A stretch of DNA of 64,000 bases from a virus: the IMG/VR virus record IMGVR_UViG_3300035698_007246, positions 126,001 through 190,000 of that record. One strand, 5' to 3'. Under the pieces are notes generated by a model. It was not told where the DNA came from and did not search any database. It was given only the letters and a program-made list of their open reading frames with translations. The position numbers and the translations under genes are program-made. Each line of letters starts with the position of its first letter. The stretch's first letter is position 1. This document shows positions 1 through 64,000 of this stretch, piece after piece.

Positions 1-4
1 TTTT

Positions 5-193
5 TCATATTCTAAATCCTTTACGTCTTTGTTCATTATGATAATGTGATGTTATCAAATATTCATCATCATAACCACATTTACATTTTAAAATAGCTTT
101 CATGTTTGAACGAGTTGTGTCTGGATTAATTTCCTTAATCGTTTCCAAATTTGTACCACCACATTTATTACAAGTTGTTAATCTCACGGACAT
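5..193 (-). CDS. Small zinc-ribbon-like protein
   Basis: A 62-residue protein with a CNKC pair near residue 8 and a CKC group near residue 37, a spacing typical of a zinc ribbon. I do not recognise the family. It stops at TGA; the frame beyond lies at the window edge, so readthrough cannot be judged. It ends a leftward run of small genes. Confidence 0.6.
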   Translation of the reverse strand: MSVRLTTCNKCGGTNLETIKEINPDTTRSNMKAILKCKCGYDDEYLITSHYHNEQRRKGFRI

Positions 194-203
194 TGTATAA
201 CTC

Positions 204-539
204 CTATCCTATTATAAAATCTGGAGGATTAAGTATCCTCATTATTTCCATTATTCGTTTTTCTCGTTTTTCAGCACACTCACGAGTTTTAGTGATATCA
301 ATCACAACTCCTGAAACAGAATACTGAGCTAAAGATAAACACACTTGTTTTTTTATTCTTACAAGACATAACCTATTTGTTATACCTTGATGTTTAAATC
401 TAAATTCTTCAGTGTCTTTATAAGTCTCATCAATGAAATGTTGTACCCAATTAATCTCAAGGTCTGTATACATATTTATATTTTGTAACCACTCAAGACA
501 ATATTTAATTGAAATGTTTTTATCCAATCCATTCTCCAA
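204..539 (-). CDS. Hypothetical protein, 111 aa
   Basis: No family recognised. The protein has a hydrophobic core and a charged helical stretch near its C-terminus (ECAEKREKRIMEIMRIL). Its ATG lies inside the last codons of the DUF488-like gene upstream (20-bp overlap), which indicates translational coupling. Confidence 0.55.
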   Translation of the reverse strand: MENGLDKNISIKYCLEWLQNINMYTDLEINWVQHFIDETYKDTEEFRFKHQGITNRLCLVRIKKQVCLSLAQYSVSGVVIDITKTRECAEKREKRIMEIMRILNPPDFIIG

Positions 540-855
540 TTTCTATATCCAATTCAACTTTAAACCAACTTGATACAAGATAACGATGACAAAATTGCCC
601 TGTTTCCCAACATGTTATGATTGCATCTTCACCCAATTCATCATACACTGTTTGAGCATTTAATTTGCTCAGAACTTTCTTGTAATATTGTTCTACGTAG
701 TAGTCAACATCACCGTCTTGTTTGTATAATTTAAAAAACCAGTACTTTGGTGCCAGTTTTTTGTATTCTCTTCCTTTAAACCATACAGGTGCTCGCCCTG
801 CAATGGAAACTACATTAGGATGATTTCTTACTTTATCAAAGTAGGAGGTATACAA
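520..855 (-). CDS. DUF488 family protein
   Basis: A 111-residue protein with the DUF488 signature: SIAGRAPVWFKG near residue 17, KLAPKYWFF, then a CWETGQFCHR segment near residue 84 (the usual CxE...FCHR core). The family is widespread in bacteria and phages and its biochemical role is unsettled. No ATG is available. The frame opens with TTG just after an in-frame TGA, and an AGAGG sequence 8 nt upstream supports TTG as start. The start lies inside the preceding UGA-interrupted gene. Confidence 0.75.
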   Translation of the reverse strand: MYTSYFDKVRNHPNVVSIAGRAPVWFKGREYKKLAPKYWFFKLYKQDGDVDYYVEQYYKKVLSKLNAQTVYDELGEDAIITCWETGQFCHRYLVSSWFKVELDIEIGEWIG

Positions 856-1016
856 TCAACAATCCTCTCTCTTGACACTTCACCATTCTCATCGGTATGT
901 CTTTTGAAATTAATCTCACTTACCGCTGTTATATTTATGAAAGAAACTCTTTCAGAGTCAACACTTCATGTAGCTTCACTTCTATACACACCTGGTGTTG
1001 GTATTATTTTTGGCAT
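828..1016 (-). CDS. Small protein with in-frame UGA at codon 17
   Basis: An ATG opens 16 codons (MPKIIPTPGVYRSEAT), then TGA at 966-968, then 45 more in-frame codons of protein-like composition (SVDSERVSFINITAVSE...) to TAA. The ATG lies just inside the end of the preceding gene. If UGA were read as Trp the product would be 62 residues. It may be a nonsense-mutated gene or a recoding case; a second example lies at 3092-3265. Confidence 0.5.
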
Positions 1017-1017
1017 A

Positions 1018-1191
1018 TTATAATTCCACCATATCACCTTGTTTTGTTCTGAATCCACAAATGCATTCAAATACCAATTTCTTTTTTGGTAATACCATGA
1101 TTGCTTTTTGCTTTTGATTACAAACATCACAAGTTTTTATTGTCCTTTTACCACGATTTTCTATCGCATTCTTTGAGCCTTTTTTAGCCAT
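1018..1191 (-). CDS. Small zinc-ribbon-like basic protein, 57 aa
   Basis: Starts MAKKGSKNAIENRGKR, with CDVC near residue 21 and CIC near residue 43, a two-knuckle zinc-ribbon spacing with a basic N-terminus. AAAGGA precedes the ATG by about 7 nt. The ATG overlaps the upstream gene's stop (TAATG), so translation is coupled. The family is not recognised; nucleic-acid binding is only an inference from basic character plus paired cysteines. Confidence 0.6.
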   Translation of the reverse strand: MAKKGSKNAIENRGKRTIKTCDVCNQKQKAIMVLPKKKLVFECICGFRTKQGDMVEL

Positions 1192-1454
1192 TACAATATT
1201 CCTTTCAATGATATATTATAAAATTCTATTGAAATCATTTGTTCAGATTGAAATTCAAAAAATGTAACTTCAATTCCTAATGATGACAATTCTTTTATTG
1301 ATTCAAATAAATCTTCATAATCTATTTGTATTTGTCCAGATGTTGGATATGTTTCCTCAACATATTCCTTTACAGATATATCAAAATCTGATATTTCATC
1401 ACATTGCTCTGTAAAATATTTTATTTTTTTTAATACGGTATCATAAAATACCAT
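1191..1454 (-). CDS. Hypothetical acidic protein, 87 aa
   Basis: An acidic protein (YVEETYPTSGQIQIDYEDLFE) with no recognised domain. It overlaps its downstream neighbour by a TAATG stop-start junction, which supports both being real genes of one operon. Confidence 0.5.
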   Translation of the reverse strand: MVFYDTVLKKIKYFTEQCDEISDFDISVKEYVEETYPTSGQIQIDYEDLFESIKELSSLGIEVTFFEFQSEQMISIEFYNISLKGIL

Positions 1455-1477
1455 GTGACATCCTTGGGTAATGATAA

Positions 1478-1981
1478 CTAATTGAAAGTTATATAATTTG
1501 TTTTGGCATACACATTACGATAAACTGGAATCCCTTTGAAATATCCAAAACGTTGTAATTTTTCAAATTTTAAAACTTCTTCACATAGTTTTTCACAATC
1601 ATGAACAAATTCTTCACAATTTTGAACAAAACTTTCATCAATAGAATTTTTAAGATTAGAACCAACCAACATCACACACACAAGAGGACTTGTAATAATA
1701 CCCTCTGTGTTTTCATTAATATTGTTTTTAATTAAAGTAACTAATGATACACAAAATGGAAATGGATTGTCAATAAATATCCCAAATGTTTTTTGGTCAC
1801 TCAAATCACTCGATAATTTTAACTCTTCACATAATTCTTTTTCATTAATGGTAACACCATTAGCATGATACATTTCAGATTTACAGTCATCACAAACAAC
1901 ATCAATTATGACTTTATCTCCCGGACATTCACATTGTTCACAAATTTTACCACATATAGTACAGATATTTTTATAGTGCAT
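1478..1981 (-). CDS. Cys-rich N-terminal zinc-finger protein, 167 aa
   Basis: The first 35 residues contain CTIC, CEQCEC and CDDC groups that could bind one or two zinc ions. The remainder contains a hydrophobic segment (CVSLVTLIKNNINE) and a Cys-containing helical stretch. Family not recognised. The start overlaps the end of the next gene upstream by about 11 bp. Confidence 0.55.
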   Translation of the reverse strand: MHYKNICTICGKICEQCECPGDKVIIDVVCDDCKSEMYHANGVTINEKELCEELKLSSDLSDQKTFGIFIDNPFPFCVSLVTLIKNNINENTEGIITSPLVCVMLVGSNLKNSIDESFVQNCEEFVHDCEKLCEEVLKFEKLQRFGYFKGIPVYRNVYAKTNYITFN

Positions 1982-2381
1982 TACCTTCTTCCTCGTCTAA
2001 AAATTCTTTTACAGATTTATCAATATTTCGTTCTACTGAAATATAAGGTGAATATATTATTCCTGAGTCTTCAATTTGTTCCCCTTTATATCCCGTTTTA
2101 ATATTATCATTTGGATGTGTAGGAATAACTTCAGGCAAATCAGCACCTTCGAATTGAGGGGGAACATCACCAGTAGTATCCCAATCGCCACCATCTTCAC
2201 ATACTTGAAGTCTTGCACCATCAATAAGTTCTTTTACATTACTAAAATTAATCATTTTGTAAAATTTAGGATTCTCTTTTACTTTATCATATCGAGTTTT
2301 CTTTTTCTTAGGTCTCTTTTTATAGAACACCGTAAGTAAAGTTGTGAATAATAATATTAATAATCCGATTAAATTTTTCAT
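1971..2381 (-). CDS. Membrane-anchored protein, 136 aa
   Basis: The N-terminal helix MKNLIGLLILLFTTLLTVFY is a single membrane anchor followed by a strongly basic stretch (KKRPKKKKTRYDK). This predicts one membrane segment with a large acidic domain in the cytoplasm. The ATGA junction with the upstream gene couples translation. Two neighbouring genes upstream share the anchor-plus-basic layout, suggesting a set of membrane accessory proteins. Function unknown. Confidence 0.55.
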   Translation of the reverse strand: MKNLIGLLILLFTTLLTVFYKKRPKKKKTRYDKVKENPKFYKMINFSNVKELIDGARLQVCEDGGDWDTTGDVPPQFEGADLPEVIPTHPNDNIKTGYKGEQIEDSGIIYSPYISVERNIDKSVKEFLDEEEGNAL

Positions 2382-2647
2382 TTTTCCGCCTGATATTTTA
2401 CTTCGTTAATCTCATCATGTATAAGTTCAAATAAATCAACGTTATATCCTATACATTCTTCATCACTCATTTCTCTACCATATATTTTAGCAAAATTAGT
2501 TGATATTTCTTTCATGTGTTTATTTATATCATTTGAAAACTTTTGTTTTATTTTATCATTTTCAGATAATTTTTTTGGTGTTCTGTTAAAAATAATTACT
2601 AATGACATCGTTGTTAAAGCAATCATTATACCAATGATATGTTTCAT
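2378..2647 (-). CDS. Membrane-anchored protein, 89 aa
   Basis: Residues 1-20 (MKHIIGIMIALTTMSLVIIF) form a membrane anchor, followed by basic residues and a charged helical domain. The stop codon is TGA within an ATGA overlap. No family recognised. Confidence 0.5.
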   Translation of the reverse strand: MKHIIGIMIALTTMSLVIIFNRTPKKLSENDKIKQKFSNDINKHMKEISTNFAKIYGREMSDEECIGYNVDLFELIHDEINEVKYQAEK

Positions 2648-2651
2648 TTGT

Positions 2652-3095
2652 TTAATTCTTCCATAAATAATTCATTGCCGTATTAATATCCGCAAAACAT
2701 TCTTTACAATCATAGTCTTTATCGTTCGGTTCTCTATTAGTACATCCTTTAGAACCACCACACCCTTTAAAATCTGGGTCATATAATTTAGACATATTTT
2801 CAATACTTTGCAATACATCCTTAACATCATTCGTATATTTATATTTATCAGACCCAGAACCAATCATCCCAAATTTCCCTTTCAATATTTGTAAATCATT
2901 AAGAGATACACTACAATCGTCACATTTCTTTAATGATTGTGAATCAGGAGCAAACCAAAAGTCTTCAACTTTTTCAACAACAGATTCCTTATTAGATTTC
3001 TTTTTATGAAAATAATGATATATCAATCCTATCACAAATCTAAGAAGACCAAAGCCAACAATTATATAAGCGGCATTCCATTTTTTCTTTTTCAT
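2652..3095 (-). CDS. Membrane-anchored Cys-rich protein, 147 aa
   Basis: After a short basic start there is one membrane segment (about residues 8-27), then a soluble domain with paired cysteines (CDDC near residue 59, a GCGGSKGC group near 112 and CKEC near 131). A metal or disulfide site is likely. The ATG overlaps the stop of the UGA-interrupted gene upstream (ATGA). Function not recognised. Confidence 0.5.
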   Translation of the reverse strand: MKKKKWNAAYIIVGFGLLRFVIGLIYHYFHKKKSNKESVVEKVEDFWFAPDSQSLKKCDDCSVSLNDLQILKGKFGMIGSGSDKYKYTNDVKDVLQSIENMSKLYDPDFKGCGGSKGCTNREPNDKDYDCKECFADINTAMNYLWKN

Positions 3096-3265
3096 TTCAA
3101 CTTCTCCTCACATGTACTACATATACGCCAAATAACCTTTGGGTTTGAAGAACTTCATCTTGTCCCCATCATTAAATCACCACATTCTTTACAAACTATA
3201 GATTCACAATATGATGGAGGGTTACTCGCATAATACTTTTTTTGTCCTTCTGTATGCTCTTCCAT
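3092..3265 (-). CDS. Zinc-ribbon protein with in-frame UGA at codon 37
   Basis: A GGAG sequence precedes the ATG. Codons 1-36 contain CKEC near residue 25; TGA lies at 3155-3157; the same frame then continues 20 codons (SSSNPKVIWRICSTCEEKLK) containing the second CxxC pair and ends at the ATGA junction with the next gene. The two halves of a zinc ribbon thus sit on either side of the UGA, which argues that both are needed. Recoding, readthrough or a recent nonsense mutation are all possible. Confidence 0.55.
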
Positions 3266-3285
3266 TAATTCTCCTTTTTAAACTA

Positions 3286-3363
3286 TGGTAGGCGAGGAAG
3301 GATTCGAACCTTCGGTCTTCTGCTTGTAAGGCAGACGCTCTATACCAACTGAACCACACGCCC
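3286..3363 (-). tRNA. tRNA-Val(TAC)
   Basis: Cloverleaf with anticodon loop CTTACAA on a 5-bp stem, T loop TTCGAAT, discriminator A and encoded CCA. The acceptor has one U-U mismatch. Confidence 0.9.
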
Positions 3364-3365
3364 AT

Positions 3366-3473
3366 TTATTTTTTCAAGTTCTCTGTCATCATTAATTCTT
3401 GACGTTGTAATTTTAATTTATCTTTTCGAAGTTCCCCACATTTAGAACATTCGTTAGTATTCTCCGTCTTCAT
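3366..3473 (-). CDS. Small CxxC protein, 35 aa
   Basis: Starts MKTENTNECSKCGELRKDK. It has one CxxC pair and a charged helical C-terminus. The start lies inside the end of the preceding gene (about 20-bp overlap) and no strong ribosome site is visible. It may be real or a chance frame. Confidence 0.35.
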   Translation of the reverse strand: MKTENTNECSKCGELRKDKLKLQRQELMMTENLKK

Positions 3474-3714
3474 GTCGTTTCTGTGCATAATTAAATTCCT
3501 CAACAGCTCTAACAACATCATACATAGCATTTCGTATTTTGTCAAATGCATTAGTTCGAGTTATAGCTTCAACATCTTGAACTAATTCAGGATTATATGT
3601 CATTTCAAATATTATGTCATCAGGGTTATCGGATGACGATATTTTGGTTGTCACACTTGGTTTTAAATTTTTATCAATTTCAACAGCATTTCTTTGTTCA
3701 ACTAAACTCATCAT
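3454..3714 (-). CDS. Hypothetical protein, 86 aa
   Basis: Starts MMSLVEQRNAVEID after AAGGA at suitable distance. The frame is open further upstream through the tRNA-Gly gene, but that extension is not credible. Contains a helical C-terminus (NAMYDVVRAVEEFNYAQKR). No family recognised. Confidence 0.5.
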   Translation of the reverse strand: MMSLVEQRNAVEIDKNLKPSVTTKISSSDNPDDIIFEMTYNPELVQDVEAITRTNAFDKIRNAMYDVVRAVEEFNYAQKRHEDGEY

Positions 3715-3732
3715 TATTTCCTTTTTTGAATT

Positions 3733-3806
3733 TGGTGCGGGATGGGGTAATCGAAACCCCGTTTCAACATCGGCAATGTCATATTCTACCACTAAATTAA
3801 TCCCGC
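3733..3806 (-). tRNA. tRNA-Gly(GCC)
   Basis: Anticodon loop TTGCCGA, 7-bp acceptor GCGGGAT, encoded CCA. T loop reads TTCGATT. Confidence 0.85.
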
Positions 3807-3807
3807 T

Positions 3808-4416
3808 TTATCTTTTTCTATTTTTACGACCAAATCCTCTATTTAACGACCCATAATTTGGTGTTAAACTATGACAATTTGGACACATCAATTCTAAATT
3901 TTCTTCTTTTGAATTTAAATAGTTCCCATCAATATGATTTATTTGTAATGGTATTTTTCCAGTTAATGAATGTATTTCTGACCACCCACATTTTTGACAT
4001 TTACTATTATATTTATCAAAAATATATCTTCTTACTATAGATGATAATGTACCACCAATATCATTACCAGAAATATTGCCATTTTTCCACTCGGTAATAT
4101 ATAAATTTCTTGTATATGTATTTTTACATTTTTGAGAACAAAACTTAGCTCGTTTTCGTTTTGGTATTAATTTATTACAATGTAAACAATATATCAATCC
4201 CTTGAATTTTTTTTGTTTTCTACAATTATCACATTTACATACTTTTGAACTTGCTCTTTTATCAACGTATAATTCAGTTCCACATTCAATACAGTTCACT
4301 TTTTTTGTTCCAATACATTTACTACTCGAAAACGATATCGCACATTGCTGTGAACAAAATCGCCCACTTCCATAATCCCCATTATGTTCTTTTGAACATT
4401 TCTCGCATTTTTTCAT
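3808..4416 (-). CDS. HNH homing endonuclease
   Basis: A 202-residue protein. The N-terminal half carries repeated Cys pairs (CEKC, CIEC, CDNC, CLHC), zinc knuckles typical of DNA-targeting domains. The C-terminal half carries INHIDGNYLNSKEENLELMC followed by CHSL, the HNH nuclease core. The start was chosen at MKKCEKC because GGAGG lies 8 nt upstream; a longer frame runs into the adjacent tRNA. A TATAAATA late promoter lies about 21 bp upstream. Free-standing HNH enzymes of this kind usually spread by cutting cognate phages. Confidence 0.85.
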   Translation of the reverse strand: MKKCEKCSKEHNGDYGSGRFCSQQCAISFSSSKCIGTKKVNCIECGTELYVDKRASSKVCKCDNCRKQKKFKGLIYCLHCNKLIPKRKRAKFCSQKCKNTYTRNLYITEWKNGNISGNDIGGTLSSIVRRYIFDKYNSKCQKCGWSEIHSLTGKIPLQINHIDGNYLNSKEENLELMCPNCHSLTPNYGSLNRGFGRKNRKR

Positions 4417-4436
4417 TAATCCATCCTCCATATGAG

Positions 4437-4444
4437 TATTTATA
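4437..4444 (-). promoter_or_regulatory. Late promoter TATAAATA (HNH gene)
   Basis: Exact T4-type late -10 box upstream of the HNH gene. The flanking GGAATTTG sequence is shared with the promoters of two other homing endonuclease genes in this window. Confidence 0.65.
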
Positions 4445-4476
4445 CAAATTCCCATTGAAGGTTCGAAATAAAAATA

Positions 4477-4549
4477 AGCGGAAGCGGGGAATCGAACCCC
4501 GTTATTCACATTGGAAATGTAAAGCATTAAGCCATTATGTTACATCCGC
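4477..4549 (-). tRNA. tRNA-Gly(TCC)
   Basis: Acceptor GCGGATG, anticodon loop TTTCCAA, T loop TTCGATT. No CCA is encoded, so 3' CCA addition is needed. Confidence 0.85.
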
Positions 4550-4584
4550 ATTAAAAAGAATAAAACAAACATTTATGTATATTG

Positions 4585-4705
4585 TGGAGCGACCAGAATT
4601 TCGCCACGATTGGAGTTTAATTAACCTGTTATATCCGAATACGTTTTTTCGAACACTTCTCCTTTACCACCATTAGCAGTCTTTACAACCTCGTCTCATC
4701 ACTCC
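4585..4705 (-). ncRNA. tRNA-Ser(GCT)-like RNA with extra sequence
   Basis: A seven-pair acceptor GGAGTGA/TCGCTCC closes a 121-nt region. A GACTGCTAATGG segment resembles a Ser(GCT) anticodon loop but lacks a paired anticodon stem, and no standard T arm precedes the acceptor. It follows a TATAAATA late promoter. It may be an aberrant or decayed tRNA. Confidence 0.35.
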
Positions 4706-4755
4706 TGCTGTCCTGAAGCTGTACACTTCCTCAGTTATGTTCTATTCTTTATCTG

Positions 4756-4763
4756 TATTTATA
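4756..4763 (-). promoter_or_regulatory. Late promoter TATAAATA (tRNA-like RNA and tRNA-Gly)
   Basis: Overlaps the last codons of the 54-residue gene and would transcribe the tRNA-like RNA and tRNA-Gly(TCC) downstream. Confidence 0.5.
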
Positions 4764-4923
4764 TTTTTAATTTCTTAAAAGGTGATTTTAAGATTTTTGT
4801 TTCTTTTCCTTTTTTATGAATGATGACATCAATGTTATCAATATCAATCATGGGTATACCCCATTCATCCAATGTGATTATACCATCCAACTTTTCACCA
4901 TCACTCAATATTAATGTTGCCAT
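4759..4923 (-). CDS. Small protein, 54 aa
   Basis: Starts MATLILSDGEKLDGIITLDE and ends in a lysine-rich tail. The ATG overlaps the stop of the PIF1/Dda-like helicase gene (TAATG), indicating coupled translation. No family recognised. Confidence 0.55.
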   Translation of the reverse strand: MATLILSDGEKLDGIITLDEWGIPMIDIDNIDVIIHKKGKETKILKSPFKKLKI

Positions 4924-6275
4924 TATTCTTCCCCAAACATTTTATTATGAAAATCAATTACTCTCTGGTCAAGTATCACATCATCTTCACGAACAGGGAC
5001 TGTCAAAGATAGTCCCTCAAGTGTTTTGCACCTTGATAATGCAACATATGCTTGACCCGATGCGAAGCACCCATCCCCCATATCAAGTTCTACACTATCT
5101 AAAGTGAGACCCTGTGCTTTATGAATTGTCACAGCCCATCCTAAAACGAGGGGCGTTTGTGTATATTTTCCAGCCACTACAGCTTCAATTGAATCAATTT
5201 CTTTATTATATTCATATGTATATGTGCTCCATGTTTCAGGACGAACTTCAATTTCAGTTCCTGTATCCAATTCAACATTAACAAAATCAGGGTCACATAT
5301 TGTTACAGTACCCAAAGAGCCATTTACAGCCCCATCAATGTTCTTTTTAACCATAACCCTTGCTCCGACCTTCAGAACTAATTCTTGAGGTACAGGGAGC
5401 TTATCTCCAACCAAATTAAGATATCCACTTTTCTTACCAATATATGTTCTTGGTTTAGATGTTATGGCGTCCATAAATGACGAATTCACAATATCAGCAA
5501 ATGCATTAGTGGGTGTCAAGTATAATGAACATTCTTTACTTTCATGATAACACATTTTGTTTAAATATGTAACTGCACGGTCAAGATGTTTTCTTTCCCT
5601 GATACAATGCAACAATTTGATAAATGTTTCATCATTTTGTCTGTAAATATTTTTCATTTCTATAGAAAACATTTTGTTTTTTGTAAGAACAGGACTATCA
5701 AAAAACCACGGACTTGAATACATCTTATAAAAAGCCTCTTCCTCATACCTTGTTATAACAGGAGATAACTGAAAACAATCGCCCAATAATAGCACTTGTA
5801 CTCCTCCAAATGGATTTTTATTCTTTCTCCATTTACGAAGAGAATAATCTACACAGTCCATGACATCCGCTCGAACCATTGATACTTCATCAATGATTAA
5901 GAGTTCTAATTTATTAATCACTTCATCATTCCTATTTTTGATATCATCCATTTTACTTAGTAATTTTGGAGGAAACCGAAAGAAAGAATGAATCGTTTGA
6001 CCCATAATGTTTAATGCAGCAATTCCTGTTGGTGCTAAGACAACACAGTTTTTTCGTGTTATCTCTCGTATGTAATGTATGAAAGTTGATTTACCAACAC
6101 CTGCTTTACCTGCAACATATATAATAGGTTCGTTTCTTTTTACAGCAGCAACTGCTTCTTTAACGAATTCATCAACAATGTAATTTTTAGGAACCATTGA
6201 ATATTTATTAAACGTATGTGTATTTTCCTGTTTCATTTTTTTGATTTCTTTTGTATAGTCTGTTTTATTTGTCAT
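4923..6275 (-). CDS. dda: PIF1/Dda-like SF1B DNA helicase
   Basis: About 450 residues. Walker A GKAGVGKST and the PIF1-family run GIAALNIMGQTIHSFF lie in the N-terminal third, Walker B is LLIIDEVSMV, and the C-terminal core contains GWAVTIHKAQGLTLD and SGQAYVALSRC. SF1B helicases of this group move 5' to 3' on single-stranded DNA; T4 Dda clears proteins and starts forks. The start at MTNKTDY is preferred (AAGGG just upstream); a longer in-frame start overlaps the previous gene. Confidence 0.85.
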   Translation of the reverse strand: MTNKTDYTKEIKKMKQENTHTFNKYSMVPKNYIVDEFVKEAVAAVKRNEPIIYVAGKAGVGKSTFIHYIREITRKNCVVLAPTGIAALNIMGQTIHSFFRFPPKLLSKMDDIKNRNDEVINKLELLIIDEVSMVRADVMDCVDYSLRKWRKNKNPFGGVQVLLLGDCFQLSPVITRYEEEAFYKMYSSPWFFDSPVLTKNKMFSIEMKNIYRQNDETFIKLLHCIRERKHLDRAVTYLNKMCYHESKECSLYLTPTNAFADIVNSSFMDAITSKPRTYIGKKSGYLNLVGDKLPVPQELVLKVGARVMVKKNIDGAVNGSLGTVTICDPDFVNVELDTGTEIEVRPETWSTYTYEYNKEIDSIEAVVAGKYTQTPLVLGWAVTIHKAQGLTLDSVELDMGDGCFASGQAYVALSRCKTLEGLSLTVPVREDDVILDQRVIDFHNKMFGEE

Positions 6276-6291
6276 ACATCCCTTTTCAATT

Positions 6292-6558
6292 TTAATCATC
6301 ATCTGGAACGGTGATATTTAAATATTTTTTTGGTTTTCTGGGAGGGCTTTTTACACCCACAATAGATTTTACATACCCTTGATTAATTATTGCATATTTT
6401 ACAAATTCATCATTATCAGATTCAATACAAACAGAACCATCATCATTAAATACAACATCATCACCAATTCGCACAATATATGCACCAATCATTTTAAGCG
6501 TGTTATCAGTTGATTCAACTGCACTATAATGATTAGAATGTAATTTTACTTTAAACAT
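6292..6558 (-). CDS. Hypothetical protein, 88 aa
   Basis: Starts MFKVKLHSNHYSAVES with AGAGG five bases upstream. Has an acidic tail (TVPDDD). No family recognised. It lies directly upstream of the helicase gene. Confidence 0.5.
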   Translation of the reverse strand: MFKVKLHSNHYSAVESTDNTLKMIGAYIVRIGDDVVFNDDGSVCIESDNDEFVKYAIINQGYVKSIVGVKSPPRKPKKYLNITVPDDD

Positions 6559-6571
6559 ATTCACCTCTTAC

Positions 6572-6655
6572 TGGTACAGAAGGAGGGATTCGAACCCTCA
6601 ATCCCGAAAGCAATGCATTTTGAATGCACCGTGTATTCCATTCCACCACTCCTGC
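6572..6655 (-). tRNA. tRNA-Leu(CAA), class II
   Basis: 84 nt with the long variable arm expected of tRNA-Leu, anticodon loop TTCAAAA, T loop TTCGAAT and encoded CCA. Confidence 0.9.
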
Positions 6656-6661
6656 ATATTA

Positions 6662-7183
6662 TTATATTTCTAATTCACCTTTACATTCATAACTACAATC
6701 CCACTCTTCACATTCTCCATCAAAATCTTTCCATGATTTGTATTCATATTTGAGAAGGAATTTCAAATATTTGGTTTCTTCGTCCTTTTTTTTCATGACA
6801 CTTAAAAACTCACTCATGGTTCTTAATTTTTTTGGTTCAGGGATTAATTTTCTTTTTGCTATTTCAACAAAATATTCCAAATCTTCACCAAATGTATCTT
6901 CAATACCACATTCCTCAACCATATAATCAGTTGCATTCATTGGACATCTTGCCACACCCACCCAATTAAAAGAAAATACGATATTGTCTTTTGTAAAAAT
7001 CACATCACCGAGTTCTCTGTGGGTGATTGTTGTAATCTCATCAGTGCCTTCAGGTAACGGTTCTTTATAATTCTCAATTGTTTCATCAAAAGGAGTTTCA
7101 AATAAACAATCAGATTCAAAATCTTCATAGGTTATAATATCACCCTCTTTGAAAAAGTGAGCTGTTACTTCAACTATATCCAT
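6662..7183 (-). CDS. Hypothetical acidic protein, 173 aa
   Basis: No domain recognised. Acidic overall with two Cys in WDCSYEC near the C-terminus. It follows a coupled upstream gene with one spacer base. Confidence 0.5.
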   Translation of the reverse strand: MDIVEVTAHFFKEGDIITYEDFESDCLFETPFDETIENYKEPLPEGTDEITTITHRELGDVIFTKDNIVFSFNWVGVARCPMNATDYMVEECGIEDTFGEDLEYFVEIAKRKLIPEPKKLRTMSEFLSVMKKKDEETKYLKFLLKYEYKSWKDFDGECEEWDCSYECKGELEI

Positions 7184-7184
7184 A

Positions 7185-7469
7185 TTAATCTACTTTACTC
7201 ATGATTTTATAAAATTCTGTACGTTTTTCTAATACGAGATGTCGTAATTTTTCTTTTTCAAAACTACCATTAGGCTCCACACACTCATGAAATGCATCTT
7301 CTTCGTTTTTGCAATACAATGTAACATCTTTTGATTTAACAGCTTTCATTGTTCGAATAAGTTGTGCGTCTAATTCTTTAGTAATTTCAGCTCTCATTTC
7401 TGGACTATTAAGGTCATTTAAAAAAACATCCATTGGTATTTCTCTACCATCATCAAAAATCAATTTCAT
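7185..7469 (-). CDS. Hypothetical protein, 94 aa
   Basis: Starts MKLIFDDGREIPMDVFLND after GGAG. The longer in-frame start would run into a tRNA. Mostly helical and charged. Not recognised. Confidence 0.5.
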   Translation of the reverse strand: MKLIFDDGREIPMDVFLNDLNSPEMRAEITKELDAQLIRTMKAVKSKDVTLYCKNEEDAFHECVEPNGSFEKEKLRHLVLEKRTEFYKIMSKVD

Positions 7470-7485
7470 AATATCTCCAATAAAA

Positions 7486-7559
7486 TACACCTGCCCGGTC
7501 TCGAACCGGATTATATGGATTTAGGGTCCATCGTTTTACCAAACCTAAACTACAAGTGC
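7486..7559 (-). tRNA. tRNA with apparent amber anticodon (CTA)
   Basis: A clear class I cloverleaf: acceptor GCACTTG/CAGGTGT, D stem GTTT/AAAC, 5-bp anticodon stem ATGGA/TCCAT, T loop TTCGAGA, discriminator A, no CCA. The seven-base anticodon loop is CCCTAAA. In the standard register position 33 is C instead of T and the anticodon is CTA, which would read UAG. Several genes here end in TAG, including the polymerase. The unusual base 33 leaves decoding uncertain. Confidence 0.6.
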
Positions 7560-7565
7560 AAATAA

Positions 7566-7910
7566 TTACTTTGTAGCCAATTTCAAGTCTTTTAAAGCAT
7601 ATGACACTTCACCAGTCCCATTTTCAAATATAGCAATTGCAGTTGGTAATGGACTTTGTAAATCAGGTTCAACAAATACAGATTGTCTTAAAACATATTC
7701 ACCAAAGGTTTCTTTTAGTTTTTCATTGACATCATTTAAAGCTAATCCATTGAATACAGACAAACAAATCAAATATTGATTATTCCACTCTTTAAACTTA
7801 TTATTATGTTCAAGTGCTAACTGTGCTAAAGCATGACCACCTTGTATATATTTGTAAGCAAGGTCTTCTCTAAGAATCAAATACATTCGAGGGTCACAAG
7901 GTTTAATCAT
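7566..7910 (-). CDS. PTH2-like peptidyl-tRNA hydrolase
   Basis: 114 residues. YLILREDLAYKYIQGGHALA near the N-terminus, WNNQYLICLSV in the middle and a C-terminal LPTAIAIF strand match the layout of bacterial PTH2-type peptidyl-tRNA hydrolases, which release tRNA from peptidyl-tRNA. The start MIKPCDP is chosen because GGAGAG precedes it by 7 nt and it overlaps the upstream stop by only 8 nt. A tRNA-salvage enzyme would fit this tRNA-rich phage. Confidence 0.55.
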   Translation of the reverse strand: MIKPCDPRMYLILREDLAYKYIQGGHALAQLALEHNNKFKEWNNQYLICLSVFNGLALNDVNEKLKETFGEYVLRQSVFVEPDLQSPLPTAIAIFENGTGEVSYALKDLKLATK

Positions 7911-8178
7911 TTGTGAACTCTCCGGTGTACTTGTCAATAAGTTTCTGATTGGGTTCGTTATATTCACGAACACATTTTTCAATTTTTTCAATTGCAGTCC
8001 CTTTCATAAGACAATAAGCTATGTGCCTATGTCTCCAATGGCGTTTAAAATTTATAAGGTCACACTGTTCAGAACCAGCATAACTGCCAGACTTCATTAA
8101 CTTTTTAATTTCAACTTTCAATTCAGAAAGTTGTTTTGCTTCAATTTTTAATTTGTTTTTTATTTCACTTAAATTCAT
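7903..8178 (-). CDS. Conserved phage small helical protein, 91 aa
   Basis: The pattern of a helical N-terminus (LKVEIKKLMKSGSY) followed by RHRHIAYCLMKG and a short IEK helix is familiar from many phage genomes but has no assigned function. An early promoter about 150 bp upstream could drive it. Confidence 0.55.
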   Translation of the reverse strand: MNLSEIKNKLKIEAKQLSELKVEIKKLMKSGSYAGSEQCDLINFKRHWRHRHIAYCLMKGTAIEKIEKCVREYNEPNQKLIDKYTGEFTND

Positions 8179-8325
8179 TATATTCCCCTTGTATTATTAA
8201 AAAAATTAGTTAATTTGCTAATAATTTTAATTATCAGGGAGGTTTATGAACCTAAGTAAATCCGGTTACCTATCCAAACATATTAATTCTCCATGTTTTG
8301 AATTATACATAAATTTTATACCACT

Positions 8326-8354
8326 AATATAATAAATGTGATTAGTGATGTCAA
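8326..8354 (-). promoter_or_regulatory. Early-type promoter
   Basis: TTGACA, 17-nt spacer, TATATT. Precedes a ~140-nt leader before the gene at 7903-8178. Confidence 0.7.
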
Positions 8355-8358
8355 TAGT

Positions 8359-8721
8359 TTATTTCAATTTCAATTTTTTATATTTTTTAAATTCATCATC
8401 ATCATCAAAAAATATTTGCAAATCAACATCATTCTCATTAAATAATGGTAATGTGTTTCCATATTTTTGATGAAGAATTTCAGATAATTTAATTGCGTCA
8501 TATTCATCTTTTAATTCTGATGGAAATACAATACCAACATCATAGTCACTGCTATCATGATGTGTACCTTTAGCTCTACTACCAATAAGATAAATTTCTT
8601 TTATATCTGATAAATACAATCCTTCATCTTCAAAAGGATTATAATTTTTCCACCATTCAATAACAATATCACTCAATCCATTAATTTCATTTTCTAATAA
8701 ATAATATTTTAAAAAATTCAT
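8359..8721 (-). CDS. Minimal nucleotidyltransferase (MNT/KNTase fold)
   Basis: 120 residues. IYLIGSRAKGTHHDSSDYDV contains the GSRAxG and DxD motifs of the pol-beta-like nucleotidyltransferase fold; a third acidic strand is VDLQIFF. Such enzymes transfer NMP to proteins, antibiotics or RNA. Nothing points to a particular substrate. It is not a CCA-adding enzyme, which would need a larger tRNA-binding tail. A TATAAATA box lies about 30 bp upstream. Confidence 0.75.
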   Translation of the reverse strand: MNFLKYYLLENEINGLSDIVIEWWKNYNPFEDEGLYLSDIKEIYLIGSRAKGTHHDSSDYDVGIVFPSELKDEYDAIKLSEILHQKYGNTLPLFNENDVDLQIFFDDDDEFKKYKKLKLK

Positions 8722-8739
8722 TTGTGCCTCTATAATTAG

Positions 8740-9198
8740 TTATTTAAAAATATTTATATGTCCAAAAAAATCCTTAATTCTACATTTCCAACACAGTGTT
8801 TCAATCCAGTCTTTTCTTACTAATTTTCCGGGATTTCCACATTGTTCACATGTTTTACTTGCTTCTATTTCAGCGTCACGGATATGTTTTGCAATCATTT
8901 CTTTGCAATTATCGTTAATAACACCCAAAAATTCATAATGAATTCTAAGTCCACCAAACTTTTCTTTGATTTGAACAATACGAACTTTATCAAGAGCATT
9001 TTCTTGCTTACACAATTTATGAATTTTCAATAATGTCTTATCAATGATAGCATACCACCCATAATCACATTGAATCCCATAACATGATATAGGTTCAAGC
9101 CAATATTTTGGGTCTGTTATCTCATCTGGATTAATAAATCCAAACGCAAGTATCTGAGGATACTTATGATATAACTCTAAATCTTTCATATTCTTCAT
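8740..9198 (-). CDS. Conserved phage protein with zinc ribbon, 152 aa
   Basis: Starts MKNMKDLELYHKYPQ after GGAG. The middle contains QIKEKFGGLRIHYEF and the C-terminal third a CEQCGNPGKL...CWKC zinc ribbon. This combination recurs in phage genomes without an assigned role. Confidence 0.55.
   Translation of the reverse strand: MKNMKDLELYHKYPQILAFGFINPDEITDPKYWLEPISCYGIQCDYGWYAIIDKTLLKIHKLCKQENALDKVRIVQIKEKFGGLRIHYEFLGVINDNCKEMIAKHIRDAEIEASKTCEQCGNPGKLVRKDWIETLCWKCRIKDFFGHINIFK
8751..8758 (-). promoter_or_regulatory. Late promoter TATAAATA (nucleotidyltransferase)
   Basis: Exact late box near the end of the upstream gene, about 30 bp ahead of the nucleotidyltransferase ATG. Confidence 0.5.
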
Positions 9199-9215
9199 GA
9201 TGTGTCTCCACAAAA

Positions 9216-9289
9216 TGGCAAGTCGTGCAGGATTCGAACCCACATCGGAAGGGTTGGAGCCAACTGTTTTCCCATTAAACTAACGACCT
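9216..9289 (-). tRNA. tRNA-Trp(CCA)
   Basis: Acceptor AGGTCGT/ACGACTT, discriminator G, CCA encoded, anticodon loop CTCCAAC. The anticodon stem has two U-U mismatches, which is weak for a functional tRNA. Confidence 0.75.
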
Positions 9290-9450
9290 ATTTGTTTTTC
9301 GAATTCTCTAAAATGTTCTCTACAAAAATGTTTAACAACATTATAATCATCATTTTTCGGGGACAATCCTATTTTTCCAACACTAATAGTCACCCGTATA
9401 TCATTATTATTGATTTCTTTTCCACAAACATCACATGTCACAACTATCAT
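9280..9450 (-). CDS. Small protein with CxxC, 56 aa
   Basis: Starts MIVVTCDVCGKEINNND and contains HFCREHFREFEK near the end, giving a possible Cys/His metal site. The ATG overlaps the upstream stop (TAATG). The TAG stop lies within the 5' end of the tRNA-Trp gene. Confidence 0.55.
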   Translation of the reverse strand: MIVVTCDVCGKEINNNDIRVTISVGKIGLSPKNDDYNVVKHFCREHFREFEKQIGR

Positions 9451-9650
9451 TATGTATCACCAATCTCATAATATTCAATTAATGCATTTTTACATTCAAG
9501 TAATGATTTCATGACATCAGCCTGACTTTCCATCATCTCTATTTGAGTTTTTAATCCAGCAATTATACTGCTTTGTAATTCAATTACATCATCCATCGTT
9601 TGATATTCTTGAGTTTTAACAGTAACTGTACTATTTTCAGCTTCAAACAC
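9450..9650 (-). CDS. Small coiled-coil protein, 66 aa
   Basis: Residues about 20-60 form a continuous heptad-like helix (VIELQSSIIAGLKTQIEMM). Coupled to both neighbours by overlapping stop-start codons. Role unknown. Confidence 0.5.
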   Translation of the reverse strand: MFEAENSTVTVKTQEYQTMDDVIELQSSIIAGLKTQIEMMESQADVMKSLLECKNALIEYYEIGDT

Positions 9651-10033
9651 TATACACTCCCAACAATTTCCACATTAACATTAACAGCAACTTGGCATTG
9701 AGGACAAACACACTCAGCATATTCACCATCTTCAGTAGTTATGATATTTGACAAATGTAGTTCGTGTCCACATTCATGTCTCAATAGATTTCCAAAATAT
9801 TCCATTGTCTTATCACGACTCATAGGAATGGCGACTACCTGATTCAATATAAATTTACGAATAAATTTTTCAACAAGTCCAGGTGTCATTGGAGACATAA
9901 AATCATCAACTGGGATTTCTTTTAAAAAAGCCCCATCTTTCCAAATTCTCAATATACCACCAAATTCATCACCAAGATAACGCCAAGCAAATGGCACATT
10001 ATCAATATTGATGTCTCTATATTTCTTTTTCAT
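9650..10033 (-). CDS. Hypothetical protein with HExxH/zinc-ribbon motif, 127 aa
   Basis: LLRHECGHELHLSN contains an HExxH pattern, and a CVCPQC group follows about 25 residues later. Either this is a zinc-ribbon protein in which CGH...CPxC bind zinc, or a very small metalloprotease-like protein. The family is not recognised. Confidence 0.5.
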   Translation of the reverse strand: MKKKYRDINIDNVPFAWRYLGDEFGGILRIWKDGAFLKEIPVDDFMSPMTPGLVEKFIRKFILNQVVAIPMSRDKTMEYFGNLLRHECGHELHLSNIITTEDGEYAECVCPQCQVAVNVNVEIVGSV

Positions 10034-10048
10034 AAACTATACCCTTTA

Positions 10049-10429
10049 TTAAACTACATTTTTATTTCTATATCTAATTTTGTTTTTTCTTTTTTTTCTT
10101 TTTTTAATCATTGTCTCATAAATCCCTTTACAAAAATCTATGATATCTTTTGATTTTTTACAATTATATCGTATGATGTCATCCGGGACTTCCGTGATGC
10201 CATTATGTATTTCTCTATGGCAATTCCCACAGACACAAACACACTTTTTTAATTCGCTGATGATTGATGACACATTTTCAAATTTGAAATTTGAAAGTGA
10301 AAAATCTTTTTTCTCTGGTGTTAAGTGATGAAATTCCAGAGCTTCGTTGCATTTACCATATCCACAAATACCACATTTAGAACCAAATGCTCTAATTAAA
10401 CATTCTTTAACTTCTCTTCTCCAGCCCAT
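10049..10429 (-). CDS. HNH endonuclease, 126 aa
   Basis: An N-terminal CGIC pair, EFHHLTPEKKDF, and VCGNCHREIH form the HNH/McrA-like nuclease core. The C-terminus is very basic (KKRKKRKNKIRYRNKN). Small phage HNH proteins act as homing or packaging-associated nucleases; homing is more likely among tRNA genes. Confidence 0.75.
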   Translation of the reverse strand: MGWRREVKECLIRAFGSKCGICGYGKCNEALEFHHLTPEKKDFSLSNFKFENVSSIISELKKCVCVCGNCHREIHNGITEVPDDIIRYNCKKSKDIIDFCKGIYETMIKKRKKRKNKIRYRNKNVV

Positions 10430-10444
10430 ACATACCCATTCGTT

Positions 10445-10575
10445 AAAAATTAATAGAGATAGAGATAATCTACGAGATTGTTAGCGAAATTCTTGTCAAT
10501 CCGACTGCGTCGTGTAACTCACACCCATTCTTGGGAATAAACTATAGCCACAGGATTATCTCTATCCCTTGATTA
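10445..10575 (-). ncRNA. Structured RNA closed by a 13-bp stem
   Basis: GATAGAGATAATC and its exact complement flank about 85 nt with an internal GGATTG...CAATCT helix and a GGGTGTGAGTTAC segment. No coding frame. Similar outer-stem elements occur from 15 to 22 kb, but the conserved GAAGATTGA motif is not evident here. Confidence 0.4.
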
Positions 10576-10658
10576 TGGTAGTGTAGGTGGGAGTTGAACC
10601 CACATTCTCAACACCAATTACGATTCTCCACCTTATCAGAGTGGGTCGGTACTACACT
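10576..10658 (-). tRNA. Aberrant tRNA, Ile(GAT)-type loop
   Basis: Acceptor AGTGTAG/CTACACT, T arm and encoded CCA are normal. The anticodon arm CCACT-CTGATAA-GGTGG follows the acceptor after only TACCGAC, so there is no D arm. A ~24-nt region after the anticodon arm carries CGTAATTGGTGTTGAG; its TTGGT can pair with ACCGA of the linker. A second gene at 21211-21294 shares this layout. Confidence 0.6.
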
Positions 10659-10680
10659 ATTTGATTTTCATTTCTAAAAG

Positions 10681-10688
10681 TATTTATA
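10681..10688 (-). promoter_or_regulatory. Late promoter TATAAATA (aberrant tRNA)
   Basis: Exact late box about 22 bp upstream of the tRNA at 10576-10658. Confidence 0.55.
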
Positions 10689-10723
10689 TCTTTTATTAAT
10701 TAAAAACGAACCAATTTTAAAAA

Positions 10724-11476
10724 TTATGGCTCAATAATATTAAACTGAGTTATTTCAAAAATATCTGGGGTAACATCACTAATGTATCTCCAGTACCAAA
10801 TATTTAGTGCCCCCGGCATAATATTTATTTGTGATGTATGGTCATACATACACTCATAAATTTTACCCCTATGAATAACAATATCACCCGGAACATTTGG
10901 AACCGCACTTGCGTTATAAAGTTTTGGTGATGTCCATGCGTCATAATTAATAGAAATATTTCTCATATATGTCATTCTAACTATGGTTGCATTATTTACA
11001 TCCCATGCCTTTTTAAATGCAATACCTTGCACACCATACAAATAAAAATGTTTTTTTGCGTCTTCCCACTGCGTTTCATCTGGTAGTAAAGAACCATTTA
11101 ATAAAGCATTTTTAATATTTACCTGTACTCGGACTTTTCTACCATTAATTATTCTATACGGAAACGTGTACTCTGAATACCATCCCTTTGGATTTTCTGT
11201 TAATAAAAAATTAGTATCTTTATTAATTTCATTTAATACCATTTTTGATAGTATTCCAAATTGATTATACAAACTTTCTGTTTCTTTTTCACAACTCCAT
11301 TCAATTATGAATTGGTTCATAGTACTTGTAACTACATCTGTGCATGAATCGACATTATTAGAATTAGTAATAGTTGATTGATTGAGGACTTCATTGATAT
11401 GGTCATTCAATACATCTTCCGACATAACCAATCCAATGATAAATAGTAAAATTAAAATAGGTTTTGTTAATCTCAT
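10724..11476 (-). CDS. Secreted protein with carbohydrate-binding-like C-terminus
   Basis: 250 residues. Residues 1-19 (MRLTKPILILLFIIGLVMS) form a signal peptide. The C-terminal segment GDIVIHRGKIYECMYDHTSQ followed by P...WYWRYI resembles the small aromatic chitin/carbohydrate-binding module (CBM5/12 type). The middle contains several Trp/Tyr. An early promoter lies directly upstream. An exported host-surface or virion-associated binding role is inferred. Confidence 0.55.
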   Translation of the reverse strand: MRLTKPILILLFIIGLVMSEDVLNDHINEVLNQSTITNSNNVDSCTDVVTSTMNQFIIEWSCEKETESLYNQFGILSKMVLNEINKDTNFLLTENPKGWYSEYTFPYRIINGRKVRVQVNIKNALLNGSLLPDETQWEDAKKHFYLYGVQGIAFKKAWDVNNATIVRMTYMRNISINYDAWTSPKLYNASAVPNVPGDIVIHRGKIYECMYDHTSQINIMPGALNIWYWRYISDVTPDIFEITQFNIIEP

Positions 11477-11528
11477 AAGATAACCCCTTATGTTAAATTA
11501 AAAATTAAATTAATAAATTGTTAACATA

Positions 11529-11557
11529 ATTATATATTTTGGGACATGTGATGTCAA
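11529..11557 (-). promoter_or_regulatory. Early-type promoter (secreted protein)
   Basis: TTGACA, 17-nt spacer, TATAAT, about 55 bp upstream of the secreted protein gene. Confidence 0.7.
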
Positions 11558-11565
11558 TACTTATT

Positions 11566-11868
11566 TTATATTTCTTTAATTTGTTTTCTTTCTATCAGTA
11601 TTTTAACAAGTTCAGCAGGTAATGGAAAATGTTCCGGTCTAACTCTGGCTTCATGAAGTAAAATTCTATCCATCACTTCATTCTTTTCTCCACCAGTAAA
11701 ATATTTATTACATAATCTATCATCACCAGATATTCTTTTGAATTCATAGTCTGTTACTTTCTCATCATTTTCTGGATGTAAACATTGAAGTTCAACCAAT
11801 TCAGCAATTAATGAACCTTGGTCGTTTTCGTATGTAATTTGATATTTTTTACCGACTTTAAATTTCAT
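11566..11868 (-). CDS. Hypothetical protein, 100 aa
   Basis: Starts MKFKVGKKYQITYENDQGSL after AAAGGAAATACA. The compact N-terminal beta pattern resembles small SH3-like folds, but the family is not recognised. Confidence 0.5.
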   Translation of the reverse strand: MKFKVGKKYQITYENDQGSLIAELVELQCLHPENDEKVTDYEFKRISGDDRLCNKYFTGGEKNEVMDRILLHEARVRPEHFPLPAELVKILIERKQIKEI

Positions 11869-11889
11869 TGTATTTCCTTTTAAAAATAG

Positions 11890-11961
11890 TACGTCCGGTG
11901 GGATTCGAACCCACACCTTACTGATTAAGAGTCAGCCATGCCACCACAACACCTCGGACGC
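11890..11961 (-). tRNA. tRNA-Lys(CTT)
   Basis: Acceptor GCGTCCG/CGGACGT, anticodon loop CTCTTAA, T loop TTCGAAT. No encoded CCA. Confidence 0.85.
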
Positions 11962-11972
11962 AAATAAATATA

Positions 11973-12143
11973 TGTTAGTCACTGGACTCGAACCAGTATC
12001 TTTCCTATCAACAAGGTCTGTTTTCCACCAATCAGACATCACGAACCCGATTAATCGAATATTATCCACACGGTATAACACCCAACCCTCGTAATAAGCG
12101 TATGTGTTTCCTTCCTGCTTCAAACTCGTTAAACTATACCAAC
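11973..12143 (-). ncRNA. tRNA-like gene with ~110-nt insertion
   Basis: The 5' portion GTTGGTA-TA-GTTT...AAGC reads as acceptor plus D arm, and the 3' portion has a normal T arm (ACTGG/CCAGT, loop TTCGAGT) and acceptor GACTAAC, discriminator A. Between them lies about 110 nt containing an extra D-arm-like hairpin (GTCTG...CAGAC) and a CCTTGTTGATAGG hairpin. An interrupted tRNA or two overlapping tRNA remnants would both fit. Anticodon not assignable. Confidence 0.4.
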
Positions 12144-12158
12144 ATATCAACATTGAAT

Positions 12159-12252
12159 TGGTGATTGGTCGAGGATTTGAACCTCAATCTTCCTGCTATT
12201 AACAGGATATTTTTAATAGAGTGCTTTAGAATTCATCCACACTAAACTATAA
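12159..12252 (-). ncRNA. tRNA-like gene lacking a matching 5' acceptor
   Basis: The T arm (loop TTCAAAT), acceptor strand ACCAATC, discriminator A and CCA are clear. A 5-bp hairpin TCCTG-TTAATAG-CAGGA resembles an anticodon arm, and a D-arm-like TTTAG...CTAAA lies upstream. No local 5' strand pairs with ACCAATC. A TGTTGGT sequence immediately downstream pairs six of seven, hinting at permutation. Confidence 0.35.
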
Positions 12253-12330
12253 AGATAGATTTAAATTTTACTTTTCATGAAATTTTCAAAAAAATCTTAC
12301 TCACCAGACTTAAAATAACCAACCATGTAA

Positions 12331-12408
12331 TGGCACTCTGGACAGGATTCAAACCTACGATACCGGGATTAGAAATCCCGTGCTTTATTCAGACTAAGCT
12401 ACCAGAGC
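12331..12408 (-). tRNA. tRNA-Arg(TCT)
   Basis: Acceptor GCTCTGG/CCAGAGT, anticodon loop TTTCTAA on CGGGA/TCCCG, discriminator G, CCA encoded. Reads AGA, a codon expected to be common in this AT-rich phage. Confidence 0.9.
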
Positions 12409-12421
12409 ATATTTGAATTAT

Positions 12422-12590
12422 AAAGAATGAACAGGATTTGATACCTGTAAGGTTGCGTACTCATAACTAAGGTAAGTGTGAAGGGTCTATTCTCACAATA
12501 CCCACCAACCATGACTGTCTGACCTCTCTTCATAAGCCATTGTGTTTAATTCTCTGGTTTGCGACCAGAAGTCTTTCACCATCATTCTTT
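12422..12590 (-). ncRNA. tRNA-like gene with displaced hairpin and ~100-nt insertion
   Basis: Nine complementary bases (AAAGAATGA/TCATTCTTT) close 169 nt. A TCTGG-TCGCAAA-CCAGA arm (apparent GCA loop with C at position 33) sits where a D loop would be, flanked by GTG...CAC. About 100 nt then precede a T-arm-like ACAGG...CCTGT with an 8-base loop. It may be an interrupted or degenerate tRNA. Confidence 0.35.
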
Positions 12591-12598
12591 CAATTGAT

Positions 12599-13489
12599 TT
12601 ATTTTCCCCTTATTTTGGGGTAGTCAAAAACTTTATTTCTTGACAGAAACAACTTTCTTAACTTTTTTGTTTCTCTTTTATCACAACCTAACACATAAAC
12701 ATATTTGTGCTTCGGTTTTATTTTCCTTTTTTCACAAGACATCATGAAATCTTTCGACCATTGTTTGATTGACTTTGCAATTTCTTCAGGCATTAGGTCA
12801 AATTTAACCTTATCACCATCTTGCCAATCCCTTTGCCAGTCAACTTCATGTTCTTTTGCCATTCTTTTGTAAACTGAACGACTTCTAAAGTATCTATCAG
12901 ACACCCATCGCCCGTTTTTGATTTTAAATTGAGCAGTTGCTCCACTTTTTTGACCGATATAATAAAAGTTACATGCTTGATAAATAGTACCAAGCTCTTT
13001 TGCTGCCGGGTCAGAGTATGCAGAAAACAATCTGTACTCAGTATTTGCCACCATCCACTTCATTGCAAATGAAATTAGAGTGGAAGCTAAATTTTTAGGT
13101 GACCATGATACACAGGCACCTCTTGATATTAAACGTTCTACCTTCTTAGTATCTTCACCAAGCATTTTAGAGAACGCATTAGGCATATCCATGATAACAA
13201 CACCCGCAAGTATACCTTTATATCGTGCAGTAAAGAAATGAGTCGGATACAAGCCTATACGACCCAACCACTCATGTCTTATTATAAATGCTTTCACTTC
13301 TTGTAATATTTTACCCTTCTCTTCAAATTGAATTGAAAAATCAGAAGCATTTAATGATAATATCTCATTTTCAGTTAATCCGGCTTTTATAGCCTCAGTA
13401 ATATCACTATTGATATTATTTAACCGAATATCATATTGCCAACAATGTTCTTTATCATATTCATCATGGCGTTTATTAATATCAGTCAT
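12599..13489 (-). CDS. Mom-like DNA-modification protein (GNAT fold)
   Basis: 296 residues. The central part contains SRGACVSWSPKNLASTLISF, then YSDPAAKELGTIYQACNFYY and a Y(F)RSRSVYKR segment. This matches the phage Mom-like group in which a GNAT-type fold modifies adenines in DNA to block restriction. The small gene upstream (13489-13707) is a usual partner. The assignment rests on pattern memory, not on alignment. Confidence 0.6.
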   Translation of the reverse strand: MTDINKRHDEYDKEHCWQYDIRLNNINSDITEAIKAGLTENEILSLNASDFSIQFEEKGKILQEVKAFIIRHEWLGRIGLYPTHFFTARYKGILAGVVIMDMPNAFSKMLGEDTKKVERLISRGACVSWSPKNLASTLISFAMKWMVANTEYRLFSAYSDPAAKELGTIYQACNFYYIGQKSGATAQFKIKNGRWVSDRYFRSRSVYKRMAKEHEVDWQRDWQDGDKVKFDLMPEEIAKSIKQWSKDFMMSCEKRKIKPKHKYVYVLGCDKRETKKLRKLFLSRNKVFDYPKIRGK

Positions 13490-13707
13490 TATATATCCGT
13501 TGCTTTTCTATGGTGGGTATAATTTCGTTCATTTTTTTGTACATCTTTGGTTAACATAGAAGCATATACACCAACAACTTCCCATCCATCATCATCTTTC
13601 AATCTAACAAACGTACCTTTTTTAGCAAACTTTTTAGGAATCCATGATGTTTGAAAAGTTTCCCCATCTGCCATTTTCTTTTTTAATCTGCATTGAGTAT
13701 GATACAT
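13489..13707 (-). CDS. Small partner protein of the Mom-like gene, 72 aa
   Basis: Starts MYHTQCRLKKKMADGETFQT and contains SWIPKKFAKKGTFVRLKDDDGWEVVGVY. Small proteins of this type commonly sit next to Mom-like genes in phages. The stop overlaps the next start (TAATG). Confidence 0.55.
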   Translation of the reverse strand: MYHTQCRLKKKMADGETFQTSWIPKKFAKKGTFVRLKDDDGWEVVGVYASMLTKDVQKNERNYTHHRKATDI

Positions 13708-13726
13708 AAAGCACCCCCTTCTTATA

Positions 13727-13802
13727 TGGTACTGGAGGTGGGACTTGAACCCACAACGACTCGATTATGATTCGAGCTTTCTGCCAATTGAAATACTCCA
13801 GT
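13727..13802 (-). tRNA. tRNA-Met/Ile2(CAT)
   Basis: Acceptor ACTGGAG/CTCCAGT fully paired (so not an initiator), anticodon loop ATCATAA, CCA encoded. Elongator Met or lysidine-modified Ile cannot be told apart here. Confidence 0.85.
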
Positions 13803-13862
13803 GTTATATTTAAATAATATTTTTGTCCATTATCATTAGTTATGTAATATCCTTAATGAATA

Positions 13863-14711
13863 TTACCCATCAATTAGTCTTTCAATTGCGTCAACGATTT
13901 TATAGACATCGCAGGAATAAAAACCAGAAGAGTTAAAATTGTTTATTTCAATCACCTTCAACCCATCATGAGTCTTAGCAATGTCGATGACAAATGCGTC
14001 AGCAGGTTGCCATCTATCAATCATACGCTGAGTCATGGATATGACTGACTCATCTGGCATTAATACTCCATTTAGTTTATTAAGATGAGAGATTCCCATA
14101 GTTCCCTGTCTATACACGGAACCGGTAACTATCTTCCCATCAACAATAAACATACGATACTCTGCAAGAATCTTCTTTGCAGGTGACATCATTATAGGTG
14201 TATCCCTATGAAGAGGACAAAAATCCTGTTCAGCAACACTCATAATTGATTCTTTCCAACGACAAAACTCATCTTTTGACATTACTGCACCTGTAAATGC
14301 TTTTGTATCTCTGGTAGGTCTTAAAAAGACATACTCATGAACACATTCAGCGTCCTTTACAGATGTGACAACGGAGTCACCATTCAATAAGTTCTCTCTA
14401 CCGAAACCATCACGCCATTTTACAAAGTCGAAATTCTCGTTTAAAAATGTTCCGGGTGCCCATCCCCTACTCTGAGCAATTCTACCAAGAGTAAGTGCAC
14501 CACATATGACAATCTTTTGATTGGTGTCAATATATGGTTCTTTGACATCTTCTATTTCCTGAGTCATTGAATCAAAATCAGGTGGTAGAATAATGTCAGA
14601 AAACGGCACCGGTTTCACAATTGTATAATTACTCCCTAATCTATCTAAAGCATTAAGGAAATCTTTATATCCATATTCATTGTATAGATTATTTTGAACT
14701 ACCCATAACAT
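13863..14711 (-). CDS. ATP-grasp domain protein
   Basis: 282 residues resembling phage ATP-grasp proteins of the DUF4343 type: YVFLRPTRDTKAFTG, EYRMFIVDGKIVTGSVYRQG and a C-terminal VIEINNFNSSGFY that supplies the metal-binding E and N residues. ATP-grasp enzymes ligate carboxylates to amines via acyl phosphates. Substrate unknown. Confidence 0.75.
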   Translation of the reverse strand: MLWVVQNNLYNEYGYKDFLNALDRLGSNYTIVKPVPFSDIILPPDFDSMTQEIEDVKEPYIDTNQKIVICGALTLGRIAQSRGWAPGTFLNENFDFVKWRDGFGRENLLNGDSVVTSVKDAECVHEYVFLRPTRDTKAFTGAVMSKDEFCRWKESIMSVAEQDFCPLHRDTPIMMSPAKKILAEYRMFIVDGKIVTGSVYRQGTMGISHLNKLNGVLMPDESVISMTQRMIDRWQPADAFVIDIAKTHDGLKVIEINNFNSSGFYSCDVYKIVDAIERLIDG

Positions 14712-14716
14712 ATTTA

Positions 14717-15064
14717 TTATCCATATTTTTTAAGGGTTGCATATTGTTTTATTATTCGAACCGCTGGTTCTAATACACATTTTAAATCATCAGAATCTTT
14801 AACAATTGCTTTTTCAATTCTTCCTAATTTTTTTAATGCATGTTCAGGGTCATCATTATCACCACATTTAAAAACATTTAATAATTTTTGTTGAAAATAT
14901 TCCAAATCATCAGTTATCGTTAATTTAAAATGTGTTAGTATTTGCATTGGGTGTTCTTCATTGTAACGACATACCGAACCATCAGCAAATTTACAAAGGC
15001 AATTGTTCTTTGCTTCTTTATTAAACAATTCTTTGTTTTCACCGAAACTCAACCATTTACTCAT
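14717..15064 (-). CDS. Hypothetical protein, 115 aa
   Basis: Starts MSKWLSFGENKELFNKEAK after AGGAG. Helical with scattered Cys. No family recognised. Its leader overlaps an orphan tRNA 5' half. Confidence 0.5.
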   Translation of the reverse strand: MSKWLSFGENKELFNKEAKNNCLCKFADGSVCRYNEEHPMQILTHFKLTITDDLEYFQQKLLNVFKCGDNDDPEHALKKLGRIEKAIVKDSDDLKCVLEPAVRIIKQYATLKKYG

Positions 15065-15081
15065 ATCAATCTCCTAAAAAA

Positions 15082-20437: not shown

Positions 20438-20530
20438 AAATCGCAACTCAGATTGATGTAAAGCGGTTAAACTTTTCAATAGTTTTGGAAACCTTTTTAG
20501 ATTGCTGAAATCAATCTTCAGTTGCGATTT
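20438..20530 (-). ncRNA. RNA element without tRNA (unit F)
   Basis: Perfect 11-bp outer stem AAATCGCAACT/AGTTGCGATTT, GAAGATTGATTTCAGCAATC and ACATCAATCTG. The 50-nt interior folds into GGTT...AACC with AAACT/AGTTT inside. It is one of the most compact copies and useful as a minimal reference. Confidence 0.65.
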
Positions 20531-20559
20531 TCTTTTTCAAAGGATTCTTCAAATAATGT

Positions 20560-20756
20560 ATTTATTAAAATGACTACTTAAAGACTAATTTATGTACCCT
20601 ATTAACTTATATAACGATGATAAATTGCCCTGTTTATAATCTACTCCATCCGATAGGTGCATAGCAGCCATAGTGTGGTCGGCACTTTCTTATGATGTCC
20701 ACACCGTGTTATGATGATTGCTCATCGACTGACACCCCAATCATATCATCGCTTAT
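20560..20756. other. Gene-free stretch with hairpins
   Basis: No frame or cloverleaf. A GTGTGG...CCACAC hairpin (20673-20704) is the clearest structure. Confidence 0.3.
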
Positions 20757-20763
20757 GAATTTA

Positions 20764-20820
20764 ATAGAATTTAATGATGTCAGGAATTGAACCTCACAAC
20801 AACACATCATTAAATTCTAT
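20764..20820 (-). ncRNA. tRNA-like minihelix
   Basis: A 17-bp perfect stem (ATAGAATTTAATGATGT and complement) closes a 23-nt loop containing GAGG-TTCAATT-CCT, a T-arm sequence. This is an acceptor/T-arm-like half with no D or anticodon domain inside. Confidence 0.4.
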
Positions 20821-20849
20821 CGGTGTTATCCATCACCCTATTGAATTTT

Positions 20850-20933
20850 GCCCCGCCATACATTATCCAGAATCAAGTATGCAGGAAAAACATTCCTGTG
20901 ACCATCGCTTGTACTTTACGTGTCAGCCGGGGC
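20850..20933 (-). ncRNA. Structured RNA, GCCCCG/CGGGGC stem
   Basis: The GC-rich closing stem stands out in this AT-rich genome; inside is CAGGAA-TGTTT-TTCCTG. Overlaps the last codons of the gene at 20916-21104. Confidence 0.4.
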
Positions 20934-21104
20934 ATTTAATTTATTTTCTTCATTAAATTTCTTAACTTCTTTTTCATAATTTTCACGTGACATATCATTA
21001 AATACTTTTTTATCACGACCATTTATGAATTTCTTTTGCATTAATTCGAAATGTTCTTTAGATTCTCCATATGTTCTTTCATACCATTCTGGTTTTTCAG
21101 TCAA
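20916..21104 (-). CDS. Hypothetical protein, possibly 5'-truncated
   Basis: 62 residues from a TTG (TEKPEWYERTYGESKEHFEL). Protein-like sequence (EIYKNDWYVCSSFTIRE) continues upstream in frame without ATG or GTG until a TAG near the aberrant tRNA-Met region. Insertion of the tRNA may have removed the original start. Confidence 0.45.
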   Translation of the reverse strand: MTEKPEWYERTYGESKEHFELMQKKFINGRDKKVFNDMSRENYEKEVKKFNEENKLNAPADT

Positions 21105-21210
21105 TTCTCTTATAGTGAATGATGAACATACATACCAATCGTTTTTATATATTTCCGATTGTTTGTATATTTTCTAATCCGTTTTGGTAAAATATTTTAT
21201 TTATAAAAAA

Positions 21211-21294
21211 TGGTAGACGCATAGGGACTTGAACCCTAATTTTCAACAACCAATTACGAATATACTGCTTATGAGGCAGTCTCGGTATACGTCT
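21211..21294 (-). tRNA. Aberrant tRNA with CAT anticodon
   Basis: AGACGTA/TGCGTCT acceptor, T arm (TTCAAGT) and CCA are normal. ACTGC-CTCATAA-GCAGT follows the acceptor after only TACCGAG. The region after the anticodon arm holds TTCGTAATTGGTTGTTGA; ACCGA can pair with TTGGT. Same architecture as 10576-10658. Confidence 0.6.
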
Positions 21295-21299
21295 ATAAA

Positions 21300-21455
21300 A
21301 AACAATCCAACATAATAGAAAAGACATCACAGCGACTTGGCACTGCATTTGTTATAACCTACCATACCTATTAACACTCAACATTACACACAACCATAGA
21401 TACTCAAATTAAATTGTGTGTAGGATGTCTATCTATTACATCGAAATGAATTATG
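21300..21455 (-). other. Gap with a 9-bp hairpin
   Basis: TACACACAA/TTGTGTGTA (21386-21424) is the only clear structure. No gene recognised. Confidence 0.3.
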
Positions 21456-21526
21456 TCCACCACAACGGACTCGAACCGTAATCTTTACCCCTCCACGGGG
21501 CAACATTCTAATTGAACTAACGGTGG
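21456..21526 (-). tRNA. tRNA-Pro(TGG)-like with G33
   Basis: CCACCGT/GTGGTGG acceptor, T arm TTCGAGT, TGCCC-CGTGGAG-GGGTA arm. TGG is read only with G at position 33. A standard tRNA-Pro(TGG) exists at 24399. No CCA. Confidence 0.6.
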
Positions 21527-21533
21527 ATTGAAT

Positions 21534-21605
21534 TGGAGTCGCAAAACGGAGTTGAACCGTTATCTCTTACTGAAAGTAAGAATTCGAGCATTAAACTATT
21601 GCGAC
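21534..21605 (-). tRNA. tRNA-Glu(TTC), second copy
   Basis: GTCGCAA/TTGCGAC, TCTTA-CTTTCAG-TAAGA, discriminator T, CCA encoded. Differs strongly from the copy at 19805, so not a recent duplicate. Confidence 0.85.
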
Positions 21606-21613
21606 ATGTATTT

Positions 21614-21790
21614 ATTTCATATTAATAAGATGGATTTATATAACCATATGGAGAATCTCTTCTGTGCGGTCTACTCTCCAGACCAGAACATTGTTATGCA
21701 TAACTCTGTTCATATTCAAGCACCATCCTTTTGAGATGATTGGGAGCACTCATATCATCATTTATTAAATCCACCTAATTAATATGAAAT
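21614..21790 (-). ncRNA. Structured RNA with ~25-bp outer stem
   Basis: ATTTCATATTAAT...GGATTTA and its near-perfect complement enclose about 125 nt with a GGAGA...TCTCC hairpin. Contains a 19-codon frame without a ribosome site. The conserved GAAGATTGA motif is absent. Confidence 0.4.
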
Positions 21791-21964
21791 AAAAGAATTA
21801 TCTCTCCACAAAATGATTTCACAACCACTTCCCTCATCGGGAATAAAGGGATTGAAAATCCTAAAATTCCATATTAATGGATTGTTTGGAAACATCGTGG
21901 AACCTGTCCACCACTCGAATGAAAAGCTATTGTAACCAATATTTAAGATGGGTAACCCCACCAC
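21779..21964 (-). CDS. Trp-rich ORF, 61 aa, uncertain start
   Basis: GTG-started frame encoding SFEWWTGSTMFPNNPLIWNF and IILWRDNSF. The composition is protein-like, and the open frame extends further upstream without ATG. It may be the C-terminal part of a gene broken by neighbouring RNA elements. Confidence 0.35.
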   Translation of the reverse strand: MVGLPILNIGYNSFSFEWWTGSTMFPNNPLIWNFRIFNPFIPDEGSGCEIILWRDNSFISY

Positions 21965-21996
21965 TTTTCTAATAAGCAGATATCTCCAAACAACCC
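21881..21996 (-). other. Inverted repeat pair flanking 90 nt
   Basis: GGATTGTTTGGA and TCCAAACAACCC are complementary except for one position and could fold as an RNA arm over the Trp-rich frame. Confidence 0.35.
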
Positions 21997-22147
21997 TTAT
22001 ATAAATTCTCCCTAAGAGAGAAATTATTTTCGTTTACACATGATTTTTACATCATGTAATGTGCTTTCTTCATTACCCAAAAATGTCAAAGAACTTTATA
22101 GAGTGCGATGTCATTTGACTTTCGCTTCTCTAATTTAAGACCCCTCT

Positions 22148-22176
22148 AATATAATTAATTGTATTTGAGAAGTCAA
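22148..22176 (-). promoter_or_regulatory. Early-type promoter (21.6-22.1 kb RNAs)
   Basis: TTGACT, 17-nt spacer, TATATT, upstream of the Trp-rich ORF and outer-stem RNA. Confidence 0.7.
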
Positions 22177-22204
22177 TAATTATTTTGAATTAATTTTCAA
22201 TTTT

Positions 22205-22230
22205 AAAAAAGGAAGGTTGTGGGAACAACC
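22205..22230 (-). terminator. Rho-independent-type terminator
   Basis: GGTTGT-TCCC-ACAACC followed by TTCCTTTTTT on the minus strand, ending the tiny gene at 22255-22329. Confidence 0.65.
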
Positions 22231-22254
22231 GATTTTTCAACCTATCCTGATTTA

Positions 22255-22329
22255 CTACGCTCGTTTAGAGTTTTCAATGTAAATCAGGGTATATGCCCCC
22301 ACAACAGCAATTCCACTCATAAGTAACAT
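22255..22329 (-). CDS. Tiny membrane protein, 24 aa
   Basis: MLLMSGIAVVGAYTLIYIEN... is one hydrophobic helix. It has AAGGAG before the ATG, an early promoter upstream and a terminator downstream, so it forms its own transcription unit. Function unknown. Confidence 0.55.
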   Translation of the reverse strand: MLLMSGIAVVGAYTLIYIENSKRA

Positions 22330-22404
22330 AAGTCACTCCTTTGTTAGAGTTTTAAAAACTGTTTATTAATCCAAAAATTTCAAAGAACTTATTTTTACAT
22401 CACT

Positions 22405-22433
22405 AATATAATTAATTGTATTGGTGATGTCAA
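22405..22433 (-). promoter_or_regulatory. Early-type promoter (tiny membrane protein)
   Basis: TTGACA, 17-nt spacer, TATATT. Confidence 0.75.
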
Positions 22434-22446
22434 GACTTTATTTTTA

Positions 22447-22600
22447 AATTTATATAGCAAGGGGGACTCGAACACCCAGATAACGCCATTACCACGGAAA
22501 TCACAGCTAATCCTCGACTTTGCTTTCGCTTTCAGCACTTAACCCGCCCTCTGTGTAGGTTCACCTGTGCCAGCATTACTATATAAATTTAAAATTTCAA
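22447..22600 (-). ncRNA. tRNA-like RNA with extended acceptor and long insert
   Basis: An ~18-bp stem (TTTAAATTTATATAGTAA and complement with one G-U) closes about 115 nt ending in a T arm (loop TTCGAGT). The expected acceptor ATAGTAA/TTGCTAT continues into the stem. No simple anticodon arm. It has its own early promoter. Too small for a tmRNA, and no tag frame is evident. Confidence 0.45.
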
Positions 22601-22611
22601 AGAACAATACC

Positions 22612-22640
22612 AATATAATTAATTGTATTAGTGATGTCAA
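22612..22640 (-). promoter_or_regulatory. Early-type promoter (tRNA-like RNA)
   Basis: TTGACA, 17-nt spacer, TATATT. Confidence 0.75.
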
Positions 22641-22644
22641 TACT

Positions 22645-22974
22645 TTATTTCATTTTTATTTTATTTCTGATAAGAAGCTCACATAATTTATTTCTTAATT
22701 CCTGAATCTGAATCCTATCAAGTTTTTCTTCTGTATAAAATGTCATTGTTGTTTCATGAACAATATTTATTGCAGCCATATCTCGTTGTTGTTGTTGTTG
22801 TTGTTGTTGTTTCACTAACACTGTATTATATTTACAACCACGAAACCTACTATAAAAACAACACCCATCCAAATTTCTTTTACTAAGGCTTTTGTTTTTA
22901 CATTTATCAAATACAGTTAAAGGACATTCCTTTAATTCTGTACCAACAAATATTCTTTTAATATATTTAAACAT
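22645..22974 (-). CDS. Hypothetical protein with polyglutamine tract, 109 aa
   Basis: Eight consecutive Gln codons, mostly CAA/CAG repeats, sit at about residue 56, between a Cys-containing N-terminal half (CPLTVFDKC, GCCFYSRFRGC) and a helical C-terminal half. The triplet run is probably length-variable. No family recognised. Confidence 0.5.
   Translation of the reverse strand: MFKYIKRIFVGTELKECPLTVFDKCKNKSLSKRNLDGCCFYSRFRGCKYNTVLVKQQQQQQQQRDMAAINIVHETTMTFYTEEKLDRIQIQELRNKLCELLIRNKIKMK
22786..22812. repeat. CAA/TTG triplet repeat
   Basis: About nine tandem TTG units on the plus strand inside the gene at 22645-22974. Confidence 0.8.
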
Positions 22975-22991
22975 AAAAACCTTTCAAAATA

Positions 22992-23090
22992 TGTTGGCTG
23001 ATAGATTTGAACTATCATCTGCACCTTTAACGATGCTATCATCCTTAAGGATAAGACACCTTGTCATGTTACTAATTACACCAAGCCAAC
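22992..23090 (-). ncRNA. 99-nt aberrant tRNA
   Basis: GTTGGCT/AGCCAAC acceptor and T arm GATAG-TTCAAAT-CTATC are sound. The middle holds AAGG...CCTT with an 8-base loop, a GATG-ATAG-CATC hairpin and CGTTAAAGGTGCAG, resembling the extra region of the two D-arm-less tRNAs. Anticodon not assignable; no CCA. Confidence 0.45.
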
Positions 23091-23097
23091 TTTAAAA

Positions 23098-23173
23098 TGG
23101 AGCCGAAGGAGGGATTTAAACCCCCAACATCCCGATTACAAATCGGGTGCTCTGTCAATTGAGCTACTACGGC
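23098..23173 (-). tRNA. tRNA-Thr(TGT)
   Basis: GCCGTAG/CTTCGGC (one U-U), CCCGA-TTTGTAA-TCGGG, CCA encoded. Confidence 0.9.
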
Positions 23174-23185
23174 ATAATTTAAATT

Positions 23186-23251
23186 TGGGGTGACCGAGGA
23201 GGCTCGACAGGAACCACAATCCTGTGTTCTACCAGTTGAACTACAGTCACC
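23186..23251 (-). tRNA. tRNA-His(GTG) with truncated T arm
   Basis: G at -1 opposite C73, GTGACTG/CGGTCAC acceptor, CAGGA-TTGTGGT-TCCTG, CCA encoded. Only 11 nt (TCGAGCCTCCT) replace variable loop and T arm; the TTCGAAT-type loop is missing. Confidence 0.7.
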
Positions 23252-23259
23252 ATATATTA

Positions 23260-23559
23260 CTAAAAGTCATTGTATTCTTCACAATCCCTATCATGGAGTA
23301 TGTTTTCCCATTGTGCTAAAGCATATAATGTACGATTACATTCATCTTCAGTAAATTGTACAGTAATAGAACCTTTATCACCATCAGCAAAATGTTTCAG
23401 GGTGTCATCAACTGTATACTCAACAACAGGACTATTCCCACATTTTTTCATAAGGTCATATCGCCCTTTCCAGTATTTAACTTCTGATTGAAGAGCTTTA
23501 ATTTTAATTTCATCTGTTATAACTATATCTTGTTTTGAGTCATCACTCGATTTTGACAT
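23260..23559 (-). CDS. Hypothetical protein, 99 aa
   Basis: Starts MSKSSDDSKQDIVITDEIK. The best ribosome site (AAGGAG) points to another ATG 14 nt upstream that opens a 15-codon frame, possibly a leader peptide. Contains EVKYWKGRYDLMKKCG and VQFTEDECNRTLYALAQWE. Not recognised. Confidence 0.5.
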   Translation of the reverse strand: MSKSSDDSKQDIVITDEIKIKALQSEVKYWKGRYDLMKKCGNSPVVEYTVDDTLKHFADGDKGSITVQFTEDECNRTLYALAQWENILHDRDCEEYNDF

Positions 23560-23599
23560 TTTTCTTTCATAATATCTCCTTAAACAATTTAACACCCTT

Positions 23600-23628
23600 A
23601 ATATAATTTGTGACACTATGGATGTCAA
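23600..23628 (-). promoter_or_regulatory. Early-type promoter
   Basis: TTGACA, 17-nt spacer, TATATT, just upstream of the gene at 23260-23559. Confidence 0.7.
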
Positions 23629-23651
23629 TAGTTATTTTTTAAAAAAGAATT

Positions 23652-23727
23652 TGGTGCCGCCTCTCGGAATCGAACCGAGTTATTCCGGGCTTCAGCCGGG
23701 TGCATTGACCACAATTGCTTAAACGGC
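23652..23727 (-). tRNA. tRNA-Phe(GAA)
   Basis: GCCGTTT/AGGCGGC with G-U pairs, loop CTGAAGC, CCA encoded. Confidence 0.85.
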
Positions 23728-23737
23728 ATATATTTTA

Positions 23738-23820
23738 TGGTGGAAAGGATAGGAGTCGAACCTACACAGAATTAACGGGTGTTTTACAGACACTTGGGTT
23801 CACCAATACCCAGCCTTTCC
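23738..23820 (-). tRNA. tRNA-Tyr(GTA)
   Basis: Class II, GGAAAGG/CCTTTCC, loop CTGTAAA, CCA encoded. Confidence 0.9.
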
Positions 23821-23824
23821 ATAT

Positions 23825-24319
23825 TTATTTTTCTACATCACCTAAATTTTCAAAGAACTTTTTTGCATATTTATTAACATCATCTAAAATATGTGTCCTA
23901 TACCTGCTATGCCAATAACTATGATGTGTTGGACATAATGGTATTAAATTTTCTGGTTTATTATTTTTACTATCACCATCATAATGATGAACTTCAACAA
24001 TTTTATCTTCATCACAAATAATACATTTCTTTTTATGATAAACAAAACATGTTGTTCGATATGCACAATCTTTCCAATTTGGATGATTAGTACCAGTTCT
24101 AAAATATGTGTTTGCACAACCACAAGAACATGTTGTGCCAGTTTTAAAATTTTTAATTGGTTTATTACAAACCGGACATAATTTTAAATTTTTTGGATTT
24201 AAATAACAACTCTCTTCATGTCTTGATAAATTAGCAACAACCCGCTCCTCTTTACACCATCGACATTTTTGTTTTTTAGTACTTCCAAGTTTTAAATTTT
24301 GTAATGAATTGCTATGCAT
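23825..24319 (-). CDS. HNH homing endonuclease
   Basis: 164 residues: N-terminal zinc knuckles (CRWC, CPVC), a GTNHPNW segment, then CIICDEDKIVEVHHYDGDS and LIPLCPTHHSYWH, a complete HNH core with two Cys pairs. AAGGAGG precedes the ATG and a TATAAATA late box lies about 28 bp further up. Sited between tRNA genes, a common homing location. Confidence 0.85.
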   Translation of the reverse strand: MHSNSLQNLKLGSTKKQKCRWCKEERVVANLSRHEESCYLNPKNLKLCPVCNKPIKNFKTGTTCSCGCANTYFRTGTNHPNWKDCAYRTTCFVYHKKKCIICDEDKIVEVHHYDGDSKNNKPENLIPLCPTHHSYWHSRYRTHILDDVNKYAKKFFENLGDVEK

Positions 24320-24347
24320 AATACCTCCTTATAGATTCATATAAAAT

Positions 24348-24355
24348 TATTTATA
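24348..24355 (-). promoter_or_regulatory. Late promoter TATAAATA (HNH gene)
   Basis: Exact late box preceded by GGAATTTG, as for the other homing endonuclease genes. Confidence 0.65.
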
Positions 24356-24398
24356 CAAATTCCATGCAAGGTATTTGGAAAACAGCCAAATCACATAA

Positions 24399-24474
24399 TC
24401 GAGCGAGGAGGATTCGAACCTCCGACAACCCTGAATCCAAATCAGGTAGGCTAACCAGACTGCCCCACCGCTCG
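24399..24474 (-). tRNA. tRNA-Pro(TGG)
   Basis: CGAGCGG/TCGCTCG, CCTGA-TTTGGAT-TCAGG, C1 as usual for tRNA-Pro, no CCA. Confidence 0.9.
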
Positions 24475-24504
24475 TTATATTTAACCAAAAAATTTCAAAG
24501 AACA

Positions 24505-24589
24505 TGGTACTGAAGGTGGGATTTGAACCCACACGCCCAAAGGACACCTGATTCTAAGTCAGGCACGTCTTCCATTTCATCACTCCAGC
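24505..24589 (-). tRNA. tRNA-Leu(TAG), class II
   Basis: GCTGGAG/CTTCAGT, CCTGA-CTTAGAA-TCAGG, long variable arm, CCA encoded. Confidence 0.9.
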
Positions 24590-24668
24590 ATTAAATGAAT
24601 GTTGTTTAACTGGTACAACAATCAAAACCTTGATTGACCCTCACACAAAGGTAAAGGCTCTAAACGAC

Positions 24669-24702
24669 AAAAAGGGCTTCTAAGTTTAGTTAGAAGCCCT
24701 TT
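24669..24702 (-). terminator. Rho-independent terminator, 13-bp stem
   Basis: AAAGGGCTTCTAA/TTAGAAGCCCTTT followed by TTTTTG on the minus strand; can also act on the plus strand. Confidence 0.8.
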
Positions 24703-24730
24703 CATCTATATAATATGAATTTCCTTCTAA

Positions 24731-24856
24731 CTACAAACCACTCCACTCAGGTGTTCTCGCTGAATAATCATTATGGAGTTTAAAAATTGGATACAATATG
24801 CCCATTCCGTTGTTAAGCGTACAATCACATAGTGTTTGTTTAAATGTATTTTGCAT
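24731..24856 (-). CDS. Small protein in its own late transcription unit, 41 aa
   Basis: MQNTFKQTLCDCTLNNGMGI..., with GAAGGGA before the ATG, a TATAAATA box about 42 bp upstream and a strong terminator 30 bp downstream. This layout suggests high late expression, as for small virion-decoration or internal proteins. No family recognised. Confidence 0.65.
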   Translation of the reverse strand: MQNTFKQTLCDCTLNNGMGILYPIFKLHNDYSARTPEWSGL

Positions 24857-24897
24857 AATATTCCCTTCAATTTGTTAAAATTAATTCATCTTATAAC

Positions 24898-24905
24898 TAT
24901 TTATA
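24898..24905 (-). promoter_or_regulatory. Late promoter TATAAATA (41-aa gene)
   Basis: Exact late box upstream of the 41-aa gene. Confidence 0.65.
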
Positions 24906-24934
24906 TAAATTATTTTCAAAATAGTCTCTTTTTA

Positions 24935-25111
24935 CTAACTTTTTTTATTACCTACACCATTTCCGGACCCATCTCTACGAGGAGTTTTTCCACACTCACC
25001 TTGAATATGATTAGATGTACGAGAAGTTCCCTTACGATTACCTACACCATTTCCAGACCCATCTCTACGAGGAGTTTTTCCACACTCACCTTGATTTTTT
25101 AAATTATTCAT
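24935..25111 (-). CDS. Small protein with two DGSGxGxGN repeats, 58 aa
   Basis: Two copies of QGECGKTPRRDGSGNGVGN (residues 7-25 and 37-55) joined by a short linker. The DNA of the repeats is nearly identical, so duplication is recent. GGTGG precedes the ATG and an early promoter lies about 105 bp upstream. This Gly-rich TPRRDGSG motif recurs in phage proteins as far as I recall, without known function. Confidence 0.7.
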   Translation of the reverse strand: MNNLKNQGECGKTPRRDGSGNGVGNRKGTSRTSNHIQGECGKTPRRDGSGNGVGNKKS

Positions 25112-25216
25112 AATACCACCAATTTTTTTAAATTATTCACATTTATTTATTTCTATCCAATAGATAAAAATCAAATTTTATAACTGTATCATTTCAACTT
25201 TAATAACATCCCCAAC

Positions 25217-25245
25217 AATATAATAAATGTTTCATACGTTGTCAA
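25217..25245 (-). promoter_or_regulatory. Early-type promoter (DGSG repeat protein)
   Basis: TTGACA, 17-nt spacer, TATATT. Confidence 0.75.
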
Positions 25246-25252
25246 GGCCCTT

Positions 25253-25301
25253 TTTGAAAAACTTTGGTGAACCACACAAATCCACCAAAGTCTTTTTCAA
25301 A
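25253..25301 (-). terminator. Terminator-like hairpin
   Basis: TTTGAAAAA-ACTTTGGTG arms pair across a 13-base loop and end in TTTTTC on the minus strand. With the promoter at 25341 it would define an RNA of about 90 nt that contains a 25-codon frame (MTPLKKTLVDLCGSPK...) without a ribosome site. Confidence 0.55.
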
Positions 25302-25340
25302 GGAGTCATATGACTTTAAAATCATACAACGTATAATAAT

Positions 25341-25368
25341 AATATAATATATTCCCAGAGAAAGTCAA
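25341..25368 (-). promoter_or_regulatory. Early-type promoter (short RNA)
   Basis: TTGACT, 16-nt spacer, TATATT, followed within about 90 bp by a terminator-like hairpin. Confidence 0.65.
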
Positions 25369-25371
25369 TAG

Positions 25372-25611
25372 TTATTTTAAAACTTTTTTGAAACATTCCC
25401 CAATATAACTATCATTCCAAAATAAAAAATCTTTTTCATTAGATATAAAATTCATAGTTTTAAGGCTACTCTGTTCATCTTGAAAATTCATAGCAACCAT
25501 CGAATATCGCATACCTAATTTATTATCACATTTAGTCATATAGTACACAATACCGACTGGATGATTAACTTTTTCTTTAATTTTATTTAAAATTTCTTTA
25601 TTAGTTTGCAT
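25372..25611 (-). CDS. Hypothetical protein, 79 aa
   Basis: Starts MQTNKEILNKIKEKVNHPVG. Alternating hydrophobic pattern (GIVYYMTKC, MRYSMVAMNFQ). Not recognised. Confidence 0.5.
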   Translation of the reverse strand: MQTNKEILNKIKEKVNHPVGIVYYMTKCDNKLGMRYSMVAMNFQDEQSSLKTMNFISNEKDFLFWNDSYIGECFKKVLK

Positions 25612-25623
25612 AATTTACCCCTT

Positions 25624-26352
25624 TTATAATGGCAAAAACGGTGCATGACCAGTTAAAAAATTATCAATAGGAACATAATTATCATCATTAGGATTAACTA
25701 TTTCTTCCACAACGACACCAGTTGCTTCTTTTAACTCTTCCAATGAACCATCATTATCTATAACATAGAACCATTCTTTAAAATGGTCTAATGCAATTTC
25801 AGATTCATGTTGGTCTACAATACCAGTTTTGCGTTCAACACGTATTGTAATAACTGTTATTTCGTCCATATCAACGTCATTAAAGACATTTATTTCATTA
25901 GGGAACCTTGTGTCTGTTATAACAATAACATTGGCTTCTGACTCTAATACTCGCTCTTTAACTTGTTTTGCCCAATAATCAGAATCAACACGGTTTCTGA
26001 ATATTTCAGTTCCGTATATTTGAAGAAGGGCACGAGTCACACCATTCTTTTTCTCAAAATAGTTTTCATCTTTGACTTTAATCTCGTCTATTGCTGCAAT
26101 TAAAGAATCGAGCATAGTATTTTTGGTCATTACATTAGTAAAAGTATTCACCAATGATTTTAATGACTCTGCATACCCATTAAGATATGTAGCTAACTTT
26201 TTAAAATCATCTTTGCAGTTATTTTTGAGGTCATGTGCAAACAAATCTGTTTCTACGGTTAACCCACGAGATTTCATATTTTCAATAATATAATCTGCCG
26301 TGACATTTTTTCCTGTCTGCATTTTCCCAGACATCAATATTACATATTTCAT
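25624..26352 (-). CDS. Deoxynucleoside monophosphate kinase
   Basis: 242 residues. The P-loop SGKMQTGKNVTADYI at residue 8 and the conserved TRALLQIYGTEIFRNRVDSDYW and VIVITDTRFPNEI blocks match T4 gp1-type dNMP kinases, which phosphorylate dNMPs, including modified ones, to diphosphates. It works with dUTPase and the reductase in the nucleotide supply route. Confidence 0.8.
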   Translation of the reverse strand: MKYVILMSGKMQTGKNVTADYIIENMKSRGLTVETDLFAHDLKNNCKDDFKKLATYLNGYAESLKSLVNTFTNVMTKNTMLDSLIAAIDEIKVKDENYFEKKNGVTRALLQIYGTEIFRNRVDSDYWAKQVKERVLESEANVIVITDTRFPNEINVFNDVDMDEITVITIRVERKTGIVDQHESEIALDHFKEWFYVIDNDGSLEELKEATGVVVEEIVNPNDDNYVPIDNFLTGHAPFLPL

Positions 26353-26769
26353 TTATTTAAACCTTGGAAAAAAGATTATTTTATATTCTTCACCAGCGAC
26401 TTCACGGGTTTCATTCATAACTTTTGAAACATGTTCTTCTGCTTTAACTCTTGGCATACGTCCACAATCAATGAAAAATACATTTGGATGTTCTTTTGAT
26501 AAAACATAATGATATTTATCATCACCATTTAATATGCTAAGATTCTTTCTTGCTTCTGGATATTTATTAAGAATTCTTTCCCATAATTCATAAGCACGTT
26601 CAACAACTTCATCCCTTTTATCTTTATATACCACTTGCCAAGGAGGTGTTCCAACAACATCTTCAACAATAAGTTTAATTTGGTCATCTGCAAGTTCAAT
26701 ATTAACAACAGGATACCCTAATCGTGTTCTAACATAATCAATAAAATTTTCCATGTTTTCAAGTTTCAT
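26353..26769 (-). CDS. Hypothetical protein, possibly structural, 138 aa
   Basis: Starts MKLENMENFIDYVRTRLGYP after AAGGAG. The opening helix-turn (LGYPVVNIELADDQIKLIVE) resembles the N-termini of several T4-like virion proteins, but I cannot name the family. Confidence 0.5.
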   Translation of the reverse strand: MKLENMENFIDYVRTRLGYPVVNIELADDQIKLIVEDVVGTPPWQVVYKDKRDEVVERAYELWERILNKYPEARKNLSILNGDDKYHYVLSKEHPNVFFIDCGRMPRVKAEEHVSKVMNETREVAGEEYKIIFFPRFK

Positions 26770-26818
26770 AATATTCTCCTTAAATACAAATGTGGGTTTC
26801 CCCACACTTGATTATTTA

Positions 26819-27505
26819 TTAACAATCTTTTTTAACAGCTTTAAACTTTTCATCAAGATTAACTTCACTTTCTTGACAAAAACTTGCTTTAAGTGAGTCT
26901 GTATCAACACATCTTGCTTGTTTTGAATACATTGATACATTTTGAAATGCACTACGTGTCCCAATATCACTATTAGAATAAGTCACACTGTTGTTTTTAT
27001 CAAATCCCATTGTCCGTCCAACATCAAAAGCGTCTTGGTTTGTTGCAAGATAAATAAACTTCCAATCATGTTCCTTTTCAAAAAAAGAAATTAACTCTTT
27101 AATTCTTGGAGTTGTATATTCTTTACTTGTATTCTCATGACCATCTGTCAATATTGCAACAACAACATTGTCTGGACATTTGTCTTCATCCATTTCAGTA
27201 TGTCTTTTTAATGATTCTGTCAATGTAATACCGATAGCGTCATTAAGAGATGTCATTCCACCCGGAACATATACCGTTTCATCAAGTTCAGGAACTGTAT
27301 TAATATCAATATTTTCATAGATTTTCTCATACCCAGTATCAAATAGAATCAGGCTTACACCAGTATACCCTTCTTCATCTAATTGGTCTTTGATATACGC
27401 ATTATATCCACCGATTGTATCACTTCTCAATCGGTGCATAGAACCAGATTTATCCAAAACACATATTAGTTCAGTTCTTTTTGCTTGGATTTTTTTGACT
27501 TCCAT
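26819..27505 (-). CDS. von Willebrand factor A domain protein
   Basis: 228 residues. LICVLDKSGSM is the MIDAS DxSxS motif; PGGMTSLNDAIG supplies the MIDAS Thr and VVVAILTDGHEN the second acidic motif. vWA proteins bind partners through a divalent metal. They are common in large phages without a set role. The start overlaps the GroES gene by 40 bp. Confidence 0.85.
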   Translation of the reverse strand: MEVKKIQAKRTELICVLDKSGSMHRLRSDTIGGYNAYIKDQLDEEGYTGVSLILFDTGYEKIYENIDINTVPELDETVYVPGGMTSLNDAIGITLTESLKRHTEMDEDKCPDNVVVAILTDGHENTSKEYTTPRIKELISFFEKEHDWKFIYLATNQDAFDVGRTMGFDKNNSVTYSNSDIGTRSAFQNVSMYSKQARCVDTDSLKASFCQESEVNLDEKFKAVKKDC

Positions 27506-27810
27506 TCTTTGCCCCCTAATACGTTTCCTTCAGAAACGATAAAATATTCAATACCATCAATAAACATACTAATTTCAGTCATTTTTCTGAAATATATAGT
27601 GTCACCAACTTGAGCTTTTAATGGTCTCAATGTACCATCTTGCAATCTATATCCGTCACCAATTTTTAAAACTATTCCTTCAGAATAGTTTTTGGTAGTA
27701 TCATCATTAACAACAATAATCCCACCCGGTGTTTTTGCCTCACCACCTACTTTTAATATCAACATGTTATCATAGTACGGTGTGAACTCAACTGTTTTCT
27801 GCTTTTTCAT
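27466..27810 (-). CDS. GroES-like co-chaperonin
   Basis: 114 residues. GGIIVVNDDTTKNYSEGIVL, VGDTIYFRK and IEYFIVSEGNVLG follow the Cpn10 fold order, including the mobile-loop position. Phage Cpn10 proteins (T4 gp31 is a functional analogue) pair with host GroEL to fold the major capsid protein. Confidence 0.85.
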   Translation of the reverse strand: MKKQKTVEFTPYYDNMLILKVGGEAKTPGGIIVVNDDTTKNYSEGIVLKIGDGYRLQDGTLRPLKAQVGDTIYFRKMTEISMFIDGIEYFIVSEGNVLGGKEWKSKKSKQKELN

Positions 27811-29051
27811 TACGAAGTCCTCTCAATTAACGCTTTATAAATTATTGAATTTCTTTGTCTTTTTACTTTTATGATAGATTTTGCATTGTACTCTTCAAGT
27901 TTTGGGTCAACATCATACATAACACTATCATCATCAACATTTTGTAAATCTATCTTCATACTGTCAACATCACCATTTTCAAAAATAAAATGTATGTTTT
28001 GACTTGCCCTACTAATAAGATTGAGAGCTTTATCGGAATAATCATTAGCCCCAACAAGACTACCACTTCTTAATAAAACATCTTTAATTTTTGCTTCATG
28101 TAAATGTCCACATAAGATATAATCAACTCTGATATTCCTTTGACGGATATAACGAGCCAATGTACCATTAATATCTTTTGCAATTTGTTTTTTAAGAAAA
28201 TTCCCATGACACAACAAAAAGTTAACACCATTTATTGTCAATATTTGTTCTAATGGGTTTCCTTCAACAAATGTAACACCATCATTATGCATGAATAGCA
28301 TTTTTAATCCTTGAAAAATACCGAAATCATAATTATCAGAAGCAAAAAAATCAGAATTACTACTTTCTTCTCTCACTCGTGATTCATTTCCAGAAACGGT
28401 ATATACTTCCACATTCACATGTTCATTTAAATGTCGTATGAACATAGACAATAAATCCATAGCAAGATAAGACGCTTTTGTTCTATTAGTCGCCAGTGAA
28501 ATAATTTCATCAGTTCGTCTATCACTGTTGATTAAATCTCCAGTCATAGCCAATTTGACATTCTTAACATTCATTGAATTTGCATATTGAATAATTTTAG
28601 AAGCAAATCTAAATAATCGTTTACTTGCTATTCTAAAATCATACTTATTCCCATTTTCACCCAAATCAACTAACTCATTAAAATGAGTATCTGTCAAATG
28701 GACTATCATACTTGTTGGTGAATCACAACTTAGATGTTTTTTCATCGGAGAGAATGCTCTCTCTTTTAACAAATCACTAAAACATGTCACATAATCCTGA
28801 AGAAAAATTGTTTCTTTTGTTGGATTTCTCCAGATTCTTCTTTCATATGTGTTAATTGTTTGTAATCGCAAATTCTTTGTTGCAAGTTTAACATTCTGTT
28901 TTACGAGTTCATCATTCTCTATTTCAACCCCAACATCAACATCATTAACTTCAATTGGAATTTCATGAGAACCACATGATTGACACTTTGATTTATTACT
29001 CCGTGTCACAATGCTATTAATTTTACCACACTCGGCACACTTTTTAGCCAT
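27810..29051 (-). CDS. Metallophosphoesterase with N-terminal zinc ribbon
   Basis: 413 residues. CAEC and CQSC form a zinc ribbon in the first 30 residues. The catalytic motifs follow in order: VHLTDTHF, MTGDLI, SGNESR, CHGNF and CGHLHEA. This is the calcineurin-like fold that hydrolyses phosphoesters with two metals. A nuclease or phosphatase role in DNA metabolism is likely; the substrate is unknown. Confidence 0.85.
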   Translation of the reverse strand: MAKKCAECGKINSIVTRSNKSKCQSCGSHEIPIEVNDVDVGVEIENDELVKQNVKLATKNLRLQTINTYERRIWRNPTKETIFLQDYVTCFSDLLKERAFSPMKKHLSCDSPTSMIVHLTDTHFNELVDLGENGNKYDFRIASKRLFRFASKIIQYANSMNVKNVKLAMTGDLINSDRRTDEIISLATNRTKASYLAMDLLSMFIRHLNEHVNVEVYTVSGNESRVREESSNSDFFASDNYDFGIFQGLKMLFMHNDGVTFVEGNPLEQILTINGVNFLLCHGNFLKKQIAKDINGTLARYIRQRNIRVDYILCGHLHEAKIKDVLLRSGSLVGANDYSDKALNLISRASQNIHFIFENGDVDSMKIDLQNVDDDSVMYDVDPKLEEYNAKSIIKVKRQRNSIIYKALIERTS

Positions 29052-29062
29052 ACTAACTCCCT

Positions 29063-29239
29063 TTAACCATTAAGTAATCGTGGTGACACATCAACATAAT
29101 CAGTACCAAGTACTCCTTCTGTTATTACTTCACCAGAAAGACTCACTTTACCACACGTACATTTACGAATACAAACTTGTTCGTTGCACTCTAATGTAGC
29201 ACCACAATGCAAACATTTAACTTTCTTCTGAATTTTCAT
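29063..29239 (-). CDS. Zinc-ribbon protein, 58 aa
   Basis: Starts MKIQKKVKCLHCGATLECNE after GGAGG. CLHC and CTC pairs form a ribbon. Overlaps the end of the upstream gene by 23 bp. Confidence 0.6.
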   Translation of the reverse strand: MKIQKKVKCLHCGATLECNEQVCIRKCTCGKVSLSGEVITEGVLGTDYVDVSPRLLNG

Positions 29240-29747
29240 TTTTTCCTCCATCATATTTAAATTCGAAATCGTTAATTTCTGTATAATCTATTAATATCCT
29301 TTTACAAACTTCACAATGAAATTGTTTATCAGGTATATCTTCATATTTAGACCATGAATAAAATCCATATCCACATGAACACTCAACACTCAACACATCT
29401 TTATAGTTGGTTGTGTTTTCCACATGGTATTCATTCATTATATCTACTTTATTTTGAAACATCCCCAAATAGATTACTTTTTTTTCATCAGGAGACAATT
29501 CATGTTCGCGTCTCCCATCTTCTAACACATCATTAAATCGAGATGAATCTAAATACAAATCAATATTTTTAAAATCAAAATTTATTTTTAAATTGTTAAT
29601 AATATCAGATACCGCCTTCTCTATTATTTTCACACCGCTAAGATATCCAATTAAATAGTCCCTATTTTTAACAACCACAGGAACCCAGTATGGTTGTTTA
29701 TTTCGTATCGGTGAAGTATATCGCATTATTTTCCCCATGTTGTTCAT
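29217..29747 (-). CDS. Hypothetical protein with C-terminal zinc ribbon, 176 aa
   Basis: The C-terminal third has CSCGYGFYSW...CEVC. The N-terminal part is not recognised. A TATAAATA box lies at 29768, so the transcript starts near 29762. The ATG at 29762 would be leaderless, and the one at 29747 has a weak GGGTG site. Confidence 0.55.
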   Translation of the reverse strand: MNNMGKIMRYTSPIRNKQPYWVPVVVKNRDYLIGYLSGVKIIEKAVSDIINNLKINFDFKNIDLYLDSSRFNDVLEDGRREHELSPDEKKVIYLGMFQNKVDIMNEYHVENTTNYKDVLSVECSCGYGFYSWSKYEDIPDKQFHCEVCKRILIDYTEINDFEFKYDGGKNENSEES

Positions 29748-29767
29748 TAAACTTACACCCATTTGAA

Positions 29768-29775
29768 TATTTATA
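29768..29775 (-). promoter_or_regulatory. Late promoter TATAAATA
   Basis: Exact late box ahead of the gene at 29217-29747, at the end of the gp62-like gene. Confidence 0.6.
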
Positions 29776-30184
29776 CTTCAACCATTTGATTATTACCATA
29801 CTTATAAGTTTCTAAAATCTTTTTAATCTCATCATCACTCATCATATCCTTATATAATTCAGCCTCACGACCCCCAACTGCAAAATAATCAGCAATATAT
29901 TTGATTTCTGTTCCAGTCAGTTCTTTATTTAACTTTACAGACTGGTAATCAATTTGTAATTTTTGCTGAGGCAAAACAGCCAACAAAAAATTATAATGCG
30001 TTTGTTTTGTCATCAATTGGCTGTGTTGATTCAACTCATTGATAATAGGTAACAATAATTCAATTGAAGAAAGCCACCTATTAATCATATATGGGTTGTA
30101 ATTAGTACTATTATTAGGGTCAGACATATCAAGCTCTTTCTTATTAACAGACATTGCGTCAATATATTCCCAAGGTTTTTCCAT
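29771..30184 (-). CDS. 62: Clamp loader small subunit (gp62-like)
   Basis: 137 residues. PWEYIDAMSVNKKEL, YNPYMINRWLSSIELLLPII and a HYNFLLAVLPQQ segment match the T4 gp62 pattern (YNPFMxNRALS...DFLLN). gp62 joins gp44 to load the gp45 clamp. Gene order 45, small gene, 44, glycosyltransferase, 62 resembles T4 45-44-62 with an insertion. Confidence 0.7.
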   Translation of the reverse strand: MEKPWEYIDAMSVNKKELDMSDPNNSTNYNPYMINRWLSSIELLLPIINELNQHSQLMTKQTHYNFLLAVLPQQKLQIDYQSVKLNKELTGTEIKYIADYFAVGGREAELYKDMMSDDEIKKILETYKYGNNQMVEV

Positions 30185-30957
30185 TATATTTCAACCCTTA
30201 ACACTTCATCATTTTTAACTTTAATATTATCATGTCGGATTGGAAATTCCAAATCTTTATATTTTTCATTAAATATTTCTTTTGATGTAATCCAATCATC
30301 ACTAATTGTGTTTGGGCGGTGTGACGCATGATAAATTAACACATCAGCAACAGCAACTTTATAGCCTTTAAGTAATGTTTGAACACATAAATCCATTGCA
30401 TACATGTTTCTATCATTTTTAAATGATTCAATATCAAAATTGAGTCCATCTTTTAGTAAAGACCCTCTCACTGCGAAGACACAACCCTTAACAGCAGCAA
30501 TGTTATCATAATAACCAACTGGTCCAAAAATAACATGTTGACCTTTAGTGATATTTTCGCCATCGACACCTTCAAATATCTGACCAATTCTTTCATTTTT
30601 TTCATCAAACCACCACCCGTCTTTAGATATTTGTTTAACACCCGCAACACCAACTATCCCAACATCGGGATGTCGTTCGAATGTTTTTATTAATTTCCAA
30701 TCAAACAAATTATCAGTTATGTTTATATCTTCATGGGAATATACAACAATAGTTTCATCATCAATTTTATTATTCTGAAGTAATATATGTGTCATGCCAT
30801 TATATTTTTCATTAATGCTTTTATTCACGACATTACCGTCTTTATCAGGACTATCACCAATTTGGAAACATTCTACACCAAATCGTTGAGCCGATGGAGC
30901 AAAAAATGTCCCAAAAGTTTTATCAGAATTTCTTCCCACAACAAAAATTATTTTCAT
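30184..30957 (-). CDS. Glycosyltransferase (GT-A, StrF-like family)
   Basis: 257 residues. TIVVYSHEDINITDNLF gives the acidic metal-binding motif, followed by GIVGVAGVKQISKDGWWF, typical of the glycosyltransferase family with a StrF-like domain. Its insertion between clamp-loader genes is unusual. Target (DNA base, lipid or glycan) unknown. Confidence 0.7.
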   Translation of the reverse strand: MKIIFVVGRNSDKTFGTFFAPSAQRFGVECFQIGDSPDKDGNVVNKSINEKYNGMTHILLQNNKIDDETIVVYSHEDINITDNLFDWKLIKTFERHPDVGIVGVAGVKQISKDGWWFDEKNERIGQIFEGVDGENITKGQHVIFGPVGYYDNIAAVKGCVFAVRGSLLKDGLNFDIESFKNDRNMYAMDLCVQTLLKGYKVAVADVLIYHASHRPNTISDDWITSKEIFNEKYKDLEFPIRHDNIKVKNDEVLRVEI

Positions 30958-30966
30958 TTATCCCCC

Positions 30967-31920
30967 CTATAGTACTTTACACATATCAAAAAGACATGCA
31001 GCAAAATTTAATTCTTTATCTGTAACAAAGGCATGTCTAAAATCAAATTCATTTAATGTACATATCAATTGAGGAATTTTGCTTTTATCTTCAACCATTT
31101 TTCCATCAACCATATTCGTTTTAATCATACCATACACTTCACCGAGATTGATATTATTATCAATAACATATCTACGAGCTTGTGTTACTTTTTTATAAAG
31201 AACCAATTTGTAAAATTCGTCCTTAATATTTTGTAATTTGAAGATTTCGCTATTCACAATACCATATTGCTCATGACAATCACGGAGCAACTTGATTGTT
31301 GTTCTAATATCAGGATAACATTTAGTAACTAACCCCGCAATAGTGTCCATTGTATCAAATTCAATGTTTTCTTGTTTTAGAATCGCTAATACATGACGAC
31401 ATATCTTTGGAATCATGACCTTTTTAGTTTCTATGCCAGTAAAATTAAAATCAACACAATCAACTCTTGATTGAATAGCAGCAATTATTTTGCTAATATT
31501 ATTCGCTGTTAAAATAAAACGACAACAATCTTGATACTCTTCAATTGAGGCTTTCAATGCAAGCTGTAAATCAGGTGTTGCACCATCAAACTCATCAAGG
31601 ATTACCAATTTTTTCTTACCATCAAAAGACATCGCTTCTGCATAACGTGATATTGTACTTCTTAATAAGTCAATACCGCGTTCAAGGGATGTATTGATAT
31701 ATATAAAATCAACATCACATTCATTTGCCAAGGCTTTTGCTGTTGTTGTTTTACCTACACCCGGTGAAACTGAATAAAATAACATATTAGGAATGTCATC
31801 CTTTTCAACAATAACCTTAAATTTACTTTGTAATTGTGGTGGCAATAATATTTGGTCAATTTCAACAGGTCTATACTTCTCATGTAGAAGTGTAAACGTA
31901 TCATTAAAATACACACTCAT
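30967..31920 (-). CDS. 44: Clamp loader large subunit (gp44-like AAA+)
   Basis: 317 residues. LHEKYRPVEIDQILLPPQ at the start, Walker A SPGVGKTT, Walker B VILDEFD and the sensor FILTANN place it in the RFC/gp44 family. With gp62 it opens and loads the gp45 clamp using ATP. Confidence 0.9.
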   Translation of the reverse strand: MSVYFNDTFTLLHEKYRPVEIDQILLPPQLQSKFKVIVEKDDIPNMLFYSVSPGVGKTTTAKALANECDVDFIYINTSLERGIDLLRSTISRYAEAMSFDGKKKLVILDEFDGATPDLQLALKASIEEYQDCCRFILTANNISKIIAAIQSRVDCVDFNFTGIETKKVMIPKICRHVLAILKQENIEFDTMDTIAGLVTKCYPDIRTTIKLLRDCHEQYGIVNSEIFKLQNIKDEFYKLVLYKKVTQARRYVIDNNINLGEVYGMIKTNMVDGKMVEDKSKIPQLICTLNEFDFRHAFVTDKELNFAACLFDMCKVL

Positions 31921-31933
31921 CTAACAGTCCCCC

Positions 31934-32341
31934 TTATTTCTTTTTTCTTTTTTCTTTCCATTCACGTCTTTTTTGTTTCTTAACTTGCTTTTCTGCTTGA
32001 CGCTTAAGAAATCTTCTTTCATTTCGTGAAAGTGGACGCATTCTGTTTTCTGCTGCTGTTTGTTCAGCTAATTCTTCACCTTCTACTTTAGGAAAAATAC
32101 AAGCACACGGTACAGGAGCTTTTGTTTTAGCGTCCCTTGCAGTATATCCTCTTCCCCAACATTTCTTACAATTCTTTTTAGGGTCAAGTATTTTAGCACC
32201 TGTTTTTTCAGCAAGTTTACGAATAACATCCATTGGACTAATATCCTCTTGCTTAACAACTTCACCAGACTTCAAATCTACAAATTCATCTCTATCATCT
32301 GGTAGTTGGTAATTATTTCCTACAAATAAATCATTATCCAT
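31934..32341 (-). CDS. Conserved zinc-knuckle protein, 135 aa
   Basis: CKKCWGRGYTARD...VPCAC resembles half of a DnaJ-type zinc finger; the C-terminus is a long Lys/Arg-rich helix. The gene is nested between clamp and clamp-loader genes, as in other T4-like phages, but its role is unknown. Confidence 0.6.
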   Translation of the reverse strand: MDNDLFVGNNYQLPDDRDEFVDLKSGEVVKQEDISPMDVIRKLAEKTGAKILDPKKNCKKCWGRGYTARDAKTKAPVPCACIFPKVEGEELAEQTAAENRMRPLSRNERRFLKRQAEKQVKKQKRREWKEKRKKK

Positions 32342-33057
32342 TATCTACCTGCTCTTTTTTTAATCATTGATGTATAAATGCCCAAGTCAATGTTATCATC
32401 TTTCAATTTGAATTCAACAAATCCCGGTTGTTTAATAGACACAATATAATCTTTACGTGGCGGTAACATCATGAAACATTTTGAAAATATCTTTATTTGT
32501 AAAGGGGTTTCCATAAATTGTTCTGTAAATGGTGTTGCGTCAAATGTTTTATCAAATGTATTGTCAGCATTAGACATAACAATTTTAATGTTGACATTAT
32601 CTCCTAAACAAGTAATTTCACTATGTTTAGAATTCTTTATGAGAACATGCATTTTTACCAATTCTAATAATGCGTCTGACGGCAATTCAAAAGAATAATC
32701 AGGATTCTCAAAATTAATACCATTAGGACCAGTTTTCATACGTGCTGTGTCATTCAACAAATAGGAAACACGTGTTCTATCTTTAGACAGTATAATTTTA
32801 TTGGTGTTAATTTTTACATCCGGTTCGTTGAACGTTCTAAAGAATCTATAAAACTCACTAAATTTATAAAATCCAATATCTGTATCAATACCAAAATATT
32901 CATTTGGTACTTTCAGAATGTATGCTGCTGTCTTTTCGGAGTTCTGTCTTCTAATCTGTGTCACACCATCTTTAGATTCAATGATAATTTTATCATCAAT
33001 AGATGTTAACTGATTAATCAACTCAAAAAACTCCGGCTTATACTTCAAATTTTCCAT
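32341..33057 (-). CDS. 45: DNA polymerase sliding clamp (gp45-like)
   Basis: 238 residues, beta-rich, beginning MENLKYKPEFFELINQLTSI and containing SKDGVTQIRRQNSEKTAAY and a C-terminal YIVSIKQPGFVEF strand, as in T4-type clamps. Size and position next to gp44/gp62 fit. It also serves as mobile activator of late transcription with gp55 and gp33. Confidence 0.85.
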   Translation of the reverse strand: MENLKYKPEFFELINQLTSIDDKIIIESKDGVTQIRRQNSEKTAAYILKVPNEYFGIDTDIGFYKFSEFYRFFRTFNEPDVKINTNKIILSKDRTRVSYLLNDTARMKTGPNGINFENPDYSFELPSDALLELVKMHVLIKNSKHSEITCLGDNVNIKIVMSNADNTFDKTFDATPFTEQFMETPLQIKIFSKCFMMLPPRKDYIVSIKQPGFVEFKLKDDNIDLGIYTSMIKKRAGR

Positions 33058-33111
33058 TTGTATAAACTCCTTATAAATTACACAATATCGAGTGTTTTTA
33101 ATTCACTACTT

Positions 33112-33139
33112 AATATAATAAATTCTCAAGAAATGTCAA
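33112..33139 (-). promoter_or_regulatory. Early-type promoter (clamp operon)
   Basis: TTGACA, 16-nt spacer, TATATT, about 55 bp before the clamp gene. Confidence 0.75.
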
Positions 33140-33176
33140 TATGTATTTCATTTATTTTATTGATTTGTAAACTTTT

Positions 33177-33205
33177 AAAGTACTTGAAAAATTATCAAGT
33201 ACTTT
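33177..33205. repeat. AAAGTACTTGA inverted repeat
   Basis: AAAGTACTTGA and its exact complement separated by 7 nt, between dUTPase and clamp genes. Could be a terminator or protein site; the same palindrome recurs at 51.3 and 58.7-59.2 kb. Confidence 0.65.
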
Positions 33206-33217
33206 AAAAAGTATACT

Positions 33218-33727
33218 TTATTTTTTATCAGTGTGACCAAATCCACCTGCACCACGAACCGTATCAGACAGCTCGTCAGCCCATTCAGACTCAATTTTTG
33301 GAACTGGCATAATTACCATCTGTAAAATAGCGTCATCTTCTTTGAACATTTTAATTTGTTCCATATATTCGCTAACAATTTTATCATGGTAATCTGATTG
33401 TATTAAATGTAATTCAACAATAAGTGCTTTAAGCGTATTGAGATAATTAACATAATTAAATCTTGCCATAACTTCACCACGATAGTCGCAATCAATAATA
33501 CCAACTGCATTACATAAACTCAAATCAGTTTTTGATATTGAACTACGTGGAAAAATAAATCCAGCATATCCTTCAGGAAGCTCCATAGCAAATCCAAATT
33601 TATATTCAATAAACTTTTCTTTTACTGTCGGTCCTTCTGTTGGAACCAAATCCATTCCCGCTGAATATTCTGTTCCATAAGCAGGAAGCACGGCTTTCTC
33701 ATGTAGCTTTTTAAACAATACTTTCAT
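33218..33727 (-). CDS. dut: dUTPase (trimeric)
   Basis: About 169 residues. GTEYSAGMDL, PRSSISKTDL, NAVGIIDCDYRGEV and the C-terminal RGAGGFGHT are the dUTPase motifs in order. An insertion of about 40 residues between motifs 3 and 4/5 makes it longer than typical. It hydrolyses dUTP to dUMP. Start at MKVLFKKLHEK with AAGGA upstream. Confidence 0.9.
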   Translation of the reverse strand: MKVLFKKLHEKAVLPAYGTEYSAGMDLVPTEGPTVKEKFIEYKFGFAMELPEGYAGFIFPRSSISKTDLSLCNAVGIIDCDYRGEVMARFNYVNYLNTLKALIVELHLIQSDYHDKIVSEYMEQIKMFKEDDAILQMVIMPVPKIESEWADELSDTVRGAGGFGHTDKK

Positions 33728-33729
33728 TT

Positions 33730-33804
33730 TCAATCTTTCCTTGTAAATATAGGTTTAATTATTCCAGGTTTTTTAATAAATTGTTCTGTTGTTAATCTTT
33801 TCAT
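33730..33804 (-). CDS. Short ORF resembling an endonuclease N-terminus, 24 aa
   Basis: MKRLTTEQFIKKPGIIKPIF... resembles the opening of VSR/HNH-type homing proteins (TTEQFIKK), then stops. GGGGG lies upstream. Probably a remnant. Confidence 0.35.
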   Translation of the reverse strand: MKRLTTEQFIKKPGIIKPIFTRKD

Positions 33805-33906
33805 AAGAAGACCCCCTGTTAGGTATAAAATAAGTAAGGAATGATAGGTAATTCTTAAAACAGGTAAGAAAAGGATTATAAGCCCCTGTCCCCATCATTA
33901 TACTTA

Positions 33907-33914
33907 TATTTATA
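33907..33914 (-). promoter_or_regulatory. Late promoter TATAAATA (dUTPase region)
   Basis: Exact late box after the ThyX-like gene, in position to transcribe the short ORF and dUTPase. Confidence 0.5.
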
Positions 33915-33919
33915 TATTC

Positions 33920-34468
33920 TTATTTAGATTTTACTATTAACTCAGGATGTTCAATATTTTCCAATAAAAATTTACAAAACTCACGAATAATATATAATTT
34001 ATGATTACTTCGTTGTTTTATAATATTAAAAATATTTTTATAATTAAGTTTCCATATTCTGGTTTGAAGAAATCCTTCAGGTAATTTTCTTTTCAATCTC
34101 TCAAATTCACCAGAATTAATAATCGAATTCAATTCTTTTAAATACCCGTCACTGATATCACCATATTCAAAATTATTTTTTGTAAGTGGTCCTTTCATAA
34201 TAGTATGATTTGTACTTTCGGATTGTTTTGATGTCAATCTATATGTATCAAAATCTTGCCACACATAACGTGGAACATTAACTTCAACCCACACATCAAC
34301 ACTTTCTAAAAATTTATTATGCCCATAATCAAAGAAGGCTAATTTTTTAGCAACTTTTGGCATTTTCTCTTCTGGTTGATTTTTATTAAGAGATATACCT
34401 TTCAATGCTGGTTTGTATCCAGCCTCTTCCAAAATATCAAAATAGACACCATTTTCAAATTTTTTCAT
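33920..34468 (-). CDS. ThyX-like protein (divergent)
   Basis: 182 residues. DVWVEVNVPRYVWQDFDTYR followed by LTSKQSESTNHTI resembles the region of flavin-dependent thymidylate synthases that carries RHRxxSxNExSxR, but the motif is degenerate. The downstream FLQTRIWKLNYKNIF is compatible. Catalysis is doubtful; thymidylate synthesis would fit the neighbouring dUTPase. Confidence 0.4.
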   Translation of the reverse strand: MKKFENGVYFDILEEAGYKPALKGISLNKNQPEEKMPKVAKKLAFFDYGHNKFLESVDVWVEVNVPRYVWQDFDTYRLTSKQSESTNHTIMKGPLTKNNFEYGDISDGYLKELNSIINSGEFERLKRKLPEGFLQTRIWKLNYKNIFNIIKQRSNHKLYIIREFCKFLLENIEHPELIVKSK

Positions 34469-34484
34469 TATAAACTCCGTTTAA

Positions 34485-34772
34485 TTATTTTATTTTTGTT
34501 CTTTTATCACTTGCTTCATGTTTTATATACCCGTTTGGGAATTCCGGCTTCTCAAGAACTTCGGCATCAATTCCCAAATTTTTAGGATTATCTTTATCTG
34601 GAAATGGCTTACTCATTGCCACAAATACACCATTCCCATTCTTATCAACAACAGGAGTCATATCAGATGGCTCGAATAAACAAAACACATCCCCCACTAC
34701 CAACTCACTAAAAGGAATAGTTCTCCATTGTTTACCCATCAATTTCACTTTAACAATTCTTTTATCATTCAT
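34485..34772 (-). CDS. Conserved phage protein, 95 aa
   Basis: WRTIPFSELVVGDVFCLFEP near residue 16 is a phrase seen in many phage small proteins of unknown role. Directly follows the gp21-related gene. Confidence 0.5.
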   Translation of the reverse strand: MNDKRIVKVKLMGKQWRTIPFSELVVGDVFCLFEPSDMTPVVDKNGNGVFVAMSKPFPDKDNPKNLGIDAEVLEKPEFPNGYIKHEASDKRTKIK

Positions 34773-34774
34773 AA

Positions 34775-35239
34775 TTATTCCATTGGTAAAATGTCAATAG
34801 AAGTTAATTGATAATCTGTAATAATATTACCATCTGATATAGTACCAACACCACGACACCCAAATTTAATATCGACACCAGAATTTATTAATGTGTCAAC
34901 TAATCTCCCTTTTGGTGTATCTATTAATCTCCCATCACAAACAATTTGTTTTCCATTATTCCTAATGGCAGTAATTTTATGCGAAACATTTCCAAGATTA
35001 ATATTTTGGTCTCTACCATCCAATTCACCAAGACATCCCCCACAACTAATTTTTTTTCGACACATATCAATAATAGTATCAATGGCTGATTGTGAATATA
35101 TCCTTCCATTGGCACTGGGTTTACCAATTTCAATGATAACTTCATTTTTAAAAACTTTAAGTTTGTATTCAGGAGAAACCGTCTCAATCCTAAATTCAAA
35201 CACAGATTTGATTTTATTCCAAATATTCTTCATAATCAT
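34775..35239 (-). CDS. gp21-family prohead protease homologue with Cys for Ser
   Basis: About 154 residues. NGRIYSQSAIDTIIDMC, LGELDGRDQNINLGNVSHKI and the distal FGCRGVGTIS...DYQLTSIDI follow the S77 prohead protease layout. The catalytic His lies in NVSHKI. The usual SSRG nucleophile site reads GCRG, so Cys replaces Ser. No capsid genes are nearby. It may be a Cys-nucleophile variant or an inactive paralogue. Confidence 0.65.
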   Translation of the reverse strand: MIMKNIWNKIKSVFEFRIETVSPEYKLKVFKNEVIIEIGKPSANGRIYSQSAIDTIIDMCRKKISCGGCLGELDGRDQNINLGNVSHKITAIRNNGKQIVCDGRLIDTPKGRLVDTLINSGVDIKFGCRGVGTISDGNIITDYQLTSIDILPME

Positions 35240-35894
35240 AAACTTCATCTTCCAATTTTTTATTTTTAAACTGTTCCATTACATCTTCGGCTTTAACTGG
35301 CTTTACATTTGTTTTAGTTGGTTCACGGTCAGCTTTTTCTTTTTCAAGCAATAATTTATTCTCATCATATTCATCTGAAGTCATACCAAGTGCAAGAGCA
35401 AGCGATGAACCTTTATGGTCATCACTCAGTTTATCTAAAAATTCATCAATGACTTCATCCGCATTTTTATCAATAACACCATCATCACCAGGAACACAAA
35501 TTTCGGGTTTTACTTTGCCTTTGGTATCGGTTGATTGTAATTGTTGGAAGAATTTATCAAATATTTTGCCTTCTTTACATTCTTGTAGTTTTTCTTTCAA
35601 TGCTCTATTGACAAGTTCATTAAAAGTTATATCATGTTCATGTGCTATTGTAGCAAGATAACTGAATTCATGGTCACTTAATCCAAGTTCAATCTTTTCA
35701 GTACAATTTTCAGAATCATAATCATTTTCGATTCCAACATGGTCATCAAAATTTACAGGATATCCACATGCTTGAAGAAATGATTTAAACATTTCACACA
35801 AGTCATCCATTGTTGCGTCATTATTTTCTGTTGATATCTGAACATCACTTTCAAATACAACACCATCATTTGCAGTCTTTACAAATTTAAACAT
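35214..35894 (-). CDS. Hypothetical acidic protein, 226 aa
   Basis: Starts MFKFVKTANDGVVFES after GGAGG. A segment ITFNELVNRALKEKL resembles a ribbon-helix-helix or short DNA-binding helix, within an otherwise acidic sequence. Not recognised. Confidence 0.5.
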   Translation of the reverse strand: MFKFVKTANDGVVFESDVQISTENNDATMDDLCEMFKSFLQACGYPVNFDDHVGIENDYDSENCTEKIELGLSDHEFSYLATIAHEHDITFNELVNRALKEKLQECKEGKIFDKFFQQLQSTDTKGKVKPEICVPGDDGVIDKNADEVIDEFLDKLSDDHKGSSLALALGMTSDEYDENKLLLEKEKADREPTKTNVKPVKAEDVMEQFKNKKLEDEVYDYEEYLE

Positions 35895-36162
35895 TTTCTT
35901 TCCTCCACGCGTCATTATTATAATCATTTATTTCACTCATGGTCTCTTCAACCATAAAAATTTCTATTTTATAAACATGTCCATCTGTTGCATATGATTT
36001 TTTGATTTCGGTCACTTTACATGTATCATATGGCAAAGAAGGATGAGAAATATTCTCACCTTCTTTTGGTATAACTGGAAATGAAAAATCAATCATCATA
36101 TTATCTATTTTTGGTTCTGGTGATTCTTGGTTATATTCTTCAATCAGACATACACAATTCAT
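35887..36162 (-). CDS. Hypothetical protein, 91 aa
   Basis: Starts MNCVCLIEEYNQESPEPKID with GGGG 6 nt upstream. Begins immediately after the reductase gene. Not recognised. Confidence 0.5.
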   Translation of the reverse strand: MNCVCLIEEYNQESPEPKIDNMMIDFSFPVIPKEGENISHPSLPYDTCKVTEIKKSYATDGHVYKIEIFMVEETMSEINDYNNDAWRKENV

Positions 36163-36163
36163 A

Positions 36164-39100
36164 TTAAGCCCCACATCCAGAATATCCACAATCATTACAA
36201 ACAAAACATCCACTTTGCATAGCAATACTATCACTTTTACATGTAGGACATATCATTCCGACTATTGTTGTACCATTATCAATTGTTTCAGATACAAATT
36301 TTCTAATTGCAGTTAATAATGTTGATACATTGTCGCCTTCAATACCTTGTAATGAAACAAGAATATCTTGTCGTGCTATGTTATGTCTCAAACAAAGACT
36401 AACCATTCTACCCAATCTATTTGCATTAGTATCACCAAGGCATTTGTCCCAGGTGTCTTCTACAATCTTAACACTAATTCCACAGTCAATAGCAAGCACA
36501 CATAAACTTTTACAAGCCTTAGTACATGCTCTTGTATCATTTTTAGAATTTGTGTTAATCCACAGTGCCATTGGATACTTCATATCAACATCATCAGGGA
36601 AGTAACTGAAATTAATGTAGAATTTCATCCCTTCACGTTTAATCGTCCTTGTAGGGCCGTTAATGAAGGTCTCAGGGAGTTTTACGCCCTTCTTTATGAT
36701 AGTTTTTTCCTCTTCAGCACTTTCAATCTTAGAAAGAACGGATTCCATAGAACCTGTACGGTATGTTGTTACACCAATGAGTCCTTTTTTCCATGCTTCA
36801 AAATATAATTCTTTAAATTTTTCAAATGAATATTTATTTGGTAAATTTATTGTTTTCGAAACAGACTGATTACAGTAATATTGAACTACTTCTTGAATGT
36901 TAAGATGGTCTTCAATTTCCAAATCATCTGTTGTGACCAAGAAATCAGCTTTCTTATGTTCTGGATAATTTTCAAGAATCCAAGCATAACCATAATCACA
37001 AAGCGTATACATTTCACACAAACCTCTATTATGCGGTTCGTAGTAATATTTTGTTCCTTCATAGTATCCCTCCCAGTAAGTAAAATCCTTTTTCTTTTTT
37101 TCTTTAAGGATTGTTTTTACATTATCGGAATTCATGCCTTCAGGAAAAGCACATATCACTTTTCTCTCAGATTTCAAATCAAACACAGGTTCAATTCCAT
37201 TTGATACATTATCACACACCACAGATGAATTACCTAATGGTGGATTGGTTGTGGTTTTAGCATTTCTGAGACCATATTGTTTAATTAATTCTTTTGTTTC
37301 ATCTGTTAATCTATCAGATTTGAAATAAGGTGTCTGACTAAATAAATCATAATTGTATAATGGGAATGACCCTTTTTCTTTAGCCAATAATGCACTTGAT
37401 TGCATTGTAATGTTTTCCTTAAGTTGTTTAATTTTTTTAGTAAACGTAACAGCTTCTTGTGAGTTATATTTAATACCCAACATAACCAATGTAGAACCTA
37501 ATCCATTAATACCCATACCAAACTGTCTTAGATTTTCTACAGCCCATGCATATGATGGTAATGGCAATTCAGTCAAATCACACACATTATCTAACATTCT
37601 TGAGTATGTAACGATGTCTTTTTTATACAATTCCAAATTAAAGTATGGAACATCATTACGGATTTCTACATACATTGTCAAATTAAGTGAACCTAATAGA
37701 CACACAGTAGACATTATTGGATTACCTGGTATCTCACCACATCCTCGACTCACATACCCTTCGGTATTCCAATCATCAGCAGTTGGTTCATGCAAATCAT
37801 AAACATCACCAAATCCAAGAAATTCAATTTCTTTTATTTTAGTTTTCCACTTATTTCCTGTTAATGATGTAGTTTTGATAATTTGTTTTAATTTTTCATT
37901 TTTTTCATCATGACTAAGTTTATGTACAAATTTATAAAAATTTAAAATTGAATCATTATCAATAACACCTTCAAAGATATCATGCCGCCTCACAACATCA
38001 CGTCCATATATTTTTGCTGTCTCACCTTTTTTACCACACAAATATTTCTTATAATCACACCCTGCGGTAAGCATTATATGTTTTACCAATAAATGTAATT
38101 TTTCTGATATATTTTTAAATCTAACTTGTGGATATCGAGAAGTTAAATTCACATTCCCATCAGATGAAATTAACCCATCTATCAATCCAGATAAAAAATC
38201 ATCATTAAAGTTTAACAATTTCATAACATCAAAATTGGATTTATCATTAGCATCAATACCGAAAACATCAAATAATAGTTTAATCTTCCCTTCGGTATTT
38301 ATAGCATAATATCTCTCACAATTTCCATCAGATTTATCGATTCTATAATCAAAACCAAACCTGTTATACAATTCAATTATATAATCATTATTTTCATTTG
38401 AATCTGTTGATATATTAAAGTTTTTATAATTAGAAAAACATCCATCTCCAAAATATAATCCAAATAACATTCCAACATCTCTGATGTCGAATAGTTGCTC
38501 GCCATTTATAGCATCAACAGATATTACGCCATTATCCACACATGATGGATTATACTTAATCATATCATAAGGTTGTTTTCTTACGTTATCACCAACATTT
38601 AAATATTTTAAACGTGTGTTATTGTCCCACCGTTTTCTATTTTCTGATGTTCCATTTTGAGTATGAAAAATATGACCTTCAGTTACACCCTGATAAAACC
38701 CATCTGTGAAATGAACTCTATAAATTGGCTGATTTTCATGAACTTCTATATTATCAACACTACCATGCCCTAACGTTGTTTGAATTTCTTCACCGACTTT
38801 TACATCTTCAACTCGTTTTAGTCCGTGTTTAGTAGCTACTAATGTTCCTTTTACAACACAAGGATTTGTAGCATTACATTCACCCAAATAGAGAATTGGG
38901 TTGTTTTTATTCATGTTATCAACGAATACTATACCCGGTTCAGAGCGATTGTATGTAGATTTCATAATAAGGTCGTAAAGTTTCTTAGCTTTCACACGTT
39001 TTACTACTTTACCATTCCATATTAAGTCCCACATAGCATTATCAGCAACAGCATTCATGAAATCATCACTCACTGCAACACTCATGTTGAATTTAGTTAG

Positions 39101-39835
39101 CTTACCAGACTCTTGTTTTGCTCTAATGAACTCTTCAATGTCAGGGTGCCATACAGAAAGACATCCCATCATAGCACCTTTACGTATATCTTTATCACAT
39201 TCACCAAAATATTCTTTAAGCTCTTCAACAGAAGCATAGTTTTTTAATGAATCAAGGTATCCATCATTGTCACCTTTAACAATACAGTCAGAAACCTTGT
39301 CCCAAATCTCCATATAAGAGATAACTCCGGGGTGTCTAACACCAGTTCCTTTGATTAAACTACCACGAGGTCGTATAAAGTCAAAGTTTATTCCATACCC
39401 ACCCTCGGAAGCAAGAGTTTTTGCTTGTTCCATGATAGATAAGAAGATGTTTACGAGTTCATCTGGTGTATCAGGTGTAGTGATTATTATTTCATTCTTG
39501 AAATGTTCATTCTGTCTTATGTATTTTATAATGGCATTACTAACAGGACCATTAATAAAACAGTTCATTAGTGTAGCATTGTAATAATCAGTTCCTATAT
39601 TGGTTGTAATTCTACCACCCGGTGAACATTTAATACCTAATGGATTCCCCATACTATCAAAACGTATCATTGTTTCAAGAAAAATGGGATACCAATATTC
39701 AGAATCTACTTCATTATTAGCAAGTGCCCTTGCTATTCTTTCAAATGTCCCAAGGGGGGTCTCACCATCATACTGATATTTTCCCTTCCAATTATTATAT
39801 GCAATTTTCGTTTTGAAAAAGTTTTCATCACGCAT
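36164..39835 (-). CDS. nrdJ: Class II ribonucleotide reductase (NrdJ) with LAGLIDADG intein
   Basis: 1223 residues. The N-extein shows TLMNCF, GGYGINFDFIRPRG and ECNATNP; the C-extein resumes at CGEIPGNPIMS, has LRQFGMGINGLG and LIGVTTYRTGSM, and ends in a CPTC...CNDC zinc ribbon, as in B12-dependent NrdJ. No NrdB is present. Residues about 326-698 are an intein: Cys1 start, VTEGHIFHT block B, two LAGLIDADG motifs (LFGLYFGDGCF, SGLIDGLISSDG). The intein ends YVSRG instead of HN before Cys+1. Confidence 0.9.
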   Translation of the reverse strand: MRDENFFKTKIAYNNWKGKYQYDGETPLGTFERIARALANNEVDSEYWYPIFLETMIRFDSMGNPLGIKCSPGGRITTNIGTDYYNATLMNCFINGPVSNAIIKYIRQNEHFKNEIIITTPDTPDELVNIFLSIMEQAKTLASEGGYGINFDFIRPRGSLIKGTGVRHPGVISYMEIWDKVSDCIVKGDNDGYLDSLKNYASVEELKEYFGECDKDIRKGAMMGCLSVWHPDIEEFIRAKQESGKLTKFNMSVAVSDDFMNAVADNAMWDLIWNGKVVKRVKAKKLYDLIMKSTYNRSEPGIVFVDNMNKNNPILYLGECNATNPCVVKGTLVATKHGLKRVEDVKVGEEIQTTLGHGSVDNIEVHENQPIYRVHFTDGFYQGVTEGHIFHTQNGTSENRKRWDNNTRLKYLNVGDNVRKQPYDMIKYNPSCVDNGVISVDAINGEQLFDIRDVGMLFGLYFGDGCFSNYKNFNISTDSNENNDYIIELYNRFGFDYRIDKSDGNCERYYAINTEGKIKLLFDVFGIDANDKSNFDVMKLLNFNDDFLSGLIDGLISSDGNVNLTSRYPQVRFKNISEKLHLLVKHIMLTAGCDYKKYLCGKKGETAKIYGRDVVRRHDIFEGVIDNDSILNFYKFVHKLSHDEKNEKLKQIIKTTSLTGNKWKTKIKEIEFLGFGDVYDLHEPTADDWNTEGYVSRGCGEIPGNPIMSTVCLLGSLNLTMYVEIRNDVPYFNLELYKKDIVTYSRMLDNVCDLTELPLPSYAWAVENLRQFGMGINGLGSTLVMLGIKYNSQEAVTFTKKIKQLKENITMQSSALLAKEKGSFPLYNYDLFSQTPYFKSDRLTDETKELIKQYGLRNAKTTTNPPLGNSSVVCDNVSNGIEPVFDLKSERKVICAFPEGMNSDNVKTILKEKKKKDFTYWEGYYEGTKYYYEPHNRGLCEMYTLCDYGYAWILENYPEHKKADFLVTTDDLEIEDHLNIQEVVQYYCNQSVSKTINLPNKYSFEKFKELYFEAWKKGLIGVTTYRTGSMESVLSKIESAEEEKTIIKKGVKLPETFINGPTRTIKREGMKFYINFSYFPDDVDMKYPMALWINTNSKNDTRACTKACKSLCVLAIDCGISVKIVEDTWDKCLGDTNANRLGRMVSLCLRHNIARQDILVSLQGIEGDNVSTLLTAIRKFVSETIDNGTTIVGMICPTCKSDSIAMQSGCFVCNDCGYSGCGA
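37742..38860 (-). mobile_element. Intein with LAGLIDADG endonuclease in nrdJ
   Basis: 373 residues inserted before the Cys of NPCGEIP, a conserved active-site loop. The splicing N-terminus (CVVKGTLVATKHG) and block F (VYDLHEPTADDWNTEGY) are clear. The terminal residue is Gly, not Asn, so the usual Asn cyclisation cannot occur as written. Confidence 0.85.
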
Positions 39836-39853
39836 TCATCATTCTCCTTTAAC

Positions 39854-40312
39854 TTATTTAAAAATGTGTTTTTCTGTTAGAATTTTAAATTCATAACCAT
39901 GTTTTTTACAATATCGCACGGTGGCAATCCACTTATTATTATTTTTAATCCACCTTACCATTTCATAAGTGTAACGTTCTTGCCGTTTCTTATTCTTATT
40001 CATTGGTTTTTGGGGTGGAAGAGTTTGTTTGTGTGGTTTTATTTCAATTATATATTTTGTCACCTTCCCGGTCTTGTCTCGTATATCAGCGATTACATCC
40101 GGGTAATATCTATGAAATTTATTATCAACTTCAAACAAATAAGGAATTGCTATTGATTCAGAACTCCACCGTAAAATATTTTTATTGAAATCCGCCCAAA
40201 CAAACACTCTTTTTTCATACGAACTTCTATAATATGGGTCACCTTTGCCCATATATTTTGATTTATTCACAGGGATATAAGTTCCCTGCAAATAATTTGT
40301 ATTACTTTTCAT
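39854..40312 (-). CDS. 4: Head completion protein (gp4-like, TnsA-type nuclease fold)
   Basis: 153 residues. YYRSSYEKRVFVWADFNKNI, IAIPYLFEVDNKFHRYYPDV and YIIEIKPHKQTLPP match T4 gp4, whose fold resembles TnsA/archaeal endonucleases (E...D...EIK). gp4 acts in the late head completion step. Start at MKSNTN chosen by the upstream GGGG. Confidence 0.8.
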   Translation of the reverse strand: MKSNTNYLQGTYIPVNKSKYMGKGDPYYRSSYEKRVFVWADFNKNILRWSSESIAIPYLFEVDNKFHRYYPDVIADIRDKTGKVTKYIIEIKPHKQTLPPQKPMNKNKKRQERYTYEMVRWIKNNNKWIATVRYCKKHGYEFKILTEKHIFK

Positions 40313-40353
40313 CCTCATCCCCAATAGGAGACAAAGCACTCATCACTTATAAA

Positions 40354-41433
40354 CTAAATCAATTCTTTAAAATACCTTGACACCTGATTCCAGTTAGACA
40401 TATGTTGTGTTAATTGATGTTTCATAAAAAATGACATAATTTCAGAACCATTAGTTGGTTTGAAATTTTCATCTTTATGTGTTGTATATATATTTATGAT
40501 TTCATTTTTTATATCATTTGGAATCTTTTTCAAATCAATCAAGTTTATATTTCTTTTATAATTAATATGCACTTGAGCTTTATCTTTTTTGATAAAATAT
40601 TCAATTTCATCCTTCGTCACCACAGGTCTATTATCTTCAGGTGGTAGACAATCTTCTCCAATAGGAAGAAGACAATACAACAATGTGTCTTCATCAGACA
40701 TCCATTCACGTCTTTTCATTTTACGTGTAATTTTGTATTTAAGATTATCAACAAAGTCATCAAGCCCAGTTTTTATTATTTTTTCAGCAGTCATTTTACC
40801 AACACCATATCTAACACCAGTAATAAAATCAGAGTGATCTCCTGTTAAAATCTTCATCTCTAATTCAATTGCAGGATTCATACATTCAACAATTTCTCTT
40901 GATTTTGGGTCATATTGATGAACATTAGGATTTACCAACAATTGACGCATATCACCATCATTAGAAACAATTGTAATATCATCAGTTTTGAAAATTTCAT
41001 TAGCACACACACCTATAATATCATCACCTTCTGTATGAGGTGCTTTGATAACATATATATTTGTAAATGTTTTTTTAATATCATTAATAAACTCATCAAA
41101 TATTCTAAAAAAGAGTTCCCAATCTATCGGCAATTTACTTTTTGCCTTTGCAGACTTTCTGTGAGCTTTATAATTGGGATATATGTTATATCTCCAACTA
41201 CCCTTCTCATCAAAAGCGAGAACCACGGTATCAGGATTAAATTTTGCAATCACATTAAATATATCATTTAAAAATGCATGTTTCCATAGTGCAAATGTTG
41301 TTATATCATCAGGGTTACGGTAGATGTCAGAATATAAACATCTATACGCTATGTTGTGACCATCCACGATTAAAACTTTTTTCAAACTATTTTCAGAAGT
41401 CTTATCACCAAAAAGTTCACTTAATTTACACAT
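40354..41433 (-). CDS. rnh: RNase H / 5'-3' flap exonuclease
   Basis: 359 residues. VLIVDGHNIAYRCLY, AFDEKGSWRYNIYPNYKAHR, APHTEGDDIIG, IVSNDGDMRQLL and a helix-3-turn region (GVRYGVGKMTAEKII) are the FEN-1/T4 RNase H motifs. It removes RNA primers from lagging-strand fragments. Ends in TAG. Confidence 0.9.
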   Translation of the reverse strand: MCKLSELFGDKTSENSLKKVLIVDGHNIAYRCLYSDIYRNPDDITTFALWKHAFLNDIFNVIAKFNPDTVVLAFDEKGSWRYNIYPNYKAHRKSAKAKSKLPIDWELFFRIFDEFINDIKKTFTNIYVIKAPHTEGDDIIGVCANEIFKTDDITIVSNDGDMRQLLVNPNVHQYDPKSREIVECMNPAIELEMKILTGDHSDFITGVRYGVGKMTAEKIIKTGLDDFVDNLKYKITRKMKRREWMSDEDTLLYCLLPIGEDCLPPEDNRPVVTKDEIEYFIKKDKAQVHINYKRNINLIDLKKIPNDIKNEIINIYTTHKDENFKPTNGSEIMSFFMKHQLTQHMSNWNQVSRYFKELI

Positions 41434-41434
41434 A

Positions 41435-42088
41435 CTATTCCTTTTCTAAAAATGGTCTAACTAAAATATTCTCTGGATACGCTTTTGTTACACGATTGAA
41501 AATTTGAATCACTTCAGGACCTAAATCCCTAAGTATCAATATACCATTACGTAATTTCAACTCCATTTGTAACAATTTCATTCCAAAATATGCGTCAACA
41601 ATATCCTCGCTCGGTGTTTTGTATGGTGGTAAATGAGAGATGTCTGGTCGAAACTTTTCTTCAACATAAGCGTCACCCATTTGAGTTTTATCGGCATTGC
41701 CTTTACCAGTAGCAAATAATTTAATAACAGTCGGCTCATAAATTCTAAGAGGAATACGTTTGTTATAGACACCTATTTTAGTACATCCAGTTGATTCAGC
41801 AATATCAAATACTTTACCTTTACCAGCCATCGCATATCCTTCAATAGCACAATAATCAACATCACCAATAAACTCAAGGATATTATCTCTCATCCATTGA
41901 GCTTTGGCTAAATCATCAGCAAATGAATTCTTCTTATGGTACAGTAAAACATTTTCATCAGAATTATTAACTTTTTTCACGCTTGTGAATCCACGATATT
42001 TTATTTCAATAGCATGAAAATCATTATCCAATGTAGCTTTTATAACACCGGGTGCATTTTTTGAGTAATCTATTGCAGCAATATTCAT
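41435..42088 (-). CDS. RuvC-like nuclease (RNase H fold)
   Basis: 217 residues. IAAIDYSKNAPGVI (first Asp), CAIEGYAMAGKG (Glu), RIYEPTVIKLFATGKGNADK and SEDIVDAYFG (last Asp) match RuvC-type resolvases. A role resolving branched recombination DNA is likely. The ATGA overlap couples it to primase. Confidence 0.75.
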   Translation of the reverse strand: MNIAAIDYSKNAPGVIKATLDNDFHAIEIKYRGFTSVKKVNNSDENVLLYHKKNSFADDLAKAQWMRDNILEFIGDVDYCAIEGYAMAGKGKVFDIAESTGCTKIGVYNKRIPLRIYEPTVIKLFATGKGNADKTQMGDAYVEEKFRPDISHLPPYKTPSEDIVDAYFGMKLLQMELKLRNGILILRDLGPEVIQIFNRVTKAYPENILVRPFLEKE

Positions 42089-43119
42089 TTCTTTTTATTT
42101 CCAGTTACAAAAAATATTCTATGATGTATATTATTAGTAAAAAACGGTTCAATCAATTCCCATGTTAAAAATCTAATACCAATTTGATTGAATTTTATAA
42201 AATCATTGACATCTTTAACATCTTTAACACATGGATATTTTGTTAAAAACATTTTCCAATTAAAAATATACTGTCCACCCAATAACAATTGTAGAGATTT
42301 CATCTTCCCTGATTTGTCATTATCAAACAAGTACCTTTTGTATTTAAATTTATTTAACAAGTCTGTTTTATCTTTGAGACCCGTTATAGCAACACTGTTT
42401 TCTGTAAATATAGAATCAATCGGACCTTCAATAATAGGAACAGGTAAATCTATATCAACATTATAATAATTGTAGATACAATTTAATTCTTTACCAACAC
42501 GAGATAAATATTTACATTTGCTTTTAGGCTTAAGGTCACGACCTTGGTAGTAATATATCGAATTCATGTTATTGAAGAACGGAATTATAATCCTGTTTCG
42601 ATAAAATCCTTTTTCACAATAATACCATCTTGAATATTCTTCTTCAGGTATTAAACGACCTGCACAATATTGTAACAATTTAGGATAATTTGTCAATGGT
42701 CTAAAATGACTAACTTCTTTTTTCTCATCAAAATCAATCTCATCAACAATTTTAAACTTAATTTTAGATGATTTAAATTTATAGTTGTCAATTATGACTT
42801 CTTTCTTTTTAGAATTTGTCATTTTCAATCTTGCATAATCCCTCAGAACATCTTCATATTCCAAAGGGAAGAAATCTTTTAACCAATATTCAGCAGGATA
42901 ATTCCCATGACAATCACCATTAAAACAATAATAATGCCATGATTCACCGTTTGTGTATATATGTCCACGTTTGTTGAATTTTTTTGAACCATCCCCACAC
43001 ACATTACATCGAAAATTATATTCAACGCCATTGTATGTCACATTTTCAAAATAAGCATTCAGAACGTTTTTGATGGCAAGCTCTAATAGGAGCTGTTTGT
43101 CTAAGTCAATTGACATCAT
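42085..43119 (-). CDS. 61: DNA primase (gp61-like)
   Basis: 344 residues. An N-terminal zinc finger (CNVCGDGSKK...CFNGDCHG), then a Toprim core with IIEGPIDSIF and YLFDNDKSG. It makes RNA primers with the gp41 helicase. Ends in TGA within an ATGA overlap. Confidence 0.9.
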   Translation of the reverse strand: MMSIDLDKQLLLELAIKNVLNAYFENVTYNGVEYNFRCNVCGDGSKKFNKRGHIYTNGESWHYYCFNGDCHGNYPAEYWLKDFFPLEYEDVLRDYARLKMTNSKKKEVIIDNYKFKSSKIKFKIVDEIDFDEKKEVSHFRPLTNYPKLLQYCAGRLIPEEEYSRWYYCEKGFYRNRIIIPFFNNMNSIYYYQGRDLKPKSKCKYLSRVGKELNCIYNYYNVDIDLPVPIIEGPIDSIFTENSVAITGLKDKTDLLNKFKYKRYLFDNDKSGKMKSLQLLLGGQYIFNWKMFLTKYPCVKDVKDVNDFIKFNQIGIRFLTWELIEPFFTNNIHHRIFFVTGNKKK

Positions 43120-43167
43120 ATACCTACAAACAAGGAAAAGGAGTGCTCCCCTTCCTTTATTAAATAT

Positions 43168-44055
43168 TTATTTTATATCCATTTTGTCGAAAAAATCTTC
43201 ATCTTCTTTTGATGTGTAAACTTTTTCTTCGTTAAACTTTTCACCAGATGATTTTGCCTCTTCAACAGGAGCAACTGCTTGCCCAACGTTAGGAGTTTGA
43301 GCTGCTACTTGTTGTTCAACAGTTTGAGTTGACTGAACAGTAGTAACATTCTTTTCACCCATAACTGCTGCAAATCTTTTTTGAAGTTCTGCATAAGTTT
43401 TAATTTTTGTTGGGTCAATAAATGGTGCCAATGGAAACATATCTTCCAAATCTTTCTCAATATCACACAAAGAACTTAATTGTGTAACAGCGTCAGAAAA
43501 GTATGAACCAGTATAATCAGGCATATAATGTTTTCCCTTTTTCTCACGTTTAACAACGTAATAGAAATTCATTCCTTTTTCTGGATGAAATGGGAATTTT
43601 TGACGATTAATAACTTCCATTATTTTATCATACACTTGTTTTGGATATCTCAACAAAAATACTTTACCATTGTTAGATGGAGTTACATCATCTTCAATAA
43701 TAAGAACATTTGAATAATAATATGTTTTCTTCAACGTATTACGGTCTCTAACGAGCTGTTCATCCTCATCCCACAATCTACCATTGTCTTCACAAACAGG
43801 ACAATCATTACCTAATGTTTTTGGGCAATTATTGATAAACTGACCACCAGGTCCTTTGAACCAGTGAGTATGTGTTTTTACATAAGGAATATCGACATCA
43901 CCTTCAACAGCAGGTAAAAATCTCATTGTAGTTCTTGCACTTCCACCATTTTCACATGGTGATACATAAATACGTTCGTCTTTCTTAAAAGAACCTTTTT
44001 CTTGTTCTTTCATTTTCTTTGATTGGGCCGAAAAATTTGTTTTAAATTTAGGCAT
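43168..44055 (-). CDS. 32: Single-stranded DNA-binding protein (gp32-like)
   Basis: About 295 residues. The core has HTHWFKGPGGQFINNCPKT and NDCPVCEDNGRLW, the zinc-binding part of gp32. The C-terminus is Gln/Ala-rich and acidic (DEDFFDKMD), as needed for partner binding. Start MPKFKT fits the GGAGG spacing. Adjacent to the gp59-like gene as in T4. Confidence 0.9.
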   Translation of the reverse strand: MPKFKTNFSAQSKKMKEQEKGSFKKDERIYVSPCENGGSARTTMRFLPAVEGDVDIPYVKTHTHWFKGPGGQFINNCPKTLGNDCPVCEDNGRLWDEDEQLVRDRNTLKKTYYYSNVLIIEDDVTPSNNGKVFLLRYPKQVYDKIMEVINRQKFPFHPEKGMNFYYVVKREKKGKHYMPDYTGSYFSDAVTQLSSLCDIEKDLEDMFPLAPFIDPTKIKTYAELQKRFAAVMGEKNVTTVQSTQTVEQQVAAQTPNVGQAVAPVEEAKSSGEKFNEEKVYTSKEDEDFFDKMDIK

Positions 44056-44071
44056 TTTCAACATCCTCCAA

Positions 44072-44803
44072 TTACTTAAAAATAATATTTTTATGATTTT
44101 TTTTAATTATTTCGCATAATCTCCAAAACTGGAGATAATCGACTGTAACTAAGTTAATATTTTCTGGCTTTCGAGTCAAGAGTTTTTTAGAAAAATATAA
44201 ATAAAAATTTGGATGTATGTATTTTTTCTTAATTAAATTAAAAACAATGCTTTCACCGTCTGAATTAATCTTAAAAAAATCTCTAATTTTCAAATCTAAT
44301 TTTTGATTAATATTAAGAATAAATTGTTTATCCAATTCTAATTGTTTTTCAGAATATAATTTTAAGATTTTTTTGATTGATGTGCGATTTAATTTGGAGA
44401 TGTCAACGAGGTAATCCTCTTCAAATAATGCTTCGTGTATATAACATAAAATAAGTTGGGAATGGTCATAAAAACCATTCTCTATTTCATTATATATACG
44501 ACTGACTGCACTCTTGAAAGCCGAACGACTCCTATTCAAACCAAATACATGAATCTTCTTATAAATCTTTTCAAGGTCAAAAAATTCTGAACTAATTTTT
44601 TCTAATTGTTCGTTTCTTGTTTTTATTTTTCCAGTGAGAGCTTTCCGTTCTTTCCTTATTCGTGGAGTGCTCATCTTCTCTATATATTTATACAAATTCT
44701 TCTCAAAATCAGTCTTTTCTCGACCAATTTTTTTCATACCATATATATTTTTTTCTAAATTTCTAATGATAGAATATATTAAAAGAGAAGAGTTTTTTAA
44801 CAC
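44072..44803 (-). CDS. 59: Helicase loader (gp59-like)
   Basis: 243 residues, all-helical and basic. The C-terminal half (FFKINSDGESIVFNLIKKKYI) and LILCYIHEALFEEDYLVDIS resemble T4 gp59 in spacing and residues. Location between a gp33-like candidate and gp32 matches the T4 order 33-59-32. gp59 loads gp41 helicase on gp32-coated DNA. Confidence 0.55.
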   Translation of the reverse strand: MLKNSSLLIYSIIRNLEKNIYGMKKIGREKTDFEKNLYKYIEKMSTPRIRKERKALTGKIKTRNEQLEKISSEFFDLEKIYKKIHVFGLNRSRSAFKSAVSRIYNEIENGFYDHSQLILCYIHEALFEEDYLVDISKLNRTSIKKILKLYSEKQLELDKQFILNINQKLDLKIRDFFKINSDGESIVFNLIKKKYIHPNFYLYFSKKLLTRKPENINLVTVDYLQFWRLCEIIKKNHKNIIFK

Positions 44804-45180
44804 AATATTTTCTCCAAAATAGTTGTTTCGATTTCAATATTATATTTTTCTGCTAATTCATTTTTGATAATCCATCTGTTGTCGTTATCAAGAAAATAAA
44901 GTACCTTTTTTATGCGGGTAAATTCTTCAAGGAAGAGAACAATATCACTTATCAAAATACCATGTGATTTTTTAATACGTCTTAATACAATATTCACAGT
45001 ATTCTGCATTTCTGTTGTGTAAAGTTCCCCTTCAAAAATATTCTTCAACACATCATAGGGTAATTCATATGATTCTAACAATTTGAAAAAGTCAGTCTTT
45101 TCAATATCATTAATCAAATTATCTTCCGACTTGGAATTATCAACAATTTCTTTTGTAACAGCGTCCATTTTGTCTGACAT
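44797..45180 (-). CDS. Possible late transcription coactivator (gp33 position)
   Basis: 127 residues, acidic then helical. Starts MSDKMDAVTK after AAGGA. Sequence similarity to T4 gp33 is not evident; the suggestion rests on position beside 59 and 32 and on size. A gp33 partner would be expected since gp55 and gp45 are present. Confidence 0.4.
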   Translation of the reverse strand: MSDKMDAVTKEIVDNSKSEDNLINDIEKTDFFKLLESYELPYDVLKNIFEGELYTTEMQNTVNIVLRRIKKSHGILISDIVLFLEEFTRIKKVLYFLDNDNRWIIKNELAEKYNIEIETTILEKILC

Positions 45181-45190
45181 TATTTTATCC

Positions 45191-46597
45191 TTATTCCCAT
45201 TCAATTACAGTTTGTTCTTGAGCGTCAACATCATTATCAACAATATTGTTCACCATCGAAATGGCGTCAGAAGCAGTTTGGTTCAATTCTTTTTGTGTTG
45301 GAGGTAATTTACCACCAAATTGTAATTGAACAAGTGCGTCTTTATCATCAAAAACTCTCATTTTTTCATAATTAACATTAACAGTTATACTTTTTTTATT
45401 TTGTCCTTGTCTGTTTTTTAATATTGACCAAACAAATTTCCCTGCTGTTCTCATCTCTTCTGATTGAGTAATAGCAACAACAACATCAGCGGTCTGAACA
45501 AATCCTAATGAGTCACCAGTATTTGTTAAGTCAATCTCTGCTGCTCCAAACCCATCTCTGTTAGTTTGAATAGCCGATACAATAGGAACATTGAAATCAG
45601 TTGCAACACCACGAACTTCTTGAGTAACTTTACCCATTTCGCTGTATGTGTTATCTGACTTTGTTCTATGAACACTATTCATATTTCCAATTTGGTCAAG
45701 ATATATAATATCAGGAACAAATTTCTTTTTCATCTCTAATTCTTTTAACAAACTCCGTACATCATTAGCATTGATACCTTTTGCCGGGTATTCTTTTATG
45801 ATTAATTTATTTGGAAGACTTTCTTTCAATTTACTAATCTTCATTTTAAACATATCTTCGGAAATAACTTTTAAATCATCCATAGGCATGTCAAAAAGAT
45901 TTGCTAACATTCTTTCAGCAGTATTATTTTCAGATAACTCACAAGAAATGTATAATACATTCTTATTTGCCAATACATTACCAACCGCCAACGATGACAT
46001 CACTAATGATTTTCCCATATTTGTTTCAGCCATAAACAGCAACAGCGTTTTGGCAAAACACCCACCACCAATTTGTTTATTCAATTGTTCGATGTTAGTT
46101 GGAACAATATGTTTGTTTTCATGGAAATATTCAAACATTCTGTCACCAGATTCAAACAAATTCAATCCAACATCATTATCAAATGAAAACGCAACGGCTT
46201 CCCTTAGTTGGTCAGGCGTTTTATTTATTTTGTCTTCATCATCCCCATCAATCATCACCATTGTGTCACAACAAACATTCGAAATCATTTTTTTCTTGAT
46301 AAACGATTCAAGATTATCAAATAAAAATTCATCATCATATTTATCAGAGTCTAAATTCATCACGGTATCTTTTAAATGTTCCCGTGGTTCCATTTCCAAT
46401 TGTAATAACGATTCATGTGCTTTAGGAAAAGTATCATACTTCTCCATAAACTTCTGCATATGCATTACAATTTTTCTGTTTTCATCTCTATCAAAAAACC
46501 TAACATCAAGGAAAGGTACTATCCTTTCCCTGACATTGGTCTTTGTATAGAGAAACTTTATCATTAAATCTTCATAAAAAAGATGATTTTCAGACAC
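45191..46597 (-). CDS. 41: Replicative DNA helicase (gp41, DnaB-like)
   Basis: 468 residues. Walker A LLFMAETNMGKSLVMSS, Walker B DIIYLDQIGN, and the arginine-finger-side ILKNRQGQNKKS are those of DnaB/gp41. It unwinds DNA 5' to 3' on the lagging strand and binds primase. Confidence 0.9.
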   Translation of the reverse strand: MSENHLFYEDLMIKFLYTKTNVRERIVPFLDVRFFDRDENRKIVMHMQKFMEKYDTFPKAHESLLQLEMEPREHLKDTVMNLDSDKYDDEFLFDNLESFIKKKMISNVCCDTMVMIDGDDEDKINKTPDQLREAVAFSFDNDVGLNLFESGDRMFEYFHENKHIVPTNIEQLNKQIGGGCFAKTLLLFMAETNMGKSLVMSSLAVGNVLANKNVLYISCELSENNTAERMLANLFDMPMDDLKVISEDMFKMKISKLKESLPNKLIIKEYPAKGINANDVRSLLKELEMKKKFVPDIIYLDQIGNMNSVHRTKSDNTYSEMGKVTQEVRGVATDFNVPIVSAIQTNRDGFGAAEIDLTNTGDSLGFVQTADVVVAITQSEEMRTAGKFVWSILKNRQGQNKKSITVNVNYEKMRVFDDKDALVQLQFGGKLPPTQKELNQTASDAISMVNNIVDNDVDAQEQTVIEWE

Positions 46598-46606
46598 ACT
46601 TTCTCC

Positions 46607-47686
46607 TTACATCATTATTGCGTCAAGGTCTTCTTGTTCCTTTAAGATATCAGTTGATACATCAAAAGTATATTCATTTTCGAAAAACTTTTTAATGTCT
46701 GTCTCAAGGAATACGGGTTTCCAAAACGCTGAGTTATAAATCTCAGATTCTTTAACGAACTTATCACCTTCAATATGTGCTCGTCTATAACCTTTACTCT
46801 TTCCAGCCATACCTTCAACAATATAACCACCAGCGATTGCGTCTGCCAAAATACCATAGTAAGGGTCAAGTCCACCACTGTGTTTTATTCTAAACTTCAG
46901 TTTCTTCATTTCCTTACAATATCTTGACTTATGAGTACGAGCAGTTATAATATGTCCAGCAATCTCATCATTTTCTTTGTCTTTAGCTCTTGTCATACCA
47001 AGCAATACACAATCACAGTTAAACATAATCTTACGTCCACCCGGAATAGATAATGCGTCACCAAATCCACCAATGTTATCATAAACATGGTTTACGATGA
47101 ACCAAGTACCTCGTGTACTAAGAATAATGTTTGCCAATTTATTCTTTTTCTTGGCTTCTGTCATATCCAATACATCTTTACCCTTTAATCCATCACCAAT
47201 AGTTTTTGAGGTAATCAACGTACCCCATGAATCCATAACAACAAAAGTGTTCTTCCTTTCTTCTTTTGTCATAGGTTCAAAAATATTCAAGATGAAAGTT
47301 ATTAAGTCTTCAATTCCACTTTCTTGGAAAACATATAACTTATTCGGGCTTGTATCAATTCCTAAAGAATCAGCCATAGTCTCACTAAAAGCACGTTCAG
47401 TGTCAATTATCATTACCTGCATACCTTTCTTTTGAGCATTTTTAATAGCAGACATTGCTATAAAAGTTTTACCCAACATACTCGGTGCAGACATCATTGA
47501 CATTTTACCAATCGGGATACCACCATCAACTCTACCACTAAGCAGAAGGTTGATAGCCATCACATTTGTTGAAATGAAATCTGGAATAGTATCTTCATTT
47601 TTAATATCAAGATAACACACCTCCATCATTTCTTTAATCTTTTTGTCCTTCTTAGCCAATTCTAAGATACTTTTTCTTGTTGCCAT
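46607..47686 (-). CDS. uvsX: RecA-like recombinase (UvsX)
   Basis: 359 residues. GGIPIGKMSMMSAPSMLGKT is the Walker A region, VMIIDTERAFSE and VVMDSWGTLI follow, and IPGGRKIMFNCDCVLLG matches UvsX. It forms filaments on ssDNA for strand exchange, with UvsY encoded across the divergent region. Confidence 0.9.
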   Translation of the reverse strand: MATRKSILELAKKDKKIKEMMEVCYLDIKNEDTIPDFISTNVMAINLLLSGRVDGGIPIGKMSMMSAPSMLGKTFIAMSAIKNAQKKGMQVMIIDTERAFSETMADSLGIDTSPNKLYVFQESGIEDLITFILNIFEPMTKEERKNTFVVMDSWGTLITSKTIGDGLKGKDVLDMTEAKKKNKLANIILSTRGTWFIVNHVYDNIGGFGDALSIPGGRKIMFNCDCVLLGMTRAKDKENDEIAGHIITARTHKSRYCKEMKKLKFRIKHSGGLDPYYGILADAIAGGYIVEGMAGKSKGYRRAHIEGDKFVKESEIYNSAFWKPVFLETDIKKFFENEYTFDVSTDILKEQEDLDAIMM

Positions 47687-47698
47687 TGTTTTTTTCTC

Positions 47699-50344
47699 CT
47701 ACGAAAAATCAATAAAATCACTGGCACATGTAGTATCCACTTCAACCTCTCCCCAATCAATAACATCATAAAAACGTTGCAGAACTTCTTTGAACTGTTT
47801 TTGCCATTGAGCCTCATAATCAATTTGGAAAATATCATTGAATTCTTTGGGATATTTCCCAATATATCCAATAACTAATGCACCAATTTCATTATTCGGA
47901 TTAACATAAACTAATTTAATGTCGGTTCCGTCTCCAACTGTCTCTAATTCCAAATCATACTTTCCAACCAAATAGTTATAATTCACCGAAGCCTTCACAT
48001 GTTGAGGGCAATGTGGTGGAAAAACTATTTGTTCTTCAGCAATAAACTTACCAATGTTGAATTCATATTTCGAGAAACTCTTCACTGATACATTCTTAGA
48101 GATGTCTTCTACCCCAGCTTCATAAAAATCATCATAAATCCCACCTAATTGATTTGTTATTTTAGTACGGTCTTTATTGACCATAATATCAACCATTAAG
48201 GTTTCGAGATGAATCTTACAAAAAGTTGGTGTTGTGGTTTTAACTGTTTCAATACCCGTGATTGATAGTTTGGGTTTATCAGTATACAATGTACCGTCTT
48301 TATATGCAATTTGTCCTTCATCATCAATAACTAAATCAGCATACTTTTTCTTAGCTAATGTTAGCTTTTTAATAATTATTTTTTCACGTTTAAAATTAAT
48401 CATCTGCTTAATACCAAAAGTGTCAGCATAATTATTTAGAATCTTACTAAAAAATGGTTTGAAAAATCTCTTATCCAAATCATTAGCAAATTGTCTAAAT
48501 TCTTCATTATTATTAAACGTAATTCCCATGTTCTTTATGACTTCATTCAAACAGATGTAATTTGAATCAGTATCGACAAGAACAACAACATCTTCCTTCA
48601 CAGGTTCTATAATCTTACCTTTAAGTTCTGGATAATAATTTTTTGCCACCATATGCCACACACTCTTCATATAATTGTTAATCATGTCAGATAAGAACTT
48701 AATAAGATGCCTACCACCAATAGTGATTGCCATAGCATTGTGTATATTATAAAACGCAAAATGTGGATTACCCAACACACCATACATCGAGTTGATAAGA
48801 ATTTTCATAACCAACTGTTGACTATCATAATAAGCAGAAGAAAACCCCTCTTCTTTTATCTCATTCATCATTGATTGTACAAAATCAAGAGGAAGAGAAA
48901 TGTTTTCAGAAATTTCATCTACAGTATTACTATTCTCCATACCATAAGCAACTTTAGACTTCTGTTTATTATATTTTCTTTTATTAAATATTTCTTCAAC
49001 TATTTCAGGTAAGATACCTTTCTTGTCTTGACGGTAGTAAATACCAGAAACTTCGAAATGTCCATTTGGTGTATCACACTCGTAAAATATAGACGCTGGT
49101 GTTTTAATCAATCCAGTTATATCAGACGGATTAAACACTAAAGTTTCTGGTGAAATATTGTATTGCATTATAATCATTGGATATTCAGATTCAACATCAA
49201 ACGACATAAGATATTCAAATAACCCAGGCATTGCATACACATACGCTCCCGGATACAACTCTTTATGAGTTCCAAGAGGGTCTGGAAACATAATATTCTT
49301 TCGATGTAAATACCGAACAAAATATCCTGTAACCAATGCAATTGTTGAATATATTCTATCAAACGGTATTAATGCCTGATAACAAAAATTTATAATTAAA
49401 GGAATAAATTTCTTTTTATCTTCAATATTTTTTGTTGAATCAACATCTTGAACATTATATTCAACATATCTATTCCAGTTTGTTTTATAAACGTGATTAA
49501 TCTGTCCACCAAGGTCTAACTTACCTTCCCCAGTTTCTATTGTCGCAATGGTGCCTAATTTATAATTTACTCGTTTCTTATAAGTAAATTTACGATAAGA
49601 CTCAACACCATCAAGAATAGATATCCCACAAATATCATAAACATTCTTTGAATTACCAAACTTATCTTTTATTGTTCTTGGTTTATATTCATTAATAGGA
49701 GACATTGAAATTTCAATTTCATGTTTATAACATCTATTAATAATATAAGGCATATCAAACAATTTGATATTCCATCCAGTAACAATATCAACACGTCTTT
49801 TTCTGAAATCAAGAATGAATTTTTCCAACATTCTTTTTTCATCCGGTATATAATGATACTCCTTCACATTTTCACTATTACCAGTGTACTCTTTTGTACC
49901 ATATGTAATCATTTCACCAGTTTTCGAATAATAAACCGAAATACAGTTGATTTCATACGGCACAATTTCCGCAATATTTGAAGGGAATGTTTTCCCCGAC
50001 TTTAATTCAATATCGAGAGTCGCTATTTGAAAATCATCAATGGTCACAGACAATTTTTTATTTCCATAACGCTTTTGTAAAAACTTTAAGTCTTCACCGA
50101 GTGACGCTTCACATGATTTCGTATTCGACATAGACAAAAAATCTTTCATTGCCTTTCTCGTTTTAGAAACCTGAAGTCTCACTGGGTTACCCCAAATGTC
50201 TTTTTTGTCAGACTCACCTGTGGTATCTGGCACATAGTACTCAATATCGGGTTTTGTTTTGATTGTTTTAGTCTTACCATCCACAGTTTCCCAAAGATGA
50301 ATAGTATTACTATAATTATCATAATATATTCTACGAAACCCCAT
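47699..50344 (-). CDS. 43: Family B DNA polymerase (gp43)
   Basis: 881 residues. The exonuclease motif LDIELKSGKTF lies near residue 110, exo II VTGWNIKLFDMPY near 190, polymerase motif A FDVESEYPMI near 380, motif B ILINSMYGVLGN and motif C VLVDTDSNYI near 600. The C-terminal end is likely the clamp-binding tail. Ends in TAG, relevant to the possible amber-decoding tRNA. Confidence 0.95.
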   Translation of the reverse strand: MGFRRIYYDNYSNTIHLWETVDGKTKTIKTKPDIEYYVPDTTGESDKKDIWGNPVRLQVSKTRKAMKDFLSMSNTKSCEASLGEDLKFLQKRYGNKKLSVTIDDFQIATLDIELKSGKTFPSNIAEIVPYEINCISVYYSKTGEMITYGTKEYTGNSENVKEYHYIPDEKRMLEKFILDFRKRRVDIVTGWNIKLFDMPYIINRCYKHEIEISMSPINEYKPRTIKDKFGNSKNVYDICGISILDGVESYRKFTYKKRVNYKLGTIATIETGEGKLDLGGQINHVYKTNWNRYVEYNVQDVDSTKNIEDKKKFIPLIINFCYQALIPFDRIYSTIALVTGYFVRYLHRKNIMFPDPLGTHKELYPGAYVYAMPGLFEYLMSFDVESEYPMIIMQYNISPETLVFNPSDITGLIKTPASIFYECDTPNGHFEVSGIYYRQDKKGILPEIVEEIFNKRKYNKQKSKVAYGMENSNTVDEISENISLPLDFVQSMMNEIKEEGFSSAYYDSQQLVMKILINSMYGVLGNPHFAFYNIHNAMAITIGGRHLIKFLSDMINNYMKSVWHMVAKNYYPELKGKIIEPVKEDVVVLVDTDSNYICLNEVIKNMGITFNNNEEFRQFANDLDKRFFKPFFSKILNNYADTFGIKQMINFKREKIIIKKLTLAKKKYADLVIDDEGQIAYKDGTLYTDKPKLSITGIETVKTTTPTFCKIHLETLMVDIMVNKDRTKITNQLGGIYDDFYEAGVEDISKNVSVKSFSKYEFNIGKFIAEEQIVFPPHCPQHVKASVNYNYLVGKYDLELETVGDGTDIKLVYVNPNNEIGALVIGYIGKYPKEFNDIFQIDYEAQWQKQFKEVLQRFYDVIDWGEVEVDTTCASDFIDFS

Positions 50345-50364
50345 TGTTTCTCCTAAAATGTTTC

Positions 50365-51273
50365 TTAATCTTTTCTTATTGTTTCATAATTCGAATGCAA
50401 ATATTCTTCCAGAGTATCCATTTTTCTTGTGAATTCGTCCATAGTTTTTACAAACAAACCAGCACTCTTAGGGTGTCCACCACCCCATCCAAAATCTTCA
50501 AGTATTTGACCTATGTCAATAGAATCATTAGATGTTCTGAGAGAACATCGACCTTTTGTTGGGCTTTTTATCACCACCAAATCATATCCAACCTCCTTTA
50601 TCAAGTTATCAGCAACTTCATTAATAAACTTATCTTCATAAATAACACATGCATTTATCGTGTCTAAATTATAGACATCCATGTCTTCATATGTTTTTAA
50701 AAAGTCTAAATGTAATTCTTCAAGGAATTTTGTCTCTTCAGGTGTGAATTGTGTTCGACCATCAATAAATGCTTCTCTAAATTCGGTCGGTCGGTAATGA
50801 TAAAACATCAAATCATTCATCATCTTACTTTCAGGGTGTTCCAATATCCACATATCATAATCATTGATATATGTCACCAATTTGTCAAGATGGGGGAGTT
50901 TGATATTATATAGTTTTTCAACATAAAATTTTACGAGGGATGTAGCACACACACCTTTATCAGACACAACAAATCTATTCTTTTTTGGATTATTGAATTC
51001 TGATGGATGATGGTCAATCAAAATTATCTTTTCACTTATATCAAGATATCTTTTTTCCGTTGGATGTATATCAGTCATTATAACATAATCGTATTCGTCA
51101 AAATTAATTTCCTCCATTCTTTTATCCAAATTATAGAAAGAGGCAAATATATAGGTGATATTTTTAAAAACATTACCCAATACAATACTACACCCACACC
51201 CATCAAGGTCAACATGTGTGACGTTTAAAATCTTCGAATCCAACGGTATTTTTATCATTTCAACATTCTCCAT
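50365..51273 (-). CDS. DHH-family phosphoesterase
   Basis: 302 residues. HVDLDGCGCSIVLG, YVIMTDIHPTEKR, ILIDHHPSEFN and a C-terminal GWGGGHPKSAGLFV are DHH/DHHA1 motifs (RecJ/nanoRNase type). It could degrade short oligonucleotides or cyclic dinucleotides. An early promoter and a palindromic hairpin precede it. Confidence 0.8.
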   Translation of the reverse strand: MENVEMIKIPLDSKILNVTHVDLDGCGCSIVLGNVFKNITYIFASFYNLDKRMEEINFDEYDYVIMTDIHPTEKRYLDISEKIILIDHHPSEFNNPKKNRFVVSDKGVCATSLVKFYVEKLYNIKLPHLDKLVTYINDYDMWILEHPESKMMNDLMFYHYRPTEFREAFIDGRTQFTPEETKFLEELHLDFLKTYEDMDVYNLDTINACVIYEDKFINEVADNLIKEVGYDLVVIKSPTKGRCSLRTSNDSIDIGQILEDFGWGGGHPKSAGLFVKTMDEFTRKMDTLEEYLHSNYETIRKD

Positions 51274-51278
51274 TTTTT

Positions 51279-51307
51279 AAAGTACTTGAAAATTTTTCAA
51301 GTACTTT
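51279..51307. repeat. AAAGTACTTGA inverted repeat
   Basis: Eleven-base arms separated by 7 nt in the leader of the DHH gene; identical arms to the one at 33177. Confidence 0.65.
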
Positions 51308-51340
51308 AAAAAGTTCACATTCTGTAAATTCATTTATCCC

Positions 51341-51369
51341 AATATGATAAATTCTGGTTAGGTTGTCAA
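51341..51369 (-). promoter_or_regulatory. Early-type promoter (DHH gene)
   Basis: TTGACA, 17-nt spacer, CATATT. Confidence 0.65.
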
Positions 51370-51378
51370 TAGTTTTGT

Positions 51379-52587
51379 TTATAAAATCTTCATCAACATA
51401 TCAACATAACCCGGAGATTCAGTGTACCAATGTGATTTAACCATTTGATGATACTGAGCTTCACGTATTTTATTAAACTCATCAGGTTCACACAATTTAT
51501 CAAATAGTTTATCAATTTCAGGCAATGTGATATTATCTGGAGTTTTAATTTTACACACATCATACGGTGATTGTTCACCATTTGTGAAATATGTTCCAAT
51601 CCCAACTGCACCAACTGCACAATACTCTTGATACTTGATACATGATTTTGAATAATTAAAAAAGTTAGGAACCAACGGTGAAATTCCAAAATGAGGATTC
51701 ACATTAATAACAGCCAAATGATATTGATAAGAATTCAACCAAGGAATTACAGTAATTTTATCCTTAATCGGTCGAAAGAAAAATGGTAATCCGCCCATTT
51801 GATAAAAATCAATTTTACCTTTCCTCACATTTTCAATAACCCAACCCTTCCATGCATTGTCCATATCCCCAGCAAGTTCTTTTTGGTCGTGCCAATGTGT
51901 CGGGGACGCTGACCATAGAACTCTCGGTTTCTCAATACGTTCAGTTATAGGTGGTTTTTTGGCACTTCCCCAAAAAGCCTGAGACACAGTATTATGCACA
52001 ACACGTATTTTATCCTTATCAATCCCCTTGGAGACTATATAGTCCCCTAAAAACTTCGTAGAGACACAAACGATGTCCATCATCTTCATTATCTCTATGG
52101 ACGCTCTCTGGACTTCTGGTGAGATTGTATTCTTTCCAAAGTTATATTCTGGGATTTCTTCACCCTCAGCTGAACCATCCCATATAAAATCGTCAACATC
52201 GTAGATAAGTTTAAATTTATGTTTTTTTTGAAGCTCTTTATATTGAGCAACCATTGGTATTTGCTGAGGTGCCATAGTTCTTTGAAACCATATAGAACGT
52301 GTTTTTTGTAATATATGTTGGTCATATATAAACATTCCTGGTGGACATATAAATGCATTAAATCTTCCTGATTTTCCAAATACTGAATTTAAATAATTCA
52401 TAGGAAAAGCGGTCCTAATATAGCCACATCCCGTGTCATCCGATTTGTAAGCTAATACGATATTTTTTTGAACCCTCGATATTGCTGTATTTTTTTGACT
52501 AATGTTATTAAAACCAACATTCGGTTTATTAATCATTTCTTCAAATTTTTCTTTATCCGATGTTGGCAAAGTGCTAATATTACTCAT
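51379..52587 (-). CDS. Glycosyltransferase-like protein (GT-B)
   Basis: 402 residues. A central VCVSTKFLGDYIVSKG...VHNTVSQAFWG is the acceptor/donor hinge common to GT4-type enzymes; VLWSASPTHWHDQKE and EYCAVGAVGIGT follow. Likely a phage-type GT-B transferase. Acceptor unknown; the fucose synthase gene at 54.5 kb could supply sugar donor. Confidence 0.6.
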   Translation of the reverse strand: MSNISTLPTSDKEKFEEMINKPNVGFNNISQKNTAISRVQKNIVLAYKSDDTGCGYIRTAFPMNYLNSVFGKSGRFNAFICPPGMFIYDQHILQKTRSIWFQRTMAPQQIPMVAQYKELQKKHKFKLIYDVDDFIWDGSAEGEEIPEYNFGKNTISPEVQRASIEIMKMMDIVCVSTKFLGDYIVSKGIDKDKIRVVHNTVSQAFWGSAKKPPITERIEKPRVLWSASPTHWHDQKELAGDMDNAWKGWVIENVRKGKIDFYQMGGLPFFFRPIKDKITVIPWLNSYQYHLAVINVNPHFGISPLVPNFFNYSKSCIKYQEYCAVGAVGIGTYFTNGEQSPYDVCKIKTPDNITLPEIDKLFDKLCEPDEFNKIREAQYHQMVKSHWYTESPGYVDMLMKIL

Positions 52588-52597
52588 TCAATTCTCC

Positions 52598-53242
52598 TTA
52601 TTTCAATTTTCTTGTGATTTTCCAACCTTTATATAACCTATTATATATTATTGACGCATACACACTACTCGGTTTTAAATTATATTGTTTACTAAATATT
52701 TGATAACTATCAATATTATCAAATATAATACCATCTGGATTTACAAACATATAAATATATTTAGAATTTGGATTGTTTTTACCTTTTATTTTAAATCCTT
52801 TTCCATACTTAGGATTTTTAATACCTTTTGATAATCCATTCTTTTTTCTAACATCACTCAATTTTTTCTTTTGTTTTTCTGACCAGTTATTGCCATAATT
52901 AGGATTCTTTTCACCTTTAATATTTTCTGAACGTGTTTTTCGTCTTTCATCTACCCAAACACCACGCTTCCCTTTAAATCCCCCACCAGAACGTATATTA
53001 TATCCAATAGATTTATCAGTAGCACTTAATTCAGCAATCCAGAATATTTCTTTTTCACAGACATCACCTGAAGTACAACATTCAAGAACTTTCCTAACAA
53101 AATTCTCTTTATCATATTTAGCAATCGAACGTTTTAGAATTTTTCCAGAACCCAAATATCCATCATTTGCCGAAGAACAATGTTGTCCAACATAAATCTT
53201 ATTATTAATTAAATTTGTAGTTTTGTAAATTATGTAACACAT
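52598..53242 (-). CDS. GIY-YIG homing endonuclease (SegA-like)
   Basis: 214 residues. YIIYKTTNLINNKIYVGQH is the GIY-YIG motif (YIIY...YVG), with Arg in FVRKVLE and Glu in KEIFWI. Repeated NPNYGNNWSE/NPKYG segments are NUMOD3-type DNA-binding repeats. A TATAAATA box lies about 110 bp upstream. Confidence 0.85.
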   Translation of the reverse strand: MCYIIYKTTNLINNKIYVGQHCSSANDGYLGSGKILKRSIAKYDKENFVRKVLECCTSGDVCEKEIFWIAELSATDKSIGYNIRSGGGFKGKRGVWVDERRKTRSENIKGEKNPNYGNNWSEKQKKKLSDVRKKNGLSKGIKNPKYGKGFKIKGKNNPNSKYIYMFVNPDGIIFDNIDSYQIFSKQYNLKPSSVYASIIYNRLYKGWKITRKLK

Positions 53243-53349
53243 ATAGAAGTAACCCCCAATTAAGTTTTAAAAATGAGAGATGATGGAATAATCTTTGAAT
53301 TGGCAAAGAAACAGTTTCGAATTCTGCTGTCTTCCATTCACCCTATATG

Positions 53350-53357
53350 TATTTATA
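53350..53357 (-). promoter_or_regulatory. Late promoter TATAAATA (GIY-YIG gene)
   Basis: Shares GGAATTTGTATAAATA with the promoters of two HNH genes. Confidence 0.6.
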
Positions 53358-53370
53358 CAAATTCCAATTT

Positions 53371-53604
53371 TTATTTTCCATACTTTTCAAACCAATCAAT
53401 ATCTTCTTTTCGTGGTTCATATAATTTATTAGTAATCTCCAAACCCTCTTCTAAATTTGCATACACAGTCCACGCAGTAAGAAAAGTTTCCATACACATT
53501 CCAACTTCATCACATAATATTTTGGCAAAATCTTGTGCCTTTTTAGGAAGTTCAGATATTTTTATAAACATCATTTCTTGACCTCTTTCAAATGCAGTTT
53601 TCAT
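53371..53604 (-). CDS. Hypothetical protein, 77 aa
   Basis: Starts MKTAFERGQEMMFIKISELP. Helical; not recognised. Confidence 0.5.
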   Translation of the reverse strand: MKTAFERGQEMMFIKISELPKKAQDFAKILCDEVGMCMETFLTAWTVYANLEEGLEITNKLYEPRKEDIDWFEKYGK

Positions 53605-53605
53605 A

Positions 53606-53803
53606 TCACCCCCCTTTTACATTTTCTTCACTCTCTTCTATTGTTTCTTGATAATCACTGTAAGCATTAGAAATATGTCTAACCCATCTTTCAGCATCAC
53701 CATAATTTCTTTTACAATAATCAATATGCAAACATTCGCAACAATAAAGAAGTGCGTTCAATTTCTTTTTTATTTTTTCATCACCAGTCATTTTATTCTC
53801 CAA
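53606..53803 (-). CDS. Hypothetical protein, 65 aa
   Basis: Starts MENKMTGDEKIKKKLNALLY and contains a CCEC group. Overlaps the upstream gene by 16 bp. Not recognised. Confidence 0.5.
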   Translation of the reverse strand: MENKMTGDEKIKKKLNALLYCCECLHIDYCKRNYGDAERWVRHISNAYSDYQETIEESEENVKGG

Positions 53804-54144
53804 ATATTTAGCAATTGTTTATATTTAGGTACTCTATTTTTCAGAGGATTTTTGTTATTTTTTGGATAGGATATTGAACTTCCATCTATATATATTGATT
53901 CACCAACACCGCAGTTATGGCAAGCGTTTTCAAAATTTCTTAATTTATAAAAACACTCACTACAATTGCGATTCTGTAGTGTTATTTCACAAGTCTTACA
54001 TTCTGCATGATTATATAAATTATGCACAATTGCACATTGTTTTAAGTCATATAATGTACAATTGTCACCATCTGCAAGATGTGCATTATCTATTAATGTT
54101 TTAACTATTGCAAGTTTTAAGTTATTTTCATTTTCTGTATTCAT
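53788..54144 (-). CDS. Zinc-ribbon protein, 118 aa
   Basis: CKTC, CSEC and CHNC groups (about residues 52-90) suggest two zinc sites. Ends in a basic tail. Not recognised. Confidence 0.5.
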   Translation of the reverse strand: MNTENENNLKLAIVKTLIDNAHLADGDNCTLYDLKQCAIVHNLYNHAECKTCEITLQNRNCSECFYKLRNFENACHNCGVGESIYIDGSSISYPKNNKNPLKNRVPKYKQLLNIWRIK

Positions 54145-54162
54145 CGTTCAAATCCCCAAAAT

Positions 54163-54471
54163 TTAATTTGTATTATCCACAATACAATGTTTTAAAGACA
54201 TCAAAAAAATGTCACCAATGTCTAACTCCTCATGTATTAATAATTTAATATATTTAAATTGACACTCACTATCCATTATTGACACAATACCATTTTCAAT
54301 TTTTGCAATACATATTATTGATTGTATAAAACATTCAAGTCCGAAATTTTTAAAATCATTTTTAATATTATTAATTTTGTTATAAATAGAAATTGCACTA
54401 TCGACTGAATCTGTTTTAATAACTTGACAATTTTTATATTTTAAATCACTAATTAAATATTTATTATCCAT
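54163..54471 (-). CDS. Hypothetical protein, 102 aa
   Basis: Alternating hydrophobic/charged protein (YLISDLKYKNCQVIKTDSVD). Not recognised. Confidence 0.5.
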   Translation of the reverse strand: MDNKYLISDLKYKNCQVIKTDSVDSAISIYNKINNIKNDFKNFGLECFIQSIICIAKIENGIVSIMDSECQFKYIKLLIHEELDIGDIFLMSLKHCIVDNTN

Positions 54472-54472
54472 T

Positions 54473-55411
54473 TTACATTTTCCTTACACGACCGGCTTTA
54501 AAGTGTTCGTATGTTTTTTTAATTCCATCACACAATTCAGTTCTATATTTCCACCCAACCGATTTCAATTTAGAAACATCAAGTAATTTACGTGGTGTAC
54601 CATCAGGTTTTGATGTATCAAACACCAATTCACCATCATACCCAACAACATCTTTAATCATGAGAGCAACATCTTTTATCGAAATATCAATCCCAGTTCC
54701 TATATTTATAATTTCAGATTCATCATAATTATTCATCAGATAAACACATGCATCTGCAAGGTCATCAGCATATAAGAATTCTCTTTTTGGTGAACCACTA
54801 CCCCATATTTCAACACGTTTTGCCCCAGATTCCTTAGCCTCATGAAATTTTCTTATCAGTGCAGGTAGGACATGGGAATTTTCCAAATCATAATTATCAT
54901 TTTCCCCATATAAATTTGTTGGCATTACAGAAATAAAATTAGTACCAAATTGTTTGTTATATGATTGACACATTTTAATACCTGCAAGTTTAGACATTGC
55001 ATATGCGTCATTAGTTGGTTCCAATGGTCCAGTCATAAATTGGTCTTCATTGATTGGTTGTTTTGACAGTTTAGGGTAAATGCAAGATGAACCAAGATAT
55101 AGTAATTTTTTCACACCATATTCATGAGAAGCATTAATAACATTACATCCAATTTGTAAATTCTTAAAAATGAATTCCCCAGGATGATTTCTATTATCAA
55201 TTATACCACCAACACGAGCCGCTGCTAAAAATACATACTCTGGTCTATTATCATCAAAAAACCTATACGTGTCATGCTGTAAAATCAAATTCATCTTTTC
55301 ACGTACACTCCAAAGTAAATTGTTATACCCTTGTCTTTTCAGTTCTCGAACTATTGCAGACCCAACAAGACCATTATGTCCAGCAATATAAATCAAACTA
55401 TCTTTTTTCAT
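54473..55411 (-). CDS. fcl: GDP-L-fucose synthase-like epimerase/reductase
   Basis: 312 residues. [14 protein letters not shown] is the NAD(P)-binding glycine motif; [17 protein letters not shown] (catalytic Ser) and [10 protein letters not shown] (YxxxK) follow, with [20 protein letters not shown] typical of fucose synthase. It makes GDP-fucose from the 4-keto intermediate. No GDP-mannose dehydratase is seen here. Confidence 0.85.
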
Positions 55412-55428
55412 TTGTTCAATACCTTGTG

Positions 55429-64000: not shown

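Follow-up and report, generated by a model that had tools for sequence, protein, structure and literature searches.

The two UGA codons that interrupt two small genes of a T4-like phage are, in our view, rather likely to be nonsense mutations in accessory genes of a virus that uses the standard genetic code. We looked at a window of 64,000 nucleotides, positions 126001-190000 of a 223,879-bp IMG/VR virus record, together with the other stretches of the same record, which were analyzed piecewise (L003-L011). The record belongs to a large virus that infects bacteria and its DNA polymerase is T4-like. Independent nonsense mutations, which the sequence-only reading had named as the alternative to decoding of UGA, give the best fit because other small genes and gene relics of this phage carry in-frame stops of another kind (TAA) or at another residue (TGA at a conserved Arg).

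Two small frames that run on past a UGA

Both TGAs lie exactly where the sequence-only reading had placed them and in the codons it gave, and the frames stay open for the 45 and 20 codons it had counted (Table 1). It had also described both frames as continuing to a natural stop, which is correct for ORF1, closed by TAA; the closing stop of ORF2 is itself a TGA in an ATGA overlap, so that UGA serves as a stop in the very gene that it interrupts.

Table 1. Position of the two interrupted frames, their neighbors and the related features of the record. Positions without a label are those of the window.
Feature	Position	Strand	Description
DUF488-like gene	520-855	(-)	TTG start overlapped by the end of ORF1
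ORF1, read through UGA	828-1016	(-)	16 codons, TGA, 45 codons, TAA
In-frame TGA of ORF1	966-968	(-)	context ACA TGA AGT
Upstream neighbor of ORF1	1018-1191	(-)	CxxC protein MAKKGSKN...
Gene after ORF2	2652-3095	(-)	147 aa; start within the terminal ATGA of ORF2
ORF2, read through UGA	3092-3265	(-)	57-aa CxxC...CxxC zinc-finger-like protein; SD-led start
Terminal TGA of ORF2	3092-3094	(-)	overlaps the ATG of the next gene as ATGA
In-frame TGA of ORF2	3155-3157	(-)	context AGA TGA AGT; 36 codons before, 20 after
tRNA-Trp, anticodon CCA	9216-9289	(-)	U.U mismatches at anticodon-stem pairs 28-42 and 29-41; no other Trp tRNA found
Duplicated gene, one copy	L008:13786-13968		TAA vs intact, 58% identical tandem paralogue (SEARE*FRK / SEAREMFRN)
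Tandem-repeat protein	L009:1421-1816		TGA in second of two repeats; frame runs on to the WRK[RK]L end that both repeats have; repeats aligned at E 4e-11
Homing-endonuclease relic	L010:3643-3846		TGA at conserved Arg of LIRIPY
Small membrane-protein frame	L010:3883-4113		TGA; best score with Trp (weak profile match); possible separate start at an ATG two codons on

The UGA of ORF2 lies between the two CxxC pairs, as had been noticed from the sequence. When the frame is joined across the UGA, the protein matches phrog_5130 over residues 28-56 with an E value of 0.001, a weak match in absolute terms to a profile that acts as a generic zinc finger at loose thresholds, and neither half alone gives a match to it. 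We scored different residues at the UGA position against PHROG 5130: Trp gave 20.0 bits and Tyr 15.9, and C, R, S, G, K and L gave 13.2-14.0. Going by this comparison, the UGA occupies a column of PHROG 5130 at which Trp is favored by about 6 bits. For ORF2 alone could the stop thus be placed on a sense-codon position, that of the preferred Trp in PHROG 5130. The chance of a stop followed by at least 20 codons with the score of ORF2 is P = 0.02, and about 5 such cases are expected, so the case of ORF2 stands on its homology and its length is unremarkable.

ORF1 reads MPKIIPTPGVYRSEAT-UGA-SVDSERVSFINITAVSEINFKRHTDENGEVSRERIVDCIPPTLIK, ending at its stop, and its start is preceded by a Shine-Dalgarno-like motif. 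Coding potential was measured with a codon-usage score trained on the long genes of the phage, and on both sides of both TGAs the reading frame itself has a positive score, with negative ones for the two remaining frames of that strand. The part of ORF1 past the TGA scores 4.4 bits over its 45 codons. In a chance model built from the uncovered sequence of the phage, a stop followed by at least 45 open codons with the score of ORF1 has P = 0.0005 per stop, or about 0.1 cases expected over the 231 uncovered stops that were tested. From this value, the downstream part of ORF1 is probably coding or was formerly coding.

Another option is that ORF1 was never one gene and that it consists of a 16-codon peptide and the untranslated leader of the DUF488-like gene, open by chance. 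No homologue of ORF1 was found and its codon score is modest, there is no in-frame ATG past the UGA, and the segment contains the Shine-Dalgarno-like AGAGAGG and the TTG start of the DUF488-like gene. The chance value given above, for 45 open codons with such a score, and the motif at the start of ORF1 speak against this option, as does the relative G003, in which the frame upstream of the DUF488 gene is also open past a stop, with a sequence similarity that is faint and was judged by eye. We regard a purely accidental frame as somewhat unlikely. The DUF488-like gene itself has a 74% identical homologue in G003 (L081:1802-2104), which is adjoined by a cytosine-methyltransferase-like gene with its pieces in different frames (L081:1217-1762). 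As a separate observation, the first 14 residues of ORF1 (MPKIIPTPGVYRSE; window 969-1016, minus strand) resemble the N-terminus of the sheath-like protein of the phage (MPRVFNTPGVYRRE; L005:8361), with 64% identity.

Homologues of ORF1 and ORF2 were searched for in viral contigs, genome contigs, a phage collection and the records of relatives, and none was found; an apparent match in an Arthrobacter phage was rejected since it falls within an annotated gene but in a different reading frame. PHROG 5130 was likewise sought in 35 other virus records and found in none of them. AlphaFold single-sequence models (pLDDT 70 and 66) and, for ORF2, a Foldseek search gave nothing usable. No second lesion is seen in either frame.

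Both UGAs are directly followed by AGT, exactly as reported before. A shared TGA-AGT recoding signal was considered and rejected: the other in-frame TGAs that have homology or a coding signal behind them precede TAC, GTC and ATT, none of them AGT. In G003 the frame upstream of the DUF488 gene has TAA-AGT, which we judged to be a coincidence, and the AGT common to the two UGAs is probably a coincidence as well.

The genetic code and the Trp tRNA of the phage

The phage uses the standard genetic code. TGA terminates 50 of its 342 genes, 30 of them in an overlap with the next gene and 20 without any overlap; in the window the count is 8 of 85. The earlier view that terminal TGA is rare and mostly found in ATGA overlaps is therefore partly right. 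TGG is in use 807 times over the record. No tRNA with a UCA anticodon, which had been proposed as the thing to look for, was found by ARAGORN in the window and all other stretches or by Rfam in most of them, L003-L009 included. In the genome-wide scan no frame of at least 150 codons runs on past a TGA and the internal TGA candidates are only a handful, all in small genes; the DNA polymerase and other long genes can be aligned with their relatives over the whole length at ~70% identity. Taken together, the 50 terminal TGAs with that of ORF2 among them, the failure to find a UCA tRNA and the lack of long frames past a TGA do not support UGA as a general Trp codon.

A genome-wide reassignment of UGA to Trp (NCBI code 4) can draw on the Trp preference at one UGA, that of ORF2. 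Under code 4 one expects UGA to be absent as a terminator, in-frame UGAs at conserved Trp positions in many genes, long ones included, and a UCA-anticodon tRNA. Here UGA ends 50 genes, 807 TGG codons are in use, the internal candidates are few and small, and no such tRNA is among those found; the terminal TGAs already refute the reassignment, which we consider practically negligible. The suggestion that UGA is read as Trp thus has support in so far as the UGA of ORF2 falls on a Trp-preferring PHROG 5130 column, and is not supported for a general Trp codon. For programmed readthrough, which had been suggested as well, nothing positive was found.

The single tRNA-Trp deserves attention due to its anticodon stem. 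In an alignment by eye with five other phage tRNA-Trp genes, the pair of mismatches at 28-42 and 29-41 is particular to this phage; the tRNA-Trp of Acibel004 appears to have one mismatch, at 28-42. The Hirsh-type base A24 is shared across the phage tRNA-Trp set, also as judged by eye, and so is not special here. Overexpression in E. coli of a tRNA-Trp(CCA) in which the top stem pair is opened, leaving a 4-bp anticodon stem, was shown to raise UGA readthrough by a factor of about 2.5 (PMC13092985). The phage tRNA is like it in its CCA anticodon and in an anticodon stem that departs from the usual one. Yet its mismatches are internal, its top pair 27-43 is an intact G-C where that of the published tRNA is unpaired, and the phage keeps UGA as a stop; the stem is also not of the Blastocrithidia-like 4-bp type (27-43 unpaired, 7-nt loop). 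Because the top pair is intact, we treat the mismatches as a lead and not as evidence of readthrough, and they may equally well have damaged the tRNA.

Two other tRNAs of the window were recorded. One (7485-7560, minus strand) has a CUA anticodon, is called tRNA-Pyl by ARAGORN, scores 48.9 bits in Rfam and is amber-suppressor-like; despite it, TAG still terminates 43 of the 342 genes. The other (10579-10658, minus strand) was missed by ARAGORN and matches the Rfam tRNA model with 34.7 bits; it has a GAU anticodon, an almost absent D-arm and, before the T-arm, a 21-nt insertion. The D-loop-like motif TAATTGGT lies within this insertion, as if the order of the arms had changed.

In-frame stops elsewhere in the record

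Other in-frame stops were found by a genome-wide scan and a search for paralogues; shadow ORFs overwhelmed an unfiltered tblastn scan for stops, whose results were set aside. The cases in L008, L009 and L010 (Table 1) indicate that nonsense codons, some of them UAA and some UGA away from Trp, occur singly in small genes and relics of this phage. In particular, the TGA at the Arg of LIRIPY means that TGA nonsense occurs also at positions other than Trp. Among the in-frame stops that are backed by homology or by a repeat, the ratio is 3 TGA : 1 TAA : 0 TAG, and it becomes 5 TGA : 1 TAA : 0 TAG with ORF1 and the L010 membrane-protein gene added. Single-base mutation from the codon usage of the phage predicts about 25% TGA among stops; by a hand binomial the excess has a probability of 0.05 or 0.005, both values being post hoc and from a small sample. 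Such an excess fits either a better tolerance of the leaky UGA or a partial decoding of it. Only two of the UGAs could be tested with a profile, those of ORF2 and L010:3883-4113, and both prefer Trp, the second weakly.

Short homing-endonuclease relics with LIRIPY are scattered through the record (L007:19568-19672, L009:9139-9243, L009:16380-16451 and L010:3643-3846). Outside the window, the terminase large-subunit gene at L005:4297-8282 looks fractured: its N-part runs into intein-like sequence and stops, a zinc-finger nuclease-like ORF follows, and the rest of the intein and of the terminase may be encoded in further ORFs.

Nonsense mutation, readthrough or error

How, then, could the two UGAs have come about? 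If they are nonsense mutations, the event in ORF2 was most likely a change of a Trp codon, UGG to UGA. Ribosomes would then mostly stop after residue 36 and leave a zinc-binding protein without its second CxxC, presumably with a loss of function, and a few ribosomes misreading UGA as Trp could still make some full-length protein. The same kind of event probably took place in ORF1. Basal leakiness of UGA toward Trp possibly softens the nonsense and may explain why UGA alleles are tolerated. This account is favored by the use of UGA as an ordinary stop, by the other nonsense-bearing small genes and relics and by the disrupted methyltransferase gene of G003. The excess of TGA, the Trp preference at the two UGAs tested by profile, and the lack of a second lesion and of any homologue found count against it. 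In-frame stops are over-represented in phage and mobilome genes and UGA is leaky, being read as Trp (Belinky et al., 2021; PMC7918605); our cases resemble those genes in that one stop interrupts a frame that is intact apart from it, in the phage context and in having as their stop the UGA that is known to leak as Trp.

An alternative is a functional readthrough of UGA as Trp, by the tRNA-Trp(CCA) of the phage or by the tRNA-Trp of the host, in which a few UGAs are tolerated or set a low expression. The Trp preference in ORF2 and, weakly, in L010:3883-4113, the TGA excess, the U.U mismatches that the five compared tRNAs do not have as a pair, and the E. coli effect of an altered-stem tRNA-Trp(CCA) (PMC13092985) all point in this direction. 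Against it, the published effect comes from an unpaired 27-43 and internal mismatches may do no more than impair the tRNA, A24 is common, UGA terminates 50 genes including ORF2, and the TGA at Arg in a relic tells that plain nonsense occurs too; we find such readthrough unlikely. A narrower version seems to us doubtful indeed: the phage's own weakened-stem tRNA-Trp(CCA) would partly decode UGA as Trp during infection, and rare UGA-Trp codons would be tolerated or used in small accessory genes while 50 genes are still ended by UGA. In phage Qbeta, readthrough of the coat UGA by the near-cognate tRNA-Trp gives the A1 protein with its C-terminal extension. The likeness lies in a UGA within a phage gene, a near-cognate tRNA-Trp and an extension at the C-terminus. 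In Qbeta, however, it is the short form that serves as the main coat protein, and the phage also needs the extension, whereas the short product of ORF2 is without half of the zinc ligands and that of ORF1 has 16 residues.

The UGAs might also stem from the metagenomic record itself, through an error in its consensus or assembly or through a minority allele, with TGA standing where the population has TGG, for which single-base changes suffice. A contig of 6,003 bp (L015) matches the window without a difference along its full length, though away from the UGA sites, and a search for the exact flanking sequences of the sites turned up no second copy of them. The in-frame stops differ in kind and are confined to small genes and relics instead of being spread over long genes, which argues against errors, and we hold them to be very unlikely.

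If the two UGAs are nonsense alleles, as we prefer to read them, lone in-frame stops in small phage genes would be no sign of a change in the genetic code. If it is true that the tRNA-Trp of this phage raises UGA readthrough, it would offer phages a route to a dual use of UGA without a suppressor anticodon.

Follow-up and report, generated by a model that had tools for sequence, protein, structure and literature searches.

Phage tRNA-Ile and tRNA-Arg genes with a displaced D-loop: probable elongator tRNAs of a new topology

Two genes on the minus strand of a viral DNA, along with their relatives in other phages, probably encode phage elongator tRNAs that are functional but have a topology not seen before (probability about 0.88, judged from sequence comparison). 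In these tRNAs the equivalents of nt 10–21, i.e., the 5′ strand of the D-stem and the D-loop, would be placed 3′ rather than 5′ of the anticodon arm; seen otherwise, the anticodon arm would be nested within the D arm. Such tRNAs are referred to below as rewired.

Two tRNA genes without a local D arm

The DNA analysed (the window, 64,000 nucleotides) corresponds to positions 126001–190000 of a viral record of 223,879 bp. It encodes a T4-like DNA polymerase, ~30–33% identical to the polymerases of T4-like cyanophages. The record has ~30 tRNA genes in a minus-strand cluster. When the window was scanned by ARAGORN, 26 tRNA genes were called and both rewired genes were missed. The Rfam tRNA model (RF00005) gave the two genes scores of 34.7 and 35.2 bits (cut-off 29); in the resulting alignments the D arm was skipped and ~21 nt lying 3′ of the anticodon arm were treated as an insertion.

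The first gene (10576–10658, minus strand), a rewired tRNA-Ile(GAU) of 83 nt, reads AGTGTAG-TACCGAC-CCACT-CTGATAA-GGTGG-AGAATCGTAATTGGTGTTGAGAAT-GTGGG-TTCAACT-CCCAC-CTACACT-A-CCA. The second (21211–21294, minus strand), of 84 nt and probably a rewired tRNA-Ile2(CAU), reads AGACGTA-TACCGAG-ACTGC-CTCATAA-GCAGT-ATATTCGTAATTGGTTGTTGAAAAT-TAGGG-TTCAAGT-CCCTA-TGCGTCT-A-CCA. With the family model R1 they scored 88.0 and 86.7 bits, respectively. The original prediction had placed two real tRNA genes here, with acceptor, T arm and CCA intact, and this was borne out: the 7-bp acceptor, 5-bp anticodon and 5-bp T stems are all perfectly paired, CCA is encoded, and both genes carry U33, a UUCAA T loop and A73. 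It was also correct that a local D arm is absent. Only 7–8 nt separate the acceptor from the anticodon stem, and the D hairpin of the canonical cloverleaf (nt 9 to 26) is missing.

In the gene at 10576, the anticodon GAU lies at 10635–10637 in the loop CUGAUAA, on a 5-bp stem. The putative equivalent of nt 23–25 is CGA (10646–10648), the 5′ strand of a helix that would enclose the anticodon arm; it covaries with UCG across 22 relatives. UCG itself (10621–10623) would be the equivalent of nt 10–12 and the 3′ strand of this helix, as suggested by covariation and by RNAalifold. The candidate displaced D-loop, UAAUUGGU (U13 A14 A15 U U G18 G19 U20), occupies 10613–10620 and was assigned on the A14/R15/G18/G19 pattern, the variable length at 16–17, the covariation of 15 with 48 and the correlation of N20 with isotype. 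U48, the Levitt partner of A15, is at 10604, and the T arm GUGGG-UUCAACU-CCCAC, assigned from stem pairing, at 10587–10603. In the gene at 21211, the anticodon CAU is found in the loop CUCAUAA (21271–21273), and alignment with the relatives (A1, below) places the equivalent of nt 23–25 (CGA) at 21282–21284, that of nt 10–12 (UCG) at 21257–21259 and the displaced D-loop UAAUUGGU at 21249–21256.

Besides the two rewired genes, no Ile gene was found by ARAGORN or Rfam among the ~30 tRNA genes of the whole record, while AUA is used in this phage at a frequency of 27 per 1000 codons (18 large ORFs). The CAU gene at 21211 is therefore most likely a tRNA-Ile2 rather than a tRNA-Met. Two canonical CAU genes are also present in the window, and look like elongator and initiator tRNA-Met.

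A further gene, at 22992–23090 (minus strand), had been noted for a similar segment. It is not of the same kind, as it has its own upstream D arm and scored 21.1 bits with the family model, much like a canonical tRNA. It is a 99-nt tRNA-like gene with canonical D and T arms, between which ~49 nt form three hairpins. No relative of it was found in GenBank phages. Its isotype is ambiguous from the sequence, and no Asp tRNA was found elsewhere in this phage. Other RNAs were observed in the window, again on the minus strand. A 62-nt tRNA-His(GUG)-like gene (23189–23250) has a truncated T arm, CGAG-CCUC-CUCG, without a UUCRA loop, and scored above the Rfam tRNA threshold (34.2 bits). At 22456–22585 there is a tRNA-like RNA of ~130 nt, with the acceptor AUAGUAA/UUGCUAU, a UUCGAGU loop and a long interior, the size of which recalls the stable tRNA-like RNAs of T4 and T5. 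More apparently structured non-coding stretches lie between tRNA genes at 21610–22340; one of them has inverted repeat arms of ~24 bp at both ends (near 21612 and 21770). The tRNA at 7485–7560 has a CUA anticodon, was called Pyl by ARAGORN, and is a possible amber suppressor.

A family with covarying helices

Relatives were sought in IMG/VR by pattern scans. The first of these (TACCGA, any anticodon, CGTAATTGGT) returned 23 loci, mostly coding look-alikes, which were discarded by demanding that the stems of the acceptor, anticodon arm and T arm be paired; every true tRNA had the anticodon GAU or CAU. Looser scans gave a diverse set with freely varying acceptor, anticodon and T stems, and tRNAs that share the layout but have Arg anticodons turned up within the loci of the Ile scans. 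Two further scans, in which GGA was fixed and the anticodon left free, yielded a large set among the matches listed. With a stringent structural filter, at least 250 and later at least 259 distinct members were counted in 3.1 Mb of fetched loci, while none was found when this DNA was Markov-shuffled three times; hence the rewired architecture in these loci is not due to chance. Selection had been predicted from the sharing of linkers between genes whose stems differ, and is upheld by a large covarying family.

Among the matches listed, the Arg anticodons were UCU (101), ACG (57), UCG (35), CCU (17), GCG (4) and CCG (1), and the others Ile GAU (20), Ile UAU (15), CAU (7), UCA (1) and Lys CUU (1). 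The only members listed outside Arg, Ile and CAU were thus L203:440 (plus strand), the UCA anticodon of which would read UGA, and L327 (minus strand, 33), with the CUU anticodon. Two rewired tRNA-Ile(UAU) genes (L032:8578 and L045:4368) were seen to contain an extra hairpin-like segment (e.g. GAUAAUAUC) 5′ of position 48, resembling an added variable arm.

The detector behind the count of at least 259 demanded at least 2/3 D-stem pairs, as well as U33; D-stem statistics were therefore drawn from alignment A1, which holds 22 Ile/CAU members, most of them gathered without requiring D-stem pairs. The members have a 5-bp anticodon arm with a 7-nt loop and a 5-bp T arm with a UUCRANN loop, TTCRA being part of some search patterns. 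In A1 the CGA/UCG helix was paired in 66/66 cells, with two-sided changes at 2/3 pairs, the variants being CGA/UCG, CGG/CCG, CAG/CUG, CGU/ACG, CGC/GCG and CUC/GAG. RNAalifold recovered this helix from A1 with no structure supplied. The 15–48 Levitt pair (A1 columns 42/68) also covaries, being AU in 12, GC in 8 and GU in 1 of the 22 sequences. The motif U13 A14 R15..G18 G19 N20 sits 3′ of the anticodon arm, and its 16–17 stretch is variable in length.

A long-range helix around the anticodon arm had been predicted, and such a helix is supported; the pairing proposed for it, ACCGA with TTGGT in place of the D arm, is not, the conserved one being CGA/UCG. The proposed pairing can form perfectly in both window genes, and ACC and GGU are nearly invariant among Ile members. 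For the gene at 10576 it even gave a slightly better folding energy (−20.0 kcal/mol, as against −19.1 with CGA/UCG and −19.3 with neither). The energy of one sequence does not favour the CGA/UCG helix, and is no arbiter between the two. Across the 22 relatives, ACCGA/TTGGT showed no compensatory change; 83.7% of its cells were paired, the inner pairs were mostly lost, and the A13 pair was broken in 12/22. The suggested search for TACCGA...TTGGT tRNAs in other phages did bring up relatives. In these TTGGT was not conserved, being replaced by CTGGT, ATGGT, AAGGT, AGGGT or GCGGT; that it varies while TACCGA stays argues against the ACCGA/TTGGT helix. In Arg members, moreover, the bases 5′ of CGA covary with NNUG and not with GGA. 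We consider this pairing very unlikely, and the GG of TTGGT is better read, on sequence grounds, as G18–G19 of the displaced D-loop.

Another arrangement would be a local D hairpin (UCG...UGA) merely shifted 3′ of the anticodon arm, with CCGA serving as a spacer. In the gene at 21211, UUCG can pair with UGAA around a D-loop-like sequence. When the relatives were compared, the first pair of this hairpin was present in only 54.5%, the other two pairs showed no compensatory change, and UUGA was replaced by UUGU, UUGC etc., which makes a shifted hairpin hardly credible.

The displaced D-arm reading gained a second helix from alignment A2, a gapless set of 42 Arg members taken among the matches listed. 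From A2 alone, RNAalifold returned the acceptor, UANN/NNUG, CGN/NCG, anticodon and T stems. The second helix is formed by U8 A9 N N with N N U G lying 3′ of the D-loop. Its column pair 10–48 was GC in 21, AU in 17, CG in 2 and UA in 2 (42/42 paired), and column pair 11–47 was CG in 32, UA in 6 and AU in 2 of the 42 members. It may be noted that the UANN/NNUG helix played no part in the selection of sequences. It is best seen in Arg-type members; in Ile members it is short and irregular. The acceptor-stem cells were paired to the extent of 96.8% in A1 and 98.6% in A2, and pair 25–10 was non-standard in 14/42 Arg members. Model R2, built from A2 (Arg anticodons alone) and including neither window gene, scored the genes at 10576 and 21211 at 55.8 and 53.8 bits, respectively, while every canonical tRNA of the window scored 28 bits or less.

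The second helix also bears on the idea that these RNAs are precursors, intron-like or permuted, from which canonical tRNAs arise by splicing or rearrangement. Permuted tRNA genes occur in archaea and algae; in them the 3′ half is encoded first, and the usual order is regained on processing. They share with the rewired genes an order of elements unlike that of a normal tRNA gene. In the rewired genes, however, the 5′ half precedes the 3′ half as usual, and the normal ends meet in one acceptor stem, so the altered order is inherent. The UANN/NNUG helix, besides, pairs the displaced segment with the 5′ linker in the order in which the two are encoded; in a canonical tRNA made by rearrangement this helix would serve no purpose. 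A precursor origin is accordingly most improbable.

Synthetase identity and the phages that carry rewired tRNAs

The bacterial identity determinants include A20, in the D-loop, for ArgRS and U20 and A73, among others, for IleRS (PMC9976931). Nucleotide 20 was examined in a test set of 62 members whose retrieval had left N20 free; the association of A20 with Arg in the full set is biased, two scans having demanded GGA, and was left out as evidence. A20 was present in 34/35 Arg members as compared to 1/25 Ile and CAU members (Fisher p = 1.7e-14, a value inflated by related sequences), and the Ile members had U20. A73 was found in 42/42 Ile and CAU members; in Arg members this position was A, U or G, rarely C. 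Anticodon-free patterns with GGA gave Arg members plus one Ile among the matches listed, and patterns with GGU gave Ile/CAU only. The synthetase identity elements (A20 for Arg, U20 and A73 for Ile) thus agree with the anticodon. Since N20 is isotype-specific, the displaced loop behaves as a D-loop read by synthetases. The rewired tRNAs are presumably charged, and would decode Ile codons in this phage and, for the Arg members, AGA and CGN.

Decayed or recombined pseudogenes, or tRNA-like decoys acting outside translation, might also lack a cloverleaf, and some members are indeed labelled tRNA-OTHER by annotation programs. Such an origin has little to recommend it, as U33, the anticodon loop, the T loop and CCA are conserved, every stem shows strong compensatory change, N20 and N73 are isotype-specific, and members occur in unrelated phage families.

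When consensus members were used in BLAST, hundreds of GenBank phage records were matched. Besides Felix O1, 14 records were examined: Pseudomonas phages PA11, Boevelstad and UAVern; Vibrio phages D419 and valsw3; Klebsiella phages KpS8 and Roth37; Caulobacter phages CcrPW and phiCbK; Brevundimonas phage Kabachok; Escherichia phages wV8, alia and PBECO4; and Streptomyces phage Stanimal. Members also occur in Mydovirus, Justusliebigvirus, CcrColossus and uncultured phages of 635–642 kb. Most members in GenBank phages are unannotated, often lying inside gaps of tRNA arrays, and a few bear the tRNA-OTHER label. In PA11, Roth37, wV8 and Felix O1 (L371, L378, L383 and L388), a rewired tRNA-Arg was observed near HNH homing-endonuclease genes.

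Two of these phages had been described as wanting an Arg tRNA. phiCbK was stated to be the sole phage of its group without one (PMC3556154), and in Felix O1 a tRNA for the Arg codon AGA was expected but not found by its authors (PMC3185647). phiCbK (NC_019405) has a rewired tRNA-Arg(ACG) with a GCCA end at 52333–52412, and Felix O1 (NC_005282) a rewired tRNA-Arg(UCU) with an ACCA end at 25951–26029, as expected from its relative wV8. On sequence evidence, these genes would account for the missing Arg tRNAs. Some phages have canonical tRNA-Ile or tRNA-Arg genes alongside the rewired ones, which are therefore not always essential; this coexistence fits either redundancy against tRNA attack or plain codon supply.

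Outside these phages, no true member was found with an Ile-GAU pattern in loci from 84,980 bacterial species genomes, with one exact Arg pattern in 369 gammaproteobacterial genomes, or among 5,426 E. coli genomes when a single Arg consensus was used in BLAST. Plasmids gave no credible match, and the tRNA regions of T4 and T5 contained no member. Model searches of bacterial genomes, a weak test with ~12 candidates scored per genome, were likewise negative. As the genome searches for the Arg type covered single patterns or a consensus, rare prophage copies of this type may exist.

Proposed fold and significance

From the 5′ end, the proposed order of elements would be the acceptor strand, U8 A9 (N N), nt 23–25, nt 26 and the anticodon arm; then a linker equivalent to 44–47, which is 3–5 nt long or, in the Felix O1 type, 8 nt; nt 10–12 and U13 A14 R15..G18 G19 N20; and finally N N U G, an A-rich linker, Y48, the T arm and the acceptor-CCA. 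U8–A9 would be spaced from nt 23–25 by one nucleotide, or by two in most Arg members. The 23–25/10–12 helix would extend the anticodon stem into one interrupted helix from which the D-loop bulges out, the bulge being closed in Arg members by the further helix U8 A9 N N/N N U G. In place of a cloverleaf, the acceptor, the T arm and the extended anticodon arm would meet in a three-way junction. In canonical tRNA, the places to be linked by the new joints (9 to 22/23, 44–47 to 10, and 21 to 48) are already close in three dimensions, and therefore the L-shape could in principle be kept, by analogy with general tRNA structure. The contacts G18–55, G19–56 and 15–48 would still be possible, so that host ArgRS and IleRS could read N20, N73 and the anticodon.

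Like canonical tRNA-Ile and tRNA-Arg (RF00005), the rewired RNAs have a 7-bp acceptor, a UUCRANN T arm, a 5-bp/7-nt anticodon arm with U33 and N73-CCA, along with A14 R15..G18 G19 N20, covariation of 15 with 48, A20 for Arg and U20/A73 for Ile. They differ in that the D-loop and the 5′ D-stem strand would lie 3′ of the anticodon arm, with no local D hairpin and with a three-way junction. D-armless and armless mitochondrial tRNAs (PMC7609411) likewise lack a D hairpin between the acceptor and the anticodon arm. Those tRNAs have lost the D-loop, whereas the rewired ones appear to keep its conserved nucleotides elsewhere, in an RNA longer than normal. tRNA-Sec and allo-tRNAs (PMC7609411, and general knowledge) are also functional tRNAs off the standard cloverleaf; in them arm lengths are altered and element order is kept, while in rewired tRNAs the order itself seems altered. 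No such fold was found in 5.4 million open papers, a body of literature without subscription journals and the bulk of preprints, or in a review devoted to non-canonical tRNAs (PMC7609411). Judged from their sequences, the RNAs appear to be tRNAs by every functional mark examined, with a topology that has no known match.

Phage-encoded tRNA sets also figure in studies of tRNA-targeting defences, where phages are described as adapting through mutated anticodon loops or through ordinary tRNAs that are strongly expressed (PMC10264068, PMC11555353); no new fold is described there, unlike the one proposed here. The rewired fold might itself be an adaptation that arose once, perhaps in a tRNA-Arg, shifted to Ile by anticodon change, spread among unrelated phages, and evades host tRNA-cleaving defences or tRNA-modifying enzymes. 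We regard this as tentative and, at well under even odds, rather doubtful. By such a route the geometry of the D arm and elbow would be altered while synthetase and ribosome contacts are kept. As the anticodon loops are unchanged, it is not evident how their sequence would evade anticodon-loop nucleases; enzymes that recognise the D arm or elbow might be evaded.

All tRNAs are assumed to have their arms in the cloverleaf order, and known exceptions lose or stretch arms. Widespread tRNAs of a different order would show that the L-shape is reachable by another topology, and which contacts are needed by synthetases, RNase P, modification enzymes, EF-Tu and tRNA nucleases would become directly testable. 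Several hundred apparently working tRNA genes would have been missed by standard annotation, so that the tRNA counts of many phages, Felix O1 and phiCbK among them, would be incomplete. Phages of E. coli MG1655, Caulobacter and Pseudomonas offer convenient systems for work in the laboratory. The rewired RNAs may also serve as a source of orthogonal tRNAs.
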